Assembly: GCF_011927665.1 (NCBI RefSeq)
Contig: NZ_JAATJA010000001.1
Coordinates: 1,593,019 to 1,657,018, forward strand
DNA length: 64,000 nt
DNA from: Desulfobaculum xiamenense
GTDB taxonomy: Bacteria; Desulfobacterota; Desulfovibrionia; Desulfovibrionales; Desulfovibrionaceae
Direction of reading: 5' to 3'
Both the position numbers and the translations under genes were made by a program. Below are positions 1 through 64,000 of this stretch, one piece after another; within the stretch, counting starts at the first letter, position 1; each line of letters starts with the position of its first letter. Below the pieces are notes generated by a model, which saw nothing but the letters and a program-made list of their open reading frames with translations, made no database searches and was not told the origin of the DNA.

Positions 1-185
1 AGGCCGGACGCCGCAGCGCGACGTTCGGCCTCGTCGCGTCGTCATCCCGGCCAAGGCGCTGCGCGCCCCGGCCTGCCACCTGTGTGCCGCCGCGTTTCCC
101 TCGCGACCGAAAATCGCTGCGCATATCCATCGCCGCACCCGCAGCGTCTTGCATTTCGCATGCAATGGGTACACACTTCCCCGTC

Positions 186-968
186 ATGTTCTACGATATC
201 CACACCCACGCATTCCATCCCAAGATAGCCGATAAGGTGCTGGCGCAGCTCGAAGGGCACTACGGCCTTCCGCCCGTGGGAACGGGCGTCGTCAGCGACC
301 TGCTGACGCGCATCCGCCGGGCGGGCATCGACCGCGCAGTGGTCCACACCGCCGCGACAACGCCCGATCAGGTCATCCCAGCCAACAACTGGGCCATCGA
401 CCTCGCCACGCGCTACGAGGAAATCATCGCCTTCGGCAGCGTTCACCCGGGCTTCGACCGCTGGGAATGGGCGCTCGATCAGCTGGAGGCCGCAGGCATC
501 CACGGCATCAAGCTCCACCCGGACTTTCAGGGCTACTGGCTGGACGACGCGGCCATGAAGCCCATCTTCGAGGCCATGGCGGGCCGGTTCACGGTCATGA
601 TCCATGTGGGCGACCGTCAGCCCCCGGGCCGCAATCCCTCGGACCCCTACAAGGTGCTGAACCTGCACCGCGAATTCCCGAAGCTGGACATCATCGCCGC
701 GCACATGGGCGGATTCATGCACTGGCAGTGGGTGCTCGACGGGCTTGCCGGTTCCGACGTGTACATCGACACCTCCAGCACCCTGTGCCTCATCGACGAC
801 GCCACGCTCCACGAGATCGTGCGCCGCCACCCGCGCGAGCGCATCCTCTTCGGCAGCGACTACCCGCTCTTCGATCCCGGCGACGAAATGGAGCACCTGA
901 AGACGCGCCTGTCGCTCACCTCGGGCGAGATGGACGAACTGCTCACCAACGCCCACGCCCTGCTCTGA
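186..968 (+). CDS. Amidohydrolase family 2 (TIM-barrel metal-dependent hydrolase)
   Basis: A 260-residue protein with the layout of the amidohydrolase-2 family. The metal-binding HxH is at residues 6-8 (DIHTH), followed by MIHVGD and AAHMGG strands carrying the later His ligands, and a C-terminal GSDYP carrying the Asp. These are the usual ligands of a cytoplasmic, metal-dependent C-N, C-O or decarboxylating hydrolase; the substrate cannot be read from sequence. The open frame extends upstream to 84, but the family starts at the HxH strand, so ATG 186 is the best start. The gene stands alone, with a hairpin just downstream and a convergent transporter gene beyond it. Family assignment is firm, function open. 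Confidence 0.85.
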   Translation: MFYDIHTHAFHPKIADKVLAQLEGHYGLPPVGTGVVSDLLTRIRRAGIDRAVVHTAATTPDQVIPANNWAIDLATRYEEIIAFGSVHPGFDRWEWALDQLEAAGIHGIKLHPDFQGYWLDDAAMKPIFEAMAGRFTVMIHVGDRQPPGRNPSDPYKVLNLHREFPKLDIIAAHMGGFMHWQWVLDGLAGSDVYIDTSSTLCLIDDATLHEIVRRHPRERILFGSDYPLFDPGDEMEHLKTRLSLTSGEMDELLTNAHALL

Positions 969-1003
969 TCCCCGGCCGCCATCCGGCCAGTCCTTTCCGC
1001 CAC

Positions 1004-1040
1004 AAAAAAACGGGCGCGACGGTTTCCCGCCGCGCCCGTT
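1004..1040 (-). terminator. Rho-independent terminator of the AEC transporter gene
   Basis: A perfect 10-bp stem (1009-1018 with 1031-1040) is followed on the minus strand by a run of seven T. It sits just past the minus-strand gene and may also stop the plus-strand amidohydrolase transcript. Confidence 0.85.
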
Positions 1041-1062
1041 AAGGCTTCGCGTTACGCCCGAG

Positions 1063-2022
1063 CTAGCCGACGGCCAGCCCGAATCCGTCGGCCACGAACA
1101 CCGTGGCCGCGAAGATCGGCGCGTAGAGCAGCATGGATATGAAGACCGTGGCCGAGGTCTCGGTCTCGCACGTCCTGTAGACCTGCGACAGGATGCACGC
1201 CGTGGCGGCGGTGGGCATGCCAGCCAGCAGAATGCCCATGAGCAGCATCTTTCCGCTCACCTCGAACAGGATGAGGAACGCAGCGGCAAGGATGGGCTGG
1301 ATGATGATCTTCACGATGTTCACGGACAACACGTGACGCACCTTGAGTTCCATCTCCATACGGGCCACCAGCATGCCCACGGCGAACAGCGCGCAGGGAA
1401 TGGAGGCCATGCCGAAGTTACGCATGGCGCTGGCCAAAAATTCCGGAATGGTCCACCCCGTCAGCGAAAAGCCGACACCCGCGAAGGCGGACAGGATGAC
1501 TGGCGTACGAACCATGGACATGAACACGCGACCGGCCATGGCCTTGAGCGAGGCGCTGCCATGAGAGCGGTCGTACTCGAACTCCGCCACCACGAGCATG
1601 ATGATCAGCGTGGGCACCAGCACGGCCAGCGTGGAAGCCACGTAGGCCTGCTTGCTGCCGTGGAACAGGGACAGCATGATCGGAAAGCCGAGATAGCCGC
1701 AGTTCGGATAGCTGGCCGAGGTGGACCGCAGGCAACTCTCGGTGTGATGCGCCTTGAACAGCATGCTCGAAATGACGAACATGATCACGTACGAGGCAAT
1801 CATGGCCAGCGTGAAGCCAGCGATGAACCTACCCTGAAAGATTTCCGCGATGGGCGTGGTGGCCAGCGAGACGAAGATCAGCGCGGGGAAGCTGAAGTAA
1901 TACACAAAATCGTTAAGGGCCGAAGCGGCACCGGCGGCGAGGATGTTCCGTCTCCGGGCGAACCAGCCCGCAAGGACCATGAGAAACAACGGCACCAGAG
2001 AGGAAACAACAATCATAAACAT
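1063..2022 (-). CDS. AEC-family (auxin efflux carrier-like) transporter
   Basis: A 319-residue integral membrane protein with about ten hydrophobic segments, two halves separated by a polar loop near the middle, and the N-terminal 'LVPLFLMVLAGW' segment typical of AEC transporters. Bacterial members move carboxylates or amino acids such as malate across the inner membrane; the substrate here is not evident. A GGAG ribosome site lies about 8 bases before ATG 2022. It ends at a strong terminator shared with the convergent amidohydrolase gene. It is followed upstream by about 300 bases that separate it from the receiver genes, so it is probably monocistronic. Confidence 0.88.
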   Translation of the reverse strand: MFMIVVSSLVPLFLMVLAGWFARRRNILAAGAASALNDFVYYFSFPALIFVSLATTPIAEIFQGRFIAGFTLAMIASYVIMFVISSMLFKAHHTESCLRSTSASYPNCGYLGFPIMLSLFHGSKQAYVASTLAVLVPTLIIMLVVAEFEYDRSHGSASLKAMAGRVFMSMVRTPVILSAFAGVGFSLTGWTIPEFLASAMRNFGMASIPCALFAVGMLVARMEMELKVRHVLSVNIVKIIIQPILAAAFLILFEVSGKMLLMGILLAGMPTAATACILSQVYRTCETETSATVFISMLLYAPIFAATVFVADGFGLAVG

Positions 2023-2263
2023 CTAGGGACTCCACGGGACGCCATCTGCGCCCCTTCCCGCACTGCGGGTTTCGAAAAAATTCGGCCCGGTCGACACATA
2101 CCGACCGGGACCACTCGCGGAAGCGCTTCGCGCTCCGCACACATCGTCATTCATGCGCACGCTCACACCCGTGCGCGGGAGACGCCGCCCCACGGCGGCG
2201 GATGGCACTCCCATCCCATCGAAACGGCTTGGTTCACCAACACGGCTCGTCTCCAAAAGGAGA
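2023..2263. other. Gene-free stretch
   Basis: Between the AEC gene and the receiver gene. Short open frames here have no ribosome site or protein-like composition. Apart from the hairpin at 2264-2289 I see nothing recognisable; it should hold the AEC promoter. Confidence 0.5.
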
Positions 2264-2289
2264 AAGGGAGACCGAAATCGGCCTCCCTT
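2264..2289 (-). terminator. Probable terminator of the degenerate receiver gene
   Basis: An 11-position stem with one mismatch (AAGGGAGaCCG with CGGcCTCCCTT, loop AAAT), followed on the minus strand by a pyrimidine-rich, T-rich stretch. It lies about 30 bases past the stop of the minus-strand gene. Confidence 0.6.
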
Positions 2290-2316
2290 GTCTCGAAATA
2301 CACAAAAGTTCAGGAC

Positions 2317-2658
2317 TCAGGCACAAAGTGCATCGTCGCCACGGGTAAGGGCCCGGGCGAGTCTCGTGACGATGACCTCGGATTCCGCGCCGGGCATGGA
2401 ACCCTTTCCAGCTCCCTGCCCTGCCACTACGAGGACCTGCATCCAAGGCTGCATGCGGGTAAGGGCCCGCTGGATGCCAGCGCCCTCTCCGGCCGCGTCC
2501 TGCACGTCGATCACGGCGGCGTCGTAGCGCATCATGCGTGCAAACATGACGGCCTCACGCGCGCCAGCGGCGCAGTCCGCATCGATCCGCCTTGCGGCGA
2601 GCCGTTCGGCCAGGGGGAAACGCAGTTTCCGTTCGTCTTCCACCACGAGAATGCGCAT
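2317..2658 (-). CDS. Degenerate stand-alone receiver-domain protein
   Basis: A 113-residue single receiver domain. The acidic pair near the N-terminus (VVEDE) and the phospho-acceptor position (Asp51 in AVID) are kept. The usual 'MPGMDG' loop is replaced by QDAAGEG, and neither the conserved Thr/Ser nor the Lys-Pro switch can be found. It resembles the protein at 3333-3698 more than it resembles the canonical receivers nearby (compare ARMMRYD with ARMIRYD), so the two look like diverged duplicates. A good AGGAGAG ribosome site precedes ATG 2658. A 16-bp palindrome lies 43 bases upstream. Probable role: modulating or sequestering partner in the neighbouring signalling system (inference). Confidence 0.7.
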   Translation of the reverse strand: MRILVVEDERKLRFPLAERLAARRIDADCAAGAREAVMFARMMRYDAAVIDVQDAAGEGAGIQRALTRMQPWMQVLVVAGQGAGKGSMPGAESEVIVTRLARALTRGDDALCA

Positions 2659-2700
2659 GCCTTTCTCTCCTGCACAGGGGGGTCACGCACCAAATACTGA

Positions 2701-2716
2701 TTGATTGTTCAATCAA
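2701..2716. promoter_or_regulatory. 16-bp palindrome, candidate operator
   Basis: TTGATTGTTCAATCAA is a perfect inverted repeat with 7-bp arms and a 2-base centre. It lies 43-58 bases upstream of the degenerate receiver gene at 2317-2658, where a promoter is expected. It has no T-run and the centre is too short for a good hairpin, so a dimer-binding site is more likely than a terminator. Confidence 0.5.
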
Positions 2717-2767
2717 ACCTCGGTGCGGAGAGGACCGTCTAGCACCGGACAATCTGGCTGTCCAGAA

Positions 2768-2850
2768 AAAAAACGTACCATGTGCGAATGTTGCGCCCAC
2801 CATGGTACAGGGCGCAAAGGGGCGGACCGCGCCACGCCCGGTCCGCCCCT
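2768..2850 (-). terminator. Double-hairpin terminator of the receiver gene
   Basis: Two inverted repeats follow the minus-strand receiver gene. The first is an 11-bp stem (2818-2828 with 2840-2850). The second is an 8-bp stem (2775-2782 with 2801-2808) followed on the minus strand by G and then a run of eight T. Confidence 0.75.
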
Positions 2851-2870
2851 CACCGAAAATCGAAATATCA

Positions 2871-3299
2871 CTAGATGTGACGAGCCAGAATGTCCTTGAT
2901 CTTCTGCTCGTTGTGCTCTTCCTCAAGGATGAGCCTGCGGGCCTGCGCCAGCGATATCTTGGAGAGCAGCAGGTCGATGTCCACGGGCTTGAGCACGAAA
3001 TCGAGAGCGCCGAGCTTCATGGCCTCCACGCCGAGTTCGATGGTGGCATGGCCGGAGAGGATGACGATCTGGACCTCGTCGTTGAGTTCCTTGATACGCC
3101 TTAGTGTCTCGATGCCGTCCATGCCCGGCATACGCAGGTCGAGGACCACGACGTCGAACACCTTGTGCTCGATTCTGTCGATGGCGTCGCCACCGCTGGT
3201 TACCGCCGTGACCGTGAGTCCGCGCAGTTGCATGCGCTCGGCCAGCGTGGTCACGAACTCCACATTGTCGTCGACGAGAAGGACTCTAGGCTGGGTCAT
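2871..3299 (-). CDS. Stand-alone response regulator receiver protein
   Basis: A 142-residue canonical CheY-like receiver: acidic pair Asp10-Asp11, phospho-acceptor Asp54 in VVLDLRMPGMDG, Ser in ILSGHAT, and Lys in LKPVD. After the domain there is only a short charged helix (about residues 118-142, EEEHNEQKIKDIL), so there is no DNA-binding output. It is closely similar along its whole length, including the tail, to the receiver at 4333-4764, and the two are evidently paralogues. It would act as a phosphate shuttle or through protein contacts. Its gene ends at a double-hairpin terminator and follows a degenerate receiver gene (3333-3698), with a 33-base gap. Confidence 0.88.
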   Translation of the reverse strand: MTQPRVLLVDDNVEFVTTLAERMQLRGLTVTAVTSGGDAIDRIEHKVFDVVVLDLRMPGMDGIETLRRIKELNDEVQIVILSGHATIELGVEAMKLGALDFVLKPVDIDLLLSKISLAQARRLILEEEHNEQKIKDILARHI

Positions 3300-3332
3300 G
3301 TGGCACTCCGGACGATTCGTGGTTCCTCCCGG

Positions 3333-3698
3333 CTAGGCCGGAATCGCCGCCGGAAAGGCGGCCTGATCTTCCAACGCGGCCCCGATCAGCGACAGCAACC
3401 TGTAGGCACGCGGGGCAAGACACTCGCACTCCGGGATCTCATGCCCGCCGCAACGCGCCTCGCCAAGCGAGATCACGCACAGCGTGGGCTGCAGGCCCCG
3501 CAGTCCCTTGACCATATCCGCCCGCCTGACACTTGGCATGTCCCCCGCGATAAGCGCCACGTCGTAGCGGATCATGCGGGCAAGGGTGAGCGCCTGCCGG
3601 GGATCTGCGGCCCCATCGACATGCACCCCCAACCGGGTCAGACGTTCGGCGAAGTCGGCGGCCAACGCCGCGTCTTCACCAACAACGAGCAGTCGCAT
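3333..3698 (-). CDS. Pseudo-receiver protein lacking the phospho-acceptor
   Basis: A 121-residue receiver-like fold. The phospho-acceptor Asp is replaced by Ala (residue 51, VALIAGDMPS), the N-terminal acidic pair is reduced to one 'GED', and the Lys-Pro switch is absent. It aligns without gaps at its N-terminal half to the protein at 2317-2658. The C-terminal part carries a Cys-rich stretch (RCGGHEIPECEC). It sits directly upstream of, and is probably cotranscribed with, the canonical receiver at 2871-3299, repeating a degenerate-plus-canonical pairing. It cannot be phosphorylated in the usual way; a protein-binding or antagonist role is inferred. Confidence 0.68.
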   Translation of the reverse strand: MRLLVVGEDAALAADFAERLTRLGVHVDGAADPRQALTLARMIRYDVALIAGDMPSVRRADMVKGLRGLQPTLCVISLGEARCGGHEIPECECLAPRAYRLLSLIGAALEDQAAFPAAIPA

Positions 3699-3730
3699 CT
3701 ATTCTAGTCTCCCTTCGCTTCAACGGAAAG

Positions 3731-3746
3731 AGCAAAAAGCGTCTCA
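3731..3746 (-). promoter_or_regulatory. Weak sigma-54-like promoter candidate
   Basis: Minus strand TGAGACGCTTTTTGCT matches the sigma-54 consensus well at the -12 side (TTGCT), with correct spacing. The -24 GG is GA, which usually cripples such promoters. It ends about 33 bases before the pseudo-receiver start at 3698. Confidence 0.25.
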
Positions 3747-3819
3747 TGCGCACTGCATGCCCCGCCGCGAACCGGCGGACGGCATGCAACCCCTTACCCA
3801 TGAGGTCGCAAGCATCACA

Positions 3820-3849
3820 ACGCACCAATGGTACGAAGTCATGGTGCGT
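3820..3849. repeat. Inverted repeat, possible upstream activator site
   Basis: Perfect 8-bp arms ACGCACCA (3820-3827) and TGGTGCGT (3842-3849) with a 14-base spacer. It lies about 120 bases upstream of the pseudo-receiver gene and about 75 bases upstream of the sigma-54-like element, the distance expected for an enhancer site. Confidence 0.35.
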
Positions 3850-4118
3850 AGCATACCACATCCGTCGCGTCCATGGGGGGCGGCGAAACATGTGAGCTTG
3901 TGCGGAATTTCGCATGAAACGTTGTTCATCCGGACAGACGCGGACACTGCGTGGAGCGCCCCCGCCGAAAGATCGGCCGCTCGGCCGGATCGACGAAATC
4001 GCCCGTCACGCCGACGCATGCGGTGATGAAGGGATAAGAGAGGGACGTGATGAATGAAAACAAGCCCTGCGAAAACGGGCCAGAGAGGCGGCCAATCCCG
4101 ACGGCGATGAAAAGTGAT

Positions 4119-4160
4119 TTCCGGAGGGCCGTCGCGCACCACCGCTTCGGCCCTCCGGAA
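4119..4160. terminator. Hairpin downstream of the SulP signalling operon
   Basis: A perfect 12-bp stem (4119-4130 with 4149-4160) with an 18-base loop, flanked on both sides by T-rich sequence. It lies about 170 bases past the stop of the last operon gene (4333). A terminator role is likely but not certain. Confidence 0.5.
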
Positions 4161-4332
4161 TTCTCCCTTGTTGTCACGCCCGTCGAGAGGAGGTGATGAA
4201 ATGACGGACGCAGTCTTCCTTCTTGATGGTCAGGGAGAGTCCCCGGTGATGCGGTGCCCTTGCAGCGCCGGGAAATTCGCGCACAACCGCGGCCACCGCC
4301 TGGCCACGCGTGCGTATGTCTGCCCGCTCGCC

Positions 4333-4764
4333 CTACCAGGCGGAACGGGAAAGGATATCGTTGATTTTCTCGTTGTTGTGGGCCTCTTCGAGGACCATGC
4401 GCTTGGCCTGCGCCACACGGATCTTCTCCACGAGGGTCGCCAGATCCACGGGCTTCTCCATGAAGTCGAGCGCTCCGAGCTTCATGGCCTCGACGGTGAG
4501 CTGCACCGTGGCGTGACCGGAAAGCAGGATGATCTGCAACTCGTCGTTCATTTCCTTGAGGCGCTTCAAGGTCTCGATGCCGTCCATGCCGGGCATCTGA
4601 AGATCAAGCACCACGGCGTCGTAACGGCGGGCTTCGGCTGCGGCGAGGGCCTGACCGCCATCGAACACGGCGGCGGCATTCATGCCTCTGGCCTGCATGC
4701 GCTCGGCCAGGGTCTCGACGAAGTCCTTGTTGTCGTCAACAAGCAGAACGTTCACATCGGCCAT
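4333..4764 (-). CDS. Stand-alone response regulator receiver protein
   Basis: A 143-residue canonical receiver: acidic pair Asp10-Asp11, Asp54 in VVLDLQMPGMDG, Ser in LLSGHAT, Lys in EKPVD, then a short charged C-terminal helix. It is a full-length paralogue of the receiver at 2871-3299. The frame is open further upstream, but AAGGAGA just before ATG 4764 fixes the start. It is the last gene of the apparent seven-gene operon that begins at 11553, 46 bases after the degenerate-kinase gene. With no output domain, it may be the terminal receiver of a phosphorelay (inference). Confidence 0.88.
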   Translation of the reverse strand: MADVNVLLVDDNKDFVETLAERMQARGMNAAAVFDGGQALAAAEARRYDAVVLDLQMPGMDGIETLKRLKEMNDELQIILLSGHATVQLTVEAMKLGALDFMEKPVDLATLVEKIRVAQAKRMVLEEAHNNEKINDILSRSAW

Positions 4765-4810
4765 TGTCACACTCTCCTTACGTTTCGCTTCCGCACGCGA
4801 TGCCGTGGCA

Positions 4811-5437
4811 TCACGCCCCGATCGAAAGCCGCAGTTCCAGTCCAACTTCGGGGCCAGTCACAAGTTCCGCATTCAACATTTCAAGCAGCGGAGCGACATC
4901 AGGCACTTCCTGCGGGACCGTCCCCGCAAAGCCGATGCGCGCGCCACGTCCGACGGCGGCAACGGACACCCGAAGTGTCGCGCCGCTCCCGGCAACGGCC
5001 GTCGCCGCGTCAAGACACGCAAACAGCGTCTGCAACAGCGCAAAGGAGCTGGTGCTCAGCTCCACCCCACTCGTCGCGTCCACATCCACGGTGACACCAC
5101 GCTGGGCAGCCAGCCGTGCGAAAAGGCCCACGGCGAGCTGCACATGCGCGTCGACATTCACCTCACACAGGAGGGTATCCACGCTGTGCGCAAAGGAATT
5201 GAGCCGCTTCACGGCCTCGTCGGCCTCGACGGTTCGCTGCTGGATGTCGGCGGCGAGCCCGGCCAACCGCGCGGGATCGACCTCCCGTCCGCGCGCCGAC
5301 ATGGCGAGCAAATCGGACAGCAGCCCGGCCTTCTCACGAATCGTCGCCAGATGATTCTTGAACTCGTGGGACGCGCTGGCAACCACCCTACCGAAGCAGG
5401 CCAGCCCGGTGTCAGAGCAACGATTCTCAGCAGACAT
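4811..5437 (-). CDS. Degenerate histidine kinase, possible ChpT-like phosphotransferase
   Basis: A 208-residue soluble protein. Residues 15-60 match a kinase dimerisation helix with a good H-box (SHEFKNHLATI, His24). The following domain has the length of an ATPase domain but has lost its boxes: the N-box Asn is gone (FACLDAATAVA) and the G-boxes are AGTVPQEVP. There is no sensor or membrane segment. An H-box on a degenerate ATPase fold is the architecture of histidine phosphotransferases such as ChpT, which pass phosphate between receivers. The gene overlaps the upstream receiver gene by 11 bases and precedes another receiver, as expected for a relay. Pseudokinase is the alternative. Confidence 0.65.
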   Translation of the reverse strand: MSAENRCSDTGLACFGRVVASASHEFKNHLATIREKAGLLSDLLAMSARGREVDPARLAGLAADIQQRTVEADEAVKRLNSFAHSVDTLLCEVNVDAHVQLAVGLFARLAAQRGVTVDVDATSGVELSTSSFALLQTLFACLDAATAVAGSGATLRVSVAAVGRGARIGFAGTVPQEVPDVAPLLEMLNAELVTGPEVGLELRLSIGA

Positions 5438-5807
5438 CGCCTTCCACCTCCCGGCCGTCCAGGGCGGCCTGAATGCTTTCGAGCAGGACGCTCAGGCGCA
5501 CGGGCTTCATGAGATACGCGCTGGCCCCGGCCTCGCGCCCGGCCACGCAGTCGTCGTGCGAACCGTGCCCGGTCAGGAAGATAAAACGCATCTGCGGATG
5601 CTCGCCGGAAATGACCTTCATGATATCGAGTCCGCTCATACCGGGCATTCTCATGTCCACCACGGCCAGATCGTAAATGTTTTCTCGGGACAGCCGAAGC
5701 GCCTCCTCACCGGACAGGGCATAGTCGGCGTCGATGCCCCGAAGTTCGAGGCGTTCGGCCAGTGTTTCCACCAGCTCGGCTTCGTCGTCAACAAGCAGTA
5801 TCCGCAC
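5427..5807 (-). CDS. Stand-alone response regulator receiver protein
   Basis: A 126-residue receiver with acidic pair Asp7-Asp8, phospho-acceptor Asp51 (AVVDMRMPGMSG), Thr in FLTGHGS and Lys in LMKPV; no output domain. It lies 11 bases after the dCache sensor kinase gene and overlaps the degenerate-kinase gene that follows, so the three are surely cotranscribed and probably translationally coupled. The most natural role is direct phosphate acceptor from the kinase at 5819-7525. Confidence 0.88.
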   Translation of the reverse strand: MRILLVDDEAELVETLAERLELRGIDADYALSGEEALRLSRENIYDLAVVDMRMPGMSGLDIMKVISGEHPQMRFIFLTGHGSHDDCVAGREAGASAYLMKPVRLSVLLESIQAALDGREVEGDVC

Positions 5808-5818
5808 CTTGTCCTCCC

Positions 5819-7525
5819 TTACTTTTTCACCGGGAACACGATGGTGAAGGCAGTGCCCTCGCCCTCCGCGCTATCCACATGCATTTCCGCACCGAGCTTC
5901 TGAACGAGTCCGTAGGTGATGGACAGGCCAAGGCCCGTCCCCTTGTCCCCCTTGGTGGAGAAGAAGGGGTCGAAGATGCGCTTCATGTGCTCGGAATTGA
6001 TGCCGCAGCCGTTGTCGGCGATGCGCACCGCCATGTGCGCCTCGTCCACGCTGGTGACCTCTATGTCCACTCTGCCGCCATCATCCACCGCCGCGAAGGC
6101 GTTGTTGATGATGTTCAGGAATATCTGCTGCAACTGCCCCCGATCGCTATCGATGGGCTTCACCTCGGGAGCGGTCCGCACGTCCACGGAAATGTTGCGG
6201 TACTGCGCCTCCTTTTCGAGGAAGCCCAGCACTTCGCGAATGATGGGTTCGAGATCCACGGTTTCGAGGCGCACGTCGATGTGCCGGGCAAAGCCGAGCA
6301 GCCTGTGCGTAATGGTGCCGCAGCGCTCCACGGACCCGAGGACGGCGTCGGCCAGTCCCACGAGGCGCTCGCGGTTGGCGGGCGTCAGATCGGGAAATGT
6401 CAGCAAATCCTTCATCAGTCCGGCCTTCTGGCTGATGACGGCAAGCGGGTTGTTTATCTCATGTGCGACGCCTGCGGCAAGGCGTCCGATGGACGCGAGC
6501 TTGTTGGCGTGTTCGGCGCGGTGCATGGCCACGGTGCGGCGCTGGTCCGCCTCCTGCACGCGGCGGACAAGGGTTGTCGCCACGCCGAGGACGACGATGA
6601 CGATGATGGTGATGCTCAAGGCCGAAAAGCCGAACATCTGCACGCGCACGGCCCACCACGGATTCATGGCCATGCGGCTCTCGTTGACCAGCGAAAGGAT
6701 GAAGGGCGAGCCTTTGATGTAGGCGTAGCCCATGAGCATGGGCGTGCCGTCCTCGGACTGGACCTGCACCACCTGCGTGGTCTCGGAATACGGGGGAACG
6801 GGATAGTGCGCCTGTTCGAGCACCGAACCGGAGCGCCGCGACGGCGTCTGGAGGAAGCCGTCGGAATTCATGATGAACACGTCGCCGCCGGGGCCAATAT
6901 TGAGGGCCAGCAGCAGATCGTTGAAGCGCTGCGTGTCGAGCGTGGCACGCAGCACGTAGAAATCACCATTGGGCTGATCGTGGCGCACCGCCACGACCAT
7001 GTGCGGAATGTCGCGGAATCCGCGAAAGACGGGGCTGATGTAGACACCACGGGCCAGCACCTGCCGGAACCAGTCCTGCCCGGAATAGTCGAGCCCCACA
7101 AGCTTGTGCGGACCGGCGTAGGCCTTCTGGATGCCGTCGGAACCGACGAAGCCGATGTCGGTGAAGCCGCCGAAGGTGGCCTTGAGGTCGCCGAGCACGG
7201 TGCCCAGACGCTCGCTATCGGCAAGCTCACCTCGAGAAAGATGGCGCACGGCGAATTCGAGGGCGGAGCGTCGCTCCTCCAGAAACGCCGCCACGGAACG
7301 GCGGCTGTTGGAGACGAGGCGCATGATGCGGTGCGAGTTCTCGGCCTTGGCCATGCTGCGGCTGATGCTGTAGTCCGTGAAGGACATGACCACCAACGGC
7401 AAAATGGAGACCACAAGCATGATCCCCACCACCATGGCCCACAGCCGTCGGTAGTTGAGAATGCCCTGATCGTCCGAGCCGCTGACCCAGAAATCCGGCT
7501 GCAATCGCTTGATCAACCTCAGCAT
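5819..7525 (-). CDS. dCache-type membrane sensor histidine kinase
   Basis: A 568-residue kinase. A membrane segment at about 29-49 is followed by a periplasmic dCache-like sensor (about 55-290, with DWF and PVFRG strands) and a second membrane segment at 297-320. There is then a dimerisation domain with His355 (AAGVAHEINNPL) and an ATPase domain with N-box (NIINNAFAAV), G1 (DNGCGI) and G2 (GTGLGLS). It autophosphorylates in response to an extracellular signal; a small-molecule ligand is typical for dCache but unidentified. It lies 75 bases after the kinase-like/BON/receiver gene and 11 bases before a receiver gene, its likely partner. All catalytic motifs are present. Confidence 0.92.
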   Translation of the reverse strand: MLRLIKRLQPDFWVSGSDDQGILNYRRLWAMVVGIMLVVSILPLVVMSFTDYSISRSMAKAENSHRIMRLVSNSRRSVAAFLEERRSALEFAVRHLSRGELADSERLGTVLGDLKATFGGFTDIGFVGSDGIQKAYAGPHKLVGLDYSGQDWFRQVLARGVYISPVFRGFRDIPHMVVAVRHDQPNGDFYVLRATLDTQRFNDLLLALNIGPGGDVFIMNSDGFLQTPSRRSGSVLEQAHYPVPPYSETTQVVQVQSEDGTPMLMGYAYIKGSPFILSLVNESRMAMNPWWAVRVQMFGFSALSITIIVIVVLGVATTLVRRVQEADQRRTVAMHRAEHANKLASIGRLAAGVAHEINNPLAVISQKAGLMKDLLTFPDLTPANRERLVGLADAVLGSVERCGTITHRLLGFARHIDVRLETVDLEPIIREVLGFLEKEAQYRNISVDVRTAPEVKPIDSDRGQLQQIFLNIINNAFAAVDDGGRVDIEVTSVDEAHMAVRIADNGCGINSEHMKRIFDPFFSTKGDKGTGLGLSITYGLVQKLGAEMHVDSAEGEGTAFTIVFPVKK

Positions 7526-7600
7526 TCGCTACACTCCCGCTTTCCCGCATCGGCGGAAGAGGCTCGCGGCCCCTTCCGCCGGATATTCGCCCGATATTCG

Positions 7601-8809
7601 CTAGGACGCACGCACCTTGTCGTACGCGCTCTTCACCGTGGAGGACAGCACGTCGATGTCCACGGGCTTCTGCAGGTAGGCGAAGGCGCCAAGGGCCATG
7701 CAGGTTTCGCGATCCCTGTCGGAGCCATGTCCGGTCAGGATGATGACCGCGACATTGGGATGGTCGCGCCGCACGCGGCGTAGCACCTCGATGCCGTCCA
7801 TGCCGGGCATCTTGAGGTCGAGGATCATGACTTCCGGCTCCTCCTCCTGCAGGAGGTCCAGAGCCTGCTTGCCGTCGTACACCACTGCGGAACCCACGTC
7901 GCGCATGGTGAGGCGCTCCGAGAGGGTCTCGACGAACTCGCGCTCGTCATCGACCAGAAGCACCTTGCTCGGCAGGCTGAAGTCGGCCCGGCGGTAGATG
8001 TCCGCCTGATAAAAGTCCTTGCCCACACGGGTCACCACGTCCCGCACGCCCTTGACCGGCGACACGAGGCGCTTGAGTTCCTCTTCAAGGCGGGACAGCA
8101 TGATCACGTTCTTATTGATGGTGAGTGAGACGACGCCATTCTTGGCCTCGACGCCCACACTGTGCCCTTCCTCGGCCAGCGCCAGTTCGACGCGCGCCGC
8201 GAGGGCGAAGTCCGTCACCGCCTGCGAGGACTGCGCCGTGGGCACCAGCACCGCGCGGCGAGCGTTGTCCACGATGAATTCCGCGGCCTGCTCCACGCTC
8301 TTCTTTCCCATGGGAACGACGACGTCGTAGAGGCTCTCGTCCCACGGATTTCCGCCGCAGACGTACTCCGTCCACGTGTACAGCGATTCGTCGGCCTTGT
8401 GAACAAGTCGCATGGCCTCCTCGGCATTGACGCCCTCTGTCGCGGTGGCCACGGACGCCCGGAAAGGCAGGTCCGCCGCAAGAAGCGCCCGCAGGAGGTG
8501 CGATATGGTGCGGGGAATGAGCAGCCCCGTCCAGCCGAAGAGCAGCAGGTCATCGCGGCGCAACTGTTCGGCCAGCGTGGCGCGCATGCAGGCCACGCTG
8601 CGCTCGCGTTCGTGGGTAAAGGAGTTGAACACGCTGGGCTTGCCGAAAAGCGTCCGGTGCAGGCGGGATTCGGCGATGCCGAAGCGCTCGGATGTGGCGG
8701 AGAGGATCTCCGCGTCACGCACCGCCGCAAGGCCCAACTCGGCGGCCACGAGGGCGGCGACCTCTTCGGACTTCACGTATGCCGCATTGAAGATGTCGAT
8801 CACAGCCAT
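7601..8809 (-). CDS. Cytidylate-kinase-like / BON / receiver fusion protein
   Basis: A 402-residue three-part protein. Residues 1-185 resemble the cytidylate-kinase-like family, but the glycine-rich P-loop is missing (FNAAYVKSEEVAALV), so nucleotide phosphorylation is doubtful. Residues about 198-262 look like a BON domain (NGVVSLT then GVRDVVTRV), usually a membrane- or ligand-associating module. Residues 282-400 are a canonical receiver with Asp331 (LDLKMPGMDG), Thr in ILTGHGS and Lys in LQKPVD. The gene starts 15 bases after the SulP transporter gene and precedes the sensor kinase. It may couple kinase phosphorylation to the transporter (inference). The BON call rests on pattern, not a search. 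Confidence 0.75.
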   Translation of the reverse strand: MAVIDIFNAAYVKSEEVAALVAAELGLAAVRDAEILSATSERFGIAESRLHRTLFGKPSVFNSFTHERERSVACMRATLAEQLRRDDLLLFGWTGLLIPRTISHLLRALLAADLPFRASVATATEGVNAEEAMRLVHKADESLYTWTEYVCGGNPWDESLYDVVVPMGKKSVEQAAEFIVDNARRAVLVPTAQSSQAVTDFALAARVELALAEEGHSVGVEAKNGVVSLTINKNVIMLSRLEEELKRLVSPVKGVRDVVTRVGKDFYQADIYRRADFSLPSKVLLVDDEREFVETLSERLTMRDVGSAVVYDGKQALDLLQEEEPEVMILDLKMPGMDGIEVLRRVRRDHPNVAVIILTGHGSDRDRETCMALGAFAYLQKPVDIDVLSSTVKSAYDKVRAS

Positions 8810-8824
8810 GATGGGTCTCCTTTG

Positions 8825-10954
8825 CTAGTTGACCGGACAGGCCACGGTCAGGGGGCAATCCTTTTCAGCGGTCCCCTCGTGCGCCTTGGCATGAATGACG
8901 GGCAGGGCATCGGCCTGGGTGGCGTAGATGTTCTCCGCGCCGATGGACTCGTAAAGGTGCGTGCGCTTCATGACGGCCTGCACCTTCTCGTTCACGCCGG
9001 AGAAGGACACGCCGTAGCCGGCGCTGCGCAGGCGCTTGACGATGAGCGACAGCGCTTCCTCGCCGGAGGCGTCCATATCGGCGATGCCGTTGGCGACCAC
9101 GTGGATGTGGCGCAGGTTCGGCTTGGTCTGGAGGATGTCCGTGATGCGGTCCTCAAGGTAGCTCGCATTGGCGAAGAACAGGGTGCCGTCGAAGCGGACC
9201 ACCGCCACATGCTCGCACTCGCGCAGACCATGCACGGAGCAGTCGCGAAGCGCCTTGTCCGCAGACATGGACAGGCTGGCCACGGTGGGGCGCATGCTCT
9301 TGTAGAGGAACACGCCGAGCGAAAGCACCACGCCAACCATGATGCCCTTGTCCAGATGGGGGGCAAAGGCCAGCGTACACATGAAGGACAGAATGGAGAT
9401 GGCGCCGTCGTACCACTGAGCCTTCCACGCGTGGACGAAGCCCTTCACGTTGAGCAGGCCGATGACTGCCATCATGATGACCGCCGCCAGCACGGACTGC
9501 GGCAGATGGTACAGAAGCGGCGTGAAGAACATGAGCACGATGACCACGACCAGCGAAGTGAACACGCTGGAGAGGCCCGTGGCCGCGCCGGAGGCGAGGT
9601 TGACCGCCGAGCGCGAGAAGGAGCCGGAGACCGGATAGCTCTTGCCAATGGCACCGAGCATATTGGCCAGTCCCTGACCGATGAGTTCCTGATTCGGGTC
9701 GAGGCGCTGGCCGGTCTTGGCGGCCATGGCCTTGGCGATGGAGATGGCTTCCATGAAGCCCAAAAGCGAAATGATGGCCGCAAAGGGCAGAAGCTGGAGC
9801 ATCGCGCCGAGATCGAGATGCGGCACGGTGAGCGTGGGCAGGCCGCTCGGCACGGTGCCGACAACCGCTCCGCCGCCCATCATGGACAGGGCCTCGGTGT
9901 CGACGACCTTGTTGCCGATCTTCAGACGCCACACGCGGCCGTCGGCCTGTTCGGGATTCGGGGCCGTTCCGGCGAGATAGAAGGCCAGTCCGCCGTCCTC
10001 GGCCACGCCGTCGAACTTCATGCCGCGCAGCTTGGTGCGCCACAGGTGCGCCTTGCGCTTGAGGTCCTCTATGCGAATGTTGGTGACCTCAATGTCATGC
10101 TTGAGGTCGAGGGCGACGATGGAGTGCATACCCTGCGTCTCGACAGCATGGGCGTAGCGGGTGTTCAGATCCGTACGTGCCTCGCCGAGCTTGGGAATGG
10201 TGCTGGTGACCTCATTGAAGGCCACCACGGCTTCCACTGCCTCGGGTGAGCGGATGGCGTTGATGTCGGCCTTGGTGTTGTGCTCGAAGCCAAGCCCCCA
10301 CGACAGAAGAGTGGTAACCACGACGGCCACAAGCACGTTTGGTGCCTTGGGTGCCATGCGCTTAAGGCCGATCATGATGACGAACGCCAAAACGCCCATG
10401 GCCAGTGTGGGCCAGTGGGTGTAATCCACGGCGGCCTGAACCACGCGGATGATGGTCTCGTAGTGGTGATCGGCCTTGTCCACGTACACGCCGAACAGCT
10501 TCGAAAGCTGGCTCGACGCGATGATGATGGCCGCGGCGTTGGTGAAGCCGTTGACCACCGGATGCGAAAGAAAATTCACCACAAGCCCGAGGCGCAGCGC
10601 GCCAAGCAGGAACTGGAAGAGGCCAACGCTGAAGGCGAGCAGGACCGCGTAGGCGATGAAGGCCTCGCTGCCCGCGGTAGCCAAAGGTTCCAACGAGGCA
10701 GCCGTCATCAGCGAGACCACGGCCACGGGGCCGGTGGCGAGCTGGCGGCTCGAACCGAACAGCGCCGCAACCAGCGGCGGCAGGAACGACGCGTAGAGAC
10801 CATAGTACGCGGGCAGCCCGGCAAGCTGCGCGTAGGCCATGGACTGCGGGATGAGAACCAGCGCCACCGTGAGGCCGGACGTGAGATCGGCCCTCAACTG
10901 CTGCGCTCCATATCCCTTGATCCAGGACAGGAACGGAAAGATTCGGGTCAGCAT
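8825..10954 (-). CDS. SulP-family anion transporter with STAS domain
   Basis: A roughly 709-residue inner-membrane transporter of the SLC26/SulP family. It has the N-terminal signature (SGLTVALVLIPQSMAYAQLAG), multiple membrane segments and a C-terminal STAS domain (about 575-680, with DMDASGEEAL at the phospho-site loop). Family members carry sulfate, bicarbonate or other anions; specificity is not readable. Odd feature: a soluble, charged insertion of about 135 residues (roughly 228-365) between membrane segments. ATG 10954 with GGAAGG upstream is the likely start; an in-frame GTG lies at 10960. It overlaps the end of the TetR gene, so the two are coupled. Its placement among signalling genes suggests transport tied to sensing. 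Confidence 0.88.
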   Translation of the reverse strand: MLTRIFPFLSWIKGYGAQQLRADLTSGLTVALVLIPQSMAYAQLAGLPAYYGLYASFLPPLVAALFGSSRQLATGPVAVVSLMTAASLEPLATAGSEAFIAYAVLLAFSVGLFQFLLGALRLGLVVNFLSHPVVNGFTNAAAIIIASSQLSKLFGVYVDKADHHYETIIRVVQAAVDYTHWPTLAMGVLAFVIMIGLKRMAPKAPNVLVAVVVTTLLSWGLGFEHNTKADINAIRSPEAVEAVVAFNEVTSTIPKLGEARTDLNTRYAHAVETQGMHSIVALDLKHDIEVTNIRIEDLKRKAHLWRTKLRGMKFDGVAEDGGLAFYLAGTAPNPEQADGRVWRLKIGNKVVDTEALSMMGGGAVVGTVPSGLPTLTVPHLDLGAMLQLLPFAAIISLLGFMEAISIAKAMAAKTGQRLDPNQELIGQGLANMLGAIGKSYPVSGSFSRSAVNLASGAATGLSSVFTSLVVVIVLMFFTPLLYHLPQSVLAAVIMMAVIGLLNVKGFVHAWKAQWYDGAISILSFMCTLAFAPHLDKGIMVGVVLSLGVFLYKSMRPTVASLSMSADKALRDCSVHGLRECEHVAVVRFDGTLFFANASYLEDRITDILQTKPNLRHIHVVANGIADMDASGEEALSLIVKRLRSAGYGVSFSGVNEKVQAVMKRTHLYESIGAENIYATQADALPVIHAKAHEGTAEKDCPLTVACPVN

Positions 10955-11553
10955 GAACACCCTTCCATCGGTTGTGGTTTCAGCATGTTTTCGCAGGAAA
11001 TCATAACATCACCATACAGCGAACGCACCGGAAACAGGTTGAGCATCTTAAAGCGCAACAGGCCGCAGATCATGGAGAACAGGATCAGGGCCTCCCGCTG
11101 CGCGGACACGTTCTGGCGGATGGAACCGTCGCGCACTCCCTTGCGCAGGGCGTCCACCAGAATATCCACGAAACAGTTGTAGATCGCTTCGACATCCTGC
11201 CGCAGACCGGGGTTCGTGCCCGCAAGATGATAGAGATGGGAGCGGAAAAGGAGTCTGAACTCCACGTGCATCTCCTCGGAGAGACGGAAGAACAGGGCGA
11301 CAAGCTCCAGCACGGTCTCCAGCCCGCTACGATCCTCCTTGGCGGCCACCCCGTCCTCGACCCGTCCGACGATGGCATTCTTCACCTCTTCGAGAACACT
11401 GATGTAAATCTGTTCCTTGTTCTTGAAGTGGTGGAAGATCGTGCCTTCAGCCGCACCGGTGAGCCGGGACAACTCCGCTATGGACGTATCCTTGTAGCCT
11501 TTGGCTGCAAACAGTTCCGCGGCCGTCTCCAGTATCTTGCGCTTGTACGACAT
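10948..11553 (-). CDS. TetR/AcrR-family transcriptional regulator
   Basis: A 201-residue regulator with an N-terminal helix-turn-helix (about 4-50: ILETAAELFAAKGY, then TGAAEGTIFHHFKNKEQIY) and a C-terminal ligand-binding helical domain. ATG 11553 is preceded by GTAGGAGA, which decides the start over upstream in-frame codons. Two palindromes immediately upstream (11566-11602) sit between a TTGACA element (11635-11640) and the gene, the arrangement of an autorepressor. It is the first gene of the SulP/phosphorelay operon, so ligand binding would derepress the whole unit. The inducer is unknown. Confidence 0.9.
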   Translation of the reverse strand: MSYKRKILETAAELFAAKGYKDTSIAELSRLTGAAEGTIFHHFKNKEQIYISVLEEVKNAIVGRVEDGVAAKEDRSGLETVLELVALFFRLSEEMHVEFRLLFRSHLYHLAGTNPGLRQDVEAIYNCFVDILVDALRKGVRDGSIRQNVSAQREALILFSMICGLLRFKMLNLFPVRSLYGDVMISCENMLKPQPMEGCSC

Positions 11554-11565
11554 GCATTCTCCTAC

Positions 11566-11602
11566 CCGAGTGCTCACTCGGTTTTCCCGAGTATCCACTC
11601 GG
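11566..11602. promoter_or_regulatory. Tandem palindromic operators for the TetR regulator
   Basis: CCGAGTGCTCACTCGG (11566-11581) is a perfect palindrome with 7-bp arms. CCGAGTATCCACTCGG (11587-11602) is the same site with one arm mismatch. Centres are 21 bp apart, two helical turns, so two dimers would bind the same DNA face. They lie just upstream of the TetR start and downstream of a TTGACA -35 (minus strand, 11635-11640). Confidence 0.85.
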
Positions 11603-12140
11603 CACTTCTCTCCCTTATGTTCTCGATTTCACATTGTCAAGCGCAGCATATATATGAGTGAATACTTTTATTTGTACAATAACACGCCGTATTCATTCGA
11701 TAAATTGGAAAACGAATTTCCACTACGCAAGGAGTGACGCCCACGGTGTCAGGCACGACGCGGGTTCCCGGCGGCATCCCCGAAAGTTCAATGTTCGGCA
11801 TTCCCATACATTTTGTGACTTTTTCCCCAAGCTTGTGCATTGACTTGACGCATGTACCGGACATCGCATCATTCCTAAAAACGGTCATCCGGAAGACACT
11901 TCCCATGGAAAATGTCTGCATTGCGGGCTATGGACGCGAAATAGACATACACAAGGCCATTTTTCTACATCGCGCCCGTCCACGCCGCCCCTCGGCCAGC
12001 GCCGCCTTTTCCGCGAGACGCGCGAATCACGCTCTTCACCCGAGCATACCATCGAATCGCCCGAGGGAACCACCGGCGTGTCTCTTGTTTCGCCGGGGCG
12101 CGGCGTGGTACATGGCACGAAGGCACCCAAGGAGGCCCGC
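11603..12140. other. Gene-free divergent intergenic region
   Basis: Separates the TetR operon from the M48 protease gene. It holds the TetR -35 (TTGACA, minus strand, 11635-11640) and an AT-rich patch with a 7-bp inverted repeat TGAATAC/GTATTCA (11659-11695). The remainder is featureless GC-rich sequence. A 27-codon AT-rich frame at 11654 has no ribosome site. Confidence 0.55.
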
Positions 12141-13463
12141 ATGCCAACCGACATTCTAAGCAGACGACAATTCCTGAAGCTGGCAGGTCTTTCGGCGGCC
12201 GGAGCGCTGACCGGATGCGCCGCCAACCCCGTGACCGGACAGCAGCAGTTCATGCTGATGTCGCCCTCGCAGGAAATCGACGTCGACAAGAAAAACGCCC
12301 CGCACCAGTTCTCGACGGACTACGGGACAACGTCCGACACCGCGCTCAACGCCTACGTCTCGTCCACGGGCGCGGCCATGGCTCGTCACGTCCACCGCCC
12401 GGACATGCCCTATAACTTCCACTGCGTGGACGCCGTGTACGTCAATGCCTACGCCTTTCCTGGCGGCTCCATCGCCTGCACGCGCGGCATCATGCTCACG
12501 CTGGAAAACGAGGCGGAACTCTCCGCCCTGCTCGGCCACGAACTCGGCCACGTCAACGCCCGGCACACCGCCTCGCGCATGTCCAAGGGCATGGTGATTT
12601 CGGCCCTCGCCACGGGCGTTGCCGCCTACGTCGGCACACGCCAGAAAAGCTACGCGGCGCTGGCCGCAGGGCTTGGCGGCGTGGCCTCCGGCGCGCTACT
12701 GGCCTTCTACAGCCGCGAGGACGAACGGCAGGCGGACTCGCTGGGCATGGAATACATGGTCAAGAGTGGCTACTCGCCGAAGGGCATGGTCGGCCTGCAA
12801 CAGCACCTCGTGGACCTGCACGACAAGAAGCCCAGTGCGCTGGACATGCTTTTCGCCTCCCATCCCATGAGCGAAGAACGCCGCGAGAACGCCATCAACG
12901 AAATGGACGAGTTCTACGCCAACGCCAAGGGCCTGCCCCTGGGCCGCGAACGGTTCATGGACTCCACGGCCAGCCTGCGCGCAAGGCGAAAAGCCATCGA
13001 AGCCCTGCAGGACGGCGAGAAGCACATGGGCAAGAAACAGTTCGCCGACGCGGAAAAAAAATTCTCGCAGGCGCTCAAGGACATGCCCGACGACTATGCG
13101 GGCCTGCTCATGATGTCCAAGTGTCAGCTCGCCCTGAAGCATGACGCCGAAGCCGCCCGCTACGCCAAGACCGCCCACGAGGTGAAGCCCGCCGAACCGC
13201 AGGCCCTGCACATGAAGGGCATGGCCAGCCTCGGCCTCGGCGACAGTGCGGGGGCTCTTCGCGCCTTCCACGACTACGAGCGCATGCTCCCCGGCAACGC
13301 CAACACCGTCTATCTCAAGGGCGTCTGCCTCGAATCCATGGGCCAGCGCGACGCCGCCGCGCGCGAATACTCCCGCTTCCTGCAAAGCGGAGGCGAAGGC
13401 GAATTCGCCACCCACGCTTACGGCCGCCTCCAGAACTGGGGCTACATCCGCCCCAAGCGCTAA
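12141..13463 (+). CDS. M48-family metalloprotease lipoprotein with TPR-like C-terminus
   Basis: A 440-residue exported zinc protease of the BepA/LoiP type. The N-terminus has a twin-arginine motif (RRQFLK, residues 8-13) and a lipobox ending at Cys26 (LTGC), so it is probably Tat-exported and lipid-anchored. The zinc site is HELGH (133-137), with the third ligand Glu in the EDERQADSLGME helix. Residues about 290-430 form helical repeats (AEKKFSQALKDMPDDYAG, GDSAGALRAFHDYERM) typical of TPR. Relatives degrade misfolded outer-membrane proteins. AAGGAGG precedes ATG 12141, ruling out the longer frame. It is monocistronic, ending at a strong hairpin. Confidence 0.9.
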   Translation: MPTDILSRRQFLKLAGLSAAGALTGCAANPVTGQQQFMLMSPSQEIDVDKKNAPHQFSTDYGTTSDTALNAYVSSTGAAMARHVHRPDMPYNFHCVDAVYVNAYAFPGGSIACTRGIMLTLENEAELSALLGHELGHVNARHTASRMSKGMVISALATGVAAYVGTRQKSYAALAAGLGGVASGALLAFYSREDERQADSLGMEYMVKSGYSPKGMVGLQQHLVDLHDKKPSALDMLFASHPMSEERRENAINEMDEFYANAKGLPLGRERFMDSTASLRARRKAIEALQDGEKHMGKKQFADAEKKFSQALKDMPDDYAGLLMMSKCQLALKHDAEAARYAKTAHEVKPAEPQALHMKGMASLGLGDSAGALRAFHDYERMLPGNANTVYLKGVCLESMGQRDAAAREYSRFLQSGGEGEFATHAYGRLQNWGYIRPKR

Positions 13464-13480
13464 GTTTTCCGTTCCACCAC

Positions 13481-13520
13481 GCAAAAGGGGGCGGCATCCA
13501 CGGATGCCGCCCCCTTTTGC
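13481..13520. terminator. Bidirectional terminator between convergent genes
   Basis: Arms of 19 bp (13481-13499 with 13502-13520) form an almost continuous palindrome ending in TTTT on both strands, between the protease gene and the EamA transporter gene. Confidence 0.8.
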
Positions 13521-13543
13521 GCATACCGACGACGCTCGCCGCG

Positions 13544-14449
13544 TCAGGCCCGCCGCCACAGGCGTATGGTCCCGGACAGGACGAGCGTGCTGGCCACAAT
13601 GCATCCCGCCCCGGCAAGGGCCAGCGCATCGGGATATTCGTCAAAAAACAGCATGCCCCACAACGCCGTGAACACCACCTGCAGGCAGCCCGTGGCCGTG
13701 GCCGTCCCTGTGGATTCCATCGCAAGCCCGCGCGTGAGAAGCATCTGCCCCACCTGCGTCAACGTTCCAATTCCCGCCAGCATGGCCCATTCCGTCCACG
13801 TGGGGGCGACCCAGCCCGGAATGCTCGCCACAAGCGAAATCGGAATGGACACGATGTACAGGTAGAGCACGATGACCAGCGGATGTTCGCTACGCCCGAG
13901 GTGGTGCATGGTGGTGTACGCCCCGGCCGAAGAGACCGCCGCGAACAGCGCCACGCCGTAGGCCAGCCCGGCGACGTCCGTCCCCGAGGCTCCGAAGATG
14001 ATCGGCGGGCGCGTCACGAGCATCACCCCGGCCAGACACAGCGGAATGCAGGCCACGGCGCGAGCGTCCAGACGCTCGCCGAGAAAGAAGAGCGAAATGG
14101 CGACGGCAAAGACGGGATTGCTGTAGAAGAGCACGATGGCGTCGGCCAGCGGCATGTGCGTGATGGCATAGAACGAGGCGGCCAGCCCGCCGAATCCGAG
14201 CACACCGCGCAGGAACAGGAGCCGTCGGTTGTGCCCGAGTTCCGGCACGCCGCTCCGGCGCATCAGCCACCAGCACAGCACAAGGCCGAACACACTGCGC
14301 CCGAGGACCAGTTCCATGAACGGCAGCCGCTGTCCGGCCATCTTGACCAGTACGCTACTCATGCTGAAGAAAACCGTGCCCGCCGCGACGCACAGCACGC
14401 CCTTCGAAATGCCGCGCCCCGGTGCGGCCTGACTCTCCGAACTCCCCAT
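13544..14449 (-). CDS. EamA/DMT-family transporter
   Basis: A 301-residue membrane protein with ten hydrophobic segments in two repeats of five (EamA domains at about 16-145 and 160-295). Typical features are the first-repeat end 'FFLGERLDARAVACIPLCLAGV' and second-repeat end 'FFDEYPDALALAGAGCIV'. Members export amino acids or other metabolites across the inner membrane; the substrate is unknown. GGAGATGAT directly before ATG 14449 supports the start. It stands alone, convergent with the protease gene. Confidence 0.9.
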   Translation of the reverse strand: MGSSESQAAPGRGISKGVLCVAAGTVFFSMSSVLVKMAGQRLPFMELVLGRSVFGLVLCWWLMRRSGVPELGHNRRLLFLRGVLGFGGLAASFYAITHMPLADAIVLFYSNPVFAVAISLFFLGERLDARAVACIPLCLAGVMLVTRPPIIFGASGTDVAGLAYGVALFAAVSSAGAYTTMHHLGRSEHPLVIVLYLYIVSIPISLVASIPGWVAPTWTEWAMLAGIGTLTQVGQMLLTRGLAMESTGTATATGCLQVVFTALWGMLFFDEYPDALALAGAGCIVASTLVLSGTIRLWRRA

Positions 14450-14602
14450 ATCATCTCCATACGCCCGACATGGTCGGGGCGATACTCCTTACCCGCAAGC
14501 GTCATCCCCGGCAACAGCGATCATCGGTCCGTCGCGCCCACCGCTTCGCCCTCTTGACCTTCTCCCCGCCCCCGGCGAATATCGCAACATGGAGGTACCC
14601 CC

Positions 14603-14800
14603 ATGATCGACTTCGAACGCTTCACGGAAACGGTGGTCATCGACGGCGAGGAATACCGCTACGATCCCGTCAGCGGCATGGCGCTCGTCCAGTGCGGCAA
14701 CTGCTCCAACATGGAGGAAGTTGAATGCGAGGTGGTGGAGGGCAAGGGTAGGATATGCTCCTTCATGTGCACCCAGTGCGGGCACTTCAACGAAGCCTGA
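14603..14800 (+). CDS. Small zinc-ribbon protein
   Basis: A 65-residue acidic protein with two cysteine pairs, CGNC at about 32-35 and CTQC at about 56-59, spaced as a zinc ribbon, plus further Cys residues between them. No known family is recognised. A strong GGAGG ribosome site precedes the ATG. It is followed 13 bases later by a second zinc-ribbon gene, and the two likely form one transcript. Confidence 0.7.
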   Translation: MIDFERFTETVVIDGEEYRYDPVSGMALVQCGNCSNMEEVECEVVEGKGRICSFMCTQCGHFNEA

Positions 14801-14813
14801 ACGGAGGGACGCC

Positions 14814-15092
14814 ATGGGCGAGAAGAAATACACCGTGCGCACCGAATGCCCGGACTGTGGCGTGAAGGCGACGCTGCACCTCACCGCGCGCGAGTTGAAG
14901 GCCCTCGAATCCACTCCCGGAGACGCCCCCCTCGAACTGAGCGGACGCAAACAGAAGGCCCTTGGCGGGCGTGCGCCGAGGATGGAGCTGACCTGCGCGT
15001 CGTGCGGCAAGCTCCACATCGAGGACATCTCCAAGACCTGCGCGGACTGGGACGACTACTGCAAGGAAGTCCACCCCATTCAGGAGGTCTGA
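14814..15092 (+). CDS. Small zinc-ribbon protein
   Basis: A 92-residue protein with CPDC near residues 12-15 and CASC near 62-65, consistent with a zinc ribbon interrupted by a charged linker. Function is unknown. GGAGGG lies before ATG 14814, and a longer frame from 14721 would overlap the preceding gene. It shares the two-pair cysteine plan with its upstream neighbour, without obvious sequence similarity. It is convergent with the diguanylate cyclase gene. Confidence 0.7.
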   Translation: MGEKKYTVRTECPDCGVKATLHLTARELKALESTPGDAPLELSGRKQKALGGRAPRMELTCASCGKLHIEDISKTCADWDDYCKEVHPIQEV

Positions 15093-15129
15093 CGGGGAGC
15101 GAGACACGCGAAACGCGCCTGCGTTGCGC

Positions 15130-18100
15130 TCAATCGCGCCGCGCCACGGCCACCCTGTCGCGCCCCTCGGACTTGGCGCGGTACAGGGCCTCGTCGGCTG
15201 CCGCGAACAGCCCCTCAAGGCTTTCCTCGCCGTCCGCCACCGCCACGCCGATGCTCACCGTGAACCGGATGGCCCCTCGGCCGTCGGGCAGTGGGACGGA
15301 CAGGCCGCCAATGGCCGCGCGTAGCCGCTCCGCAACGGCGCATGCCCGCTCCATCTCGGTATCCGGCAAAACAATGGCGAATTCCTCGCCGCCGATCCGT
15401 CCGAAGATGTCCACCTCGCGCACGACGGCACTTCCGGCGCGGGCCAGCCCGCGCAGCACCGCATCGCCCACGGCGTGGCCGTGAGTATCGTTTATGCTCT
15501 TGAAATTGTCGGCATCCATCATGAGGAGCGCCACGGTGGTGCCACCACGACGGGCCCGGCGCACTTCGCGTTCGGCCAACTCCATAAAATGCCTGCGCGT
15601 GAACAGCGTGGTCAGCCCATCGGTCACAGCCAGTTCCCGCAGACGTTCCTCCGCCGCACGCCGCGCGGTGACGTCCGTGCACAGGCCGATGATGCGTGCC
15701 ACCTCACCACTTGCGCCGCGTTCCACGATGCGCCCTGCCACGTTGAGCCAGCGCCACTGCCCGGACCTGTCGCGCAGTCGGAATTCGGTCGAAAGCTGGT
15801 CCAGCTCCCCACTGACGAAGGCGCGCAACGCCTCGCGTAGCGTCCGCGCATCCTCGGGATGCACGTGCGAGAGGGTGTCCTCCATGGTCAGCGGCACATC
15901 CTGCGACTCATAGCCGAAGTTCTCGCAGAACATGCGCACGGGCAGTTCAAGGCGTCCGGTCTGCGGCCAGATTTCCCACAGGCCGTAGTCCGCGCTGTCC
16001 AGCGCGAGAGCGAGGCGCTCCTCGCTTTCGCGTAGCGCCATCTCCGCGCGCTTGCGGGACGTGATATCGCGAATGACGGCAAGCGCGGCAGGCCGTCCCT
16101 CGTAGACGATGCCCGATGACGATATCTCCACGTCAAGCGGCCTGCCATCGGCCCCATGCATGCGCGCCTGACAGGTCCCCGACGCGCAGCCAATCCCCTC
16201 GCGCATCACGCGCAACCTATCCACCTCAAGGAAGGCCCGCGAAAAGTCCGCCATGACAGGGCTTTCCGCCGAGAAGCCAAACAGCTCCCGCGCCCTGCGG
16301 TTAAAGAAGACGAGCCGCAGATTCTCGTCCACGATGGCGATGCCGTCATTGGAATTCTCGACCACGCTGCGATGCAGTTCCTCGCTCTCGCGCAGCTTGT
16401 GCTCCATCTGACGGCGCGAGGTCACGTCGTCGACCACGCCGGTCACCACGCCGGACTGTCGGTCCCGTCGTAGCGAGGTTCGCACCCAGATCACCGCCCC
16501 GTCGCGGCGGCGCATGCGCGTCGTGAAGTTGGCGACATGCCCGGCCTCGTCCAGCCGCTCGCGCAACCGGGCGAGATCATCGTGATCCACAAAGCTTTCG
16601 AGAAAATGGAACTCCGCCTCGAAGCAGCTGGAGTCATCGTAGCCGAACATCTGCACGGCACACCGGTTGGCGCGTAGCACCTCTCCGCTTCCGGAATGGG
16701 ACTGGAACATGCCCACCTGCGCATTGTCGAAAAGATCGCGATAGCGCCGCTCGCTATCGGCCAGCCCGGCCTCCGCACGCCTGCGCTCGCGCACCTCACG
16801 CCGCAGCCGCCAGTTGACCAGCAGCATCACCGCGAAAAGTGCCACGAGCGGCACCCCCACGCTCAGCCCCCACTTGCGTAGCCGGGAAAGATCAGGCCCT
16901 GAGTCCACTGGCAACGCAACCCATCGGTCATAGACCGCCGTGCGTTGTTGCATGGGGACAGCCTCAAGCACCTTGTCAATGATGCCCGCCAGTTCCGGCC
17001 AGTCCGGACGCACCCCCATACACAGGGCCTCGGGGGCGTTGCTCACCCGACAGGCGACCTTGAGATTGGTCAGCCCCTCCTGCCGGACAATGAAGGACGC
17101 GACAGCCAGATTACCCACGAAGGCTTCCGCCTCGCCGGACGAAACGGCCCGCAGCGCGGCGCGCACGGAATCGTAGGCGGCAATGCGGATGTCGGGGTAG
17201 TCCCTGCGCAGATTTTCCTGAAGATAATAGCCCTTGACCGTGGCGATCGTTTCTTTTCCGAAATCGTCAAGCCCCGTACAAAACAGATGCTCCGTACGCG
17301 TGAACACCACGATGGGGAAACGCAAAAACGGGTCCGTAAATTCGAAATGACGCCGTCTGTCCAGCGTCCGAATCATGGCGGGGATGAGATCGGCCTGCCC
17401 ACTGCGAATGGCCGTCAGGGCCTCGGGCCACGTGCTCGCCTCGACCAGTTCGAAGCGCAGGCCGGTCATACCCGAAATGATCGCTAGATAATCCGAGGCC
17501 ACACCCTGGTGGCGTCCGTCCGGGGCCTTGAAATCAAAAGGCGGATAGTCGGGATCGACGACCACACGAACCGTGCGGTGGCGCTCCAGCCACGCCTTTT
17601 CGGCATCCGAAAGGACAATCCGTGAAAAGACGCCGGACCCGGTCTGCCCAGCCTCCGATTCCGGAAACCACGTCTCCATGAGCCGCGCGTACGTACCGTC
17701 GCGCTTGATGTTGCCCAGTTCGATCTGCCAGCGCTCCACCACGAAATCCGGCGTGTCGCGGGAAAAGGCGATGTAGGTCGGGTTCTCGCGCAGCAGAAAC
17801 GCGGGCTTGAAGGCATCCGGGCCGTAGCCCGCCGCGCTGGCCAACCCGCGCACCATGGATTCGTCGCAGACCATGAGTTGCACCCGCCCTTCGCCGAGGG
17901 CGTCGATGCACTGGCGCAGGCTGGCGTAGCTGACCACGTTGGCGAACCCAGCCTCCACGAGGATATGCTCATGCGACGAGCCGTGAACCACGGCTATCCC
18001 ACTCATGCGGCGCGCATCCGAAAGCGTCCGCAACTTGATGTTCGAGTCCTGCGCGGCGAACAGCCATGTCCGTTCGTAGCTGATCGGGCCGACCCACTTG

Positions 18101-18453
18101 AATCGGGCCTCGCGCCCCGGCAACTGCGCCACGGGAATGGCCGCACACAAGGCATCCGCCTCGGCGCAATGTAGCGCCTGCCGCCATGTGCCAAGCTCGA
18201 AGCGGACCTCGTCACCGCTACGGGAGGCGATCTCGCGGCACAACTCGGCGGCGAACCCCGAGGGCGCGCCGCCGCTCAACTCCATGTAACGCGGAAGCTC
18301 GACGCTGCGCACGACGACAGTATCCGTCGCGTCCGCACCCGAATGGTCCAGAATATCCGCACGAGCGTGTTCGACCACGGCAAGCAGAGCGCAGACAATG
18401 ACCGCGATCGCAAGCATGCGCCGCGCGCAACAATTCAGGATGATTGGAAACAT
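15130..18453 (-). CDS. Diguanylate cyclase with two periplasmic solute-binding domains and PAS repeats
   Basis: A 1107-residue membrane sensor. A signal/anchor (about 9-30) is followed by two tandem family-3 solute-binding domains (about 45-275 and 290-530), a membrane segment near 545-565, three PAS domains (about 590-940) and a GGDEF domain. The active site is GGEEF (1021-1025), with the product-inhibition I-site RxxD (REVD, 1012-1015), so it should make cyclic-di-GMP under feedback control. The binding domains suggest sensing of amino acids or similar solutes. GGAG precedes ATG 18453; the frame is open to 18555, but the signal peptide starts here. The gene follows two receiver genes with a 123-base gap. 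Confidence 0.92.
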   Translation of the reverse strand: MFPIILNCCARRMLAIAVIVCALLAVVEHARADILDHSGADATDTVVVRSVELPRYMELSGGAPSGFAAELCREIASRSGDEVRFELGTWRQALHCAEADALCAAIPVAQLPGREARFKWVGPISYERTWLFAAQDSNIKLRTLSDARRMSGIAVVHGSSHEHILVEAGFANVVSYASLRQCIDALGEGRVQLMVCDESMVRGLASAAGYGPDAFKPAFLLRENPTYIAFSRDTPDFVVERWQIELGNIKRDGTYARLMETWFPESEAGQTGSGVFSRIVLSDAEKAWLERHRTVRVVVDPDYPPFDFKAPDGRHQGVASDYLAIISGMTGLRFELVEASTWPEALTAIRSGQADLIPAMIRTLDRRRHFEFTDPFLRFPIVVFTRTEHLFCTGLDDFGKETIATVKGYYLQENLRRDYPDIRIAAYDSVRAALRAVSSGEAEAFVGNLAVASFIVRQEGLTNLKVACRVSNAPEALCMGVRPDWPELAGIIDKVLEAVPMQQRTAVYDRWVALPVDSGPDLSRLRKWGLSVGVPLVALFAVMLLVNWRLRREVRERRRAEAGLADSERRYRDLFDNAQVGMFQSHSGSGEVLRANRCAVQMFGYDDSSCFEAEFHFLESFVDHDDLARLRERLDEAGHVANFTTRMRRRDGAVIWVRTSLRRDRQSGVVTGVVDDVTSRRQMEHKLRESEELHRSVVENSNDGIAIVDENLRLVFFNRRARELFGFSAESPVMADFSRAFLEVDRLRVMREGIGCASGTCQARMHGADGRPLDVEISSSGIVYEGRPAALAVIRDITSRKRAEMALRESEERLALALDSADYGLWEIWPQTGRLELPVRMFCENFGYESQDVPLTMEDTLSHVHPEDARTLREALRAFVSGELDQLSTEFRLRDRSGQWRWLNVAGRIVERGASGEVARIIGLCTDVTARRAAEERLRELAVTDGLTTLFTRRHFMELAEREVRRARRGGTTVALLMMDADNFKSINDTHGHAVGDAVLRGLARAGSAVVREVDIFGRIGGEEFAIVLPDTEMERACAVAERLRAAIGGLSVPLPDGRGAIRFTVSIGVAVADGEESLEGLFAAADEALYRAKSEGRDRVAVARRD

Positions 18454-18576
18454 TGAATCTCCAGAGAAGACAGGACTTCGCGAAAGGAACGGCATGCGGG
18501 AGAAACTCTGCCGTCCTTCGCGTCTCGATACCATGACGATATCCGAAGTGTCCACATCGCCTTCTAAACCGCAGAA

Positions 18577-19779
18577 CTACGACGACTCCGGCGTCGAGGA
18601 AGCCGACTCATCCTCGACGCATTCCCATGGTATGATGACCCGCACCTTCGAAGACATGGAGAAATTCTGCTGGTACTTCCGAAGATAGGCGATGGTCACC
18701 CGGCTCATCTCCTGCCCGCGCGCAAGGACGCGAACAAGCTTTCCGCCACGTTCGAGCATGATGTCCTCCGCGAGGACCATGCTCTCCTGCAGGGCATCCA
18801 TGTTCACCGTCTTCACGCAGTACTGCCCTTCGTCCTTGACCATGGAGCCAAGGGTGGACACGATGCGCGGATCGTACCAGCCGTGACGGCCCCCCAGCGC
18901 CGTCAACGCCTCTGGCCTATTCATACCGGACTCGACGGCGCGGTCGAAATCCAGCAACACCTTGAGAATGCGCGCTCCAAGGGGAATAAGATCGCCGGCG
19001 ACGGCATCCTGCGGAAGCCCGCGTCCATCGTAGAACTTGTCCTGATAGGCGATGATGCGCCCGACCTCCTCCATGCGCGGAATGCGCATGACCAGCCGGG
19101 ACGCCACCTCCGCATGCCCGGCGAACATGGCATACTCCTCGGACGTCAGCGTCCGCCCCAGATTCACGCGGCGCACAAGCTTCTCAGGGAGCGTGATGAA
19201 CCCCAGAAGGCAAAGCATGGCCGCCGTTTCCGTCATCCACGGCTGGGGATCGTCCATCAGAATGGATAGCTTTCGCACAAGGGGCATGATGCGTGAAATC
19301 TGCCCGAACACATCAGGCCGAGTGAGTCCGATCACGTCACTCAGCACGCGCACGCTGCCGCGCACCGTCTCCTCCAGTAACTCCCGCTCGGACTGCACCA
19401 GCTCGTACTGCCGCACACCGTCGGAGAGGGCACGAACCAGAATCTCGGGGTGACAGGGCTTGGTCAACAGCCTAAAGATGCTCCCCTCGTTCACGGCCTT
19501 GATGGCCACTTCCAACTCCGCAAACCCGGTAAGAAGGATTCGCGAGGAATCGGGCGAGACCTCCCGGCAGGCAGACAGGAATTGTAGACCGTCGATGCCC
19601 GGCATCCTGAAGTCCGAGACGATGACGCAAAACGGTCCGAGCTCGCCCACGGCCCGCAGGCCAGCGGCGCCGCTCTCCGCCGTTTCCACGTCGTAGCGCT
19701 TACGCAACTGGCGGGCGTACGAGGCCAGCAGGTTGGCGTCGTCATCGACAAAAAGAATCTTGCGCCGCTCATCGCTCAT
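18577..19779 (-). CDS. Receiver protein with degenerate HD-GYP output
   Basis: A 400-residue protein. Residues 7-125 are a receiver (Asp56 in VSDFRMPGIDG, Thr in LLTGFAE, Lys in TKPCHP). Residues about 160-340 have the length and helix pattern of an HD-GYP phosphodiesterase, but the catalytic residues are lost. LHDIGK is LCLLGF, and the HHERxDGxGYP region is YQDKFYDGRGLPQD. Cyclic-di-GMP hydrolysis is therefore unlikely; a binding or scaffold role is inferred. GGAGG lies before ATG 19779, and the gene overlaps the receiver-HDOD gene by 11 bases (ATGAGCGATGA), so translation is coupled. The longer upstream frame is only the shadow of that gene. Confidence 0.82.
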   Translation of the reverse strand: MSDERRKILFVDDDANLLASYARQLRKRYDVETAESGAAGLRAVGELGPFCVIVSDFRMPGIDGLQFLSACREVSPDSSRILLTGFAELEVAIKAVNEGSIFRLLTKPCHPEILVRALSDGVRQYELVQSERELLEETVRGSVRVLSDVIGLTRPDVFGQISRIMPLVRKLSILMDDPQPWMTETAAMLCLLGFITLPEKLVRRVNLGRTLTSEEYAMFAGHAEVASRLVMRIPRMEEVGRIIAYQDKFYDGRGLPQDAVAGDLIPLGARILKVLLDFDRAVESGMNRPEALTALGGRHGWYDPRIVSTLGSMVKDEGQYCVKTVNMDALQESMVLAEDIMLERGGKLVRVLARGQEMSRVTIAYLRKYQQNFSMSSKVRVIIPWECVEDESASSTPESS

Positions 19780-20983
19780 CGCCCGTCCCCTCCTCCGCGG
19801 CCTCGACGAAGCCCGCCCACTGCTCCAGTCTATCCGTGCAACCAAGCCGTTCAACGAATTCCATGTCCAGCGATTCACGGGCATACTCGCTGTTGATGAC
19901 ATGACACTCGCGGTCCAGCCAGTTCGCGATATGCACCGCGCCCACAGGCCGCATTCCCCCCTCGGCGTGCATGGGCGCATGATGGAAGGCCACGGCCTCG
20001 ATGACCGGATCGGGCAACCCCCACAACCCCATGAGGTACGCCCCGACCTCGGCATGCGTGGTGCCGAGCGTCTCGAATTCCACCTCCCGCACAAGCCGGT
20101 TCTCGCGCCGGACGCAGGCGATGACCCCGGCGTAGCGCTCCGGAAGCGTCGCAGCGAGCACGAGCTTTCCGACGTCGTGCAGCAGCCCCGCAATGAAACA
20201 CTGATCCTGCCCCACCTGATCGAGCCCCATGGCCGAGGCTATCTTGCGGCACACCATGGACACGCGCATGCTATGTTCCCACAGCCGCGAAATCGAAACG
20301 TCACGCAGGGCCGCGCTGTCGAATTCGGTGAAAATGTGCACGGAAAGCACCAGCGCCCGCATGATGCGCAGCCCGAGCATGGTCACCGCCTGTTCGGGAC
20401 TGGCAATGTGCGCGGCGAAGCCGAAGAACGACGAGTTGACCAGCTTGAGCACCTTGGCGCTCATGGCGATGTCACGCGAGATGATGGCACCCACCCGCGC
20501 AAGACTCGGCTCCGGCGATGCAAGCTCCTCGTTGAGCAGACGGCAGGATTCCGGGAGCGAGGGCAACGATTCGATGCGCGAGACCATCTCGCGGATGTCG
20601 GAACCCGAAAGCAGCTCCTGCACCGAAAGCGCCCGCGCGATGATCTCGCAGAGCTTTTCCTGCGTGCAGGGCTTGGAGATGTATTGATGGGCGGGGAGTA
20701 CGGAACGCACGACGAGATCGAGGTCCGAATGACCGGACAGTACGATGCGCGCCACGCCGGGGTGCCGATCCATGACCTCGTGCAGAAGCGCCGCGCCATC
20801 CATCACGGGCATGCGCATGTCGCTCACCACCACGTCGAATGGCTCGCTCGCGAGCAGCGTCAGGGCCTCGGCTCCGCTCGCTGCAAAGCGCATGTCCCAC
20901 TCGCGGCGCATGCCGTGCAGCATGCGCCGCAAGCCGGACAGGACATTCGGTTCGTCATCGACGAAGAGTATGCGTCTGAGCAT
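19769..20983 (-). CDS. Receiver-HDOD signalling protein
   Basis: A 404-residue protein: receiver at about 3-120 (VVSDMRMPVMDG; Ser in VLSGHSD; Lys in SKPCTQ), then an HDOD domain (about 125-330, with SLPSLPE, VNSSFFG, and LLHDVGK). HDOD proteins act as regulators in motility, c-di-GMP and stress signalling rather than as enzymes. ATG 20983 has GGGGA upstream and starts right at the receiver; an ATG at 20998 is possible. It forms a two-gene unit with the receiver/degenerate HD-GYP gene that overlaps its end. The two receivers are alike in their atypical KPC loop. Confidence 0.88.
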   Translation of the reverse strand: MLRRILFVDDEPNVLSGLRRMLHGMRREWDMRFAASGAEALTLLASEPFDVVVSDMRMPVMDGAALLHEVMDRHPGVARIVLSGHSDLDLVVRSVLPAHQYISKPCTQEKLCEIIARALSVQELLSGSDIREMVSRIESLPSLPESCRLLNEELASPEPSLARVGAIISRDIAMSAKVLKLVNSSFFGFAAHIASPEQAVTMLGLRIMRALVLSVHIFTEFDSAALRDVSISRLWEHSMRVSMVCRKIASAMGLDQVGQDQCFIAGLLHDVGKLVLAATLPERYAGVIACVRRENRLVREVEFETLGTTHAEVGAYLMGLWGLPDPVIEAVAFHHAPMHAEGGMRPVGAVHIANWLDRECHVINSEYARESLDMEFVERLGCTDRLEQWAGFVEAAEEGTGDER

Positions 20984-21129
20984 GCGGATTCCCCACATTC
21001 ACGCGGAAGCGGACCGAACACGCCGGGCGCGACACGTCCCGCGCACGACGGTCCTCGAACCATCATACGTCAAAACGCAAACACGTGCAGAGGGAAAAGT
21101 GAAAAGGAAGCGCCAGCGGCGCGACGCGA

Positions 21130-21702
21130 CTAGAAAAGGGACGCGAAAACGCCCTTCTCGCGCAGCAGGTTCAGCCCGATGCCGACAAGGGTGATTCCGC
21201 CGATCATGCCAGCGTAGCGGCCGAAGCTGCATGCCGCGCCGAGCAGACGCCCGAGGCAGATACCCGCCGCCGTGAACGCAAAGGCGACCACGCCAATGAC
21301 CACGGAGGGCATGAGAATGGGACGGCCCATGAGCGAATAGCCCGCGCCGACAGCCAGTGCGTCGATACTCGTGGCCACGGACAGCATGACGAGTGTAGCC
21401 CCGCAGGTGGGGTCGTCGTCACGGCATTCGCACTCGTCGTTCATGGCCTCGGCGAACATGCGCACGCCGATGAAGGCCAAAAGTCCGAACGCGCACCAGT
21501 GCGCCCAGTCCTCCACAAAGGACCGTACGGTCAGCCCCATCCACCACCCGGCCACGGGCATGACGGCCTGAAACAGCCCGAAGTGCCATGCCAGACGAAA
21601 CACATGGCGAGGGGTCAGACGGGAAAGCCCGGCGCCGGTGGCGACGGCGACGGCAAAGGCATCCATGGCGAGAGCCACGGCTATGGCGAGTATTTCGATC
21701 AT
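21130..21702 (-). CDS. mntP: Manganese efflux pump MntP
   Basis: A 190-residue membrane protein with six hydrophobic segments and the two conserved acidic membrane motifs of the family: ALAMDAFAVAV near the N-terminus and ATSIDALAVGAGY in the second half. MntP exports Mn(II) across the inner membrane. A Cys-rich acidic loop (NDECECRDDDPTC) lies between the halves. ATG 21702 begins at the family start; the longer frame to 21771 adds a non-conserved leader. No clear ribosome site is seen. It is divergent from arsC with 144 bases between. I looked for a yybP-ykoY manganese riboswitch there and did not recognise one. Confidence 0.88.
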   Translation of the reverse strand: MIEILAIAVALAMDAFAVAVATGAGLSRLTPRHVFRLAWHFGLFQAVMPVAGWWMGLTVRSFVEDWAHWCAFGLLAFIGVRMFAEAMNDECECRDDDPTCGATLVMLSVATSIDALAVGAGYSLMGRPILMPSVVIGVVAFAFTAAGICLGRLLGAACSFGRYAGMIGGITLVGIGLNLLREKGVFASLF

Positions 21703-21846
21703 GTGAGTTCGGAATCCGAAGAGGTTATGCGGACTGGTCGAAGCACCAGCCGCCGCGGCCACACAGAACACATCACGCCACGGTTGGCAAGGTCCGAAGC
21801 CTTCCGCCGTCTCGCAATCGTCACACGGCCGTGCTAGGCTCCACCC

Positions 21847-22293
<447 letters not shown>

Positions 22294-22365
22294 TCCGCCC
22301 CGAGGCCGTTCGTGCCTCCACCCGCTTTACAATCTTCAATCATTTCGAGTAGGATTCGAATCCAT

Positions 22366-22391
22366 ATGTCATGCCTTGCGGCATATGACAT
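22366..22391. repeat. Bulged inverted repeat
   Basis: ATGTCATGCC (22366-22375) pairs with GGC-ATGACAT (22380-22391) across a 4-base loop with a 2-base bulge. It lies between arsC and the HD-domain gene, without a T-run; it may be a regulatory hairpin or binding site. Confidence 0.3.
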
Positions 22392-22468
22392 GCAACGCTT
22401 CGTCATCACAGGATTTGTCCCCAAAACGGACCGGATGGCGACAGGATGCGCACCATCGCGGAGACAGC

Positions 22469-23407
22469 ATGCCACAGAACATCCCGGTCGAGGACGTCCC
22501 GCACCTCTACGACCTGCTCAACCCGGCAGACGCATCGGCCGTCATCGCCGAAGTCGAGCGCATACATCGAGACTGCGGTTTCGGTTCGCTTCCGGCCCTG
22601 CTCAAGGAATTGCATGCCGACACGTTGCGTCTCTTCGCCGGGCGCTATCCCGGCTATCGCGCCAGCAACACCAGCTACCACGATCTGGAGCACACGCTGT
22701 CCGTCGTGCTTGCGTCCGCCCGCCTGCTGCACGGCATCCACCTTCTCGATGGAGACAGCGATCCGGACACCTTCGCCCTCGCCATCCTCGGCTCCTATTT
22801 CCACGACATGGGCCTTCTCCAGGAAAACGCGGATACGGAAGGCTCCGGCGCGAAATACACCGTCGGGCACGAGGACCGCTCCATCACCCTCATGCGCAGC
22901 TACCTGTCCGCGCGCAATGTCGGCGAGGTGCGCCTTGCCGAACTCGCCTGCGTCATCGACTGCACCCGCCTGACCCTGCACCCGAAGGACATTCCGTTCC
23001 CTACCCGCCAGTCGCATACGGCCGGGCGCATCGTCGGTTCGGCGGACCTCATCGCTCAGATTGCGGACCGCAACTATCTCGAAAAACTCCTGCTGCTCTT
23101 TCAGGAATTCCGCGAGGCGGGCTTGCCTGGCTTCGATTCGGAACTGGACCTGCTGGCCAAGACGCAGGCCTTCTACGACAGCGTGGCACGCCCTCGCCTC
23201 GACACCGCCCTCGGCGGCATGCGCGGCTACATGCATGCGCATTTCAAAAAGACCCACGGGCTGGACTGCGACCTCTACCAGGTGTCCATCAGGAAGAATC
23301 TCCGCCACCTGCGACACCTTGTGGAAACGTGCGGCGACTCCTTCGACTGCTTCCTCAAATCCCTCAAGCGCAACGGCATAGGCGGCACGCTGCATAACGG
23401 CAAGTAG
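22469..23407 (+). CDS. HD-domain protein (putative metal-dependent phosphohydrolase)
   Basis: A 312-residue soluble protein. The HD-type metal site is visible as YHDLEHT (about 71-77), SYFHDMG (about 110-116) and a later Asp in GSADLIAQIADR. This resembles the catalytic core of PDE/HD phosphohydrolases, but the substrate is unknown. The spacing from NTSYHDLEH to FHDMG is like that of class-I cyclic-nucleotide phosphodiesterases (weak inference). GGAG precedes ATG 22469, and the earlier in-frame codons overlap arsC. Terminal segments are Arg/Lys-rich helices. It is convergent with an unknown small gene. Confidence 0.75.
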   Translation: MPQNIPVEDVPHLYDLLNPADASAVIAEVERIHRDCGFGSLPALLKELHADTLRLFAGRYPGYRASNTSYHDLEHTLSVVLASARLLHGIHLLDGDSDPDTFALAILGSYFHDMGLLQENADTEGSGAKYTVGHEDRSITLMRSYLSARNVGEVRLAELACVIDCTRLTLHPKDIPFPTRQSHTAGRIVGSADLIAQIADRNYLEKLLLLFQEFREAGLPGFDSELDLLAKTQAFYDSVARPRLDTALGGMRGYMHAHFKKTHGLDCDLYQVSIRKNLRHLRHLVETCGDSFDCFLKSLKRNGIGGTLHNGK

Positions 23408-23417
23408 CGCTCCCACG

Positions 23418-23446
23418 AAACGAAACACCCCGCCGAAGCGGGGTGT
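23418..23446 (-). terminator. Terminator with UUCG tetraloop
   Basis: A 9-bp stem (23425-23433 with 23438-23446). Read on the minus strand the loop is TTCG closed by C-G, the extra-stable tetraloop, followed by TTTCGTTTC. It serves the minus-strand gene 23465-23827 and also lies after the plus-strand HD gene. Confidence 0.75.
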
Positions 23447-23464
23447 GCCTTCGATCCCGGAACA

Positions 23465-23827
23465 TCAGTTCCGTATCTTCGAATCCGTTTTCTCCTCGTG
23501 CTTTTCGAGGCGGATGATGCGTTTTTGCGCCGAATCCGCCAGATCGCCCAGCACGCGCCCGAGGTCGGAGTCCTCCCACAGCGAGGCGATCTCCTCCCGC
23601 GCCATGACCTGCTCGCTCATGCTGTAGCCCTCGGCCGTATCCGGGGCGAGCACGACGTCGTCGAACTCCAGCACGTCGCGCCCGTCGAGCGCCCTGCGGA
23701 ACAGCTCCTGCACCATGTAGGCGAAGGTATTGCGCACATCCTCCGATGATTCCGCCTTGTTGAGTCGATCCCGGTACTCGGGAAGCACCTCGTTCTCGTA
23801 CTTCACAAAGGAAAACTGTCGTGTCAT
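23465..23827 (-). CDS. Unknown small soluble protein
   Basis: A 120-residue acidic, helical protein with no cysteine, no signal peptide and no recognised motif. Composition and steady codon use look like a real gene: GGAG lies 8 bases before the ATG, and a terminator follows closely. The C-terminal third (DLADSAQKRIIRLEKHEEK) is likely a coiled coil. It is monocistronic between an HD-domain gene and a thioredoxin-like gene. Confidence 0.7.
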   Translation of the reverse strand: MTRQFSFVKYENEVLPEYRDRLNKAESSEDVRNTFAYMVQELFRRALDGRDVLEFDDVVLAPDTAEGYSMSEQVMAREEIASLWEDSDLGRVLGDLADSAQKRIIRLEKHEEKTDSKIRN

Positions 23828-23952
23828 GGGCCTACTCCTTGTTGCGTCGCGCCCGTAGGGTGCAGATGCCCACGGGCAAGGCTTGCCTCCAGCCTATCTT
23901 CCCCGACGCCCCCGCGCAAGACTCCGCGCGAAATTCCGCGCTCGCACGTGAC

Positions 23953-24501
23953 TCAACCGCCCGAGGCTGTCCGTGAACGCCCTTGCGACACATCCGCCCC
24001 GCGCCCAATGTAGCGCATGACCAGCGCGCGCATTTCCTCGCGTGGCAGGTAGCCCGCCTGCGCGGACCGAAGCGTCCCTTCCGCGTCCCAGATCAGAAGC
24101 GCCGGAATGCCCTCCACGCCGAAATGCGCGGCAACGCCCGGCTCGGCGAGATACACCGGATAATTCACGCCCTCGCTTCGAACATACCCCGTAAGCGCCT
24201 CCTCATCGAAGTCGAGCGATACGCCAACGAAGAGCAGGTCCTCATGCGACACCTCGTCGCGCAGGGCGATGAACTCCGGCGTCTCCTCGCGGCACGGACT
24301 GCACCACGTCGCAAAGAACGACACCACCACGGCCCGCCCCTGCGCCTGCGCGATCAGACGCTCGATTCCCCGCGCGTCGATGGTGCCGAGGTATTCTCCC
24401 CGCGCGGACCACGGCATGCATGCCACCAGCAGCACAAGCGCGACCGGCACCGCAGCCCGCCACCACAGTCCGAACGAAACACCTGCATCTTTTTTTGCCA
24501 T
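23953..24501 (-). CDS. TlpA/ResA-like thioredoxin-fold protein
   Basis: A 182-residue exported thiol-disulfide protein. The N-terminal hydrophobic segment (about 14-31) ends with LVAC at Cys28, which could be a lipobox; otherwise it is a signal anchor. The thioredoxin fold carries FFATWCSPC (Cys67, Cys70) and the cis-proline loop GIPAL. Relatives reduce periplasmic disulfides, for example in cytochrome c maturation. ATG 24501 with GAGGG upstream is preferred over the longer frame to 24669, which would overlap the divergent TPR gene's leader. Confidence 0.85.
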   Translation of the reverse strand: MAKKDAGVSFGLWWRAAVPVALVLLVACMPWSARGEYLGTIDARGIERLIAQAQGRAVVVSFFATWCSPCREETPEFIALRDEVSHEDLLFVGVSLDFDEEALTGYVRSEGVNYPVYLAEPGVAAHFGVEGIPALLIWDAEGTLRSAQAGYLPREEMRALVMRYIGRGADVSQGRSRTASGG

Positions 24502-24715
24502 CCAACCCTCCACAATCACGCGCGAACGAACCATACGCGACATTTTCGGCGTTTCGTCGAGCTTTGCTGCGAAAATCGGCCAATCACGGCGATATTCGGC
24601 CACACATCCATTCTGCCGACCTTTCACCGCGCCACATGCTGTCGGATTATTCATGGATGAAACGAGCACGACTCACGACCGTCAACCATCGCCGCGTCAG
24701 CGCAACGTATCGCCC

Positions 24716-25513
24716 ATGACAGCCCCCCCGATCACCCCACCAGCCCTGGACCATCTCCCCTGCCCCTTCGCCGGGGTCTTTTCCGAGGAGGTGTCGGCCA
24801 CTGTCGGCTTCGGCGCGACCAAACGCAGGACCGTCACCAAGAAGCTCTGGTTCGTCGAGCGCACCGAGAACGGCGACACGACCATGCGTCCCGTGAATAA
24901 GAACCTCGTGCCCACCGGCAACGCCGTTCCCACCACCCCGGAAGATGTGCTGCGCGACTTCGTGCCGGAACCAGACATGTTCATGTCGCAAGTCGCCCCG
25001 CGCATGCGCGAACTGGAGCAGACCGTGGACGTGGCCGACGACCACCGCGAGAAGGGCGAACTGTACAGCGCGGAATTCCAGTACGTTCAGGCCCTTGAGG
25101 TGGACGAGGATCACATCCGCGCCAACTTCGGCATCGGCCTGACCTACCTCGAACAAGGCGAACTGGACAAATCGCGCAGCACCCTCGAAAAGATCGTCAG
25201 CCTCGACGCGGCCTTCACCGAGGCGCACAAGCACCTCTTCAACGAATTCGGCATCCGCCTGCGCCGCAACGGCATGTTCCGCGAATGCATCGCCTACTAC
25301 ACACGGGCCATGGAACTCGGCGAGAACGACGACCACCTGCTGTTCAACGTGGCCCGCGCCCACTACGAGGCACAGGACATCGACAAGGCCATGATCGCCA
25401 TCGAAGAATGCCTGCGCCTGAATCCGGCGCTCGGCGAGGCGCGGCTGCTTCGCAAGGCTCTCCTGCGCCTCAGGCCCGACAAGGACAGTTCCATCGTTAT
25501 CAGCGGAATATGA
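24716..25513 (+). CDS. TPR-repeat protein
   Basis: A 265-residue soluble protein. Residues about 1-95 are a Pro-rich, non-repeat region; residues about 100-265 hold at least four TPR units (GELYSAEFQYVQALEVDEDH, ANFGIGLTYLEQGELDKSR, FGIRLRRNGMFRECIAYY, NVARAHYEAQDIDKAMIAI). The repeats are clearly related to those of the receiver-TPR protein at 62995-64000 (both have G(I/V)RLRRNG), suggesting a shared module. It is a scaffold for protein interaction. The start is uncertain: ATG 24716 or 24653, neither with a good ribosome site. Confidence 0.8.
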   Translation: MTAPPITPPALDHLPCPFAGVFSEEVSATVGFGATKRRTVTKKLWFVERTENGDTTMRPVNKNLVPTGNAVPTTPEDVLRDFVPEPDMFMSQVAPRMRELEQTVDVADDHREKGELYSAEFQYVQALEVDEDHIRANFGIGLTYLEQGELDKSRSTLEKIVSLDAAFTEAHKHLFNEFGIRLRRNGMFRECIAYYTRAMELGENDDHLLFNVARAHYEAQDIDKAMIAIEECLRLNPALGEARLLRKALLRLRPDKDSSIVISGI

Positions 25514-25534
25514 GAAAGGCCGGACCGACCCCAC

Positions 25535-25828
25535 CTACGCGCGGGCGCGCATGACAAGCCCAGTATCGGACTCGGGAAGACTGCGCGGGCCGAACGCGTC
25601 GCCGTGCCCGGCTGCGGGATCAAGATTGAGCGCGGCGTTGGACGCCATGCGCGTATGCACGGGCATCCCCGGCTCCGTGCGCTGGGCGAACCCCGCGTCG
25701 TAGGTAGCCTCGCGCCGCACGAGTTCGGCCGCGCGCGACTCGCGCAGATTGTACATGGTGTAGGGTGGCAGGCGGACGAACATCCTACGGAAAGCCGCCG
25801 CATGCGCATTGTCATCAGTGAACAGCAT
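25535..25828 (-). CDS. Hypothetical small protein
   Basis: A possible 97-residue protein starting MLFTDD, with several aromatic and Arg-rich segments and no recognised domain. It fills an otherwise empty interval between two plus-strand genes. The ribosome site (GGGAG, about 11 bases upstream of 25828) is at a long distance. Frames on the opposite strand look less protein-like. Moderate doubt that it is real. Confidence 0.4.
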   Translation of the reverse strand: MLFTDDNAHAAAFRRMFVRLPPYTMYNLRESRAAELVRREATYDAGFAQRTEPGMPVHTRMASNAALNLDPAAGHGDAFGPRSLPESDTGLVMRARA

Positions 25829-25962
25829 GAGGATCGTCCACTCCCGCAGGACGGCTCCTGCCGCGCCGGGGAGTGCCTCCATCTTCGAAACTACGGCACC
25901 CCGCCCACGGTGTAAAGCCTCACGCTACTGACGCCGCCGCCGTTGTGCGCTATGCTCTCCAC

Positions 25963-26496
25963 ATGACGCACGCCACCGCACGCCCCGGCATCACGCCGCT
26001 CTATCCGAAGCCCGTTTTCGAGACGCAGCGCTTTCTGGCCCTTTCACAGGCCACGACGCTCACGCGGGACGAACGGGCGGAACTGGCCACACAGTGGGAA
26101 CGATGGACCGGGAAATTGACGGCGGTCGTCATCGCCTCCCCCACTGGAAGCCGCCTGCTGGCATGGCTGGACGAGGAGGTCGAGGCGGACATCGACGCCT
26201 CATGGCCCGACGCGCCGCGCTGGTCCTTCCTGCTGCATGTACTGGCCCTCGACCTGCTCATGAGCGCGGCGGCGGAACTTGTGCCGCAGATCGCCGACAA
26301 CGGCTGCGCCCCGGTGCCACCGCCCGACCCATCCGTCTCCGAAGCCATACGCAGCCTCGGGCTGGACTGGGCGGACGAGAACGTCCTCGGCCGACGCTAC
26401 GCCGTGCTCACCCCCATGCCGTGGCGCGGCGGATGCCCCACCTGCGCTCTGACAGCCAACTGCCCACGCCTCAAGAACGCCCGTCCGGGAACGTAA
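25963..26496 (+). CDS. Conserved-looking protein of unknown function
   Basis: A 177-residue soluble protein, mostly helical, with a C-terminal cysteine cluster (GGCPTCALTANCPRL) that could bind a metal or an iron-sulfur cluster. No family is recognised. The longer upstream frame (25873) is Ala/Pro/His-rich and unlikely. It stands 120 bases before the small gene with the sigma-28-type promoter. Confidence 0.65.
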   Translation: MTHATARPGITPLYPKPVFETQRFLALSQATTLTRDERAELATQWERWTGKLTAVVIASPTGSRLLAWLDEEVEADIDASWPDAPRWSFLLHVLALDLLMSAAAELVPQIADNGCAPVPPPDPSVSEAIRSLGLDWADENVLGRRYAVLTPMPWRGGCPTCALTANCPRLKNARPGT

Positions 26497-26528
26497 TTTC
26501 CCAGGGAACCCAAGCCGCACGCGCACTC

Positions 26529-26556
26529 TAAAGATTTCGCCACATTGCGCCGATAG
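26529..26556 (+). promoter_or_regulatory. Sigma-28 (FliA)-type promoter
   Basis: TAAA (26529-26532) and GCCGATAG (26549-26556) separated by 16 bases, against the consensus TAAA-N15-GCCGATAA. It lies 60 bases before the small gene at 26617, itself next to flgM. Spacing is one base long; otherwise a near-consensus match. Confidence 0.65.
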
Positions 26557-26616
26557 AACATGCATCGGCAGCAACGCACATGCTGAACGCCATCTCCGAA
26601 ACAGGGAGGTTTCGTC

Positions 26617-26841
26617 ATGGCCGGGATCAGTATCGTCAACGATGCGTCAAGGGAATGGCCTGTCGCGCCGGTCCGTAAGGGCCAGACGCTGGCCGAGGCG
26701 ATGAAGAACATCCAGAGGGCGCGGTTGAGCCGGAAGGTCTACGCCGACCCGGCGATGGCAGGGAAGCTCGTCGCCATTGAGGCCTCGCCGGTCTACAATT
26801 CGCGCGGGGAGCTCATCCAGTCCGTGGGGCTGGAGGTCTGA
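26617..26841 (+). CDS. Small protein, probably in the flagellar regulon
   Basis: A 74-residue protein without cysteine, signal or known domain. GGGAGG sits 8 bases before the ATG. Its likely promoter is the sigma-28-type element at 26529-26556, and the next gene encodes FlgM, the sigma-28 antagonist. That context suggests a motility or chemotaxis accessory protein, but the sequence itself gives no function. Confidence 0.7.
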   Translation: MAGISIVNDASREWPVAPVRKGQTLAEAMKNIQRARLSRKVYADPAMAGKLVAIEASPVYNSRGELIQSVGLEV

Positions 26842-26906
26842 GCTCCTCACGGGCCACATGGTGGCACGATGTCTGCATATCTTCCATGGTATGCGCGCCA
26901 TGCGAA

Positions 26907-26934
26907 TTGACACGAAAGGCTCGCGATGCATAAT
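26907..26934 (+). promoter_or_regulatory. Sigma-70-type promoter of flgM
   Basis: TTGACA (26907-26912), 16-base spacer, CATAAT (26929-26934). It lies 49 bases before the GTG start of flgM, giving that gene a promoter of its own besides read-through from the sigma-28-type element. Confidence 0.65.
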
Positions 26935-26982
26935 CTGGAAGACAGACCCGATGCGTGCCATCAGGGTCCGGGGAGGACGAAC

Positions 26983-27288
26983 GTGAACATCAAGGGAATC
27001 GGAGTCGGCAGGACACCGTACGACCAGTTCCGCATCCAGCAGGACCGGGAACGCGAGGAGCTCGCGTCCGGCGTCAAGGATTCGACGCCCAAAAGCAGGG
27101 ACGCCGTCTCCGTCAGCGACGGGGCGCGGCTGCTCTCCACCGCGCGCGAAACCGCCGCGGATTCCACCGGCATCCGCGAGGACAAGGTCGCCCGGCTCAA
27201 GGCCATGGTTCAGAACGGAACCTACGCCCCAAACGGGCGCGCCATCGCCGAGAAAATCGTCTCGGAAGAGCTGGACCTCTGGCGCTGA
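26983..27288 (+). CDS. flgM: Anti-sigma-28 factor FlgM
   Basis: A 101-residue protein whose C-terminal 45 residues match FlgM: REDKVARLKAMVQNGTY, then GRAIAEKIVSEEL. The N-terminal half is polar and probably disordered, as in the family. FlgM binds FliA in the cytoplasm until export through the completed hook. The start is GTG 26983, preceded by GGGGAGGA; an ATG at 26926 has no ribosome site. No other flagellar structural gene is in the window, so it is isolated from its usual cluster. Confidence 0.85.
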   Translation: MNIKGIGVGRTPYDQFRIQQDREREELASGVKDSTPKSRDAVSVSDGARLLSTARETAADSTGIREDKVARLKAMVQNGTYAPNGRAIAEKIVSEELDLWR

Positions 27289-27308
27289 TCAGCCCCCGTC
27301 ATTCTTCC

Positions 27309-27328
27309 CCCGCCCGGCAAAGGGCGGG
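27309..27328. terminator. Weak hairpin after flgM
   Basis: A 7-bp GC stem CCCGCCC (27309-27315) with GGGCGGG (27322-27328), without a clear T-run, between convergent flgM and the receiver gene. Confidence 0.4.
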
Positions 27329-27375
27329 AGCATTTCCGCGTCCATCGGCATTGCACCGGCGTACGCGGCAAGCCC

Positions 27376-27768
27376 TCACAATTCGGCCTTGAACCCGTAA
27401 AGCTTCTCCAGCGCGCCGAGCAACGCCTCCAGCGACTGCACGGGTTTCATGAATACGTGCTCCGGCGTCAGCCCCGCGTTGCGTAGCGGCATGGGCAGCA
27501 CGTAGTCCGCCGAACCGGTGAAGATGAGGAACCGCAGGCCCGGCCTGATCGCCAACGCGGCCAAAATGAAATCGTTCCCATCCATGCCGGGCAGACGCAT
27601 GTCCACCGTCACGAAATCCGGGGCGAGTGCGGCAAGCTTCTCCAGTCCTTCCTCCCCGCTCCCCGCGGTATGGACGTCAAAGCCGCAATCCTCGAAGAAA
27701 TCCGCCAGAGTCGCACGGATGAGAGCCTCGTCATCGACGATGAGTATGACGGGTGACTCGAAGCTCAT
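27376..27768 (-). CDS. Stand-alone response regulator receiver protein
   Basis: A 130-residue receiver with the acidic pair in IVDDE, phospho-acceptor in TVDMRLPGMDG, Thr in IFTGSAD and Lys in FMKPV; no output domain. ATG 27768 overlaps the stop of the large sensor kinase gene by four bases (ATGA), so the two are translationally coupled and it is that kinase's obvious partner. Signalling beyond it must use a further protein. Confidence 0.9.
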   Translation of the reverse strand: MSFESPVILIVDDEALIRATLADFFEDCGFDVHTAGSGEEGLEKLAALAPDFVTVDMRLPGMDGNDFILAALAIRPGLRFLIFTGSADYVLPMPLRNAGLTPEHVFMKPVQSLEALLGALEKLYGFKAEL

Positions 27769-30716
27769 GTCTCGCTTTCTCCCAGTGGCAGTCTGATTGT
27801 GAACTTCGCGCCTCTGCCGGGCGCGGATTCCACGTCGAACTGCCCGCCGTGGTTCGTGCATACGATGAAATAGGACACCGAAAGCCCAAGCCCCGTTCCG
27901 GTTCCCACCGGCTTGGTGGTGAAGAACGGTTCGAAGACGCGCTTGCGCACGTTCTCCTCCATGCCGGGACCGTTGTCGGCCACCTCGATGACCGCCATGT
28001 GCCCTTCGCGCCGGGTACGGATGACCATCCCCGGCGTCTCGGGACGTTCCTTCATCTCCGCCAGAGCCTGCGCCGCGTTCTTAAACAGATTCAGCAGCAC
28101 CTGCTCAATCTCCGTAAAACTGCACGACACGTTCGGCAGGTCCGGATCGTACTCGCGGGTAATGGTCAACTGCCTGAAATCGAACTTCTTCTTCAAATCG
28201 TAATCGTTGGCGGCCAGCTCCAGCGTCGAATCCAGCATGGCGTTCAGGTTGCACGGCTGCACGCGCGATTCGCTGCGTCGGCTGAACTCCAGCATGTTGG
28301 CGACGATGCGCGCCGCGCGGATTCCGGCATCACGTATGCCCTGCATGTACCCGGTGATGCCCCTTTCCTCCATGTACTCGCGCATGGAATCAAGGTCCAG
28401 CCCCAGACGCTCGGCGACCTCGCGATTCGCCTTGATACGCGGCGAAACGCGCCGCAGGGAGCTTTCCGCGCACTGCATGATGATGCCCAACGGATTGTTG
28501 ATCTCGTGCGCCATGCCCGCGGCCAGCCCACCCACGGAGAGCATCTTCTCCGCCTGCACCATCATCTCCTCGATACGCGTGCGCTCAGTCACGTCGTCCA
28601 CGCGCACCACGGCCCCCCCCAGCCCCTGGAAACGCAGCGGATAGATGGCGACATCCTCGTAGCGCTGCCCGTCCGCCGTCATGCGCGGACGGCGCGGAAA
28701 GATTCGGGTCTCACGGCGTCGCATGGCCTCGCGGATGCGCTCCATCTCGCCCGCAAGATCCGGGAAGACCTCCTCCAGCGGGCGACCGACCGCATCGAAC
28801 ATGCCACGCCCGGTCAACTGCCGGGCCTCCCGGTTCCACTGCGTCACAAGCCCCTGCGCGTCCACGGCGACGAGCGCCGACGGCATGGAGTCGATGATGG
28901 CCTGCAGAAGATTGCGAAGCCGTTTGCGGTCCACCTCGGCGCGCTTGCGCTCCGTAATGTCCACGAAGATGCTCACGCCAGCCACAAGACGTCCATCCTC
29001 ATCATGAACGGGCGCGGCATCGACGAGAATGACCAACTCGCGGCCGTCGGCGCGACGCATCAGCAATTCCCCGCCGCTCGTCTTCTCGCCCCGGCTCATC
29101 ACTTTGACCAACGGGGCCTCTTCCAGCCCCAACTGGTCGCCGGACGTGGAGAACATGGAAAAGGTGACATTCTGACGATTGACGAATTCCCCACCCACCA
29201 TGCCCGTGGTGCCCACTCCTTCATCGGGGAAGCCAAGAATACGGTTCGCCTCGCGGTTGGAGGCGGTGAGCAGCCACGACTGGGCATTGCCCTGCGCAAT
29301 CTGGATACCGAAGGGTGCCTGATGCAGCACAGCGCGAAAGAGACGATTTGATCGCGAAAGCTCCTCGGCGGCGCGCTTGCGCCCGGTGATGTCGGAGTGC
29401 GTCCCAGCCATGCGGTAGGCCGTGCCGGTCTCGTCACGCACGGCGATGCCGCGGCCAAGAACCCAGCGATAGGTGCCGTCCTTGTGCCGCAGGCGATATT
29501 CCACCTCGAACTGTTCCACGACACCATCGCGGCAGTCGGCATTGGCCTTGAGCACCATGGTGCGATCGTCTGGATGAATGCGCGAGAGCCACTCGTCCTC
29601 GCGGTTCTCGATCTCGTGATCCTGATACCCGATGATCGCCTTCCAGCGCGGGGAGAAATAGACCACGCCGCTACGTACGTCCCAGTCCCAGATGCCGTCG
29701 TTGGCCCCACGCACCACAAGCTCGTAGCGCTCCTCGCTACGGCGCAGGTTCTCGGCCATGCGCATCTTCTCGTCCAGCTCGCGTTCCAACGCCAGCGTCC
29801 GCTCGCGCACCTTGCGCTTGAGCGTCCTGTTCACCGCCGAGAACCCCACCACCGTCCCCACGGCCACCAGCAGCCCCACCGTCACCACACGCAGGACGAT
29901 GGTCAGGCGATGCGTGTCCGTGCTGATGGAATACCAGCGCTCGCGCAGGTCCTGCCGCTCTTCCTCGGTAATGAGATCGAGTCCCTTCTGCAGGACATCG
30001 CGCAGGATGGGCATGTCCTTGCGCACGCCCATGCGGAATTTGTAGGTGAAGACGGCATCCCCGGCGACCTTGAGGTTGGAGAGGCCCTCCTGACCGATGT
30101 AGTAGGCCGCCAGCCCCGTATTGACCACGAAGGCGTCCACGGCCTGGAACGACACGTCGCGCAGGCCGGACTGGGCGTTGGGCACGGGGACTATCTCGAA
30201 GATATCGCCGTAGTTGTCGCGGATGAAACTCTCGATGGCGTAGCCGCTGACCACGGCCACCCGTCGGTTACGCAAATCCTCCAACCGCTGCACGTCCTGA
30301 TTGTCGCGCCGGACCACGATGACGCAGGGCACGTCCACATAGGGTTCCGTGTAGATAAGAAACGCCGTCCGTTCCGGCGTCTTGGTGAGCATGGTGATGG
30401 CGTCGCCCTCGCCGGTGCGCAGCCACCCGAGGACCACGTTCCAGTCGGAATGCGTGCGGGTATTGAACGTGACGCCGAGCTTCTGCTCGATGAGGTGCAG
30501 ATAGTCCGCCCCAAGGCCGGCGAAACGCCCGCGTCCGTCGCGAAACTCGAAGGGAGGGAACTTGTCGTCATAGACGAAGGTGATGGAATCCGCGTGCTTT
30601 TCGATCCATGCGCGCTCCACTGGCGTGAGCGGATCAGGCTCCACGCGGGAGGCCGCAGGCTGGCAGAAAACCAGAACGATCACCATGATCGCGATGATTC
30701 TCGTCAGTATGGTCAT
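27765..30716 (-). CDS. Sensor histidine kinase with periplasmic solute-binding domain and PAS repeats
   Basis: A 983-residue kinase. A signal segment (about 4-22), one family-3 solute-binding domain (about 35-265), and a membrane segment (272-294) lead to a coiled coil, three PAS domains (about 328-455, 460-585, 605-725), a dimerisation domain (His in AAGMAHEINNPLG) and an ATPase domain (NLFKNAAQA, DNGPGM, GTGLGLS). It probably senses an amino acid or other small solute in the periplasm and phosphorylates the receiver encoded at 27376-27768. GGAAGAGAGG lies before ATG 30716. Binding domain and first PAS resemble the diguanylate cyclase at 15130-18453, suggesting a shared sensor module. Confidence 0.92.
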   Translation of the reverse strand: MTILTRIIAIMVIVLVFCQPAASRVEPDPLTPVERAWIEKHADSITFVYDDKFPPFEFRDGRGRFAGLGADYLHLIEQKLGVTFNTRTHSDWNVVLGWLRTGEGDAITMLTKTPERTAFLIYTEPYVDVPCVIVVRRDNQDVQRLEDLRNRRVAVVSGYAIESFIRDNYGDIFEIVPVPNAQSGLRDVSFQAVDAFVVNTGLAAYYIGQEGLSNLKVAGDAVFTYKFRMGVRKDMPILRDVLQKGLDLITEEERQDLRERWYSISTDTHRLTIVLRVVTVGLLVAVGTVVGFSAVNRTLKRKVRERTLALERELDEKMRMAENLRRSEERYELVVRGANDGIWDWDVRSGVVYFSPRWKAIIGYQDHEIENREDEWLSRIHPDDRTMVLKANADCRDGVVEQFEVEYRLRHKDGTYRWVLGRGIAVRDETGTAYRMAGTHSDITGRKRAAEELSRSNRLFRAVLHQAPFGIQIAQGNAQSWLLTASNREANRILGFPDEGVGTTGMVGGEFVNRQNVTFSMFSTSGDQLGLEEAPLVKVMSRGEKTSGGELLMRRADGRELVILVDAAPVHDEDGRLVAGVSIFVDITERKRAEVDRKRLRNLLQAIIDSMPSALVAVDAQGLVTQWNREARQLTGRGMFDAVGRPLEEVFPDLAGEMERIREAMRRRETRIFPRRPRMTADGQRYEDVAIYPLRFQGLGGAVVRVDDVTERTRIEEMMVQAEKMLSVGGLAAGMAHEINNPLGIIMQCAESSLRRVSPRIKANREVAERLGLDLDSMREYMEERGITGYMQGIRDAGIRAARIVANMLEFSRRSESRVQPCNLNAMLDSTLELAANDYDLKKKFDFRQLTITREYDPDLPNVSCSFTEIEQVLLNLFKNAAQALAEMKERPETPGMVIRTRREGHMAVIEVADNGPGMEENVRKRVFEPFFTTKPVGTGTGLGLSVSYFIVCTNHGGQFDVESAPGRGAKFTIRLPLGESET

Positions 30717-30785
30717 GGCCTCTCTTCCGCCATCCGCTCACTCCATCCACGGGACATTCCCGCGCGCCTTCCGTCTGTCATTCGA

Positions 30786-30814
30786 AAGGCCCCGGGCTGG
30801 CCGGGTCCTTTTTC
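30786..30814 (+). terminator. Orphan terminator-like hairpin
   Basis: AAAGG-C-CCCGG, a 5-base loop, then CCGGG-T-CCTTT and further T. It has a plus-strand T-run but no plus-strand gene upstream, so it may end a small RNA or act as an attenuator. Confidence 0.5.
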
Positions 30815-30916
30815 TCGTTATGCCATCGACGGCGAACCTTGTCCAAACGACGGGCCAAATCGCTGCCGTAATGCTCCAGCGGCCCATTTTAATCATCATG
30901 CCCGCTTCGGTTGAGC

Positions 30917-30946
30917 TTGACAACTTTGAATCCTGCTTCGTATAGC
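30917..30946 (+). promoter_or_regulatory. Sigma-70 promoter of the EF-G-like gene
   Basis: TTGACA (30917-30922), 18-base spacer, TATAGC (30941-30946). It is the same element pair and spacing as the arsR promoter at 61342. Leader of about 100 bases. Confidence 0.7.
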
Positions 30947-31051
30947 TCTAACACCTTGAAAAATAACATCCGCGGACCTGTTTCCGGGTTCGGCGGTGCG
31001 CTTGAGGCGCTGCGGTCACCCGGAATTAATACACAGCAAAGGGAGAGACCA

Positions 31052-33106
31052 ATGTCGGATGCGCAAAACACCCAAAGGACCTACGCACTTGTAGGACACG
31101 GCGGCAGTGGCAAGACCACGGTCGCCGAGATGCTGCTGCTCCAGACCGGTGTCATCAACCGCCTCGGGAAGATCGAGGAGGGCACAACAGCCCTCGATAC
31201 GGAACCCGAGGAAATCAAGCGCCGCGGCTCCATCCAGCCAGCCTTCGCCACCTACGACTGGAAGAAGAACCCCCACTTTCTCATCGACACTCCCGGCGAC
31301 AACAATTTCACGGGCGATATCGCCTACCACCTCGCGGCCACCGACGGCGTGCTGTTCGTCGTCGACGCCGTGGACGGAGCCAAACCCCTCACCAGACGCC
31401 TGTGGACCGAGGTCAAGAAGGCCAAGCGCCCCGCCCTCATCTTCGTCAACAAGATGGACCGCGACAGGGCCGACTTCAACATGGCCTACGACAGCCTCCA
31501 GAGCATGCTCGGCATCAAGCCAGTGCTCCTCTTTGCGCCCATCGGCTCCCGCGAGACGTTCTCCGGCGTGGCGGACGTGATGAACCTGAAGGCGCTGTTC
31601 TTCGAGGAGAACGGCGCGGTGCGCGAGGGCGCATTGCCCGGCGACATGGCCTCGGACATCGAAACCCTGCGTGAAACCATGATCGAGAACATCGCCGAGA
31701 GCGACGAGGAACTCATGGAGAAGTACCTCGAAGAAGGCGAACTCTCCCCCGAGGACATCGTGCGCGGGCTGCGGCTGGGCGTACTCTCCGGCGAGCTGGT
31801 TCCCGTGGTCTGCGGCTCCGCGCTCTCGAACATGGGCGGCTCCATCCTGCTCGACCTCGTGCAGGACGTCTTCCCCTCGCCGCTCGATCACACGCCGTGG
31901 CCCGGCACAGACGGCGATCGCGCATCCGACCCTGACGCTCCAGTGGCGGCCTTCGTGTTCAAGACGCTGGCCGACCCCTTCGCGGGGCAACTGTCCGTTC
32001 TGCGCGTCCTCTCCGGCACCCTCGCCGCAGACTCCACGCTGCTCAATACCACCAACGGCGAAAAGGAACGCATCGGCTCGCTTCTGCTCCTAGAGGGCAA
32101 GAACCAGAAGCCCTCCAAGGACGCGGTCGGCCCCGGAGCCATCGTGGCCGTGGCCAAGCTGAAGACCGTGCGCACCGGCGACACGCTGTGCAGCGAGAAG
32201 GACCCCTTCACGCTGGCCAAGCCTGCCCTGCCCCCGGCCCTCATCTCCTACGCCCTCGCGCCCGAGGAAAAGGGTGAGGAAGATAAGGTCTACACCGCCG
32301 TGCAGAAGCTCCTCGACGAGGACATCTGCCTCAACCTGACGCGCGACGCCGAAACCGGAGACATCCTGCTTTCGGGCATGGGCCAGTTGCACATCGAAAT
32401 CTCCGTGGAGCGCGCACGTCGCCGCCACAAGACCGGCATCCGGCTCAAGACCCCCAAGATTCCCTACCGCGAGACCTTCAAGGGCAAGGCCGACGTGCAG
32501 GGCCGCCACAAGAAGCAGTCCGGCGGGCGCGGCCAGTTCGGCGACTGCTTCATCCGCCTCGAACCCCAGCCACGCGGCACGGGCTACACGTTCGAGGACG
32601 AGATCGTGGGCGGTGCCATTCCGCGCCAGTACATCCCCGCCGTGGACAAGGGCATCCAGGAGGCCGCCGCACGTGGCATCCTTGCTGGCTATCCGGTGGT
32701 GGATTTCAAGGTGCACCTCTACGACGGCTCCTTCCATCCGGTGGACTCGTCGGAAATGGCGTTCAAGATCGCCGGTTCGCTGGCCTTCAAGAAGGCCGCC
32801 GAAACGGCGCGCCCGGTGCTCCTCGAACCGGTGGTGCTCATCTCCGTCTTCGTTCCCGACGACTTCATGGGCGACGTCATCGGCGACCTTTCCAGCCGCC
32901 GGGGCAAGGTGCTCGGTTCCGACTCGCAAAGCGGCGTCACCGAGATCAAGGCCCACGTTCCCATGGAGGAAGTGCTGAAGTACGCTCCCGATCTGCGCTC
33001 CATGACGGGTGGACAGGGAACCTTCACCATGGAGTTCGATCACTACGAGGAGGCTCCGCCGCAGGTGACCGACAAGGTCGTCGCCGCCGCCGAAGCCGAG
33101 GAATAG
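31052..33106 (+). CDS. EF-G-like translation-factor GTPase
   Basis: A 684-residue GTPase with EF-G domain order. It has P-loop GHGGSGKTT (15-23), G3 DTPGDNNF, G4 NKMD, a beta-barrel domain II, and domain IV/V segments (SGGRGQFGDCFIRLEP; VLGSDSQSGVTEIKAHVPMEEVL). The P-loop 'GHGGSGKT', in place of the 'AHIDAGKT' of canonical FusA, marks the EF-G-like (FusA2-type) subgroup, whose role in translation is not settled. AAAGGGAGA precedes ATG 31052; the frame runs open to 30911 but spans the promoter. It is monocistronic, with its own promoter and terminator. Confidence 0.9.
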   Translation: MSDAQNTQRTYALVGHGGSGKTTVAEMLLLQTGVINRLGKIEEGTTALDTEPEEIKRRGSIQPAFATYDWKKNPHFLIDTPGDNNFTGDIAYHLAATDGVLFVVDAVDGAKPLTRRLWTEVKKAKRPALIFVNKMDRDRADFNMAYDSLQSMLGIKPVLLFAPIGSRETFSGVADVMNLKALFFEENGAVREGALPGDMASDIETLRETMIENIAESDEELMEKYLEEGELSPEDIVRGLRLGVLSGELVPVVCGSALSNMGGSILLDLVQDVFPSPLDHTPWPGTDGDRASDPDAPVAAFVFKTLADPFAGQLSVLRVLSGTLAADSTLLNTTNGEKERIGSLLLLEGKNQKPSKDAVGPGAIVAVAKLKTVRTGDTLCSEKDPFTLAKPALPPALISYALAPEEKGEEDKVYTAVQKLLDEDICLNLTRDAETGDILLSGMGQLHIEISVERARRRHKTGIRLKTPKIPYRETFKGKADVQGRHKKQSGGRGQFGDCFIRLEPQPRGTGYTFEDEIVGGAIPRQYIPAVDKGIQEAAARGILAGYPVVDFKVHLYDGSFHPVDSSEMAFKIAGSLAFKKAAETARPVLLEPVVLISVFVPDDFMGDVIGDLSSRRGKVLGSDSQSGVTEIKAHVPMEEVLKYAPDLRSMTGGQGTFTMEFDHYEEAPPQVTDKVVAAAEAEE

Positions 33107-33128
33107 CTCTCCCCCGTTCGATAGGCCC

Positions 33129-33163
33129 GAGGCCGTCCCGCCCTGCGCGGGGCGGCCTCTTTT
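33129..33163 (+). terminator. Rho-independent terminator of the EF-G-like gene
   Basis: A 13-bp stem (33129-33141 with 33147-33159) containing one G-T pair, followed by TTTTCGTTT, 22 bases after the stop. Confidence 0.9.
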
Positions 33164-33353
33164 CGTTTCACGCGTCCACAGAAATGCAAGAGACCACCGC
33201 CCCACGCCGCACGCCGCGGCAGTCCCCGGAAAATCCGCGCGCGACCGGTGGGAAACCGCGCCTTGTTTGTCGTTGTCATTTCCAGTACATTGCCATCGCC
33301 GGGGACCGGGCACTCTCCGAAACCATCCCGGCAACAAGGAAAACGTCTTCATC

Positions 33354-34058
33354 ATGCTTCGAACCATTCTCTTCTACGCCCGCTACCTCCCGCTGACGGC
33401 CGCACTGACCCTGCTGGCCATCTGCGTGCCGAGCGCCGCGAAATGGTGCGCACGGACATGGGGCCGCGCCGCAATCCACTGCACGGGCATCACCCTCGAC
33501 GTGCGTCTTGGCGATCTCGACCCGAACCAGACCTACATCTTCATGGCCAACCATCAGAGCCAGCTTGACATTCCAGCGCTGACCACGGCCCTTGCGCCGT
33601 GGCAGATCGGCTTCGTCGCCAAGAAGGGGCTCTTCAACATTCCGCTCTTCGGCAAGGCTATGATCAATGCCGGCAACATTCCCATCGACCGCGGCAACCG
33701 CAGAAGCGCCATGAAAAGCGTGGACAAGGCGGCCGAACGCGTCCGCGCCGGACAGAGCATCGTCATCTTTCCCGAGGGCACACGCGCCACGGATCTCTCC
33801 TGCCTGCAGGAATTCAAGATCGGCGGCATGATCATCGCCCTCAAAACCGGCCTGCCGGTGGTCCCCGTGACCATCTCCGGCTCCGGCGAAGCACTGCCCA
33901 AGCACAACCTGTGCTTCGGACCGCAGCGCACCATAACCATCCGCGCCCTGCCGCCCATCAGCACGCAGGGGCGCTACACATTGAAAGAACGCGAAATATT
34001 CAAGGAAGACCTGTACCGCGCGATGAGCGCGGCCTACACGGAGCAACTCAATGGCTGA
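33354..34058 (+). CDS. plsC: 1-acyl-sn-glycerol-3-phosphate acyltransferase
   Basis: A 234-residue membrane-associated enzyme making phosphatidic acid from lysophosphatidic acid. The acyltransferase motifs are NHQSQLD (HX4D), a middle GNIPIDR and FPEGTR, followed by the proline motif VPVTI. An N-terminal hydrophobic segment (about 8-28) anchors it to the inner membrane. AAGGAAAA lies before ATG 33354. The stop overlaps the start of the RNase J gene by 8 bases, so the two form one operon. Confidence 0.9.
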   Translation: MLRTILFYARYLPLTAALTLLAICVPSAAKWCARTWGRAAIHCTGITLDVRLGDLDPNQTYIFMANHQSQLDIPALTTALAPWQIGFVAKKGLFNIPLFGKAMINAGNIPIDRGNRRSAMKSVDKAAERVRAGQSIVIFPEGTRATDLSCLQEFKIGGMIIALKTGLPVVPVTISGSGEALPKHNLCFGPQRTITIRALPPISTQGRYTLKEREIFKEDLYRAMSAAYTEQLNG

Positions 34059-35709
34059 AAAGAACGTCACCCTCACGCCCCTTGGCGGATTGGGTGAGAT
34101 TGGCATGAACTGCATGGTCATGGAGACGGAAGACTCCATGATTCTCATCGACTGCGGCCTGATGTTCCCGGAGGACTACCTCTTCGGCATCGACGTGGTC
34201 ATTCCCCGCTTCGACTACGTCGTGGAGAACAAGAAACGCCTCAAGGGCATTCTGCTCACCCACGGACACGAGGACCACATCGGCGCGCTGCCGTGGCTTC
34301 TGCAGCACGTGGACGCGCCGGTCTACGGTTCCGAATTCACCCTCGGTCTCGTTCAGGGCAAGCTGCGCGAGCACGACCAGCTCGACACCACCACCCTGTG
34401 CAAGGTCGAGGGGCACGACCGCATCGTGCTTGGCGACTTCGCAGTCACCTTCTTTCCGGTCTGCCACTCCATCGTCGGCGGATTCGGCATGGGCATCGAA
34501 ACCCCGGCGGGGCGCATCGTGCACACGGGCGACTTCAAGATCGACCGCTACCCCCTGCACGGCGTGGCCACGGACCTCGACGGCTTCAAGCACTTCGCCG
34601 AGGACGGGGAGGTCGCGCTCATGCTTTCCGACTCCACCAACGTGGAGCGCGACGGCTTCGCCCTCACCGAGCGAGAGATCAAGAACTCCCTGCACGACAT
34701 CTTCTCCCGCCACGACGGGCGCATCATCGTCACCCTCTTTTCGAGCCACATCCAGCGCATGCAGGAGGTCTTCGACCTCGCGGCGCAGTTCGGGCGCAAG
34801 GTCGCCGTCAACGGCAGAAGCCTCGTGCGCAACATCGAACTGGCCCGCGAACTCGGCTACCTGCGCGTGAAGGACAGCACCTTCATTGCCATGGAAGACC
34901 TGCCCTCCCTGCCCGACTCCGAAGTCGTGCTGCTGGTGACCGGCTCGCAGGGCGAGCCGCTGGCCTCGCTCTCGCGCATCGCCTCTGGCGAGCACCGCGA
35001 GCTGTCCATCCACGAGGGCGACCTCGTGCTCATGTCCTCGCGCTTCATCCCCGGCAACGTCCGCGCCATCACCAAGGTCATCGACAACCTCTACCGCCTC
35101 GGCGCGGAGGTGCTCTACGAGAGCGTACAGGCCATCCACGCATCGGGCCACGCCCATCGCGAGGAACTCAAGATCATGCTCGAAACCGTGCAGCCGAAGT
35201 TCTTCGTGCCCGTGCATGGCGAATACCGCCATCTGGTCAAGCACGCCCGGCTGGCGCGGGAATGCGGCGTCGCCCCGGAACGAGCCATGGTGCTTGAGAA
35301 CGGCGATCCGCTCACCCTGCTGGCCGATGGCGGCATCCGCCTCGAAGAGCGCGTGCCCGTGGACCAGATTCTCGTGGACGGCAAGGGCGTGGGCGACGTG
35401 GGCCAGACCGTGCTCAAGGAGCGCCAGCTTCTGGGCGGCGAGGGCATGGTCATCGTGACCCTCGTCGTGGACGTGGAGACCGGCGAAATCCTCGTCGGCC
35501 CGGACATCTCCTCCAAGGGCTTCGTGTTCGAGCAGCAGTACAGCCACCTGCTGGAAGACGCCAAATGCATCGTCCTCGACATCTTCGAGAACGTGCAGCC
35601 CGGCGACACCAGCAAGCTTAAGGAGCGCATCCGCTCCTCGCTGCGCCGCTTCTTCCGCCGCGTCATCGACCGCGACCCCGTGGTGGTGCCGCTGGTGATG
35701 CAGATCTAG
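34051..35709 (+). CDS. rnj: Ribonuclease J
   Basis: A 552-residue metallo-beta-lactamase/beta-CASP nuclease. The zinc motif is HGHEDH (71-76), with later His/Asp ligands in CHSIVGG and VHTGDFKID, beta-CASP motifs SDSTNVERDG and IHASGHA, and an RMMBL-like segment with PVHGEYRH. It degrades and matures RNA from the 5' end. Length matches the family. It overlaps plsC by 8 bases and ends at a strong terminator. Confidence 0.93.
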   Translation: MAEKNVTLTPLGGLGEIGMNCMVMETEDSMILIDCGLMFPEDYLFGIDVVIPRFDYVVENKKRLKGILLTHGHEDHIGALPWLLQHVDAPVYGSEFTLGLVQGKLREHDQLDTTTLCKVEGHDRIVLGDFAVTFFPVCHSIVGGFGMGIETPAGRIVHTGDFKIDRYPLHGVATDLDGFKHFAEDGEVALMLSDSTNVERDGFALTEREIKNSLHDIFSRHDGRIIVTLFSSHIQRMQEVFDLAAQFGRKVAVNGRSLVRNIELARELGYLRVKDSTFIAMEDLPSLPDSEVVLLVTGSQGEPLASLSRIASGEHRELSIHEGDLVLMSSRFIPGNVRAITKVIDNLYRLGAEVLYESVQAIHASGHAHREELKIMLETVQPKFFVPVHGEYRHLVKHARLARECGVAPERAMVLENGDPLTLLADGGIRLEERVPVDQILVDGKGVGDVGQTVLKERQLLGGEGMVIVTLVVDVETGEILVGPDISSKGFVFEQQYSHLLEDAKCIVLDIFENVQPGDTSKLKERIRSSLRRFFRRVIDRDPVVVPLVMQI

Positions 35710-35741
35710 CGCGCCCGCACGACACACCAAAATTGAACGCC

Positions 35742-35778
35742 AAAAGGCCCGCCATTCCGATAATGGCGGGCCTTTTTT
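35742..35778. terminator. Bidirectional terminator
   Basis: A 15-bp stem (35742-35756 with 35762-35776) with a T-run on the plus side and TTTT on the minus side. It ends both the plsC-rnj operon and the convergent cytochrome oxidase operon. Confidence 0.9.
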
Positions 35779-35795
35779 CGCGTCTGGCAAAAGCG

Positions 35796-36224
35796 TCAGG
35801 AAAGCAAAAACGTCCGCACCACCCACACGCCCGTCACCACCTGCCACACGGCCAGCGCGAAGAGCAGCAGATTATTCGCGCCATGGACCAGCGGCAGCAC
35901 CGTACGCCGCGCCCGCTTGCGGTCGAGCACCTCGCCGGTGGCATACCCCGTGATCAGAAGCGGCAACATCACGAGCCCCACCACGTAATGCGTGCCCGTC
36001 AGGTCGGACGATCCCCACTGGATGCGCGTCATGGCCGCCCCCCACACGAAGGCGACGAACCACACGATGAGCACCACCCGCCCCAGCAGAGCGTGGCGCT
36101 TCCAGTTGAACACCCTCTTGCGCCCGAGGTGTAGCGCCATGAACCGCCGCGCCCCGAGCCACAGCACATGGCAGGCCAGAAGCGTACACGCCAGTTGTAG
36201 CGCGGGATGAATCCACAGCAACAT
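35796..36224 (-). CDS. DUF4079-like membrane protein of the oxidase operon
   Basis: A 142-residue protein with four hydrophobic helices and membrane-placed histidines (near WIHP, ACHV, GTHYVVG, LVHGANN). The pattern recalls cytochrome b561/DUF4079-type proteins that may hold heme. GGAGGG precedes ATG 36224. It is the last gene of the oxidase operon, 38 bases after the heme farnesyltransferase, so a role in oxidase assembly or electron entry is likely. A longer frame reading through from 37352 is only the shadow of neighbouring genes. Confidence 0.72.
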   Translation of the reverse strand: MLLWIHPALQLACTLLACHVLWLGARRFMALHLGRKRVFNWKRHALLGRVVLIVWFVAFVWGAAMTRIQWGSSDLTGTHYVVGLVMLPLLITGYATGEVLDRKRARRTVLPLVHGANNLLLFALAVWQVVTGVWVVRTFLLS

Positions 36225-36262
36225 TCTCGTCCCTCCACGGGATGCGCCGCCGGACGCGGCGT

Positions 36263-37090
36263 CTACAGCCCCAGCAGCACGGCCACGCAAACCAATGGCA
36301 ATGACGCGTTGAGCCAGACCATGGCCCGCCCCGTGCGCCCCCACATGCCGCACAGACCAACGCCCACGCCGCACGCGGCGCTGGCCGCCGTCACGCCAAG
36401 CGCCGCCCCAGGCGCATCGACCAGAACCGGCAGGGCCAGCGCGGCGGTGAAATATCCCACCACCCACAGATACATGAGCGGGTTGAAAATTCTGCGCGGC
36501 ATCCGAAGTGGCGTCACCGGCAACCCGGCCGCCGCGAAGTCCTCCCGGTGCAATTCGGCCAGCATCCAGAAGTGCGGCACCTGCCACAGGTAGATCATTA
36601 GCCCCACGCCCAGAATTCCCGTGTCGAGCGGCTCTCCACCGGCGCACAGCCAGCCCGTGTACGGCGGCAGCGCACCGGCCACGCCGCCGACAAGCACTGC
36701 AAAACTCGTATGGCGCTTGAGCGGCGTGTACAGCCCGTTGTACAGCGCGACCACCCCGGCGCAGACGGCGAGAACCAACGCGCCACCCGCCATCCAGTAC
36801 AGCCCGGCCCCAAGGCCCATGGTCAGCGCCGCCGCCCCAGCCCCAGCGGCAGGCGTCATGCGTCCCGAAGCCACCGGCCGACTGGCGGTGCGGGACATGC
36901 GCGCGTCGATACGCCATTCCTGCACCTGATTGAGGGCCGAACATCCCGCGCAGAGGAAAAACGCCCCGCCTACCGCACCGACAAGCCGCCACACCGACAC
37001 GTTTCCGGCCAGCAGATACCCGAAGGCGGCAGCCCCGGCGACCATCGCCGAAATCCGAGGACGCACGAGCGCAACGACATCGCGCATCAT
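36263..37090 (-). CDS. ctaB: Protoheme IX farnesyltransferase
   Basis: A 275-residue membrane enzyme converting heme B to heme O for the oxidase. It has eight to nine hydrophobic segments and the prenyltransferase Asp-rich motif NQVQEWRIDARMSRTASRP near 54-72, with the later YTPLKRHT and the QVPHFW histidine region. ATG 37090 overlaps the subunit II stop. Its place in the oxidase operon confirms the role. No heme A synthase gene is present in the window, so heme O or A content is open. Confidence 0.92.
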   Translation of the reverse strand: MMRDVVALVRPRISAMVAGAAAFGYLLAGNVSVWRLVGAVGGAFFLCAGCSALNQVQEWRIDARMSRTASRPVASGRMTPAAGAGAAALTMGLGAGLYWMAGGALVLAVCAGVVALYNGLYTPLKRHTSFAVLVGGVAGALPPYTGWLCAGGEPLDTGILGVGLMIYLWQVPHFWMLAELHREDFAAAGLPVTPLRMPRRIFNPLMYLWVVGYFTAALALPVLVDAPGAALGVTAASAACGVGVGLCGMWGRTGRAMVWLNASLPLVCVAVLLGL

Positions 37091-38301
37091 CCGCCGTCCC
37101 GCTTCCCGAGGGACGTGAGCCAGCGCAGCAGGCTGTCCATGTCCTCGGCTGAAAGCTCCGTGTAGGCGGGCATGATGGGCTGGTATCCTTCCGGCACGGC
37201 GGCTTGCGGCTCAACGATGGCCTCACGCAGGTACGCCTCGTCCACCGTGACTTCCTCGCGCCGTCCAGCGCGCTCGACCATGCCCCGGCGTCCGAAGAGA
37301 CCCTTGAAACTCGGCCCCGCCACCTCGGAACCGTCCGTGGAATGGCAGCCAAGGCAACCCTGCGCCTCGGCGACCTCGCGCCCGGCGTCCACGCCCTCGC
37401 TGCGGCTGGATATCCAGCCGATCAAGTCCCGCAGGTCTTCATCGGGGATGACCCCCTCGTAGGGCGGCATCACTGGCTGATAGCCCTTGAGCAATTCCGC
37501 GCCGGGGTCGAGGATCGCCCGACGCAGATAGTCCCCGTCCACTCGGACCTCGCGCTCGGAGCCGTCCGGCATGACCAGCACGCGCGTCATGCCGAACACG
37601 TCGCGCAGGGTCGGCCCCACTCCATCGGTACCGTCGAGGGAATGGCAGGCCGTGCACCCGTACTGCGCCAGCAGTTCCTCGCCGCGCGCGGTGCCGCGCG
37701 CACCGGTTCCCGCGTACCATTCGTCAAAGGCCTCGCGCGCCACCACCCGGACGGTGCCCAGCATGTTGGCGTGCTTCAGCCCACAGTATTCGGCGCACAG
37801 GATGTCGTAGTCGCCCTCCCGCTCGGGCATGAACCACGCATACGTCGCCATGCCCGGCACGGTGTCGCGCTTGATACGAAATGCCGGCACGTAGAAGCTG
37901 TGCAGCACGTCCAGCGAGGTCATGGACAGCCGCACCGGCGTGCCCTGCGGTACGTAGAGCATGCCGCTTCGCCGTCCGTTGGGATAGATGAAGGCCCACG
38001 ACCACATGCGCCCCTCCACCCGCACCTGCAACGCGCTCTGCGGAGCCGACTGCAAGGCCCGGAAGCTATCCCAGCCGAACCAGAACATGCCCATGGCGAG
38101 GATGGTTGGGATGATGGTCCATGCCACCTCCATCCACACGCTCTCGCGCACCTCCTCGGCCCGCGGGTGGCGTGAATGGTGGTAGCGGTAGACGAACCAC
38201 AGCATCAGCCCCGTAACCAACAGCAGTATGCCCACCGACACCGCGAGGATGAACAGAAAAGCCTGATCGACCTTGGCGACTGCGTTGACCACGGAATTCA
38301 T
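37087..38301 (-). CDS. coxB: Cytochrome c oxidase subunit II fused to two cytochrome c domains
   Basis: A 404-residue subunit II. Two membrane helices (about 13-38 and 57-78) precede the cupredoxin domain with the binuclear CuA ligands Cys169, Cys173, His177 and Met180. Two C-terminal cytochrome c domains follow, with CTACH at 216 and CLGCH at 316. Most caa3-type subunits II carry one heme domain; a second is unusual and would give a built-in electron wire from cytochrome c553. The two heme domains resemble each other (GYQPVMPPYEGV and GYQPIMPAYTEL), suggesting internal duplication. ATG 38301 is the likely start, with GTG 38307 also possible. It overlaps ctaB. Confidence 0.93.
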   Translation of the reverse strand: MNSVVNAVAKVDQAFLFILAVSVGILLLVTGLMLWFVYRYHHSRHPRAEEVRESVWMEVAWTIIPTILAMGMFWFGWDSFRALQSAPQSALQVRVEGRMWSWAFIYPNGRRSGMLYVPQGTPVRLSMTSLDVLHSFYVPAFRIKRDTVPGMATYAWFMPEREGDYDILCAEYCGLKHANMLGTVRVVAREAFDEWYAGTGARGTARGEELLAQYGCTACHSLDGTDGVGPTLRDVFGMTRVLVMPDGSEREVRVDGDYLRRAILDPGAELLKGYQPVMPPYEGVIPDEDLRDLIGWISSRSEGVDAGREVAEAQGCLGCHSTDGSEVAGPSFKGLFGRRGMVERAGRREEVTVDEAYLREAIVEPQAAVPEGYQPIMPAYTELSAEDMDSLLRWLTSLGKRDGG

Positions 38302-38307
38302 GCCCAC

Positions 38308-38595
38308 CTACCTGTACGCCGTATCGAAGAAGGTGAAGCCGATGAAGATGGCGAGGATGACGAAGGCCGTCAGGACCATGGCGTGAAACGTGCGGTTCTC
38401 GTAGCGCAGATGCATGAACACCAGCACCACCAAGAGCGCCTTGGACGTGGCTATGGTCAGGGCGATGACCACATTCAGAAAGCCGAAATCAATTGTCGAG
38501 GCCCACACGGTAATGCCCGTCAGGGTCAGAAGCCCGCCCCACACGCCGACCAGTAGCCGGTAGGGAAGCACGTGATGCCGTCCGCCGTCGTCCAT
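38308..38595 (-). CDS. coxD: Cytochrome c oxidase subunit IV
   Basis: A 95-residue protein with three hydrophobic helices and the subunit IV pattern (ATSKALLVVLVFMHLRYE), the conserved motif of the prokaryotic small subunit. It sits between subunit III and subunit II, the usual position, with 6 bases to the subunit II start. It stabilises the oxidase complex in the membrane. Confidence 0.88.
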   Translation of the reverse strand: MDDGGRHHVLPYRLLVGVWGGLLTLTGITVWASTIDFGFLNVVIALTIATSKALLVVLVFMHLRYENRTFHAMVLTAFVILAIFIGFTFFDTAYR

Positions 38596-38610
38596 GCCTG
38601 CGCCTCCGCC

Positions 38611-39213
38611 TCACGTCACAAGATAGAAGAGCGGGAACAGGTAAATCCACACCAGATCCACCAGATGCCAGTACAGCCCGGCATTCTCCAACGTCACGAA
38701 GCGGTCCCGGTGCACACGCCCCGCCGCCACCAGCCCCATCACCCACGCGATGACGCACATGCCGATGACCACGTGTAGCCCGTGCAGGCCGGTCATGGCG
38801 TAGTACATCGCGTAGAACGCGGCCTGCCCCTTTTCCATCTCCAGCATGTGCTCCGAGCCAGGGTAAATGCCGTGCTGGAACTTGGCGCTCCACTCGAAGA
38901 ACTTGTTGATCAGGAACACGCCCGCCAGCCCCACCGTCGCGCCGAGTAGCGCCAGCGTCCGGCGACGCTCGCCACGTTGCACAGCCGTCACCGCAAGGGC
39001 CATGGTCAGACTGCTGGTGATGAGCACCACCGTGTTCGCGCTGCCAAAGGGAACGCTGAGCGTCGCGCTTCCGGCGTGGAACCCGGCCGGATAGCGCGAA
39101 AGGTGCACGGCGAACAGCACGAAGAGCCCGCCGAAAAGCAGTATCTCGGTGAACAGGAACAGCCACATGCCCATCTTCGCGCCTATGTAGTCAGGCTGCA
39201 CCTCATGCGTCAT
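38611..39213 (-). CDS. coxC: Cytochrome c oxidase subunit III
   Basis: A 200-residue membrane protein with five hydrophobic segments and family motifs: the N-terminal WLFLFTEILLFGGLF, FYAMYYAMTGLHGLHV, and the C-terminal YWHLVDLVWIYLFPLFYL. ATG 39213 overlaps the subunit I stop by 11 bases. The five-helix, 200-residue form is the short version common in bacteria. Confidence 0.93.
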   Translation of the reverse strand: MTHEVQPDYIGAKMGMWLFLFTEILLFGGLFVLFAVHLSRYPAGFHAGSATLSVPFGSANTVVLITSSLTMALAVTAVQRGERRRTLALLGATVGLAGVFLINKFFEWSAKFQHGIYPGSEHMLEMEKGQAAFYAMYYAMTGLHGLHVVIGMCVIAWVMGLVAAGRVHRDRFVTLENAGLYWHLVDLVWIYLFPLFYLVT

Positions 39214-40828
39214 CGAGGCGCACCTCCGCGAACTCGTAGGGCCCGGCCGTGACCACAGGCTCCCGCGCGAAATTGTGATGCGGCGGCGGGGAGGACAGGG
39301 TCCACTCCAGCGTGGCCGCGCCCCACGGATTGGCTCCCACGCGCTGACCAGCGCGGAGCCCGCGCCACAGATTCCAGAACATCAGCGCAAGCCCGACGGC
39401 CACAATCCACGAGCCAACGGTGGAGACGACATGCATGTCCGTGTACTGGGGCAGGTAATCGTAATAGCGCCGGGGCATGCCCTGAAGCCCGAGGATGAGC
39501 ATGGGAAAATACAGCACGTTCAGTCCCACGGCGAGGATGAGCGCGCTCGCGTTCGCCCTGCGGCGGTCGTACATCCTGCCGAATATCTTGGGGAACCAGT
39601 AGTGCATGGCCCCGAACAGCCCGAAGCCCGTGCCGCCGAAGATCACGTAATGGAAATGCCCCACCACGAAATACGTGTCGTGCACGTGGACGTCCGTGCC
39701 CGCGCTGCCGAGGACCAGCCCGGTCAGCCCGCCCACGCAGAACAGAAACACGAAGCACAGCGCGAAGGTCAACGGTGGTTCGAGACGAATGGCTCCCTTG
39801 TAGAGCGTCGCCACCCAGTTGAAGACCTTCACCGCCGAAGGAATGGCCACCACGAAGGTCAAAAGCGAAAAGACGAGCACCGCCGTGTCACTCATGCCGC
39901 TGGTGAACATGTGATGCGCCCACACCAGCGATCCCGCAAAGGCGATGGCGAGGCTCGACGCGGCGATGGTTCCATACCCGAAGATGCGCTTTCGCGAGAA
40001 GACGGGAATGATCTCGGAAACCACGCCCATGGCGGGAAGAATCATGATGTACACCGCCGGGTGCGAGTAGATCCAAAACAGGTGCTGGTAGAGGATGGGA
40101 TCGCCCCCGCGCGCGGGATCGAAAATGCCCATGCCGAGCACCCGCTCCGCCACGATGAGGAGCGCCGTAATGCCGAGGATGGGCGTGGCCAGCACCTGTA
40201 TCCACGCCGTGGCGTAGAGCGTCCACACGAAGAGCGGCAGCCGCCCCCAGCCCATGCCCGGCGCGCGCAGGCGGTGGATGGTCACGATGAAGTTGAGTCC
40301 GGTAAGGATGGACGAGAACCCGAGGATGAACACCGCCGTCACGGCCAGCCCCACGTTGGTGGTGGTCACGGCGGAGAACGGCACGTAGAAGGTCCAGCCG
40401 GTGTCCGGCGGGCCGTCGCCGGTGAACAGCGCGCTCACGGCGATGCACGCCCCGATGACGTAGAGCCACCACGAAAAGTTGTTGAGACGCGGAAAGGCCA
40501 CGTCCTCGGCACCGATGTGCAGCGGCAGGATGATATTGCCGAATGCGGCGGGAATGCTCGGGATGACCACAAGGAAGATCATGACCACCCCGTGCAGGGT
40601 GAACACGGCGTTATAGGTCTGCGCGCCCATGATCGTCTCGCCCGGAGCGATGAGCTCCAGCCGGATTGCCAGCCCGAGGAGCACCCCCACCACGAACATG
40701 ACGAGGATGCACGTCAGATAGAGCAGCCCGATGCGCTTGTGGTCCGTCGAGAACAACCACGCCCGCACGTGCCCCGCCCCCGCCACCGGCCCGAGGAAGC
40801 CGTTTCCCGCAGCCCCGGAATCAGCCAT
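39203..40828 (-). CDS. coxA: Cytochrome c oxidase subunit I
   Basis: A 541-residue catalytic subunit with twelve or more helices. It has the low-spin heme His in VFTLHGVVMIF, the crosslinked His-Tyr pair in HPAVYIMILP, CuB histidines in WAHHMF, and the heme a3 region VHDTYFVVGHFHYV. It reduces oxygen to water at the membrane with proton pumping. GGGGGAA lies before ATG 40828, which overlaps the end of the sco gene. The first 29 codons of the longer frame are sco shadow. Confidence 0.95.
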   Translation of the reverse strand: MADSGAAGNGFLGPVAGAGHVRAWLFSTDHKRIGLLYLTCILVMFVVGVLLGLAIRLELIAPGETIMGAQTYNAVFTLHGVVMIFLVVIPSIPAAFGNIILPLHIGAEDVAFPRLNNFSWWLYVIGACIAVSALFTGDGPPDTGWTFYVPFSAVTTTNVGLAVTAVFILGFSSILTGLNFIVTIHRLRAPGMGWGRLPLFVWTLYATAWIQVLATPILGITALLIVAERVLGMGIFDPARGGDPILYQHLFWIYSHPAVYIMILPAMGVVSEIIPVFSRKRIFGYGTIAASSLAIAFAGSLVWAHHMFTSGMSDTAVLVFSLLTFVVAIPSAVKVFNWVATLYKGAIRLEPPLTFALCFVFLFCVGGLTGLVLGSAGTDVHVHDTYFVVGHFHYVIFGGTGFGLFGAMHYWFPKIFGRMYDRRRANASALILAVGLNVLYFPMLILGLQGMPRRYYDYLPQYTDMHVVSTVGSWIVAVGLALMFWNLWRGLRAGQRVGANPWGAATLEWTLSSPPPHHNFAREPVVTAGPYEFAEVRLDDA

Positions 40829-41792
40829 CGCGTTCCCCCTTGCCGCGTGTCCTGCGCCCGGCCAGCATGAGCACGATGAACAGCACCAGCGCGAGGCCGA
40901 GGATGGACCCGCCAACCACGCGCATCGTGTCGAACACGTAGCGCCGCCCCTGCGGATCGTAGTCGAAGCAATAGGACAGAAGGCGCTTCACGGACAGGCC
41001 CACCCGCCCCTGCGCGGCCTCGGTGGCGGCCATGGTCACATCGAAGGGCAGGAAGTCCGTGCCGTAGAGATAGCGTACGATCTTCCCGTCCGGCGCCACG
41101 GCCACAGCCACGGCCGGATGCACGAAGGCGTCGCCCCGGCGCGCGAAGCCGAAGCCGATGGCGTCCATGGCGCGGTCGATGGTCGCCTTGTCGCCGGTGA
41201 GAAACAGCCAGTGTTCCGGCGGGAATCCCCCGCGCAGCGCGGCCATGTAGTTGCGTTTGCTGGCGGCGGCCACGGCCGGGGTATCCAGTTCGTCGAAACT
41301 CACGGCGATGACGCGCAGCTCGCGTCCGGCATCGAGCGGCACCTCGGGCAGAATCCGCGCGAAGGACGAAAGCATCAGATTGCACACGCTCGGACAGGTG
41401 AAGTACACAGGCAGGATGATGCTCGGAACGCTCGCCGCCGCGCGCAGATCCACGGCATCGCCATCCGAGTCGGTGAAGGTCAACCCCTCGGGTAGATACG
41501 CGCCCAGATGCTCGTCAACGCCCACGTCCATCTCGGGAGTGGGTGCCGCGTCGCTAGCGGATGTCGCCAGCTCGCGCATCATGGCCTCGTGGTCGTGACC
41601 GGGCGGGACCTTCGCGGCTTCGTGCCCATGCTCGGCCGGAGCATGCGCATCCCCATGTTCCGCGTGGTGCATGCCTGCGGATTCGACGGGCTGCGGCACC
41701 GCCCCATCGCCGGCGGCGGCAGGCCATCCGCCCCACGCGACGCAGCACAGCCACAGCGCGAGGCATAGCGCCCACGCCCGTAGCCAACGCAT
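40821..41792 (-). CDS. sco: SCO1/SenC copper chaperone for the oxidase CuA site
   Basis: A 323-residue protein. An N-terminal signal/anchor (about 5-25) is followed by a His-rich stretch (about 40-75, MHHAEHGDAHA and GHEAA) that could bind copper. Then comes a thioredoxin-like SCO domain with FTCPSVCNLM (CxxxC) and a later conserved His (FVHPAVA), and a C-terminal membrane helix (about 290-312). The C-terminal anchor after the SCO domain is less usual. Its start overlaps the cytochrome c553 stop by one base (TGATG), so the two are coupled. It delivers copper to subunit II. Confidence 0.9.
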   Translation of the reverse strand: MRWLRAWALCLALWLCCVAWGGWPAAAGDGAVPQPVESAGMHHAEHGDAHAPAEHGHEAAKVPPGHDHEAMMRELATSASDAAPTPEMDVGVDEHLGAYLPEGLTFTDSDGDAVDLRAAASVPSIILPVYFTCPSVCNLMLSSFARILPEVPLDAGRELRVIAVSFDELDTPAVAAASKRNYMAALRGGFPPEHWLFLTGDKATIDRAMDAIGFGFARRGDAFVHPAVAVAVAPDGKIVRYLYGTDFLPFDVTMAATEAAQGRVGLSVKRLLSYCFDYDPQGRRYVFDTMRVVGGSILGLALVLFIVLMLAGRRTRGKGERDG

Positions 41793-42100
41793 CAGAACTC
41801 CGACACGTACTTCGAAACCTCCCGAATATCCTCTTCGGACAGCTTCTTCAGCACGTTGGTCATGACGATCTTCTTGTCGCCGCCAAAACTGCCGTCCAGA
41901 TACCCGAAGAGCTTGCGTTCGAGCTCCCCGGCGCTCTGGCCCTTGATGGGCGGGCTGACGTTCAAGGCATGCTTGCTGCCGTCCACGCCGTGGCAACCGA
42001 TGCACTTCACGTACACGCCGCGCCCGTCCGCCTGCGCGGTAGCGAAGACCCCCATGACCAGCATAAAGAAAAACACTGAAACAACGACAAGATAGCGCAT
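41792..42100 (-). CDS. cyf: Cytochrome c553
   Basis: A 102-residue precursor with a signal peptide (about 1-24, cleavage after AQA) and a mature monoheme class I cytochrome. Heme attachment is CIGCH at 33-37 and the axial Met is in KKIVMTN. The mature protein is strikingly close to Desulfovibrio vulgaris cytochrome c553 (compare CIGCHGVDGSKHA and LDGSFGGDKK), which marks the lineage. It is a periplasmic electron donor, presumably to the two heme domains of subunit II. GGAGGG precedes ATG 42100. It is the first gene of the oxidase operon. Confidence 0.93.
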   Translation of the reverse strand: MRYLVVVSVFFFMLVMGVFATAQADGRGVYVKCIGCHGVDGSKHALNVSPPIKGQSAGELERKLFGYLDGSFGGDKKIVMTNVLKKLSEEDIREVSKYVSEF

Positions 42101-42124
42101 TCGTCCCTCCATGGGATTGATTTC

Positions 42125-42145
42125 GATGATGGAGAATCCACCATC
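42125..42145. promoter_or_regulatory. Inverted repeat before the oxidase operon
   Basis: GATGATGGA (42125-42133) and TCCACCATC (42137-42145), one mismatch, 3-base centre. It lies 25-45 bases upstream of the cytochrome c553 start, where a regulator or the promoter should act. Confidence 0.45.
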
Positions 42146-42223
42146 GGTGACCATACCACAGGCAGGGGACATTTTCACCCCGGAAGCGCACTTTCCCATG
42201 CCGTCGTCATCATCGCCCCAAAC

Positions 42224-42257
42224 AAAAGCCCCCCGCGACGCAAGCGTCGCGGGGGGC
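42224..42257 (-). terminator. Terminator of the first chemoreceptor gene
   Basis: A perfect 13-bp stem (42228-42240 with 42245-42257), 4-base loop, then TTTTGTTT on the minus strand, 25 bases past the stop. Confidence 0.92.
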
Positions 42258-42282
42258 CGTAGGGTCAGATGAATCGGTACGA

Positions 42283-44424
42283 TCAGGCGTTGGCCTCGTC
42301 GCGAAGCTCCTGAATGAGGGTGGCCAGACCGGCGGTCTGCTGGGTCATCTCGCGCAGGGCGTCAACGGTCTCGTCGATGCTGCGCGCGGTGTCCAACGTG
42401 ATGCGGTTGACCTCCTCGATGGAGCGATTGATCTCGTCGCTGGCGGCGGACTGCTGGGCCGCAGCGGTCGCGATGCCCTGAATCTGGCTGGCGGCCGCCT
42501 CGGTGCCGGTGACGATGGTGCCGAGCATCTCGCCGGAGCGGTTGGCGTATTCCACCGCGCCCTGAAGATCCTTGGCGGCGCGCTCCATGGACGTGATGTT
42601 GCTCTCCGCCACCTTCTGGATGGCCACGATGGACGAGCCGACTTCCTTGGTGGCGTTCATGGTCTTCTCGGCCAGCTTGCGCACCTCGTCGGCGACCACG
42701 GCAAAGCCGCGTCCGGCGTCGCCAGCGCGGGCGGCCTCGATGGCGGCGTTCAGCGCCAGCAGGTTCGTCTGATCCGCGATGTCGTCGATGACGTTCATGA
42801 TGCTGCCGATGGCGCGGGCCTGCTCGTCGAGCTGCTCCATGGCCACACGCAGTTCATCGGTGTGCTTCTGAGTGGTGCCCATGGCGTCGATGGACTTGCC
42901 GACCACCTCGCGCCCGTCGCGGGCGCTGGTCATGGCCGATGCGCCCTGATTGGCGGCGTGCCCGGCGTTCTGGGCCACTTCGAGCACCGTGGCGTTCATC
43001 TCCTCCATGGCCGTAGCCGTGGCGGTGATGCGATCCTTCTGCACGTCGGTGCCACGCCGGATTTCCTCGGACTGAGCGGAGATTTCCTCCATGGCCGTGG
43101 AGATGCGCTCCACCACCACGCCGAGCTTGTCGGCGGCCTGCATAAGGCCCTCGGAACGCGCCCGGTCGGCGCGGCGTCCGGCCTCTTCGGCCTCGGCCAT
43201 GGCCTTCTCGGCCTGTGCGGTCTTCTCCCGCGCCACGCTGACCTGATTCTCGATCTCGGCGATATTCTTGCGCAGGTGCTCCACCATGACGTTCACGGCG
43301 ACCTGCATGTCGGCCACTTCGTCGTGGCCGTGCACGTCGAGCTTCACGTCGAGGTCGCCCTCGGCGATGCGGTTAACCGCAGAGGCCGTGTCTTGAATCG
43401 GGCGGGCCAGACGGCCCACAAGGAACCACAGCACGATCATGGCCAGCACGAGGCAGCCGCCGCCAATGAGCGCCGTCTGCAGGGCCATGGCGTTGACCGG
43501 GGCGAAGATGAGATTCTCATCCACAGCGAGGGACACGGCCCAGGAGGTTCCGCCCTCGCCAAGGGGCACGGGAACGGCAATGTTCAACTTGCCGTCGCGG
43601 AAGAAATGCATGCTCTCGCCGCGAGACATGGCTCTCATGATCTTGTGGGCATCAGGCTCCACGTCGTCAAAGGGCTTGCCGATGGCATCCGGATGATCGG
43701 TACGCCCGATCATGACGCCGCTGTGGCTCACGATGACAACGTCGGCACGGGTGCCGAACAGGGTGACGGAGTCGGCCAGCTTCTGGAGAAAGTCTGCGGC
43801 AAGGTCCACACCGACAACGCCGATGGACCGGCCATTGAGGCGCACGGGCGAGGTCAGCGACACAAGGGTCACCGTCTCGCCGTTGAGCTTGTAGGTGACG
43901 GGGTCGAGCACGGCCTCGCGGCCAGAGTCGCGCGCGTCGGTATACCACTTGCCCGCGTCGATATCGACGGTGATGACCTGGAAATGCATGCCGCCCACGC
44001 GGTTCCAGTACGGCACGAAGCGGCCGTCGGGGCGGTTGCCCTCGATGGCGGCGAACTCGGCGTCGCGGCCGTCAAAGGCATTGGGCTCCCAGCCGGACCA
44101 CACGCCGAGCACATTCTCGTTCTGGGCGGACAGCTCATACTGCATGGCCATGATCTGGCTGCGCTCGGGCGTGCCCGAGGTGTCCTTCTTGTAGCCCTCG
44201 AAGGTATTGGCCGTGCTGCGCGCGATGGTCAGGCCCTGATTGATGCGCGAACGAATCTTATCGGCCTCGATGGTTGCCCGTGCGGAGGCCTCCTGGACGG
44301 CCATCTCGAGGGCTTCCTCGCGCGCCGAATAGGTCGAGCAGGCGATGACGACCATAAGCGTCGCCACAAGGCACATACCCGTGAAAAACAGAGTCTTCGT
44401 CTTGATCGAACGAAACGCTAACAC
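42283..44424 (-). CDS. Methyl-accepting chemotaxis protein, dCache type
   Basis: A 713-residue chemoreceptor. A membrane helix (about 10-30), a periplasmic dCache-like ligand domain (about 35-310, with [21 protein letters not shown] and WYTDAR), and a second helix (about 316-337) lead to a HAMP segment (338-395), a coiled coil and the signalling domain with the conserved hairpin ([22 protein letters not shown] split across 549-570). The ligand is unknown. The start is GTG 44424, with AGGAGG 6 bases upstream. It is collinear without net gaps with the gene at 45023-47164, and their signalling halves are nearly identical even in DNA. Confidence 0.93.
42292..43280. repeat. Direct repeat A of the chemoreceptor signalling region
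   Basis: About 990 bases nearly identical to 45032-46020 with a constant offset of 2740 and no gaps; many synonymous positions also agree. It encodes the HAMP-distal and signalling parts of the receptor. Confidence 0.85.
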
Positions 44425-45022
44425 GAAATCCTCCTGAAAATGGAAATGACACTTTCCGACGGTTGCGCTTCACGCACTCGTCGCGCAGGGCGCATGTCCG
44501 CTCAGCGGAGCAGCGGCCCTGCATGGTGATGATCTCTCGCACTCCAGCCAATCCGGCACTGTCACGCAGCGCCCGCACTGCCGCACGAGCTTGCGTGCCG
44601 GAACGTCCTGCGCACCGCTCACCCATCCCGTCGGTCAGCTTGTCTACATCAAAAATAGTGGACGCAGAGATTTGCCATGCATCAATGCGCCATGCAACCA
44701 CATTTTTACATATTGGTATAAACTGACATATCACTAAAATCCAAAAACTGATATTCTGAACACGATCACTCTCCATAACTTACTGAAATCAAAAAGTGTA
44801 TCCACTAAACTTTTTAGGCCCGAAGCAGCATATTTTCATAATCGCGATCAGACGACACAGTGTAGCCGACAGGACGAGCGATACATCGCGACCAACGCAG
44901 AAACTCCCCGCGTGGCAACTCATTGCGATCCACGACAAAGCACACCGACCGTCGGCCAGAAGCCATAAAAAAGGCTCCACAGCCATAGCTGTGGAGCCTT
45001 TTCATGAATTCCTCGCACTCTT
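44425..45022. other. Intergenic region, partly AT-rich
   Basis: The part from about 44640 to 44860 is clearly richer in A and T than its surroundings and should hold the promoter of the first chemoreceptor gene. The terminator at 44965-45002 belongs to the second. I see no gene and no convincing sigma-28 site. Confidence 0.55.
44965..45002 (-). terminator. Terminator of the second chemoreceptor gene
   Basis: A perfect 15-bp stem (44969-44983 with 44988-45002), 4-base loop, then a T-run on the minus strand. Confidence 0.92.
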
Positions 45023-47164
45023 TTACATTTCGGCCTCGTCGCGAAGCTCCTGAATGAGTGTGGCCAGACCGGCGGTCTGCTGGGTCATCTCGCGCAGGGC
45101 GTCAACGGTCTCCTCGATGCTGCGCGCAGTGTCCAGCGTGATACGATTGACCTCCTCGATGGAGCGGTTGATCTCGTCGCTGGCGGCGGACTGCTGGGCC
45201 GCAGCGGTGGCGATGCCCTGAATCTGGCTGGCGGCCGCCTCGGTGCCGGTGACGATGGTCCCAAGCATCTCACCGGAGCGGTTGGCGTATTCCACCGCGC
45301 CCTGAAGATCCTTGGTGGCACGCTCCATGGACGTGATGTTGCTCTCGGCCACCTTCTGGATGGCCACGATGGACGAGCCGACTTCCTTGGTGGCGTTCAT
45401 GGTCTTCTCGGCCAGCTTGCGCACCTCGTCGGCGACCACGGCGAAGCCGCGCCCGGCGTCGCCCGCGCGAGCGGCCTCGATGGCGGCGTTGAGCGCCAGC
45501 AGGTTCGTCTGGTCCGCAATGTCGTCGATGACGTTCATGATGCTGCCGATGGCACGGGCCTGCTCGTCGAGCTGCTCCATGGCCTTGTGCAATTCGTCGG
45601 TGTGCTTCTGGGTGGTACCCATTGCCTCGATGGACTTGCCGACCACCTCGCGCCCGTCACGGGCGCTGGTCATGGCGGATGCGCCCTGATTGGCGGCATC
45701 CCCTGCATTCTGGGCCACCTCCAGCACCGTGGCGTTCATCTCCTCCATGGCCGTGGCCGTAGAGGCGATACGGTCCTTCTGCACATCGGTACCGCGTCGA
45801 ATTTCCTCGGACTGGGCGGAGATTTCCTCCATGGCCGTGGAAATGCGTTCCACCACCACCCCGAGCCTGTCGGCGGCCTGCAAAAGGCCCTCAGAGCGCG
45901 CCCGGTCGGCGCGACGTCCGGCCTCTTCGGCCTCGACCATGGCCGCCTCGGCCTGTGCTGTCTTCTCCCGCGCCACGCGAACCTGATTCTCGATCTCGGT
46001 GATATTCTTGCGCAGGTGCTCCACCATGACATTCACGGCAGCCTGCATGTTGGACACCTCATCGTCCCCGCGCACGTCGAGCTTCACGTCGAGGTCGCCG
46101 TCGGCAATGCGTTTGACGGCCACGGCGGTATCCTGAATGGGGCGCACAAGGCGACCGGAGAGAAACCACAGCACAATCATGGCCAGCGCGAGGCAGCCGC
46201 CACCGATGAGCGCCGTCTGCACAGCCATGGCATTGGCGCGGTCGAAGATGATGTCCTCGTCCACTTCAAGGGCCAGTCCCCAGATGGTTCCGCTCTTTCC
46301 GAACGACACAGGCACGGCGATATGCAGCTGACCGTTGCGGGAAAAATGACGTTCCTCACCGCGCGACATGGCTTTCATAATCATTCGCGCCTCGGGCTCC
46401 GCATCGGCGTACGGCTTGCCGATGGCGTCGGGCCGATCGGTATGGGCCAGCATGACGCCACTGCCGCTGACAAGGGTCACCTCCGCACGCACCCCGAACA
46501 GGGTGACTGAGTCGGCCAATTCCTCAAGGAAATCGCCCGTCACATCCACGCCGACCACACCTACGGACCGCCCGTCCACGCGAATGGGTGCGGCCAGCGA
46601 AACCACCGTCACCCGCTGACCGCTCATGTCGTACACGATGGGATCGAGCACGGTCTCGCGGCCGCTATCGCGGGGATTCGTGTACCATGCGCCGGAGTCG
46701 AGGTCGGCCTTGATGTCCTGGAAATGCATGCCACCCACGCGGTTCCAGTAGGGCACGAAACGGCCGTCAGCCTTGCAGCCCGGCGCGGAGCGGAACTCGT
46801 CGTCACGCCCGTCAAAGGCATTGGGCTCCCAGCCGGACCACACGCCCAGAACGGCCTCGTTCAGCGAGGCGATCTCGTACTGCATGGAGATGATCTGACT
46901 GCGCTCGGCCGCGCCAGCGGTGTCCTTCCTGTACCCTGCCAGCATCTGTGCCGTGCTACGAGCGATGGTCAAGCCCGTATCGATGCGCTCACGGATGCGG
47001 GATGCCTCCATCCGCGCCTGCGCGGTGGCCTCGCGCAGGGCATTTTCCTGTGCGGCCTCACGGGCCAAATACGTCGAGCAGGCCAATACCGTCATGAGCG
47101 ACGCAACAAGGCACAGCCCCGCAAAGAACATAGTCTTCGTTCTGATCGAATGAAAAGCGAACAC
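45023..47164 (-). CDS. Methyl-accepting chemotaxis protein, dCache type
   Basis: A 713-residue chemoreceptor, the same length as its downstream neighbour and collinear with it along the whole gene. Its periplasmic domain keeps the same signatures ([24 protein letters not shown]) but differs at many positions, so the ligand may differ. HAMP, coiled coil and signalling hairpin are almost identical to the first copy. The start is GTG 47164, preceded by GGGGAGGAAA; the frame is open to 47284, but that part is not conserved. It has its own terminator, so it is transcribed separately. Confidence 0.93.
45032..46020. repeat. Direct repeat B of the chemoreceptor signalling region
   Basis: Partner of 42292-43280, offset 2740 and gap-free. 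The periplasmic halves further along are much less alike, which suggests recent duplication or gene conversion confined to the signalling part. Confidence 0.85.
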
Positions 47165-47564
47165 GGTTTCCTCCCCGAATGTCAGATGAGGGACTCGCCC
47201 AAAACACGTGGCACACCCCATCCTTGATGCTTTTCCAGACTGCCGGGTCTGCGTACGACAGAGATGTCGCCCAATGCGACACACTCACCGCGAGTCGCGC
47301 CATGTCCGACGCCGCCCCGATGCGGACCACGCGTCCATCGCCACAGCGACAGAACGCCCGGACACCGCGCCGCATCTACGTCCGTACGCACAAGGCGTCA
47401 CGAAACAAGGCAAAACGCATGTCCACCGCACGCAACGCCCCGCCATTATGGAGCAACATTCGCGCCACACAGCTCGCTCCATCCGCGCTTCTTTCGACCA
47501 TGCAACAAAAAGCCCCCGCGATGCGTCCATCGCGAGGGCCTTGCCAAGACAGTGGCTAGGCGGC
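47165..47564. other. Intergenic region
   Basis: Holds the promoter zone of the second chemoreceptor gene and the terminator of the third (47506-47539). I recognise nothing else. Confidence 0.5.
47506..47539 (-). terminator. Terminator of the third chemoreceptor gene
   Basis: A 12-position stem with one mismatch (47512-47523 with 47528-47539), 4-base loop, followed on the minus strand by a T-run. Confidence 0.8.
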
Positions 47565-49712
47565 CTACATTTCCGCCTCGTCCCGAAGTTCCTGAATGAG
47601 CGCCGACAGGTCGCTGGCCTGCTGCGCCAACTCACGCAGTGCCTCGGTGGACTCCTCCACGCTACGGGCAGTGTCCATGGCGATGCGGTTGATCTCGTCG
47701 ATGGAGTGGTTGATCTCCTCACTGGCGGCCGACTGCTCCTCTGCCGCGGTGGCGATGCCCTGAATCTGCCCGGCAGACGACTCCGTGCCCACCACGATGG
47801 CCTTGAGCGCCTCACCGGAACGATTGGCGAGGTCCACGGCATCGTCGAGGTCCTTAACCGCCAGTTCCATGGACGACACGTTGCTGTCCGCCACCTGCTG
47901 GATGGCCTTGATGGAATCCCCGACCTCCTTGGTGGCGGTCATGGTCTTCTCGGCGAGCTTTCGCACCTCGTCGGCGACGACAGCGAAACCACGCCCGGCG
48001 TCGCCCGCGCGGGCGGCCTCGATGGCAGCGTTCAGCGCCAACAGATTCGTCTGGTCCGCGATGTCGTCGATGACGGTCATGATATGCCCAATGGCCTTGG
48101 CCTTCTCGTCGAGCTGGGCCATGTTGTCGCGCAATTGCTGGGCCTGACGCTGGGTGGTGGTCATGGCCTTGATGGAACGCTCCACGACATCCGCGCCCTC
48201 CTGCGCCTTGTCCCGCGCGTCGGACCCCTGCTCGGCGGCGTTGCCCGCGTTCTGCGCCACCTCAAGCACCGTGGCGTTCATCTCCTCCATGGCCGTGGCC
48301 GTCGAGGAAATGCGCTCGCGCTGCACCTCGGTGCCCTTGCGGATCTCGTCCGACTGCGCGGAAATCTCCTCCGTGGCGGTGGAGATACGCTCGACCACGC
48401 TGGCGAGCTTTTCCGCCGCCTGCAACATGCCCTCCGCCCGCGCGCGCTCGGCCCGCGCCTTGGCCTGCTCGGCCTCGGCCATGGCGCTTTCGGCCTGCGC
48501 GGTCTTCTCTTGCGCCAGCATGACCTGACTCTCGATCTCGGCGATGTTCTCGCGCAGCTTTCCGGCCATGACGTTGACCGCACCCTGCATCACTGCCACC
48601 TCGTCACGCCCGCGCGGGGCAAGGCGCACATCGAGATTTCCCTCGGCGATGCCGTTGACCGCGTGGGCCGTCTCCCGGATGGGACGGGCCAGCACGCCCG
48701 CGACGAACCACAACACGATCAGCGCGCCCACGACGCACGCCCCGCCGATAAGCGTGGAGCGCATGGCCATGGCGTTGGCGACCGAATAGATGACGCCCTC
48801 GCGAATGGACATGCTCACGGCCCAGTAGGTCCCGCTGGCCCCGAAAGTCATGGGAACGACGATGCGCAGCCGCCCGTCCGCGAAGTCATGGAACGGCTTG
48901 CCGCCCTCGATGCGCCGCATCACGTCGTCGGCGTCGGCGAAGACCTCGGAGAGCGCCTTGCCCGCCTGTTCCGGCTTCCCCGTATGGGCGGCGATGGTCG
49001 CGGCATGGCTCACGAGAACCACGTCGGCCTTTTCGCCGAAGAGTTCGATGGAATCGGCAAGCGTCTGAAGGAAATCCACGGCGAGGTCCACCCCGGCCAC
49101 GGCGATAGACGTGCCGTCCACGCGCACCGGCACCGCAAGGCTGACCACCATGACCGTCTTGCCGCCAATCTCGTAGGCGAACGGCTCCAGCACCGTTTCA
49201 CGCCCGGAGTTGAGCGGGCGGAAGTACCACGATCCGGCCTGCGGGTCCTCGTAGGTGGAGCACGGCTCCAGATGCAGCCCGCCCACCTTGTTCCAGTAGG
49301 GGACGAACCGTCCGGTCTGATCGTGCCCCTCGTCGTACTTCACGTGCTCCGCGTCGCGCCCATCCAACGCGTTCGACTCCCACACCGTCCACGTTCCGAG
49401 GAGATCGTCGTTGCCGTCGGCCACGGTACGCAGAATGCCGTTGAGCACATCGCGCGACGGCTCCGTCCACTCCTCCTTGATGCCAAGGAAGGTTTGCGAA
49501 AGGCCCCGCGCGGCGTCGAGGCCGACCTCGAACCGGCTGCGCACCTTGAGCGACTCGATGGTGGCCTGATTGGTGGCCTCACCCAGCGCAGTACGCAAGG
49601 CCTCGGTCCGCGACGACGTCGTCGAATACGCGATGACCGCGAGAATGGTCACCACCAGACACAACCCTGACGAGAAGACGATCTTCCCCTTGATGGAACG
49701 AAACGAGTACAC
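47565..49712 (-). CDS. Methyl-accepting chemotaxis protein, dCache type
   Basis: A 715-residue chemoreceptor, the most diverged of the three tandem copies. It has an N-terminal helix, a dCache-like domain ([25 protein letters not shown]), a second helix, HAMP and a signalling domain with the [20 protein letters not shown] hairpin. The HAMP-distal region is Ala/Glu-rich coiled coil ([16 protein letters not shown]). The start is GTG 49712, with AAGGAGGA upstream. Sharing GTG starts, the FRSIK-type N-terminus and the ligand-domain signature, it belongs to the same duplication series. Confidence 0.93.
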
Positions 49713-49845
49713 TGCGTCCTCCTTGCCCCTCGGCATCCGCCGCCCAAAATCCCCGCATCACTCGGCCGGACCGACACTTTCCCACCATGGTAGCATGCCC
49801 GCCACGCCGTGTCTTCCCCGGAGCGACGCCCTGCGCGACAGCCGC

Positions 49846-49878
49846 AAAAAAGGCGCGGTCCCTCAAGGGTGCCGCGCC
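49846..49878 (-). terminator. Terminator of the psp operon
   Basis: A 7-bp stem GGCGCGG (49852-49858) with CCGCGCC (49872-49878), then six T on the minus strand, shortly after the pspC stop. Confidence 0.75.
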
Positions 49879-49904
49879 CGTTCATCAGCGTGCGTATCCG
49901 GAAA

Positions 49905-50324
49905 CTAGCCGCGCATGCGGCGCTCCCACTGGAAATCGGACGAGGTCACAATGTCCTCGGCGCGCCGGATACGGCGTTCGAGGCGCTCGAATTTCTCGCG
50001 CAACCGGCCAAGAGCCAGTGACCGCGAGCGAGCGTAGGAGTCGTAGAATTCGCGCTCCGAGGGCGAATGCACCGGCACTACCGGCTCGCGCCGCATGATG
50101 ATCGCGGCCATGAAATACAGGAACACGCCGGGCCACAGCCCCGTGAACAGCACGAGAAGCACCGTGAAGAACCGAAGCCAGAAGACCGAAATATCGAAAT
50201 GGTTGGCCAAGCCCTGACACACACCGAGAAACACGGCATTGCGCGAGCGATACAGCCCCGCCCCGCCGCGCCTTGGACCGCAGTTCCACGACTCCCAGCC
50301 GTTACCGCGCTGGCGTCCGTTCAT
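49905..50324 (-). CDS. pspC: PspC-domain phage-shock protein
   Basis: A 139-residue protein: a PspC domain (about 17-80, LYRSRNAVFLGVCQGLANHFD then FFTVLLVLFTGLWPGVFLYFMAAII) followed by a long, Arg-rich helical tail (about 95-139). PspC is an inner-membrane partner that senses envelope stress and relieves PspA inhibition. ATG 50324 follows pspB by 19 bases; the longer frame to 50363 would overlap pspB. It is the last gene of the operon. Confidence 0.88.
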   Translation of the reverse strand: MNGRQRGNGWESWNCGPRRGGAGLYRSRNAVFLGVCQGLANHFDISVFWLRFFTVLLVLFTGLWPGVFLYFMAAIIMRREPVVPVHSPSEREFYDSYARSRSLALGRLREKFERLERRIRRAEDIVTSSDFQWERRMRG

Positions 50325-50343
50325 ACCGTCGCCCCGGCAGCCC

Positions 50344-50601
50344 CTATGAGTCCTTGCGCGCATCGGCCTTGCCTCCCTCGTCGCGCTTCTCCTGCTCGAA
50401 AAGCAGGGTCTCCAGCACGTCCATGCGTTCCTCCAGCCGGTTCATGCTGCTGTACATCTCCTGAATCATGCGGGTTTCGTCCACCCGCTCCTGCGGTTCG
50501 CTGCGGGAAAAGATGCCGGAAAACATCTTCGCGACCAGAAAGACAATACCCACGACCACAGCCAGAGGCAGCAGGATGAACCAGATTCCGAAATGATGCA
50601 T
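50344..50601 (-). CDS. pspB: PspB-like phage-shock protein
   Basis: An 85-residue protein with one N-terminal membrane helix (about 4-28) and a cytoplasmic coiled coil (about 44-72, MIQEMYSSMNRLEERMDVLETL), the plan of PspB, which acts with PspC on PspA. It lies between pspA and pspC on the same strand. Sequence identity to enterobacterial PspB is not obvious by eye; topology and place carry the call. Confidence 0.8.
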   Translation of the reverse strand: MHHFGIWFILLPLAVVVGIVFLVAKMFSGIFSRSEPQERVDETRMIQEMYSSMNRLEERMDVLETLLFEQEKRDEGGKADARKDS

Positions 50602-50658
50602 AGGGTCCCGTTCCTTCGTGTTGCACCCGCGCGGGCCGCGCGGGCCGCCGGGATAATG

Positions 50659-51336
50659 TTAGCGTTCCCCGGAGTCCTTGTTCTGCGCCGCCTGCTTCAT
50701 CCGGGCCAGTTCCGCCTCTATGCCGTCTTCCTTCTCCAGAAGGACGAATTCGTCTTCGAGGTTCGTCCGTCTAGCGGGCGCAGCCAGTTCGGCCTCTGCC
50801 TCCAGACGTTCGATGCGGCTCTCGAACTTGTCGAAACGGAGCATGGCGTCGCCGCTTTCGGCGCGCGTCAGCGTGTGTCCGGCCCGCTTGCGCTCTGTGG
50901 CGCGGGCGTGGCGCTGCACCAGCAGGCGCTGCTTCTCGCGGGCCGAGGCGAGCTTGTCCTCAAGGCGGGCGATGTCATCGCGGGCCTGCTCCACAAGAGC
51001 ATCCAGATGCGCGGCCTCTTCGTCAAGGCTTTCCAGTCTGCGCTGCCACACGGCCTTCTCGGCCAGAGCCTCGCGAGCGAGATCGTCGCGCCCCTTGTCC
51101 ACGGCCAACTCGGCACGCATGGTCCACTTTGTGGCGCTCTCGCGCACGCCCTCGAACTCGCGTTCGAGGTTCTTCCTGTCAGCCATGAACTTCGCGCAGG
51201 ACGACTTGAGTTCGACCAGCGTCTCCTCCATCTCCTGCACCATGAGCCGGATGAGCTTTTCGGGATCCTCGGCGCGGTCCAGAAGCGAATTGAGATTGGA
51301 ACTGACGATATCCTTGAATCGGGTGAACACGCCCAT
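50659..51336 (-). CDS. pspA: Phage-shock protein A (PspA/IM30 family)
   Basis: A 225-residue, almost wholly helical protein with the PspA start MGVFTRFKDIVSSNLNSLLD and long coiled coils (about 25-180). It is a membrane-associated ESCRT-III-like scaffold that supports the inner membrane and in the resting state inhibits PspF. GGAGGAAAACC lies before ATG 51336. The operon is driven by the sigma-54 promoter at 51390-51405, with pspF divergent. Confidence 0.93.
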   Translation of the reverse strand: MGVFTRFKDIVSSNLNSLLDRAEDPEKLIRLMVQEMEETLVELKSSCAKFMADRKNLEREFEGVRESATKWTMRAELAVDKGRDDLAREALAEKAVWQRRLESLDEEAAHLDALVEQARDDIARLEDKLASAREKQRLLVQRHARATERKRAGHTLTRAESGDAMLRFDKFESRIERLEAEAELAAPARRTNLEDEFVLLEKEDGIEAELARMKQAAQNKDSGER

Positions 51337-51389
51337 GGTTTTCCTCCTGCGGTCGTTGTCCGGTTATCATGAATCGCTCTATGGGGAAA

Positions 51390-51405
51390 AGCACCAAGCA
51401 TGCCA
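51390..51405 (-). promoter_or_regulatory. Sigma-54 promoter of pspABC
   Basis: Minus strand TGGCATGCTTGGTGCT fits the TGGCACG-N4-TTGCW consensus with exact spacing: GG at -24, GC at -12. It ends 53 bases upstream of pspA, and the facing pspF gene supplies the required activator. Confidence 0.85.
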
Positions 51406-51469
51406 ACCGTGCATCTTGACATAACATACCGAAATAAAAGCTCTTTTTCCATTTGACACGAGCACGCCG

Positions 51470-51487
51470 TGGTGTTAGTTTACACCA
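51470..51487. promoter_or_regulatory. Candidate PspF enhancer site
   Basis: TGGTGT (51470-51475) and ACACCA (51482-51487), perfect 6-bp arms with a 6-base spacer. It lies about 70 bases upstream of the sigma-54 promoter and 53 bases upstream of pspF, fit for activation of pspA and autocontrol of pspF. Confidence 0.65.
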
Positions 51488-51540
51488 ACTATTGCATTTT
51501 ACCTCCAAACATTGGTCAATACGACCACCAAATCAGGCGC

Positions 51541-52569
51541 ATGGCAGCTTCAGCAGCCCTCGAAGTCATCGGGCAATCGGATGTTTTTCTCGGGTTCATG
51601 GAGCACCTGTCCCAAGCCGCAGCCGTGGACAGGCCCGTGCTCATCGTCGGTGAGCGCGGCACAGGCAAGGAGCTTGCCGCCAGACGCCTGCATTTTCTCT
51701 CGCCCCGGTGGCAGGGGCCGTTCGGTACGCTGAACTGCGCGGCCCTTGCCCCATCCCTCCTCGAATCGGAACTCTTCGGCCACGAGGCCGGCGCGTTCAC
51801 CGGAGCGGCCGCCCGCCGCGCCGGACGCTTCGAGGCCGCCGACTCCGGCACCCTCTTCCTCGACGAAATCGGCAACATGCCCCTGACCGCACAGGAAAAG
51901 ATCCTGCGCGTGGTCGAATACGGCGAGTTCGACCGCGTGGGCGGCTCCACCCCCCTGCGGGTGGACGTGCGCATCATCGGCGCGACCAACGCCGATCTCC
52001 CCGCGCTGGCGCAAGCCGGGCGCTTCAAGCGCGACCTCCTCGACAGGTTGAGCTTCGAGGTGCTGACCATCCCGCCCCTTCGCGCCCGGCGCGACGACAT
52101 CCTCCTGCTGGCAACGCATTTCGCGGCGCGCATGGCCGTCGAACTTGGGCGTGGCGATGTGCCCGCGTTCAGCGCCACCGCGCAGCGTACGCTCCTCACC
52201 CACGACTGGCCCGGCAACGTCCGCGAATTGCGAAACGCCGTGGAACGCGCCACCTACCGCGCCCAGAGTGAGCGCATCGACGACATCCAGCTCGACCCAT
52301 TCGCCTCGCCCTTCCGCCCCCGCGAGATGCCAAGCGCCGACGAGACGCGCCAGACACCGCCCGCGTCGTCCGCGCCGGAGTCCATGCCTTCGGCGGACCT
52401 GCCGGATGGCGGATTCCCCGAGGCGGTGCGTCAATTCGAAATCGCCCTTCTCACCGACGCACTCGACCGTGCGCGCCATAACCAGCGCAAGGCGGCGGAA
52501 CTCCTCGGCCTGACCTACAACCAGTTCCGCACCCTCTACCGCAAGTACACGCCGGAACTGGCGGACTGA
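51541..52569 (+). CDS. pspF: Sigma-54 activator PspF
   Basis: A 342-residue enhancer-binding protein without a receiver, as in PspF. It has an AAA+ domain with Walker A GERGTGKE (37-44), the sigma-54 contact loop GAFTGA (84-89), Walker B TLFLDE and the arginine region, then a Fis-type helix-turn-helix at the C-terminus (NQRKAAELLGLTYNQFRTLY). The N-terminus (ALEVIGQSDVFLGFMEHL, then RPVLIVGERGTGKE) resembles E. coli PspF, which supports ATG 51541 over the longer frame. An Ala/Pro linker (about 260-300) is longer than in E. coli. It activates pspABC when released by PspA. Confidence 0.93.
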   Translation: MAASAALEVIGQSDVFLGFMEHLSQAAAVDRPVLIVGERGTGKELAARRLHFLSPRWQGPFGTLNCAALAPSLLESELFGHEAGAFTGAAARRAGRFEAADSGTLFLDEIGNMPLTAQEKILRVVEYGEFDRVGGSTPLRVDVRIIGATNADLPALAQAGRFKRDLLDRLSFEVLTIPPLRARRDDILLLATHFAARMAVELGRGDVPAFSATAQRTLLTHDWPGNVRELRNAVERATYRAQSERIDDIQLDPFASPFRPREMPSADETRQTPPASSAPESMPSADLPDGGFPEAVRQFEIALLTDALDRARHNQRKAAELLGLTYNQFRTLYRKYTPELAD

Positions 52570-52601
52570 TCACCCACGCAAAATCACCCGCGCAGAACGA
52601 A

Positions 52602-52629
52602 AAACCCCCGCCGTTTCCGGCGGGGGTTT
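52602..52629. terminator. Bidirectional terminator between pspF and putA
   Basis: A 12-bp stem (52602-52613 with 52618-52629), TTTC loop, T-tracts on both strands. Confidence 0.88.
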
Positions 52630-52658
52630 CGTTGCATGCGTGTTGTCCGAACGACGTA

Positions 52659-55600
52659 TCAGACCCAGTCGTCGTCGCTGCCTATGGGCGCGAAGCCCCG
52701 GCGCATGGTGTTTTCCGTGACCACATACGGCTCCATGAACTGGAGCAGATAATCCGGTCCGCCCGCCTTGGAGCCGATGCCCGACATGGCGAATCCGCCG
52801 AAGGGCTGACGCTCGACAAGCGCGCCCGTGCAGTTGCGATTGAGGTAGAGATTGCCCACCGCGAAATCCCGCGCCGCCTGTTCGAGGTGCGCCGGGCTGC
52901 GGCTGAACACCGCCCCGGTGAGGGCGAAGCGCGTGGAATTGGCCCACTCGATGGCCTGATCGAAATCCTTGGCCTTCATGACGGCCAGCACGGGGCCGAA
53001 GGCCTCCTCCTGCGCGATGCGGTGCTCGGGCGTGATGCCCTCGACGATGGTCAGCGGCACATAGCAGCCCTGCGAGGCGTCCACACCGCCCGGACCGCCG
53101 TCCGGCATACGCGAGAGGAGCACGCTCCCCTCCGCGCGGGCCACGTCGATGAACTCCAGCACAGACTGCTGCGCCACACGGTCCACCAGCGGCCCCATGA
53201 CGCAGGCCGGGTCCTCGGCGGGGCCGATGCGCATGGAACGCGCCGCGTCCACCAGCCGGGGCACGAACCGGTCGTAGATGGCCTCATGCACGATGACCCG
53301 CGAACAGGCCGAGCACTTCTGCCCCTGATAGCCGAATGCGGAATACAGGACATGCCTGACGGCCTCGTCCAGTTCGGCGTCGTCGTCGATGATGCAGGCG
53401 TTCTTTCCGCCCATCTCGGCCACCACGCGCTTCAGGTGCCGCTGTCCCGGAGCGACCTGCGCGGCCATCTGCATGATGTGCAGCCCCACCCGCTCCGAGC
53501 CGGTGAAGGCGATGAGATTCACGGACGGGTGCCCCACGAGATGATCGCCCATGACCGAACTGCGCCCCGGCACGAAGTTGAACACCCCGGCAGGAATTCC
53601 GGCCTCGACGAACAGATCCGCCAGCACGCGCCCAGTCACGGACGACAGGCCGGACGGCTTGTAGAGCACGCAGTTTCCGGTGACCAGCGCCGCGGAGCAC
53701 ATGCCCGCGGAAATGGCCAGCGGGAAATTCCACGGCGCGATGACCGCCGCCACGCCGCGCGGACGGTAGCGGTAGCGATTCACCTCGCCCGGCACGCGGC
53801 CCATGCGCCGGTCGGCACCAAGGCGCAGCATCTCGCGCCCGTAGTACTCGAAGAAATCAATGGCCTCGGCGACGTCGGCGTGGGCCTGATCCCACTGCTT
53901 GCCCACCTCCAGCACCTGAAGCACCGCGAGGTCGAAGATGCGGCTTCTGGCGATGCGGGCGGCCTCGAACAGACACTTGGTCCGCTCGGCCACCGGCGTG
54001 GCGCGCCACGCGGGTAGCGCCTCCTCGGCCGCGGCGATGGCGGCGTCGATCTCGGCGGGACCGGCCTGACACACGGACCCGACGATCTCCGACACGTCCG
54101 CAGGATTGTACGAATCGAGCACGTCGCCGGTGACGACATTCTCCCCGCCGATGAAGAGCGGATGCGTGGCCCCGAATTCGCGGCGGATACGGGCGATGGC
54201 CTTGGGAAAGGCGTGGCGCACGGCGGCCTGCGTGAAGTCCGCCGCAGGCTCGTTGACGAAGGGCGCGACGCCAGGTCCGCTGTCCGGACGCACGGGACGC
54301 GCGGCACGCTCGCGACGAGCCGTCTCCTCGGGATTTTCCAGCAGGCTGTCCGTCTCCGTCTCGTCCGCGAAGCTTCGGCGCAGGAAGGACTCGTTGGAGG
54401 TATTCTCCAACAGCCTGCGCACGAGATAGGCCATACCGGGCACCAGTTCACCGTACGGACAATACAACCGCACGCGTCCGGCCACGCTGAGCAGTCCCTT
54501 GCGCACCGGTTCGGCCATTCCGTATAGCGCCTGAAATTCGTAACGCTCCTCGGGCACGCCCAGCTCGCGGGCCATCTCCATGACGGCGGCAATAGTCCGC
54601 ACATTGTGCGAGGCGCAGGCAAGGCGGCAGATGTCCGCATTTTCGAGGATGCGCCGCGCGTTGCGCTCGTAGGCGGCGTCGGTCTCGGCCTTGACGGTGT
54701 ATACGGGCACGGCGAGGCCCTGCTGACGCGCGCGGACCACCTCGTGATCCCAGTACGCGCCCTTGACCAGCCGGATGGTGCTCGGCAGCCCCTCGGAGCG
54801 CAGCCAATCGACAAGCCCCGCCACGTCGTCATCCACGTCGCGCAGATAGCTCTGCAACACGATGCCGAGGTGGGGATAGTGGCGGAATTCGTCGTGCGAC
54901 CGCAGCCGCTTGAAGACCTCGATGGTGATGTCGCGCTGGTCGAGGGACTCCATGTCGATGCACATGGCCCCGCCAATCTCAATGATGCGGCGGTAGACCG
55001 GGGCGAGGCGGTTGTAGATGCCACGCACGGAGCCTTCGAAATCGCGGGGGAAGGACTGGGAACAGAAGGCCGAGGCCTTCACGGAAAGATTGATGATCGG
55101 CTCGCCGCCCCAGTCGAATTCGCCGTTGGAGCCGCCGAGGGGCTTGAACTTGCGCCGGGCCACCTCCAACGCGGCGAGCAGGTCGAGGTGCTCCTGCAGG
55201 CGGGCTTCGGCCTCGGTCTCGCCCACGGTGGCCTCGCCGAGGATGTCGATGGTGAAGGCGAAGCCGTCCTTGCGCAGGCGCTGGAGCGTCTTCACCGCCT
55301 CCTTCGCGTCCTCACCGACAATGAACTGGCGGGCGAGGCGCTCGATGTTCTTCGAGATGCCCTTGACCACGAAGTTGCCGCGAAGCCGCCCCACCACGCT
55401 GGCGCTCTTGAGCCCGGCGCGCAGGACAGGCGGCAACTCGCCGGAATCGGCGGCGAAGTATTCGCGGATGTGCCGGTTGAGGGATTCGTTGGTGGTCAGG
55501 GCGGGCAACGCGTCCACGAAGCGGAAGAGCTTCACCTTGAAGTCCTCGTCGCGCATGCTCCAGTCCATGACCTTTCCAGTCCACCAGCCCTTGTCGAACA

Positions 55601-55682
55601 CGGAAGGGGCCTCGCCATTCATGGCCTCGAAGAACGTCCTGCCTCGCTCGATGATCCGTGTCTCCAGTTCCGACGTATTCAT
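52659..55682 (-). CDS. putA: Bifunctional proline dehydrogenase / glutamate semialdehyde dehydrogenase
   Basis: A 1007-residue enzyme oxidising proline to glutamate in two steps. The N-terminal FAD-dependent proline dehydrogenase barrel spans about 90-440 (motifs ASAFCSQ, RLVKGAYWD, FQALYGMAE). The C-terminal aldehyde dehydrogenase spans about 500-990, with catalytic Cys790 (QGQKCSACS) and Glu756 (AEMGGKN). There is no N-terminal ribbon-helix-helix domain, so it is not a self-regulating trifunctional PutA. The size is that of the short PutA type. GGGAG precedes ATG 55682. An Lrp-family gene lies 25 bases upstream on the same strand and probably controls it. Confidence 0.95.
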   Translation of the reverse strand: MNTSELETRIIERGRTFFEAMNGEAPSVFDKGWWTGKVMDWSMRDEDFKVKLFRFVDALPALTTNESLNRHIREYFAADSGELPPVLRAGLKSASVVGRLRGNFVVKGISKNIERLARQFIVGEDAKEAVKTLQRLRKDGFAFTIDILGEATVGETEAEARLQEHLDLLAALEVARRKFKPLGGSNGEFDWGGEPIINLSVKASAFCSQSFPRDFEGSVRGIYNRLAPVYRRIIEIGGAMCIDMESLDQRDITIEVFKRLRSHDEFRHYPHLGIVLQSYLRDVDDDVAGLVDWLRSEGLPSTIRLVKGAYWDHEVVRARQQGLAVPVYTVKAETDAAYERNARRILENADICRLACASHNVRTIAAVMEMARELGVPEERYEFQALYGMAEPVRKGLLSVAGRVRLYCPYGELVPGMAYLVRRLLENTSNESFLRRSFADETETDSLLENPEETARRERAARPVRPDSGPGVAPFVNEPAADFTQAAVRHAFPKAIARIRREFGATHPLFIGGENVVTGDVLDSYNPADVSEIVGSVCQAGPAEIDAAIAAAEEALPAWRATPVAERTKCLFEAARIARSRIFDLAVLQVLEVGKQWDQAHADVAEAIDFFEYYGREMLRLGADRRMGRVPGEVNRYRYRPRGVAAVIAPWNFPLAISAGMCSAALVTGNCVLYKPSGLSSVTGRVLADLFVEAGIPAGVFNFVPGRSSVMGDHLVGHPSVNLIAFTGSERVGLHIMQMAAQVAPGQRHLKRVVAEMGGKNACIIDDDAELDEAVRHVLYSAFGYQGQKCSACSRVIVHEAIYDRFVPRLVDAARSMRIGPAEDPACVMGPLVDRVAQQSVLEFIDVARAEGSVLLSRMPDGGPGGVDASQGCYVPLTIVEGITPEHRIAQEEAFGPVLAVMKAKDFDQAIEWANSTRFALTGAVFSRSPAHLEQAARDFAVGNLYLNRNCTGALVERQPFGGFAMSGIGSKAGGPDYLLQFMEPYVVTENTMRRGFAPIGSDDDWV

Positions 55683-55707
55683 GCCAACTCCCTGATGGAT
55701 GTGCAGT

Positions 55708-56190
55708 CTAGCGGGATTCCTCCGCGCCGCCGCCAAGCGGCAGCTCCAGCGTTTCCTTGACCGTCGTCAGGACGATCGTCGTTCGCGTATCGCGCACGGT
55801 CTCCACCTGCCCGATGCGACGCAGTAGCTGTCCCAGCGCCTGCGTGTCCGCCACGCGGACCTTGAGCAGATAACAATCATGCCCGGCGGTGTGGTGCACT
55901 TCGAGCACCTCGGGAATCTTGGCCAGTTCCTCGCCCGCGAGCGTGGAGCCGACCCCTTCCTCGGACCGGACAAAGGTGAACGCGGTCAACCCACAGTCGA
56001 TGGCCATGGGATTGATGCGGGCCTCGTAGCCCTGGATCACGCCGCTGGCTTCGAGCCTGCGGATGCGTTCGAGCACGGCGGAAGGTGCCATGCCGATACG
56101 GCGGGCGATCTCCGCGTTGCGCACGCGCGCGTTTTCCTGCAACGCAACGATGATCCGTCTGTCAGTCTCGTCGATTTTTCTTTTGCTCAT
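55708..56190 (-). CDS. Lrp/AsnC-family regulator, probably of putA
   Basis: A 160-residue regulator: helix-turn-helix at about 5-55 (IDETDRRIIVALQENARVRNAEIARRIGMAPSA in pattern) and a RAM ligand-binding domain (about 70-145, with AGHDCYLLKVRV). Lrp-type proteins (PutR, BkdR) sense amino acids and activate catabolic operons, and the adjacency to putA suggests proline. Usually such genes diverge from putA; here they are codirectional with a 25-base gap. No ribosome site is seen before ATG 56190, and the likely promoter lies so close that the message may be leaderless. Confidence 0.88.
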   Translation of the reverse strand: MSKRKIDETDRRIIVALQENARVRNAEIARRIGMAPSAVLERIRRLEASGVIQGYEARINPMAIDCGLTAFTFVRSEEGVGSTLAGEELAKIPEVLEVHHTAGHDCYLLKVRVADTQALGQLLRRIGQVETVRDTRTTIVLTTVKETLELPLGGGAEESR

Positions 56191-56200
56191 AACGTACAGA

Positions 56201-56229
56201 AGAAGATTCGAAACACACGCACTTGTCAA
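56201..56229 (-). promoter_or_regulatory. Possible promoter of lrp-putA
   Basis: On the minus strand TTGACA (56229-56224), 17-base spacer, TCTTCT (56206-56201). The -10 is weak. It would start transcription about 5 bases before the lrp ATG. Confidence 0.4.
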
Positions 56230-56310
56230 GAATGGAATTCGGCAGTTAGGGCCGTGCGGCGACGAAACGACGCAATGGATCGATACGCCCCACCACCGCG
56301 CGCCACACGA

Positions 56311-56346
56311 AAAAACGGCGCTCCCCCGCATGGGGAAGCGCCGTTT
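56311..56346 (-). terminator. Terminator of the unknown secreted-protein gene
   Basis: A 15-position stem with one mismatch (56313-56327 with 56332-56346), then a T-run on the minus strand, about 30 bases past the stop. Confidence 0.88.
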
Positions 56347-56374
56347 CGCATGCATAACGATTCAGGGTGCCCGA

Positions 56375-57577
56375 TCAGGACACGCCAAGCGCCGAACGCA
56401 GATAGCCCTTGATGAGCAGGCTGATGCGCTCGTCGCGCGAGAGGGCGGCGATGTAGCTGTCCCCCTTCATGAGCCGTGCGAACGTGCGCTCGCGCAGCAG
56501 GGGGTTGTCGCCCCAGCGGGATTCTATCTCGCGGGCGTAGCCTTGCAGCATGGATTCCAGCTCGTCGTTGGTCATGGTCATGAACTCGCGCACCTTGCAG
56601 GCGATGGCCGTGGCGTCGGGCAGACGGTCGGACTCCATGACCTGCCGGAAGGCCTCGGTGAAGCGGCGGCAGCCGGTGATGATGTGCTTGGGGCGCACCA
56701 CGTTGATGCCGGACCAGCCAGCCTTGAGCCACTTGAAGACCATGGTGGACGTCTGGGCGCTGTCCGCGCCCCCCTCGACATACACGGAGACCGAAGCGGA
56801 ATCGTACATGTAGGTATCCATCCAGCCGATGCCGCCCTTGGTCAGCCCCTCCTCGTTGGAATAGAGGTAGTGCCACGATGCGTCGTCGAGCACCGCGCCC
56901 TTGCGGCCCACGGACGAGGGACCGTCCTGCCGGGAAATGGAGATGAGCACGCCGCGCCCGTTGTGCCGCGTAAGCACCAGCAGGCGGGACAGATCATAGC
57001 TGTAGTAGCCGCCGCTGAACACATCCGGGGTGATCTGCTCGAACTCGCGCCCGCGCAGGACTACCGGCTCGGTCAGCGATTCCAGCTGCTCCCACAGGCG
57101 GGGGCGGGAATTGACCATATCGCTTCCGGGGTACCAGCCGCTGACGCGCACCACAGAGGGCAGCACGACATAGGCGGGAATCTCGGGATTGTAGCCATAC
57201 TGGAGAATGCGCGAGAGCGGACTTCCGATGGTCTCGCTGACGCACACGCCATTGGCTCCGTCGCGGTCGGGCAGGGTCATGTCCCCGGTGCGCCCGGATT
57301 CGGCAACGAAATCAAGAAGCGGAGCCGCCGCCGCCGCGTCGAAGGGCCGCGAGGGGTCCTTGGTCATGCCGATGAGGCCCTCTACGGCGGCGAGCACGTT
57401 CTCGGGAACGGACGGTTCGGCGGCGCTGCGGGCCTTGGGTTCGAGCATGGAGCCGCTGCCGGAGGCAAAAGCCGCACCAATGAAAATGGCATTGAGCAGA
57501 CACAGCATGATCAGCGTGCCGCCCGCCATGCGCAGTGCCGAGGCAAGCCCCCGGCGCAGAGATGTATTCGTGTTCAT
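56375..57577 (-). CDS. Secreted protein of unknown function
   Basis: A 400-residue protein with a signal peptide or anchor (about 18-38, ending FASGSG) and a large extracytoplasmic domain. No enzyme motif is recognised; Trp/Tyr-rich strands (RVSGWYPGSD, FSGGYYSYDL, ASWHYLYSNEEG) suggest a beta-rich fold, and the C-terminal quarter is helical. ATG 57577 is chosen because the signal peptide starts there; no ribosome site is visible and the longer frame to 57940 lacks a signal. A 7-bp inverted repeat (57630-57647) lies about 55 bases upstream. It is monocistronic. Confidence 0.75.
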   Translation of the reverse strand: MNTNTSLRRGLASALRMAGGTLIMLCLLNAIFIGAAFASGSGSMLEPKARSAAEPSVPENVLAAVEGLIGMTKDPSRPFDAAAAAPLLDFVAESGRTGDMTLPDRDGANGVCVSETIGSPLSRILQYGYNPEIPAYVVLPSVVRVSGWYPGSDMVNSRPRLWEQLESLTEPVVLRGREFEQITPDVFSGGYYSYDLSRLLVLTRHNGRGVLISISRQDGPSSVGRKGAVLDDASWHYLYSNEEGLTKGGIGWMDTYMYDSASVSVYVEGGADSAQTSTMVFKWLKAGWSGINVVRPKHIITGCRRFTEAFRQVMESDRLPDATAIACKVREFMTMTNDELESMLQGYAREIESRWGDNPLLRERTFARLMKGDSYIAALSRDERISLLIKGYLRSALGVS

Positions 57578-57856
57578 ATGTCGAGTATGGTTTCGGTGAC
57601 CGGCCGGGTCACGGGTGGATGTCGATCTCGTGTCGCAGGCGCGACACATGAGGAACCCTACCCGTTCCACATGCGGAAAGCAAGGCTGTGCAACGTTTCC
57701 TCGACGCTGGGCACCCGACGGGAGCGACTCTGGACGAAATGCCGAGACGTTACGGGCACAAAAAATCGCGTGCCGCCGAATTGCCCCGCTACACGGGCAT
57801 ATTTCATGCATGCCCCGCCCCATGCTGCACTTTTTTCCCAGCGGAGCCTCGACACA
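57578..57856. other. Divergent intergenic region
   Basis: Between the unknown secreted-protein gene and a tiny plus-strand gene. It contains GTGTCGC/GCGACAC (57630-57647, 4-base loop), without a T-run, possibly an operator. Nothing else is recognised. Confidence 0.5.
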
Positions 57857-58057
57857 TTGCGACTGACCATTCTCTTCCTCGTACTGAGCATCGCGCTGAC
57901 CGTGGGCATTGATCGTCTCACCGCCGCCCCTGCCTGCCACGACAACCCCGCGCCGTGGGGCTATACGCGCATCGACACCCGCAACTGCCCCCTCTACTAC
58001 CCGCGCGAGGAGCCATGGTGGGTGGAGCAGGAAAAGGCCCTATACCACCCCGACTGA
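57857..58057 (+). CDS. Tiny secreted protein with TTG start
   Basis: A 66-residue protein embedded in a much longer open frame. Starting at TTG 57857 it gives a clean signal peptide (RLTILFLVLSIALTVGIDRLTAAPA). The mature part of about 42 residues holds two Cys (ACHDNPAPWG, RNCPLYYPRE) and many aromatics, and could form one disulfide. The start is inferred from the signal peptide; no good ribosome site is seen. No family is recognised. Confidence 0.5.
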   Translation: MRLTILFLVLSIALTVGIDRLTAAPACHDNPAPWGYTRIDTRNCPLYYPREEPWWVEQEKALYHPD

Positions 58058-58195
58058 ACACCACAGCGATTGGTGCCTCATCCGTGCCAGCACCCTTGCC
58101 TTGCCCCCCATTCTCTGCGATTCTCGATATGATGCCCTCATGTTCACCACGCGGGCACAGACTCCAGACCATCGGTCCACCGAAGGGAAGTCGCC

Positions 58196-61100
58196 ATGCA
58201 GGATCTGTCGAGACTCATTTCGCAGGAAGAGGACTGGCTCCTTGAGCACATCCTCGCCCATGCGAAGCAGCACGGCTACACGGCCAGCACATCCTCGCGG
58301 CCCGAGGACTGGCGCATGTCCGTGGCCGGACTGTCCGATGCCATGACAAAGGCCTGCGCGTTCCACGGCGACACACTGCCCCAGTTCCCGCCCGGAGAGG
58401 ACTTCGAGGACGACCCCATCACCGCCTTCGGGGTAAAGGAAGCCATCCGTCACCGCACGCGCGGTGTCCCCCTGCAAATGTTTTTGGGGCTACTCAAGTA
58501 CTACCGGCAAGCCTATCTCGATCTCGTTGACCAAAAGGCCCCCGAGGACAGGCGCACCGCCATGGCAGCCTTCATCCTGCGCACCTTCGACCGCTTCGAG
58601 ATGGCACTGTGCGTGGAATGGACCGGGCTTTCGCACGATGCGACACTTGCCGAACTTCAGGGCAGAAACCGCGAGCTGACAAGCGAAAAAAACCGCTACG
58701 TCCACCTGTTCGAGAATCTCGCCTCGCCGGTCTTCCTGCTCGACGCGATGTACCATGTGGATCGCATGAACCATGCGGCACAACTGCTAGTAGACCGCAC
58801 GCGCGGCGAGACCCCGCAAGGCGGCCATGCGCCCGCCCCGACGGACGCCACGCCCTACATCGGCGACCTGCTCCCGTGGCTGGCCGAGGCGCTGCCACCT
58901 CCCGGTCGCCCCGGTGCCCTGCGGATGCAACGCGAAATTTCACTCGGCGGCAGGATGTTCAGCTTCGACATCGCCTGCGCTCCCCTCGAACGCTACGGCG
59001 ACGAGCACGTCACGCTGACCGTCATCCTCAACGACATCACCGAATTCCGAAACGCCGAACGCGCGGCACAGCGCTCCGAGGAACGCTTTCGCCGCATCTT
59101 CGACAGCACCTACGACGCCGTCGTCATCCACGACCTCGACGGCTCAATCATCGACGTGAACGAATCCATGCTGTCCATTTTCGACCTCACACGCGCCGAG
59201 GCACTGCGGATGTCCATCGAGAAGGACCTCTCCAGCCCCGACAATCCATCCGGCCTTCTGCCCGTATTCTGGGAACAGGCACGAAAGGGAGAACCAAGGC
59301 TTTTCGAATGGAAGGGGCGCCGCCCCCGCGACGCATCGTCCTTCGACATGGAAGTCTTCCTGCGACGCGTCCAGTTCGCGAACAGGGACGCCATCATGGC
59401 CACCATCCGTGACATCAGCGACCGCAAGAAGGCCGAAAAGGCGCTGCGCCAGAGCGAGGAGTACCACCGCACGTTCTTCCAGAACAACCACTCCATCATG
59501 CTCATCATCGACCCGCAAACCGGAGCCATCCGGGACGCGAACCCCGCCGCTTGCGACTTCTACGGATACGACAGGGACACCCTCGTCTCCATGCGCATCA
59601 CCGACATCAACATGCTCTCGCCCGAGGAAACGCTCCACGAAATGCACCGCGCCCGCACCGAGCAGCGCGACCACTTCACCTTCCGCCATCGGCTTGCCAA
59701 CGGGGACGTCCGCGAGGTCGAGGTCTACACAGGCCCAGTCACATACCGCGGCACGCAACTGCTCTACTCCGTCATCCACGACGTGACGGAGAAGAACCGC
59801 ATGCAGGACGCCCTGAAGCTCAGCGAGGAAAAATTCCGTCGCATCTTCGAGAATATGCAAGACGCCTACTACCTCGGCGATCTCGAAGGCTGGCCCATTC
59901 TCGTCAACAAGGCCCTGCCGTCCATGCTCGGCTACGACATCGAAAACATCCTGCACATGAACATGAACGACATCCACGCATCCCCGGAAATGCGCAACGA
60001 ACTGATGGAAGAACTGCGGCAGAAGCGCGAGGTCCGGCTGCGCGAAATCGCCCTGCGTCGCAAGGACGGGCACGTGCTCACCGCCGAGTGCAACATGCAG
60101 CTCATCTACGACAGGGGCGAGCCCGTGGCCGTGGAGGCCATCTGTCGCGACATCACCGATCGCAAACGCAGCAACATCATGCTCCGCCTAAGCGAGGCGC
60201 GCTTTCGCGGGCTGTTCGAGAATTCGCCCATCTCGCTATGGGAGGAGGACTTTTCCCTCGTCAAACAGTACATGGAGGACCTCGCCGACTCGGGCGTGCT
60301 CGACTTCGACACCTACTTCGCGTCCCACGACGAGGCCGTGCGGCAATGCGCGGCGCTGGTCCGGCTTCTGGACGTCAACCAGGCCACGCTGGCCATCTTC
60401 GAGGCCGAGAGCAAATTCGAGCTGCTGCCCGGCCTGGAAACCTTCCTCACCGACGCGGACATGTCGTCCTTCCGCGAGGAACTCGTTAACCTCGCCAAGG
60501 GCCGCCTGCACGCAACAATCGAAACCACCCGTCACACCCTCAAGGGCAACATTCGCCATGTGTCCATCCACCTGAGCGTCGCGCCGGGATACGAGGATTC
60601 ATGGGGCAAGGTCATCGTCTCCATGGTCGATATCACCGACCGCAAGCGACTGGAGACCGAACTCAAGCGCATGGCCACCACCGACCCGCTGACCGGAGCC
60701 AACAACCGCCGCTGCTTCCTCGAACGCGCAGGGCAGGAACTGCACCGTTCCCAGCGCTACGGCACCCCGCCCGCCTTCCTCATGCTCGACATCGACCACT
60801 TCAAGACCATCAACGACACCTACGGCCACGCCGCTGGCGACGAAGTGCTCAAGGCGCTGGTACGCGTATGCAAACACGTACTGCGCGAGAGTGACCTCTT
60901 CGGCAGACTGGGCGGAGAGGAATTCGCGGCGCTAGTCATCGAGTCGGACCGCGACAACGCCATGCGCGCCGCCGAACGCCTGCGCGAGGAACTGGAGCGG
61001 ACCGCCGTCAGCTACGAGCACCACGACATCACCTTCACGGTCTCCATAGGAATGGCAACGATCCTGCCCGAGGAAACGGACATAGACTGCATCATGGCCC

Positions 61101-61201
61101 GGGCCGACAAGGCGCTCTACGCGGCCAAGCACGCCGGTCGCAACAGGGTGGCCGAGTACGACCCGGACATGCCGGACATGCCCATCGGCGGAACCTGCTG
61201 A
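58196..61201 (+). CDS. Cytosolic diguanylate cyclase with five PAS domains
   Basis: A 1001-residue protein without a membrane segment. Residues about 1-155 form a helical N-terminal domain of the RsbRD-N-like or globin-like kind (weak call). Five PAS domains start near 165, 295, 418, 540 and 663, the fifth longer than usual. The GGDEF domain (about 828-990) has GGEEF at 906-910 and the I-site RESD just before it, so it should make cyclic-di-GMP with feedback inhibition. GAAGGGAAG precedes ATG 58196. It is the second large cyclase in the window, cytosolic where the one at 15130 is membrane-bound. Monocistronic. Confidence 0.92.
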   Translation: MQDLSRLISQEEDWLLEHILAHAKQHGYTASTSSRPEDWRMSVAGLSDAMTKACAFHGDTLPQFPPGEDFEDDPITAFGVKEAIRHRTRGVPLQMFLGLLKYYRQAYLDLVDQKAPEDRRTAMAAFILRTFDRFEMALCVEWTGLSHDATLAELQGRNRELTSEKNRYVHLFENLASPVFLLDAMYHVDRMNHAAQLLVDRTRGETPQGGHAPAPTDATPYIGDLLPWLAEALPPPGRPGALRMQREISLGGRMFSFDIACAPLERYGDEHVTLTVILNDITEFRNAERAAQRSEERFRRIFDSTYDAVVIHDLDGSIIDVNESMLSIFDLTRAEALRMSIEKDLSSPDNPSGLLPVFWEQARKGEPRLFEWKGRRPRDASSFDMEVFLRRVQFANRDAIMATIRDISDRKKAEKALRQSEEYHRTFFQNNHSIMLIIDPQTGAIRDANPAACDFYGYDRDTLVSMRITDINMLSPEETLHEMHRARTEQRDHFTFRHRLANGDVREVEVYTGPVTYRGTQLLYSVIHDVTEKNRMQDALKLSEEKFRRIFENMQDAYYLGDLEGWPILVNKALPSMLGYDIENILHMNMNDIHASPEMRNELMEELRQKREVRLREIALRRKDGHVLTAECNMQLIYDRGEPVAVEAICRDITDRKRSNIMLRLSEARFRGLFENSPISLWEEDFSLVKQYMEDLADSGVLDFDTYFASHDEAVRQCAALVRLLDVNQATLAIFEAESKFELLPGLETFLTDADMSSFREELVNLAKGRLHATIETTRHTLKGNIRHVSIHLSVAPGYEDSWGKVIVSMVDITDRKRLETELKRMATTDPLTGANNRRCFLERAGQELHRSQRYGTPPAFLMLDIDHFKTINDTYGHAAGDEVLKALVRVCKHVLRESDLFGRLGGEEFAALVIESDRDNAMRAAERLREELERTAVSYEHHDITFTVSIGMATILPEETDIDCIMARADKALYAAKHAGRNRVAEYDPDMPDMPIGGTC

Positions 61202-61341
61202 CGCCCCGCCTCACTCCAAGCGTACCGGACCAGACGTACCGGGCCAGACGCATCCCCTCCCAGACACATCTCGCCAAACGCGCCACGCCCGCACCGCCCT
61301 TTCCCACGCATTTCCCGCCCCTCCCCCATCCTCCACGCACC

Positions 61342-61387
61342 TTGACACGCCTCTCCATATCGTCATATAGCAATTCATACATATGGA
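61342..61387 (+). promoter_or_regulatory. arsR promoter with overlapping operator
   Basis: TTGACA (61342-61347), 18-base spacer, TATAGC (61366-61371). An inverted repeat with perfect arms TCCATAT (61354-61360) and ATATGGA (61381-61387) brackets the -10, as expected for an ArsR autorepressor. The second arm also overlaps the ribosome site. Confidence 0.75.
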
Positions 61388-61396
61388 GGACTCCGC

Positions 61397-61753
61397 ATGA
61401 ACCAATTCATCGCCGTCATGAAGGCCCTGTCCGATCCCGGCAGGGTGCGAATTCTCAAGATGCTCCAGCATCGCCACGGCATGTGCGTCTGCGAGATGCG
61501 CGCGGCGCTGGAGCTGGCCCAGCCCACCGTGTCCCGCCATCTTAAGGTACTGGAGGACGCGGGACTCGTGCTACGCCGCAGAAACGGCCCGTGGGTCGAT
61601 TACGCGCTGGCCGACGGGGATTCGCCCTACGCCCGCGCCATGCTCGACCATCTCGACGGCTGGCTGGACGCCGACCCCGAAACCGCAGCCCTCATCGCCC
61701 GGCTGCACGAATTCGACCGCAGCGAACTCTGCGCAACCCCCAAATCCTGCTGA
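61397..61753 (+). CDS. arsR: ArsR-family metalloregulator
   Basis: A 118-residue winged-helix repressor. The metal-binding helix holds MCVCEM (Cys30, Cys32), the arsenite-site pattern ELCVCDL of classical ArsR, and the recognition helix is QPTVSRHLKVLEDAGLV. A C-terminal Cys pair region (ELCATPKSC) may give a third ligand. It releases DNA on binding arsenite or a similar metalloid. GGAGGA lies before the ATG. It is followed 31 bases later by the permease gene. Confidence 0.9.
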   Translation: MNQFIAVMKALSDPGRVRILKMLQHRHGMCVCEMRAALELAQPTVSRHLKVLEDAGLVLRRRNGPWVDYALADGDSPYARAMLDHLDGWLDADPETAALIARLHEFDRSELCATPKSC

Positions 61754-61784
61754 CGGCACGTCCGCCCGCACAGGACATACCACC

Positions 61785-62897
61785 ATGGCACAATTCGAAC
61801 TGAAACCGATGGCAGACATCGCCGCCCCCCGTCCCGAAAGCGAACCATGCGCGTGCGCGGGGCAGGGAGCAACGCCCGTGCGCCGCTCCCCCCTCGCCCA
61901 TTACGGGCTGCTTCCCGTCTGGCTCGCCCTATGGGGCACGATCTACGCATGGCTGCCCGACGCGGCGGACTTCGCGGCGTTCGACCTGTTCGGCCTGACG
62001 CCGGGGACCCACTTCGGCGAGGCCGTGCGCTTCTTTTTCTACGACACGCCGAAGGTGCTCATGCTGCTCACGCTGGTCGTCTTCGCGGTAGGCATCGTGC
62101 GCAGCTTCTTCACTCCGGCGCTCACGCGCAGGCTTCTCTCCGGGCGCGGTGAATTCATCGGCAACATCCTCGCGGCCTGTCTCGGCATCGTCACGCCGTT
62201 CTGCTCGTGCTCGGCCGTTCCGCTGTTCATCGGCTTCGTCACGGCAGGCATTCCGCTCGGCGTCACGCTGTCGTTCCTCATCTCCGCGCCCATGGTCAAC
62301 GAGATCGCCGTGGTCATGCTCTATGGCCTATTCGGCTGGCGCGTGGCCGCGCTCTATCTCGTAACGGGACTTGCCGTGGCCATTGTGGCGGGCTGGGTGA
62401 TCGGCAGGCTCGGCATGGAGAACCACATCGAGGACTGGGTGCGGCTGGCGACGACCGAGAATGGCGCACAGAAGGCTCTGGGCAGGCAGGACCGCATGGA
62501 CAAGGGGCTGGAGGCCGTGCGCGACATCGTCTCCCGCGTGTGGCCCTACGTTCTCGCGGGCATCGCCGTCGGCGCGGGCATCCATGGCTACGTGCCGGAA
62601 GGATTCATGGCTTCGTTCATGGGCAAGAGCGCGTGGTGGTCCGTCCCCGCCGCCGTGGCCCTCGGCATCCCCCTCTACACCAACGCCGCGGGCATCATCC
62701 CCATCGCCTCGGCGCTGTTCGCCAAGGGCGCGGCACTCGGCACGGTGCTCGCGTTCATGATGAGCGTCATCGCCCTGTCCCTGCCGGAAATCGTCATCCT
62801 GCGCAGGGTGCTCAAGCCCCGCCTCATCGGCGTCTTCGTGGGCGTCGTGGGCTGCGGCATTCTGCTGGTGGGCTATCTCTTCAACATGGTGCTCTAG
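61785..62897 (+). CDS. arsP: ArsP-type permease, putative organoarsenical or metalloid exporter
   Basis: A 370-residue membrane protein of the PF03773 permease family with about eight helices. It has the signature CSCSAVPLFIGF in the first half and GIPLYTNAAGIIPI in the second, and a cytoplasmic loop of about 60 residues between them. An N-terminal Cys pair (EPCACAG) precedes the first helix and might bind the metalloid. With arsR it forms a two-gene operon, which favours arsenical efflux. No other ars genes adjoin; arsC lies 40 kb away. Confidence 0.82.
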   Translation: MAQFELKPMADIAAPRPESEPCACAGQGATPVRRSPLAHYGLLPVWLALWGTIYAWLPDAADFAAFDLFGLTPGTHFGEAVRFFFYDTPKVLMLLTLVVFAVGIVRSFFTPALTRRLLSGRGEFIGNILAACLGIVTPFCSCSAVPLFIGFVTAGIPLGVTLSFLISAPMVNEIAVVMLYGLFGWRVAALYLVTGLAVAIVAGWVIGRLGMENHIEDWVRLATTENGAQKALGRQDRMDKGLEAVRDIVSRVWPYVLAGIAVGAGIHGYVPEGFMASFMGKSAWWSVPAAVALGIPLYTNAAGIIPIASALFAKGAALGTVLAFMMSVIALSLPEIVILRRVLKPRLIGVFVGVVGCGILLVGYLFNMVL

Positions 62898-62922
62898 CTC
62901 CATCGCTCCCTCACGACAACGA

Positions 62923-62962
62923 AACGGCCCGCCGCTCTCCAAAGGGAGAACGGCGGGCCGTT
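62923..62962. terminator. Bidirectional terminator after arsP
   Basis: A perfect 12-bp outer stem (62923-62934 with 62951-62962) with an inner stem TCTCC/GGAGA. It lies between convergent arsP and the receiver-TPR gene. Confidence 0.75.
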
Positions 62963-62994
62963 CGCGTCATGAAAGTCCGACGAAACGCGACGGG

Positions 62995-64000
62995 TCACAC
63001 GTCCTTGATGGTCTGCGACACCTCCGACGCCGGACGCCGCACGGCGACGCCGCGCCACGGCGTGCCGAGCAGTTCCTGATGAAACTTGAGCGCCTCCGGA
63101 AAATCGCTGTTGCACTGCAACGCATCGATAAGCTCCGTCGTGGCCTTCTCCCGGTCGCCCATGTAGTGGAAGGCTTTGGCGAGGTTGTAGTGGACGTTCT
63201 CGTCGTCCGGCGTCAATTCGAGCGCCCGCTTGTAGGCATGCACCGCACCGGGATAGTCACCGTTGCGCCGCAGCCGCACGCCCAGTGTGTTGTACGGATT
63301 GGGGGCGCGCACGTCGTGCTTGAGAATCTCGATGAAGAGGGTCTTGGCCTCCTCCATCCTGTCGAACTGCGCATGGACCTCAGCGGCCTTCTGCATGTAG
63401 TTCTTGTACTTCTCGGAATCGCCCTTGCCCATGTAGGCCTGCGCGAGACCATGATAGGCCTCGGCGAAGAGGTCATTGATCTTGAGGGCCTTGTTGAAGG
63501 AGACGATGGCCTTGCCGAACTTCTGCCGAAAAAGATAGTCGCAGCCCATGTCGTAGTACTTCTGGGCCTCGTCCTGCAGGGTAAGTATTTCCTCGAATTC
63601 CTCGATGGCGTCGTCGAAGTCGCCCTGCGCCACCATATCCTGCGCGGCCTTGAGCTGCTCCACCTCGATCTCGCTGAAGCGTTGAAGCTGCTGGGCCATG
63701 ACGATGTGTCGCTGGAACGTCTCGAAGGAATAGGGCCGCAGCACATAGCCCGTACAGCCCGAGGAAATGGCGTCGAGCACGGCGTTCTTGGCGTTCTCCG
63801 TGGTGACCATCATCACCGGGGTGGTCCGGAAGCGTGGGATCTGGCGCAGGATGCGAATGAAGTGCGTGCCGTCCATGTCCGCCAGGCGGGTGTCGCAGAT
63901 AACGATGTCCACGTCCTCGCCGCCGAGCACGGCAAGCGCCTCCTCACCGGACGAAAAGGTAAGCACGCGCCCAGGGCGGAACTTCTGCATGGTCAGCTTG
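62995..64000 (-). CDS. Receiver-TPR protein (5' end beyond the window)
   Basis: At least 334 residues; the frame stays open to the window edge and lacks the first receiver strand, so the N-terminus is cut off. The receiver keeps the phospho-acceptor (VICDTRLADMDG), Thr (MVTTEN) and a switch position that reads Arg-Pro (VLRPYS) instead of Lys-Pro. Then come at least five TPR units (about 120-310: FDDAIEEFEEILTLQDE, FGKAIVSFNKALKINDL, GVRLRRNGDYPGAVHAYKR). The repeats are related to those at 24716-25513. It probably converts a phosphorylation signal into protein contacts. Confidence 0.85.
   Translation of the reverse strand, partial: KLTMQKFRPGRVLTFSSGEEALAVLGGEDVDIVICDTRLADMDGTHFIRILRQIPRFRTTPVMMVTTENAKNAVLDAISSGCTGYVLRPYSFETFQRHIVMAQQLQRFSEIEVEQLKAAQDMVAQGDFDDAIEEFEEILTLQDEAQKYYDMGCDYLFRQKFGKAIVSFNKALKINDLFAEAYHGLAQAYMGKGDSEKYKNYMQKAAEVHAQFDRMEEAKTLFIEILKHDVRAPNPYNTLGVRLRRNGDYPGAVHAYKRALELTPDDENVHYNLAKAFHYMGDREKATTELIDALQCNSDFPEALKFHQELLGTPWRGVAVRRPASEVSQTIKDV

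Follow-up and report, generated by a model that had tools for sequence, protein, structure and literature searches.

Sulfate respiration starts with the uptake of sulfate, a step whose regulation is little known. A sulP cluster of Desulfobacteraceae that combines the transporter gene with a TetR-type regulator, two-component systems and Cache sensor kinases was described in 2025 (PMC11887813). In its main text, a 16-bp palindromic TetR operator is reported for the sulP clusters, the regulators are called WalR type with promoter output, and control of transporter formation is proposed. As for the transporters, the main text of Marietou 2018 (PMC5840216) places SulP proteins of about 710 aa that carry an insert in group Ci, the putative sulfate transporters of sulfate reducers. 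The words ‘cytidylate’ and ‘BON’ do not occur in the main text of PMC11887813, nor do ‘two-component’, ‘response regulator’ and ‘histidine kinase’ in that of PMC5840216. Literature searches, made partly by title and the start of the abstract, returned no relevant description of the protein architecture that is the subject of this work.

A soluble protein, SbtB, is thought to tune the anion carrier SbtA; it has the PII fold and binds nucleotides. The protein described here is proposed to be a soluble tuner of anion carriers as well, whereas SbtB has neither a receiver nor a kinase fold.

The window, a stretch of 64,000 nucleotides from Desulfobaculum xiamenense, contains an operon (Table 1) in which a Cytidylate_kin2-like (CK2) domain, a BON-like domain and a receiver (REC) are fused in one protein, CK2-BON-REC. 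As far as the main text of PMC11887813 describes it, the published sulP cluster has SulP, TetR with a 16-bp palindromic operator and Cache kinases in common with the window operon. In size and insert, the window SulP also agrees with group Ci as outlined in the main text of PMC5840216. Desulfonema magnum is among the strains of PMC11887813, and the genome of D. magnum 4be13 (locus L066) carries an operon of the window type; the cluster presented in that main text is possibly another one. In contrast to the WalR-type regulators named there, the two stand-alone receivers of L066, like its fused protein, are without a DNA-binding domain by Pfam.

Table 1. Features of the CK2-BON-REC operon, in positions of the window
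Feature	Position	Strand	Basis
CK2-BON-REC ORF, 402 aa	7601..8809	-	ORF and translation, Pfam PF13189 and PF00072, AF2 model
Cytidylate_kin2-like domain, residues 1-189	8243..8809	-	PF13189 and fold alignment
Site of lost P-loop, residues 8-16 (NAAYVKSEE)	8762..8788	-	translation
Motif of residues 59-70 (SVFNSFTHERER), conserved across the fused family	8600..8635	-	alignment and pLDDT
BON-like domain, residues 192-265	8015..8236	-	hhalign against BON domains with controls, secondary structure, weak Pfam matches in 3/15 relatives
Receiver domain, residues 281-402, phospho-acceptor D331	7604..7969	-	PF00072, conserved key residues, 1zy2_B
SulP-STAS permease, 711 aa	8825..10960	-	PF00916 in two stretches (long insert)
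TetR-type repressor, first operon gene	10948..11553	-	PF00440 E 3.4e-14; translation
Two 16-bp palindromes CCGAGTNNNNACTCGG, candidate TetR operators	11566-11581, 11587-11602	.	scan against shuffles
Sensor histidine kinase with Cache-like sensor	5819..7525	-	HisKA, HATPase_c, dCache_1
Stand-alone receiver, 126 aa	5427..5807	-	PF00072 only
Histidine phosphotransfer-like protein, 208 aa	4811..5437	-	DHp with shortened CA fold, HATPase_c not matched
Stand-alone receiver, about 143 aa	4333..4764	-	PF00072; ORF opens at 4845, start by eye
Stand-alone receiver, 142 aa, possible further operon member	2871..3299	-	PF00072
Degenerate receiver, 121 aa	3333..3698	-	PF00072 23.5 bits, below cut-off 30.2

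The CK2-BON-REC gene starts with ATG, 7 bases ahead of which lies AAAGGAG, and follows the SulP stop after a gap of 15 bases. Pfam recognises PF13189 over residues 4-167 (E 1.1e-15, profile positions 2-174 of 176), and the match passes the curated cut-off (58.7 bits against 28). An AlphaFold2 model, for which an alignment of 59 relatives was the input, has a mean pLDDT of 89.4 and a pTM of 0.77. When the CK2 part of this model (residues 1-189) was compared with known structures by VIA-align, it fitted 3hdt_A with Z 21.6 (rmsd 1.9, 164 aligned) and 3fdi_A with Z 21.0 (rmsd 1.7, 159 aligned). The 50 matches listed by Foldseek for the full model were receivers, so that the CK2 match comes from this second comparison; among its listed matches, the CK2 and receiver parts are aligned and the BON part does not appear. 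A profile of CK2-BON relatives likewise finds 3hdt (E 9.2e-10) and 3fdi (E 8.4e-9), whose titles read putative kinase and uncharacterized protein. The CK2 fold is thus shared with the Cytidylate_kin2 family and these two structures, from which the window protein differs in its missing P-loop and its attached BON and receiver domains. Its own genome holds three PF13189 matches, namely CK2-BON-REC, a stand-alone CK2-BON paralogue (132 bits) that adjoins, by eye, a seryl-tRNA synthetase gene, and an ordinary Cmk. Genuine Cmk was also tried as a relative of the CK2 part, and the profile comparison gave no match (0.7% for the fused and 0.9% for the stand-alone form). As only 7 of 20 Cmk sequences have the start motif, we do not map residues of the CK2 part onto Cmk.

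At residues 8-16, where the own-genome stand-alone paralogue reads RGTYSRGKD, the P-loop of the window protein is lost, and the secondary structure of the model at this site is a short loop of residues 9-13. The loss extends to the whole fused family: G....GK occurs in the first 26 residues of 0 of 122 distinct fused proteins, with length and a DD at the expected place as the marks of a fused protein and 18 exact duplicates removed. L189, which is fused but has DK and falls outside this set, is also without GxxxxGK. The stand-alone CK2-BON proteins of Desulfobacterota (e.g. L001 and L040-L042) have the same CK2 part (hhalign 100%) and a BON-like tail; unlike the fused form, they are without a receiver, and part of them keep GxxxxGK. 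This motif is retained in 11/25 of them in a smaller set and 31/71 in a larger one, where both totals contain L053, a fused gene cut by a contig end, and the 31 contain one out-of-register match, L272.

In the 31 stand-alone relatives chosen for GxxxxGK, R8 and G14 are present in 31 each and K15 in 30, against 11 (G14) and 7 (K15) of 116 aligned fused proteins. Arginine is absent from the five commonest residues of the R8 column in 81 aligned sequences, and column 32 has D in 98/116 fused proteins versus R in the GxxxxGK stand-alones. R143 is kept in 37/116, and R144 and K145 are mostly gone. Since G14, K15 and R32 are largely lost, and R144 and K145 mostly so, phosphate binding looks weakened, and the CK2 part is, judging from its residues, probably catalytically dead. 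On the other hand, G92, H104, R117, D140, W146 and D162 are retained in most fused and stand-alone forms. The fused family has, in addition, a conserved motif of its own, with S59 in 108, F61 in 113, N62 in 107, F64 in 113, H66 in 97 and E67 in 109 of 116 sequences. The model is less confident here (pLDDT blocks of 75 and 70), and S59-E67 could be an interface.

The BON-like domain is recognised at the profile level. Pfam BON (PF04972) gives no match at E<=1 in the window protein, and the best of the weak matches in the aligned relatives has an E of 0.015. When the profile of residues 190-275 was aligned by hhalign with BON domains (a reference of 22 domains from related genomes, all above the Pfam cut-off, out of 30 fetched), the probability was 91.8% with a single-pair E of 7e-7. 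The controls stayed low: the reversed profile gave 7.8%, none of eight column shuffles exceeded 1.2%, and neither the CK2 nor the receiver part exceeded 1.0%. The model has the BON order of helix-strand-strand-helix-strand (H192-213, E219-223, E226-231, H238-249, E257-262), and the glycines G215, G225 and G263 of this region are strongly conserved.

The receiver is intact. PF00072 covers residues 283-392 (E 6.3e-29), residues 280-402 of the model align with receivers (1zy2_B, Z 22.6), and among the aligned fused proteins, the window protein included, D287, D331, T/S359 and K381 are present in 116/116 and D288 in 115/116. The sequence-only reading had proposed this order of domains, with limits (1-185 and 195-265) close to those modelled, next to a transporter, which is the SulP-STAS permease. 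Its cytidylate-kinase-like domain agrees with a strong Pfam match and its BON-like segment with the profile-profile comparison, though not with Pfam; the glycine-rich loop that it called gone is absent, by sequence, from the window protein and from the fused family.

The genes around CK2-BON-REC resemble a phosphorelay. In the sensor kinase, dCache_1 scores 44.0 bits, slightly below the cut-off of 45. Like the ChpT/Spo0B-type phosphotransferases, the phosphotransfer-like protein has a DHp in which the histidine is conserved, and its CA fold is shortened. Its residues H24, N28, A31, D42 and H84 are invariant in 48 aligned sequences, and its AF2 model has a pLDDT of 93.4 and a pTM of 0.88. Pfam finds only a weak HisKA match (E 0.066), and HATPase_c is absent by Pfam from this protein and its L066 counterpart. 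The PDB matches listed for the model by two programs, 50 per program, are histidine-kinase cores, with ChpT and Spo0B not among them. In the window operon, Pfam finds no DNA-binding domain in the fused protein or in the stand-alone receivers. Further along, the degenerate receiver has, by eye, Ala at the phospho-acceptor position and is a pseudo-receiver; a second weak receiver lies past the operon core at 2317-2658 on the minus strand (28.5 bits, cut-off 30.2).

The sole DNA-binding protein seen in the operon is TetR, the ORF of which opens at 11598 with a likely ATG, judged by eye, at 11553. The CCGAGTNNNNACTCGG palindromes start 21 bp apart, immediately upstream of this likely start. A scan for CCGAGTNNNNACTCGG found 2 matches at <=1 mismatch where 0.23 were expected, and 3 of 100 shuffles reached 2; the palindromes are likely TetR operators. 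Promoter and terminator scans gave sites no more numerous than in shuffles.

The sequence-only reading had called the architecture uncommon. Instead, the CK2-BON-REC fusion is one branch of a family that is widespread in Desulfobacterota, and it is usually bound to an operon. Full-length homologues occur in at least 17 of 59 genomes searched, the own genome included, with at least 19 proteins. In a phylum sample, 151/297 genomes match CK2-BON, in fused or stand-alone form, at E<=1e-10. In contigs of one genome per species, 142 relatives were found, and the 80 best were retained; these are mostly ‘Desulfo-’ or Deltaproteobacteria by title, with single others such as Nitrospira japonica. The fused protein is present in each of the 80 loci (cut by the contig end in L053). 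Where the flank suffices, SulP lies directly upstream in 71/73 and TetR upstream in 52/59, and the downstream side has a homologue of the Cache kinase in 67/71, the phosphotransfer-like protein in 57/60 and a receiver in 59/59. The complete operon set is present in 42/50 of these nearest loci with enough flank, 9/18 order-level loci and 2/17 phylum loci, the last chosen by hand among the matches listed. As the 80 loci are those nearest to the query, this sample favours SulP.

Beyond the nearest relatives, the partner changes. Fused proteins lie within 5 kb, on the same strand, of SulP, DASS/CitMHS, TauE or NhaB in 106 of 115 cases (each BLAST run had a few carriers as queries, and other carriers would be missed); a further six end at contig edges and three are unpaired, namely L158 (CitMHS on the other strand), L186 and L189. 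Pfam assigns these carriers to different families. Beside the fused protein stands a CitMHS/DASS carrier with TrkA_C in L033, L034, L036 and L038, a TauE carrier in L033, L183 and L185, and NhaB, a Na+/H+ antiporter, in one case (L039). A Na_sulph_symp carrier is next to it in L187 and L188 and 5.8 kb off in L189. In L183 and L185, a cassette of the order TetR-CKBR-HK-RR-HKlike-RR is followed by TauE, and SulP was not found within the 19 kb fetched. A PPDK_N/PEP-utilizer protein was also seen to recur beside TauE carriers (L033:10335-12992, L183 and L185).

Carriers are likewise found within 5 kb, on the same strand, of stand-alone forms, in 9/31 of those with GxxxxGK (20 not, 2 at an edge) and 22/40 of those without it (L053 among the 22; 14 not, 4 at an edge). 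Pairing is therefore not confined to the fused form. In a quick tree of 115 rows, the fused rows fall on one side of a single branch (37 rows with L053) with an SH-aLRT of 100, no bootstrap being run. Two architecture changes are needed on this tree, and the partner changes at least six times on the 32 labelled rows, L189 among them being labelled by hand. It was also considered that catalysis was lost because the protein became a transporter adaptor. The tree shows no link beyond shared descent between loss of the P-loop and pairing with a transporter (median p 1); seven pairs on starred branches had, on average, 0.4 going the same way, 1.4 the other way and 5.2 without difference. As the two are not independently linked, this idea is unproven.

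The insert of SulP was considered as a possible docking site. SulPs with a split PF00916 lie beside a fused protein in 10/20 cases and unsplit ones in 0/28, where rows below 170 bits and second halves of split matches were excluded; the other 10 of the 20 inserted SulPs are without an adjoining fused protein. This contrast is largely that of one orthologous operon, so that the insert is at most a candidate docking site.

A sister lineage has CK2-BON followed by a C-terminal part with, by eye, two hydrophobic stretches; 7 of its 9 rows are near TauE and 2 are at contig edges. CK2-BON proteins of about 500 aa with a C-terminal part of this kind were seen in L154-L157 and L159-L162, most of them beside TauE, receivers and a kinase, and are probably a membrane-anchored version. 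In another group (L164, L165, L173, L257-L261 and L264), the operon of an anion carrier, DASS/CitMHS, has nearby a tandem pair of stand-alone CK2-BON proteins, and a receiver and a histidine kinase are often present too. GxxxxGK is missing from the second copy in 9/9 of these pairs and from the first in 5/9, which looks like a dead copy working together with a more intact one.

We propose, with a probability of roughly 0.45, that CK2-BON-REC is a pseudokinase adaptor, switched by a phosphorelay, through which anion uptake is adjusted at the protein level. From sequence, model and neighbourhood we infer all steps of the signalling, which way the control acts and that the protein touches the transporter. 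The protein would be a response regulator with a dead nucleotide-kinase fold and a BON domain as its output. What the Cache histidine kinase would sense in the periplasm is probably sulfate or an anion akin to it; the receiver of CK2-BON-REC could then obtain its phosphate through the stand-alone receivers and the phosphotransfer-like protein. Phosphorylation may alter the docking of CK2-BON on the anion transporter of the neighbouring gene, or on a partner shared by such transporters. The altered docking would tune uptake fast, without DNA binding, while transcription would be set separately by TetR. The re-pairing with different carriers suggests that CK2-BON-REC follows the transported anion or a common signal and not one carrier fold. 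A dead kinase acting as signalling output beside a transporter, as the sequence-only reading had it, is also the best-supported reading here, with ‘dead’ judged from the residues. A wider version, in which an adaptor fused once to a receiver has moved among SulP, DASS/SLC13 and TauE/SafE and directly gates the import of sulfate and related anions in sulfate reducers, is more tentative; if true, the first step of sulfate respiration would have a general control module that acts post-translationally.

The neighbourhood fits transcriptional or metabolic roles equally well, and this was counted against the adaptor. So were the pairing with NhaB, a Na+/H+ antiporter, the lower share of complete operon sets beyond the nearest loci and the inserted SulPs that lack a fused neighbour. 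Direct docking is taken as the likeliest, followed by nucleotide sensing and then by anti-repression of TetR. In the second of these, the dead fold would bind a nucleotide, namely AMP, CMP or APS, the product of sulfate activation, and the receiver would gate what it reports on energy or sulfate. The six retained residues (G92, H104, R117, D140, W146 and D162) and the R143 of some fused proteins speak for such a sensor, and a link between APS levels and sulfate uptake is speculated upon in section 14 of PMC11887813, in the context of CBS proteins. The phosphate binding, which looks weakened, speaks against it, and we regard it as unlikely. In the third, phosphorylated CK2-BON-REC would bind TetR and free the tandem operators, so that the output would be transcriptional. 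The frequent TetR upstream, the two operator-like palindromes and the 16-bp operator of the published clusters are all consistent with it, but BLAST finds no TetR within 6.5 kb, on the same strand, of the DASS-paired fused proteins L033 (5712), L034, L036 and L038, and we regard it as improbable.

The several stand-alone receivers and the phosphotransfer-like protein within one operon would also suit a phosphate sink or relay node in which the receiver alone matters and CK2-BON is a scaffold; a passive scaffold need not show the strong conservation of S59, F61, N62, F64, H66 and E67 together with G215, G225 and G263, and this role is given still less weight. As for a still active enzyme, a kinase or transferase that would work without a P-loop in some unrecognised way, new conserved residues (D32, C12, N62, H66 and E67) do replace the lost ones, yet the P-loop glycine and lysine of its relatives are lost and we know of no P-loop-less enzyme of the CK2 fold, so that it is hardly credible.

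The preferred reading, that of an adaptor switched by a phosphorelay, gives some functional context to a family that is annotated only as cytidylate kinase-like, one branch of which appears to have been turned, in Desulfobacterota, into pseudoenzymes beside transporters. A conserved phosphorelay output that lacks a DNA-binding domain and is tied to several different anion carriers is a testable candidate for the fast control of uptake.

Two other regions of the window, both on the minus strand, were noted by eye. Three large similar ORFs (713, 753 and 723 aa) lie in a row at 42283-49736 and look like chemoreceptor paralogues. Those at 38611-40915 look like subunits III and I of a cytochrome oxidase, which one would not expect in the host if it respires sulfate.
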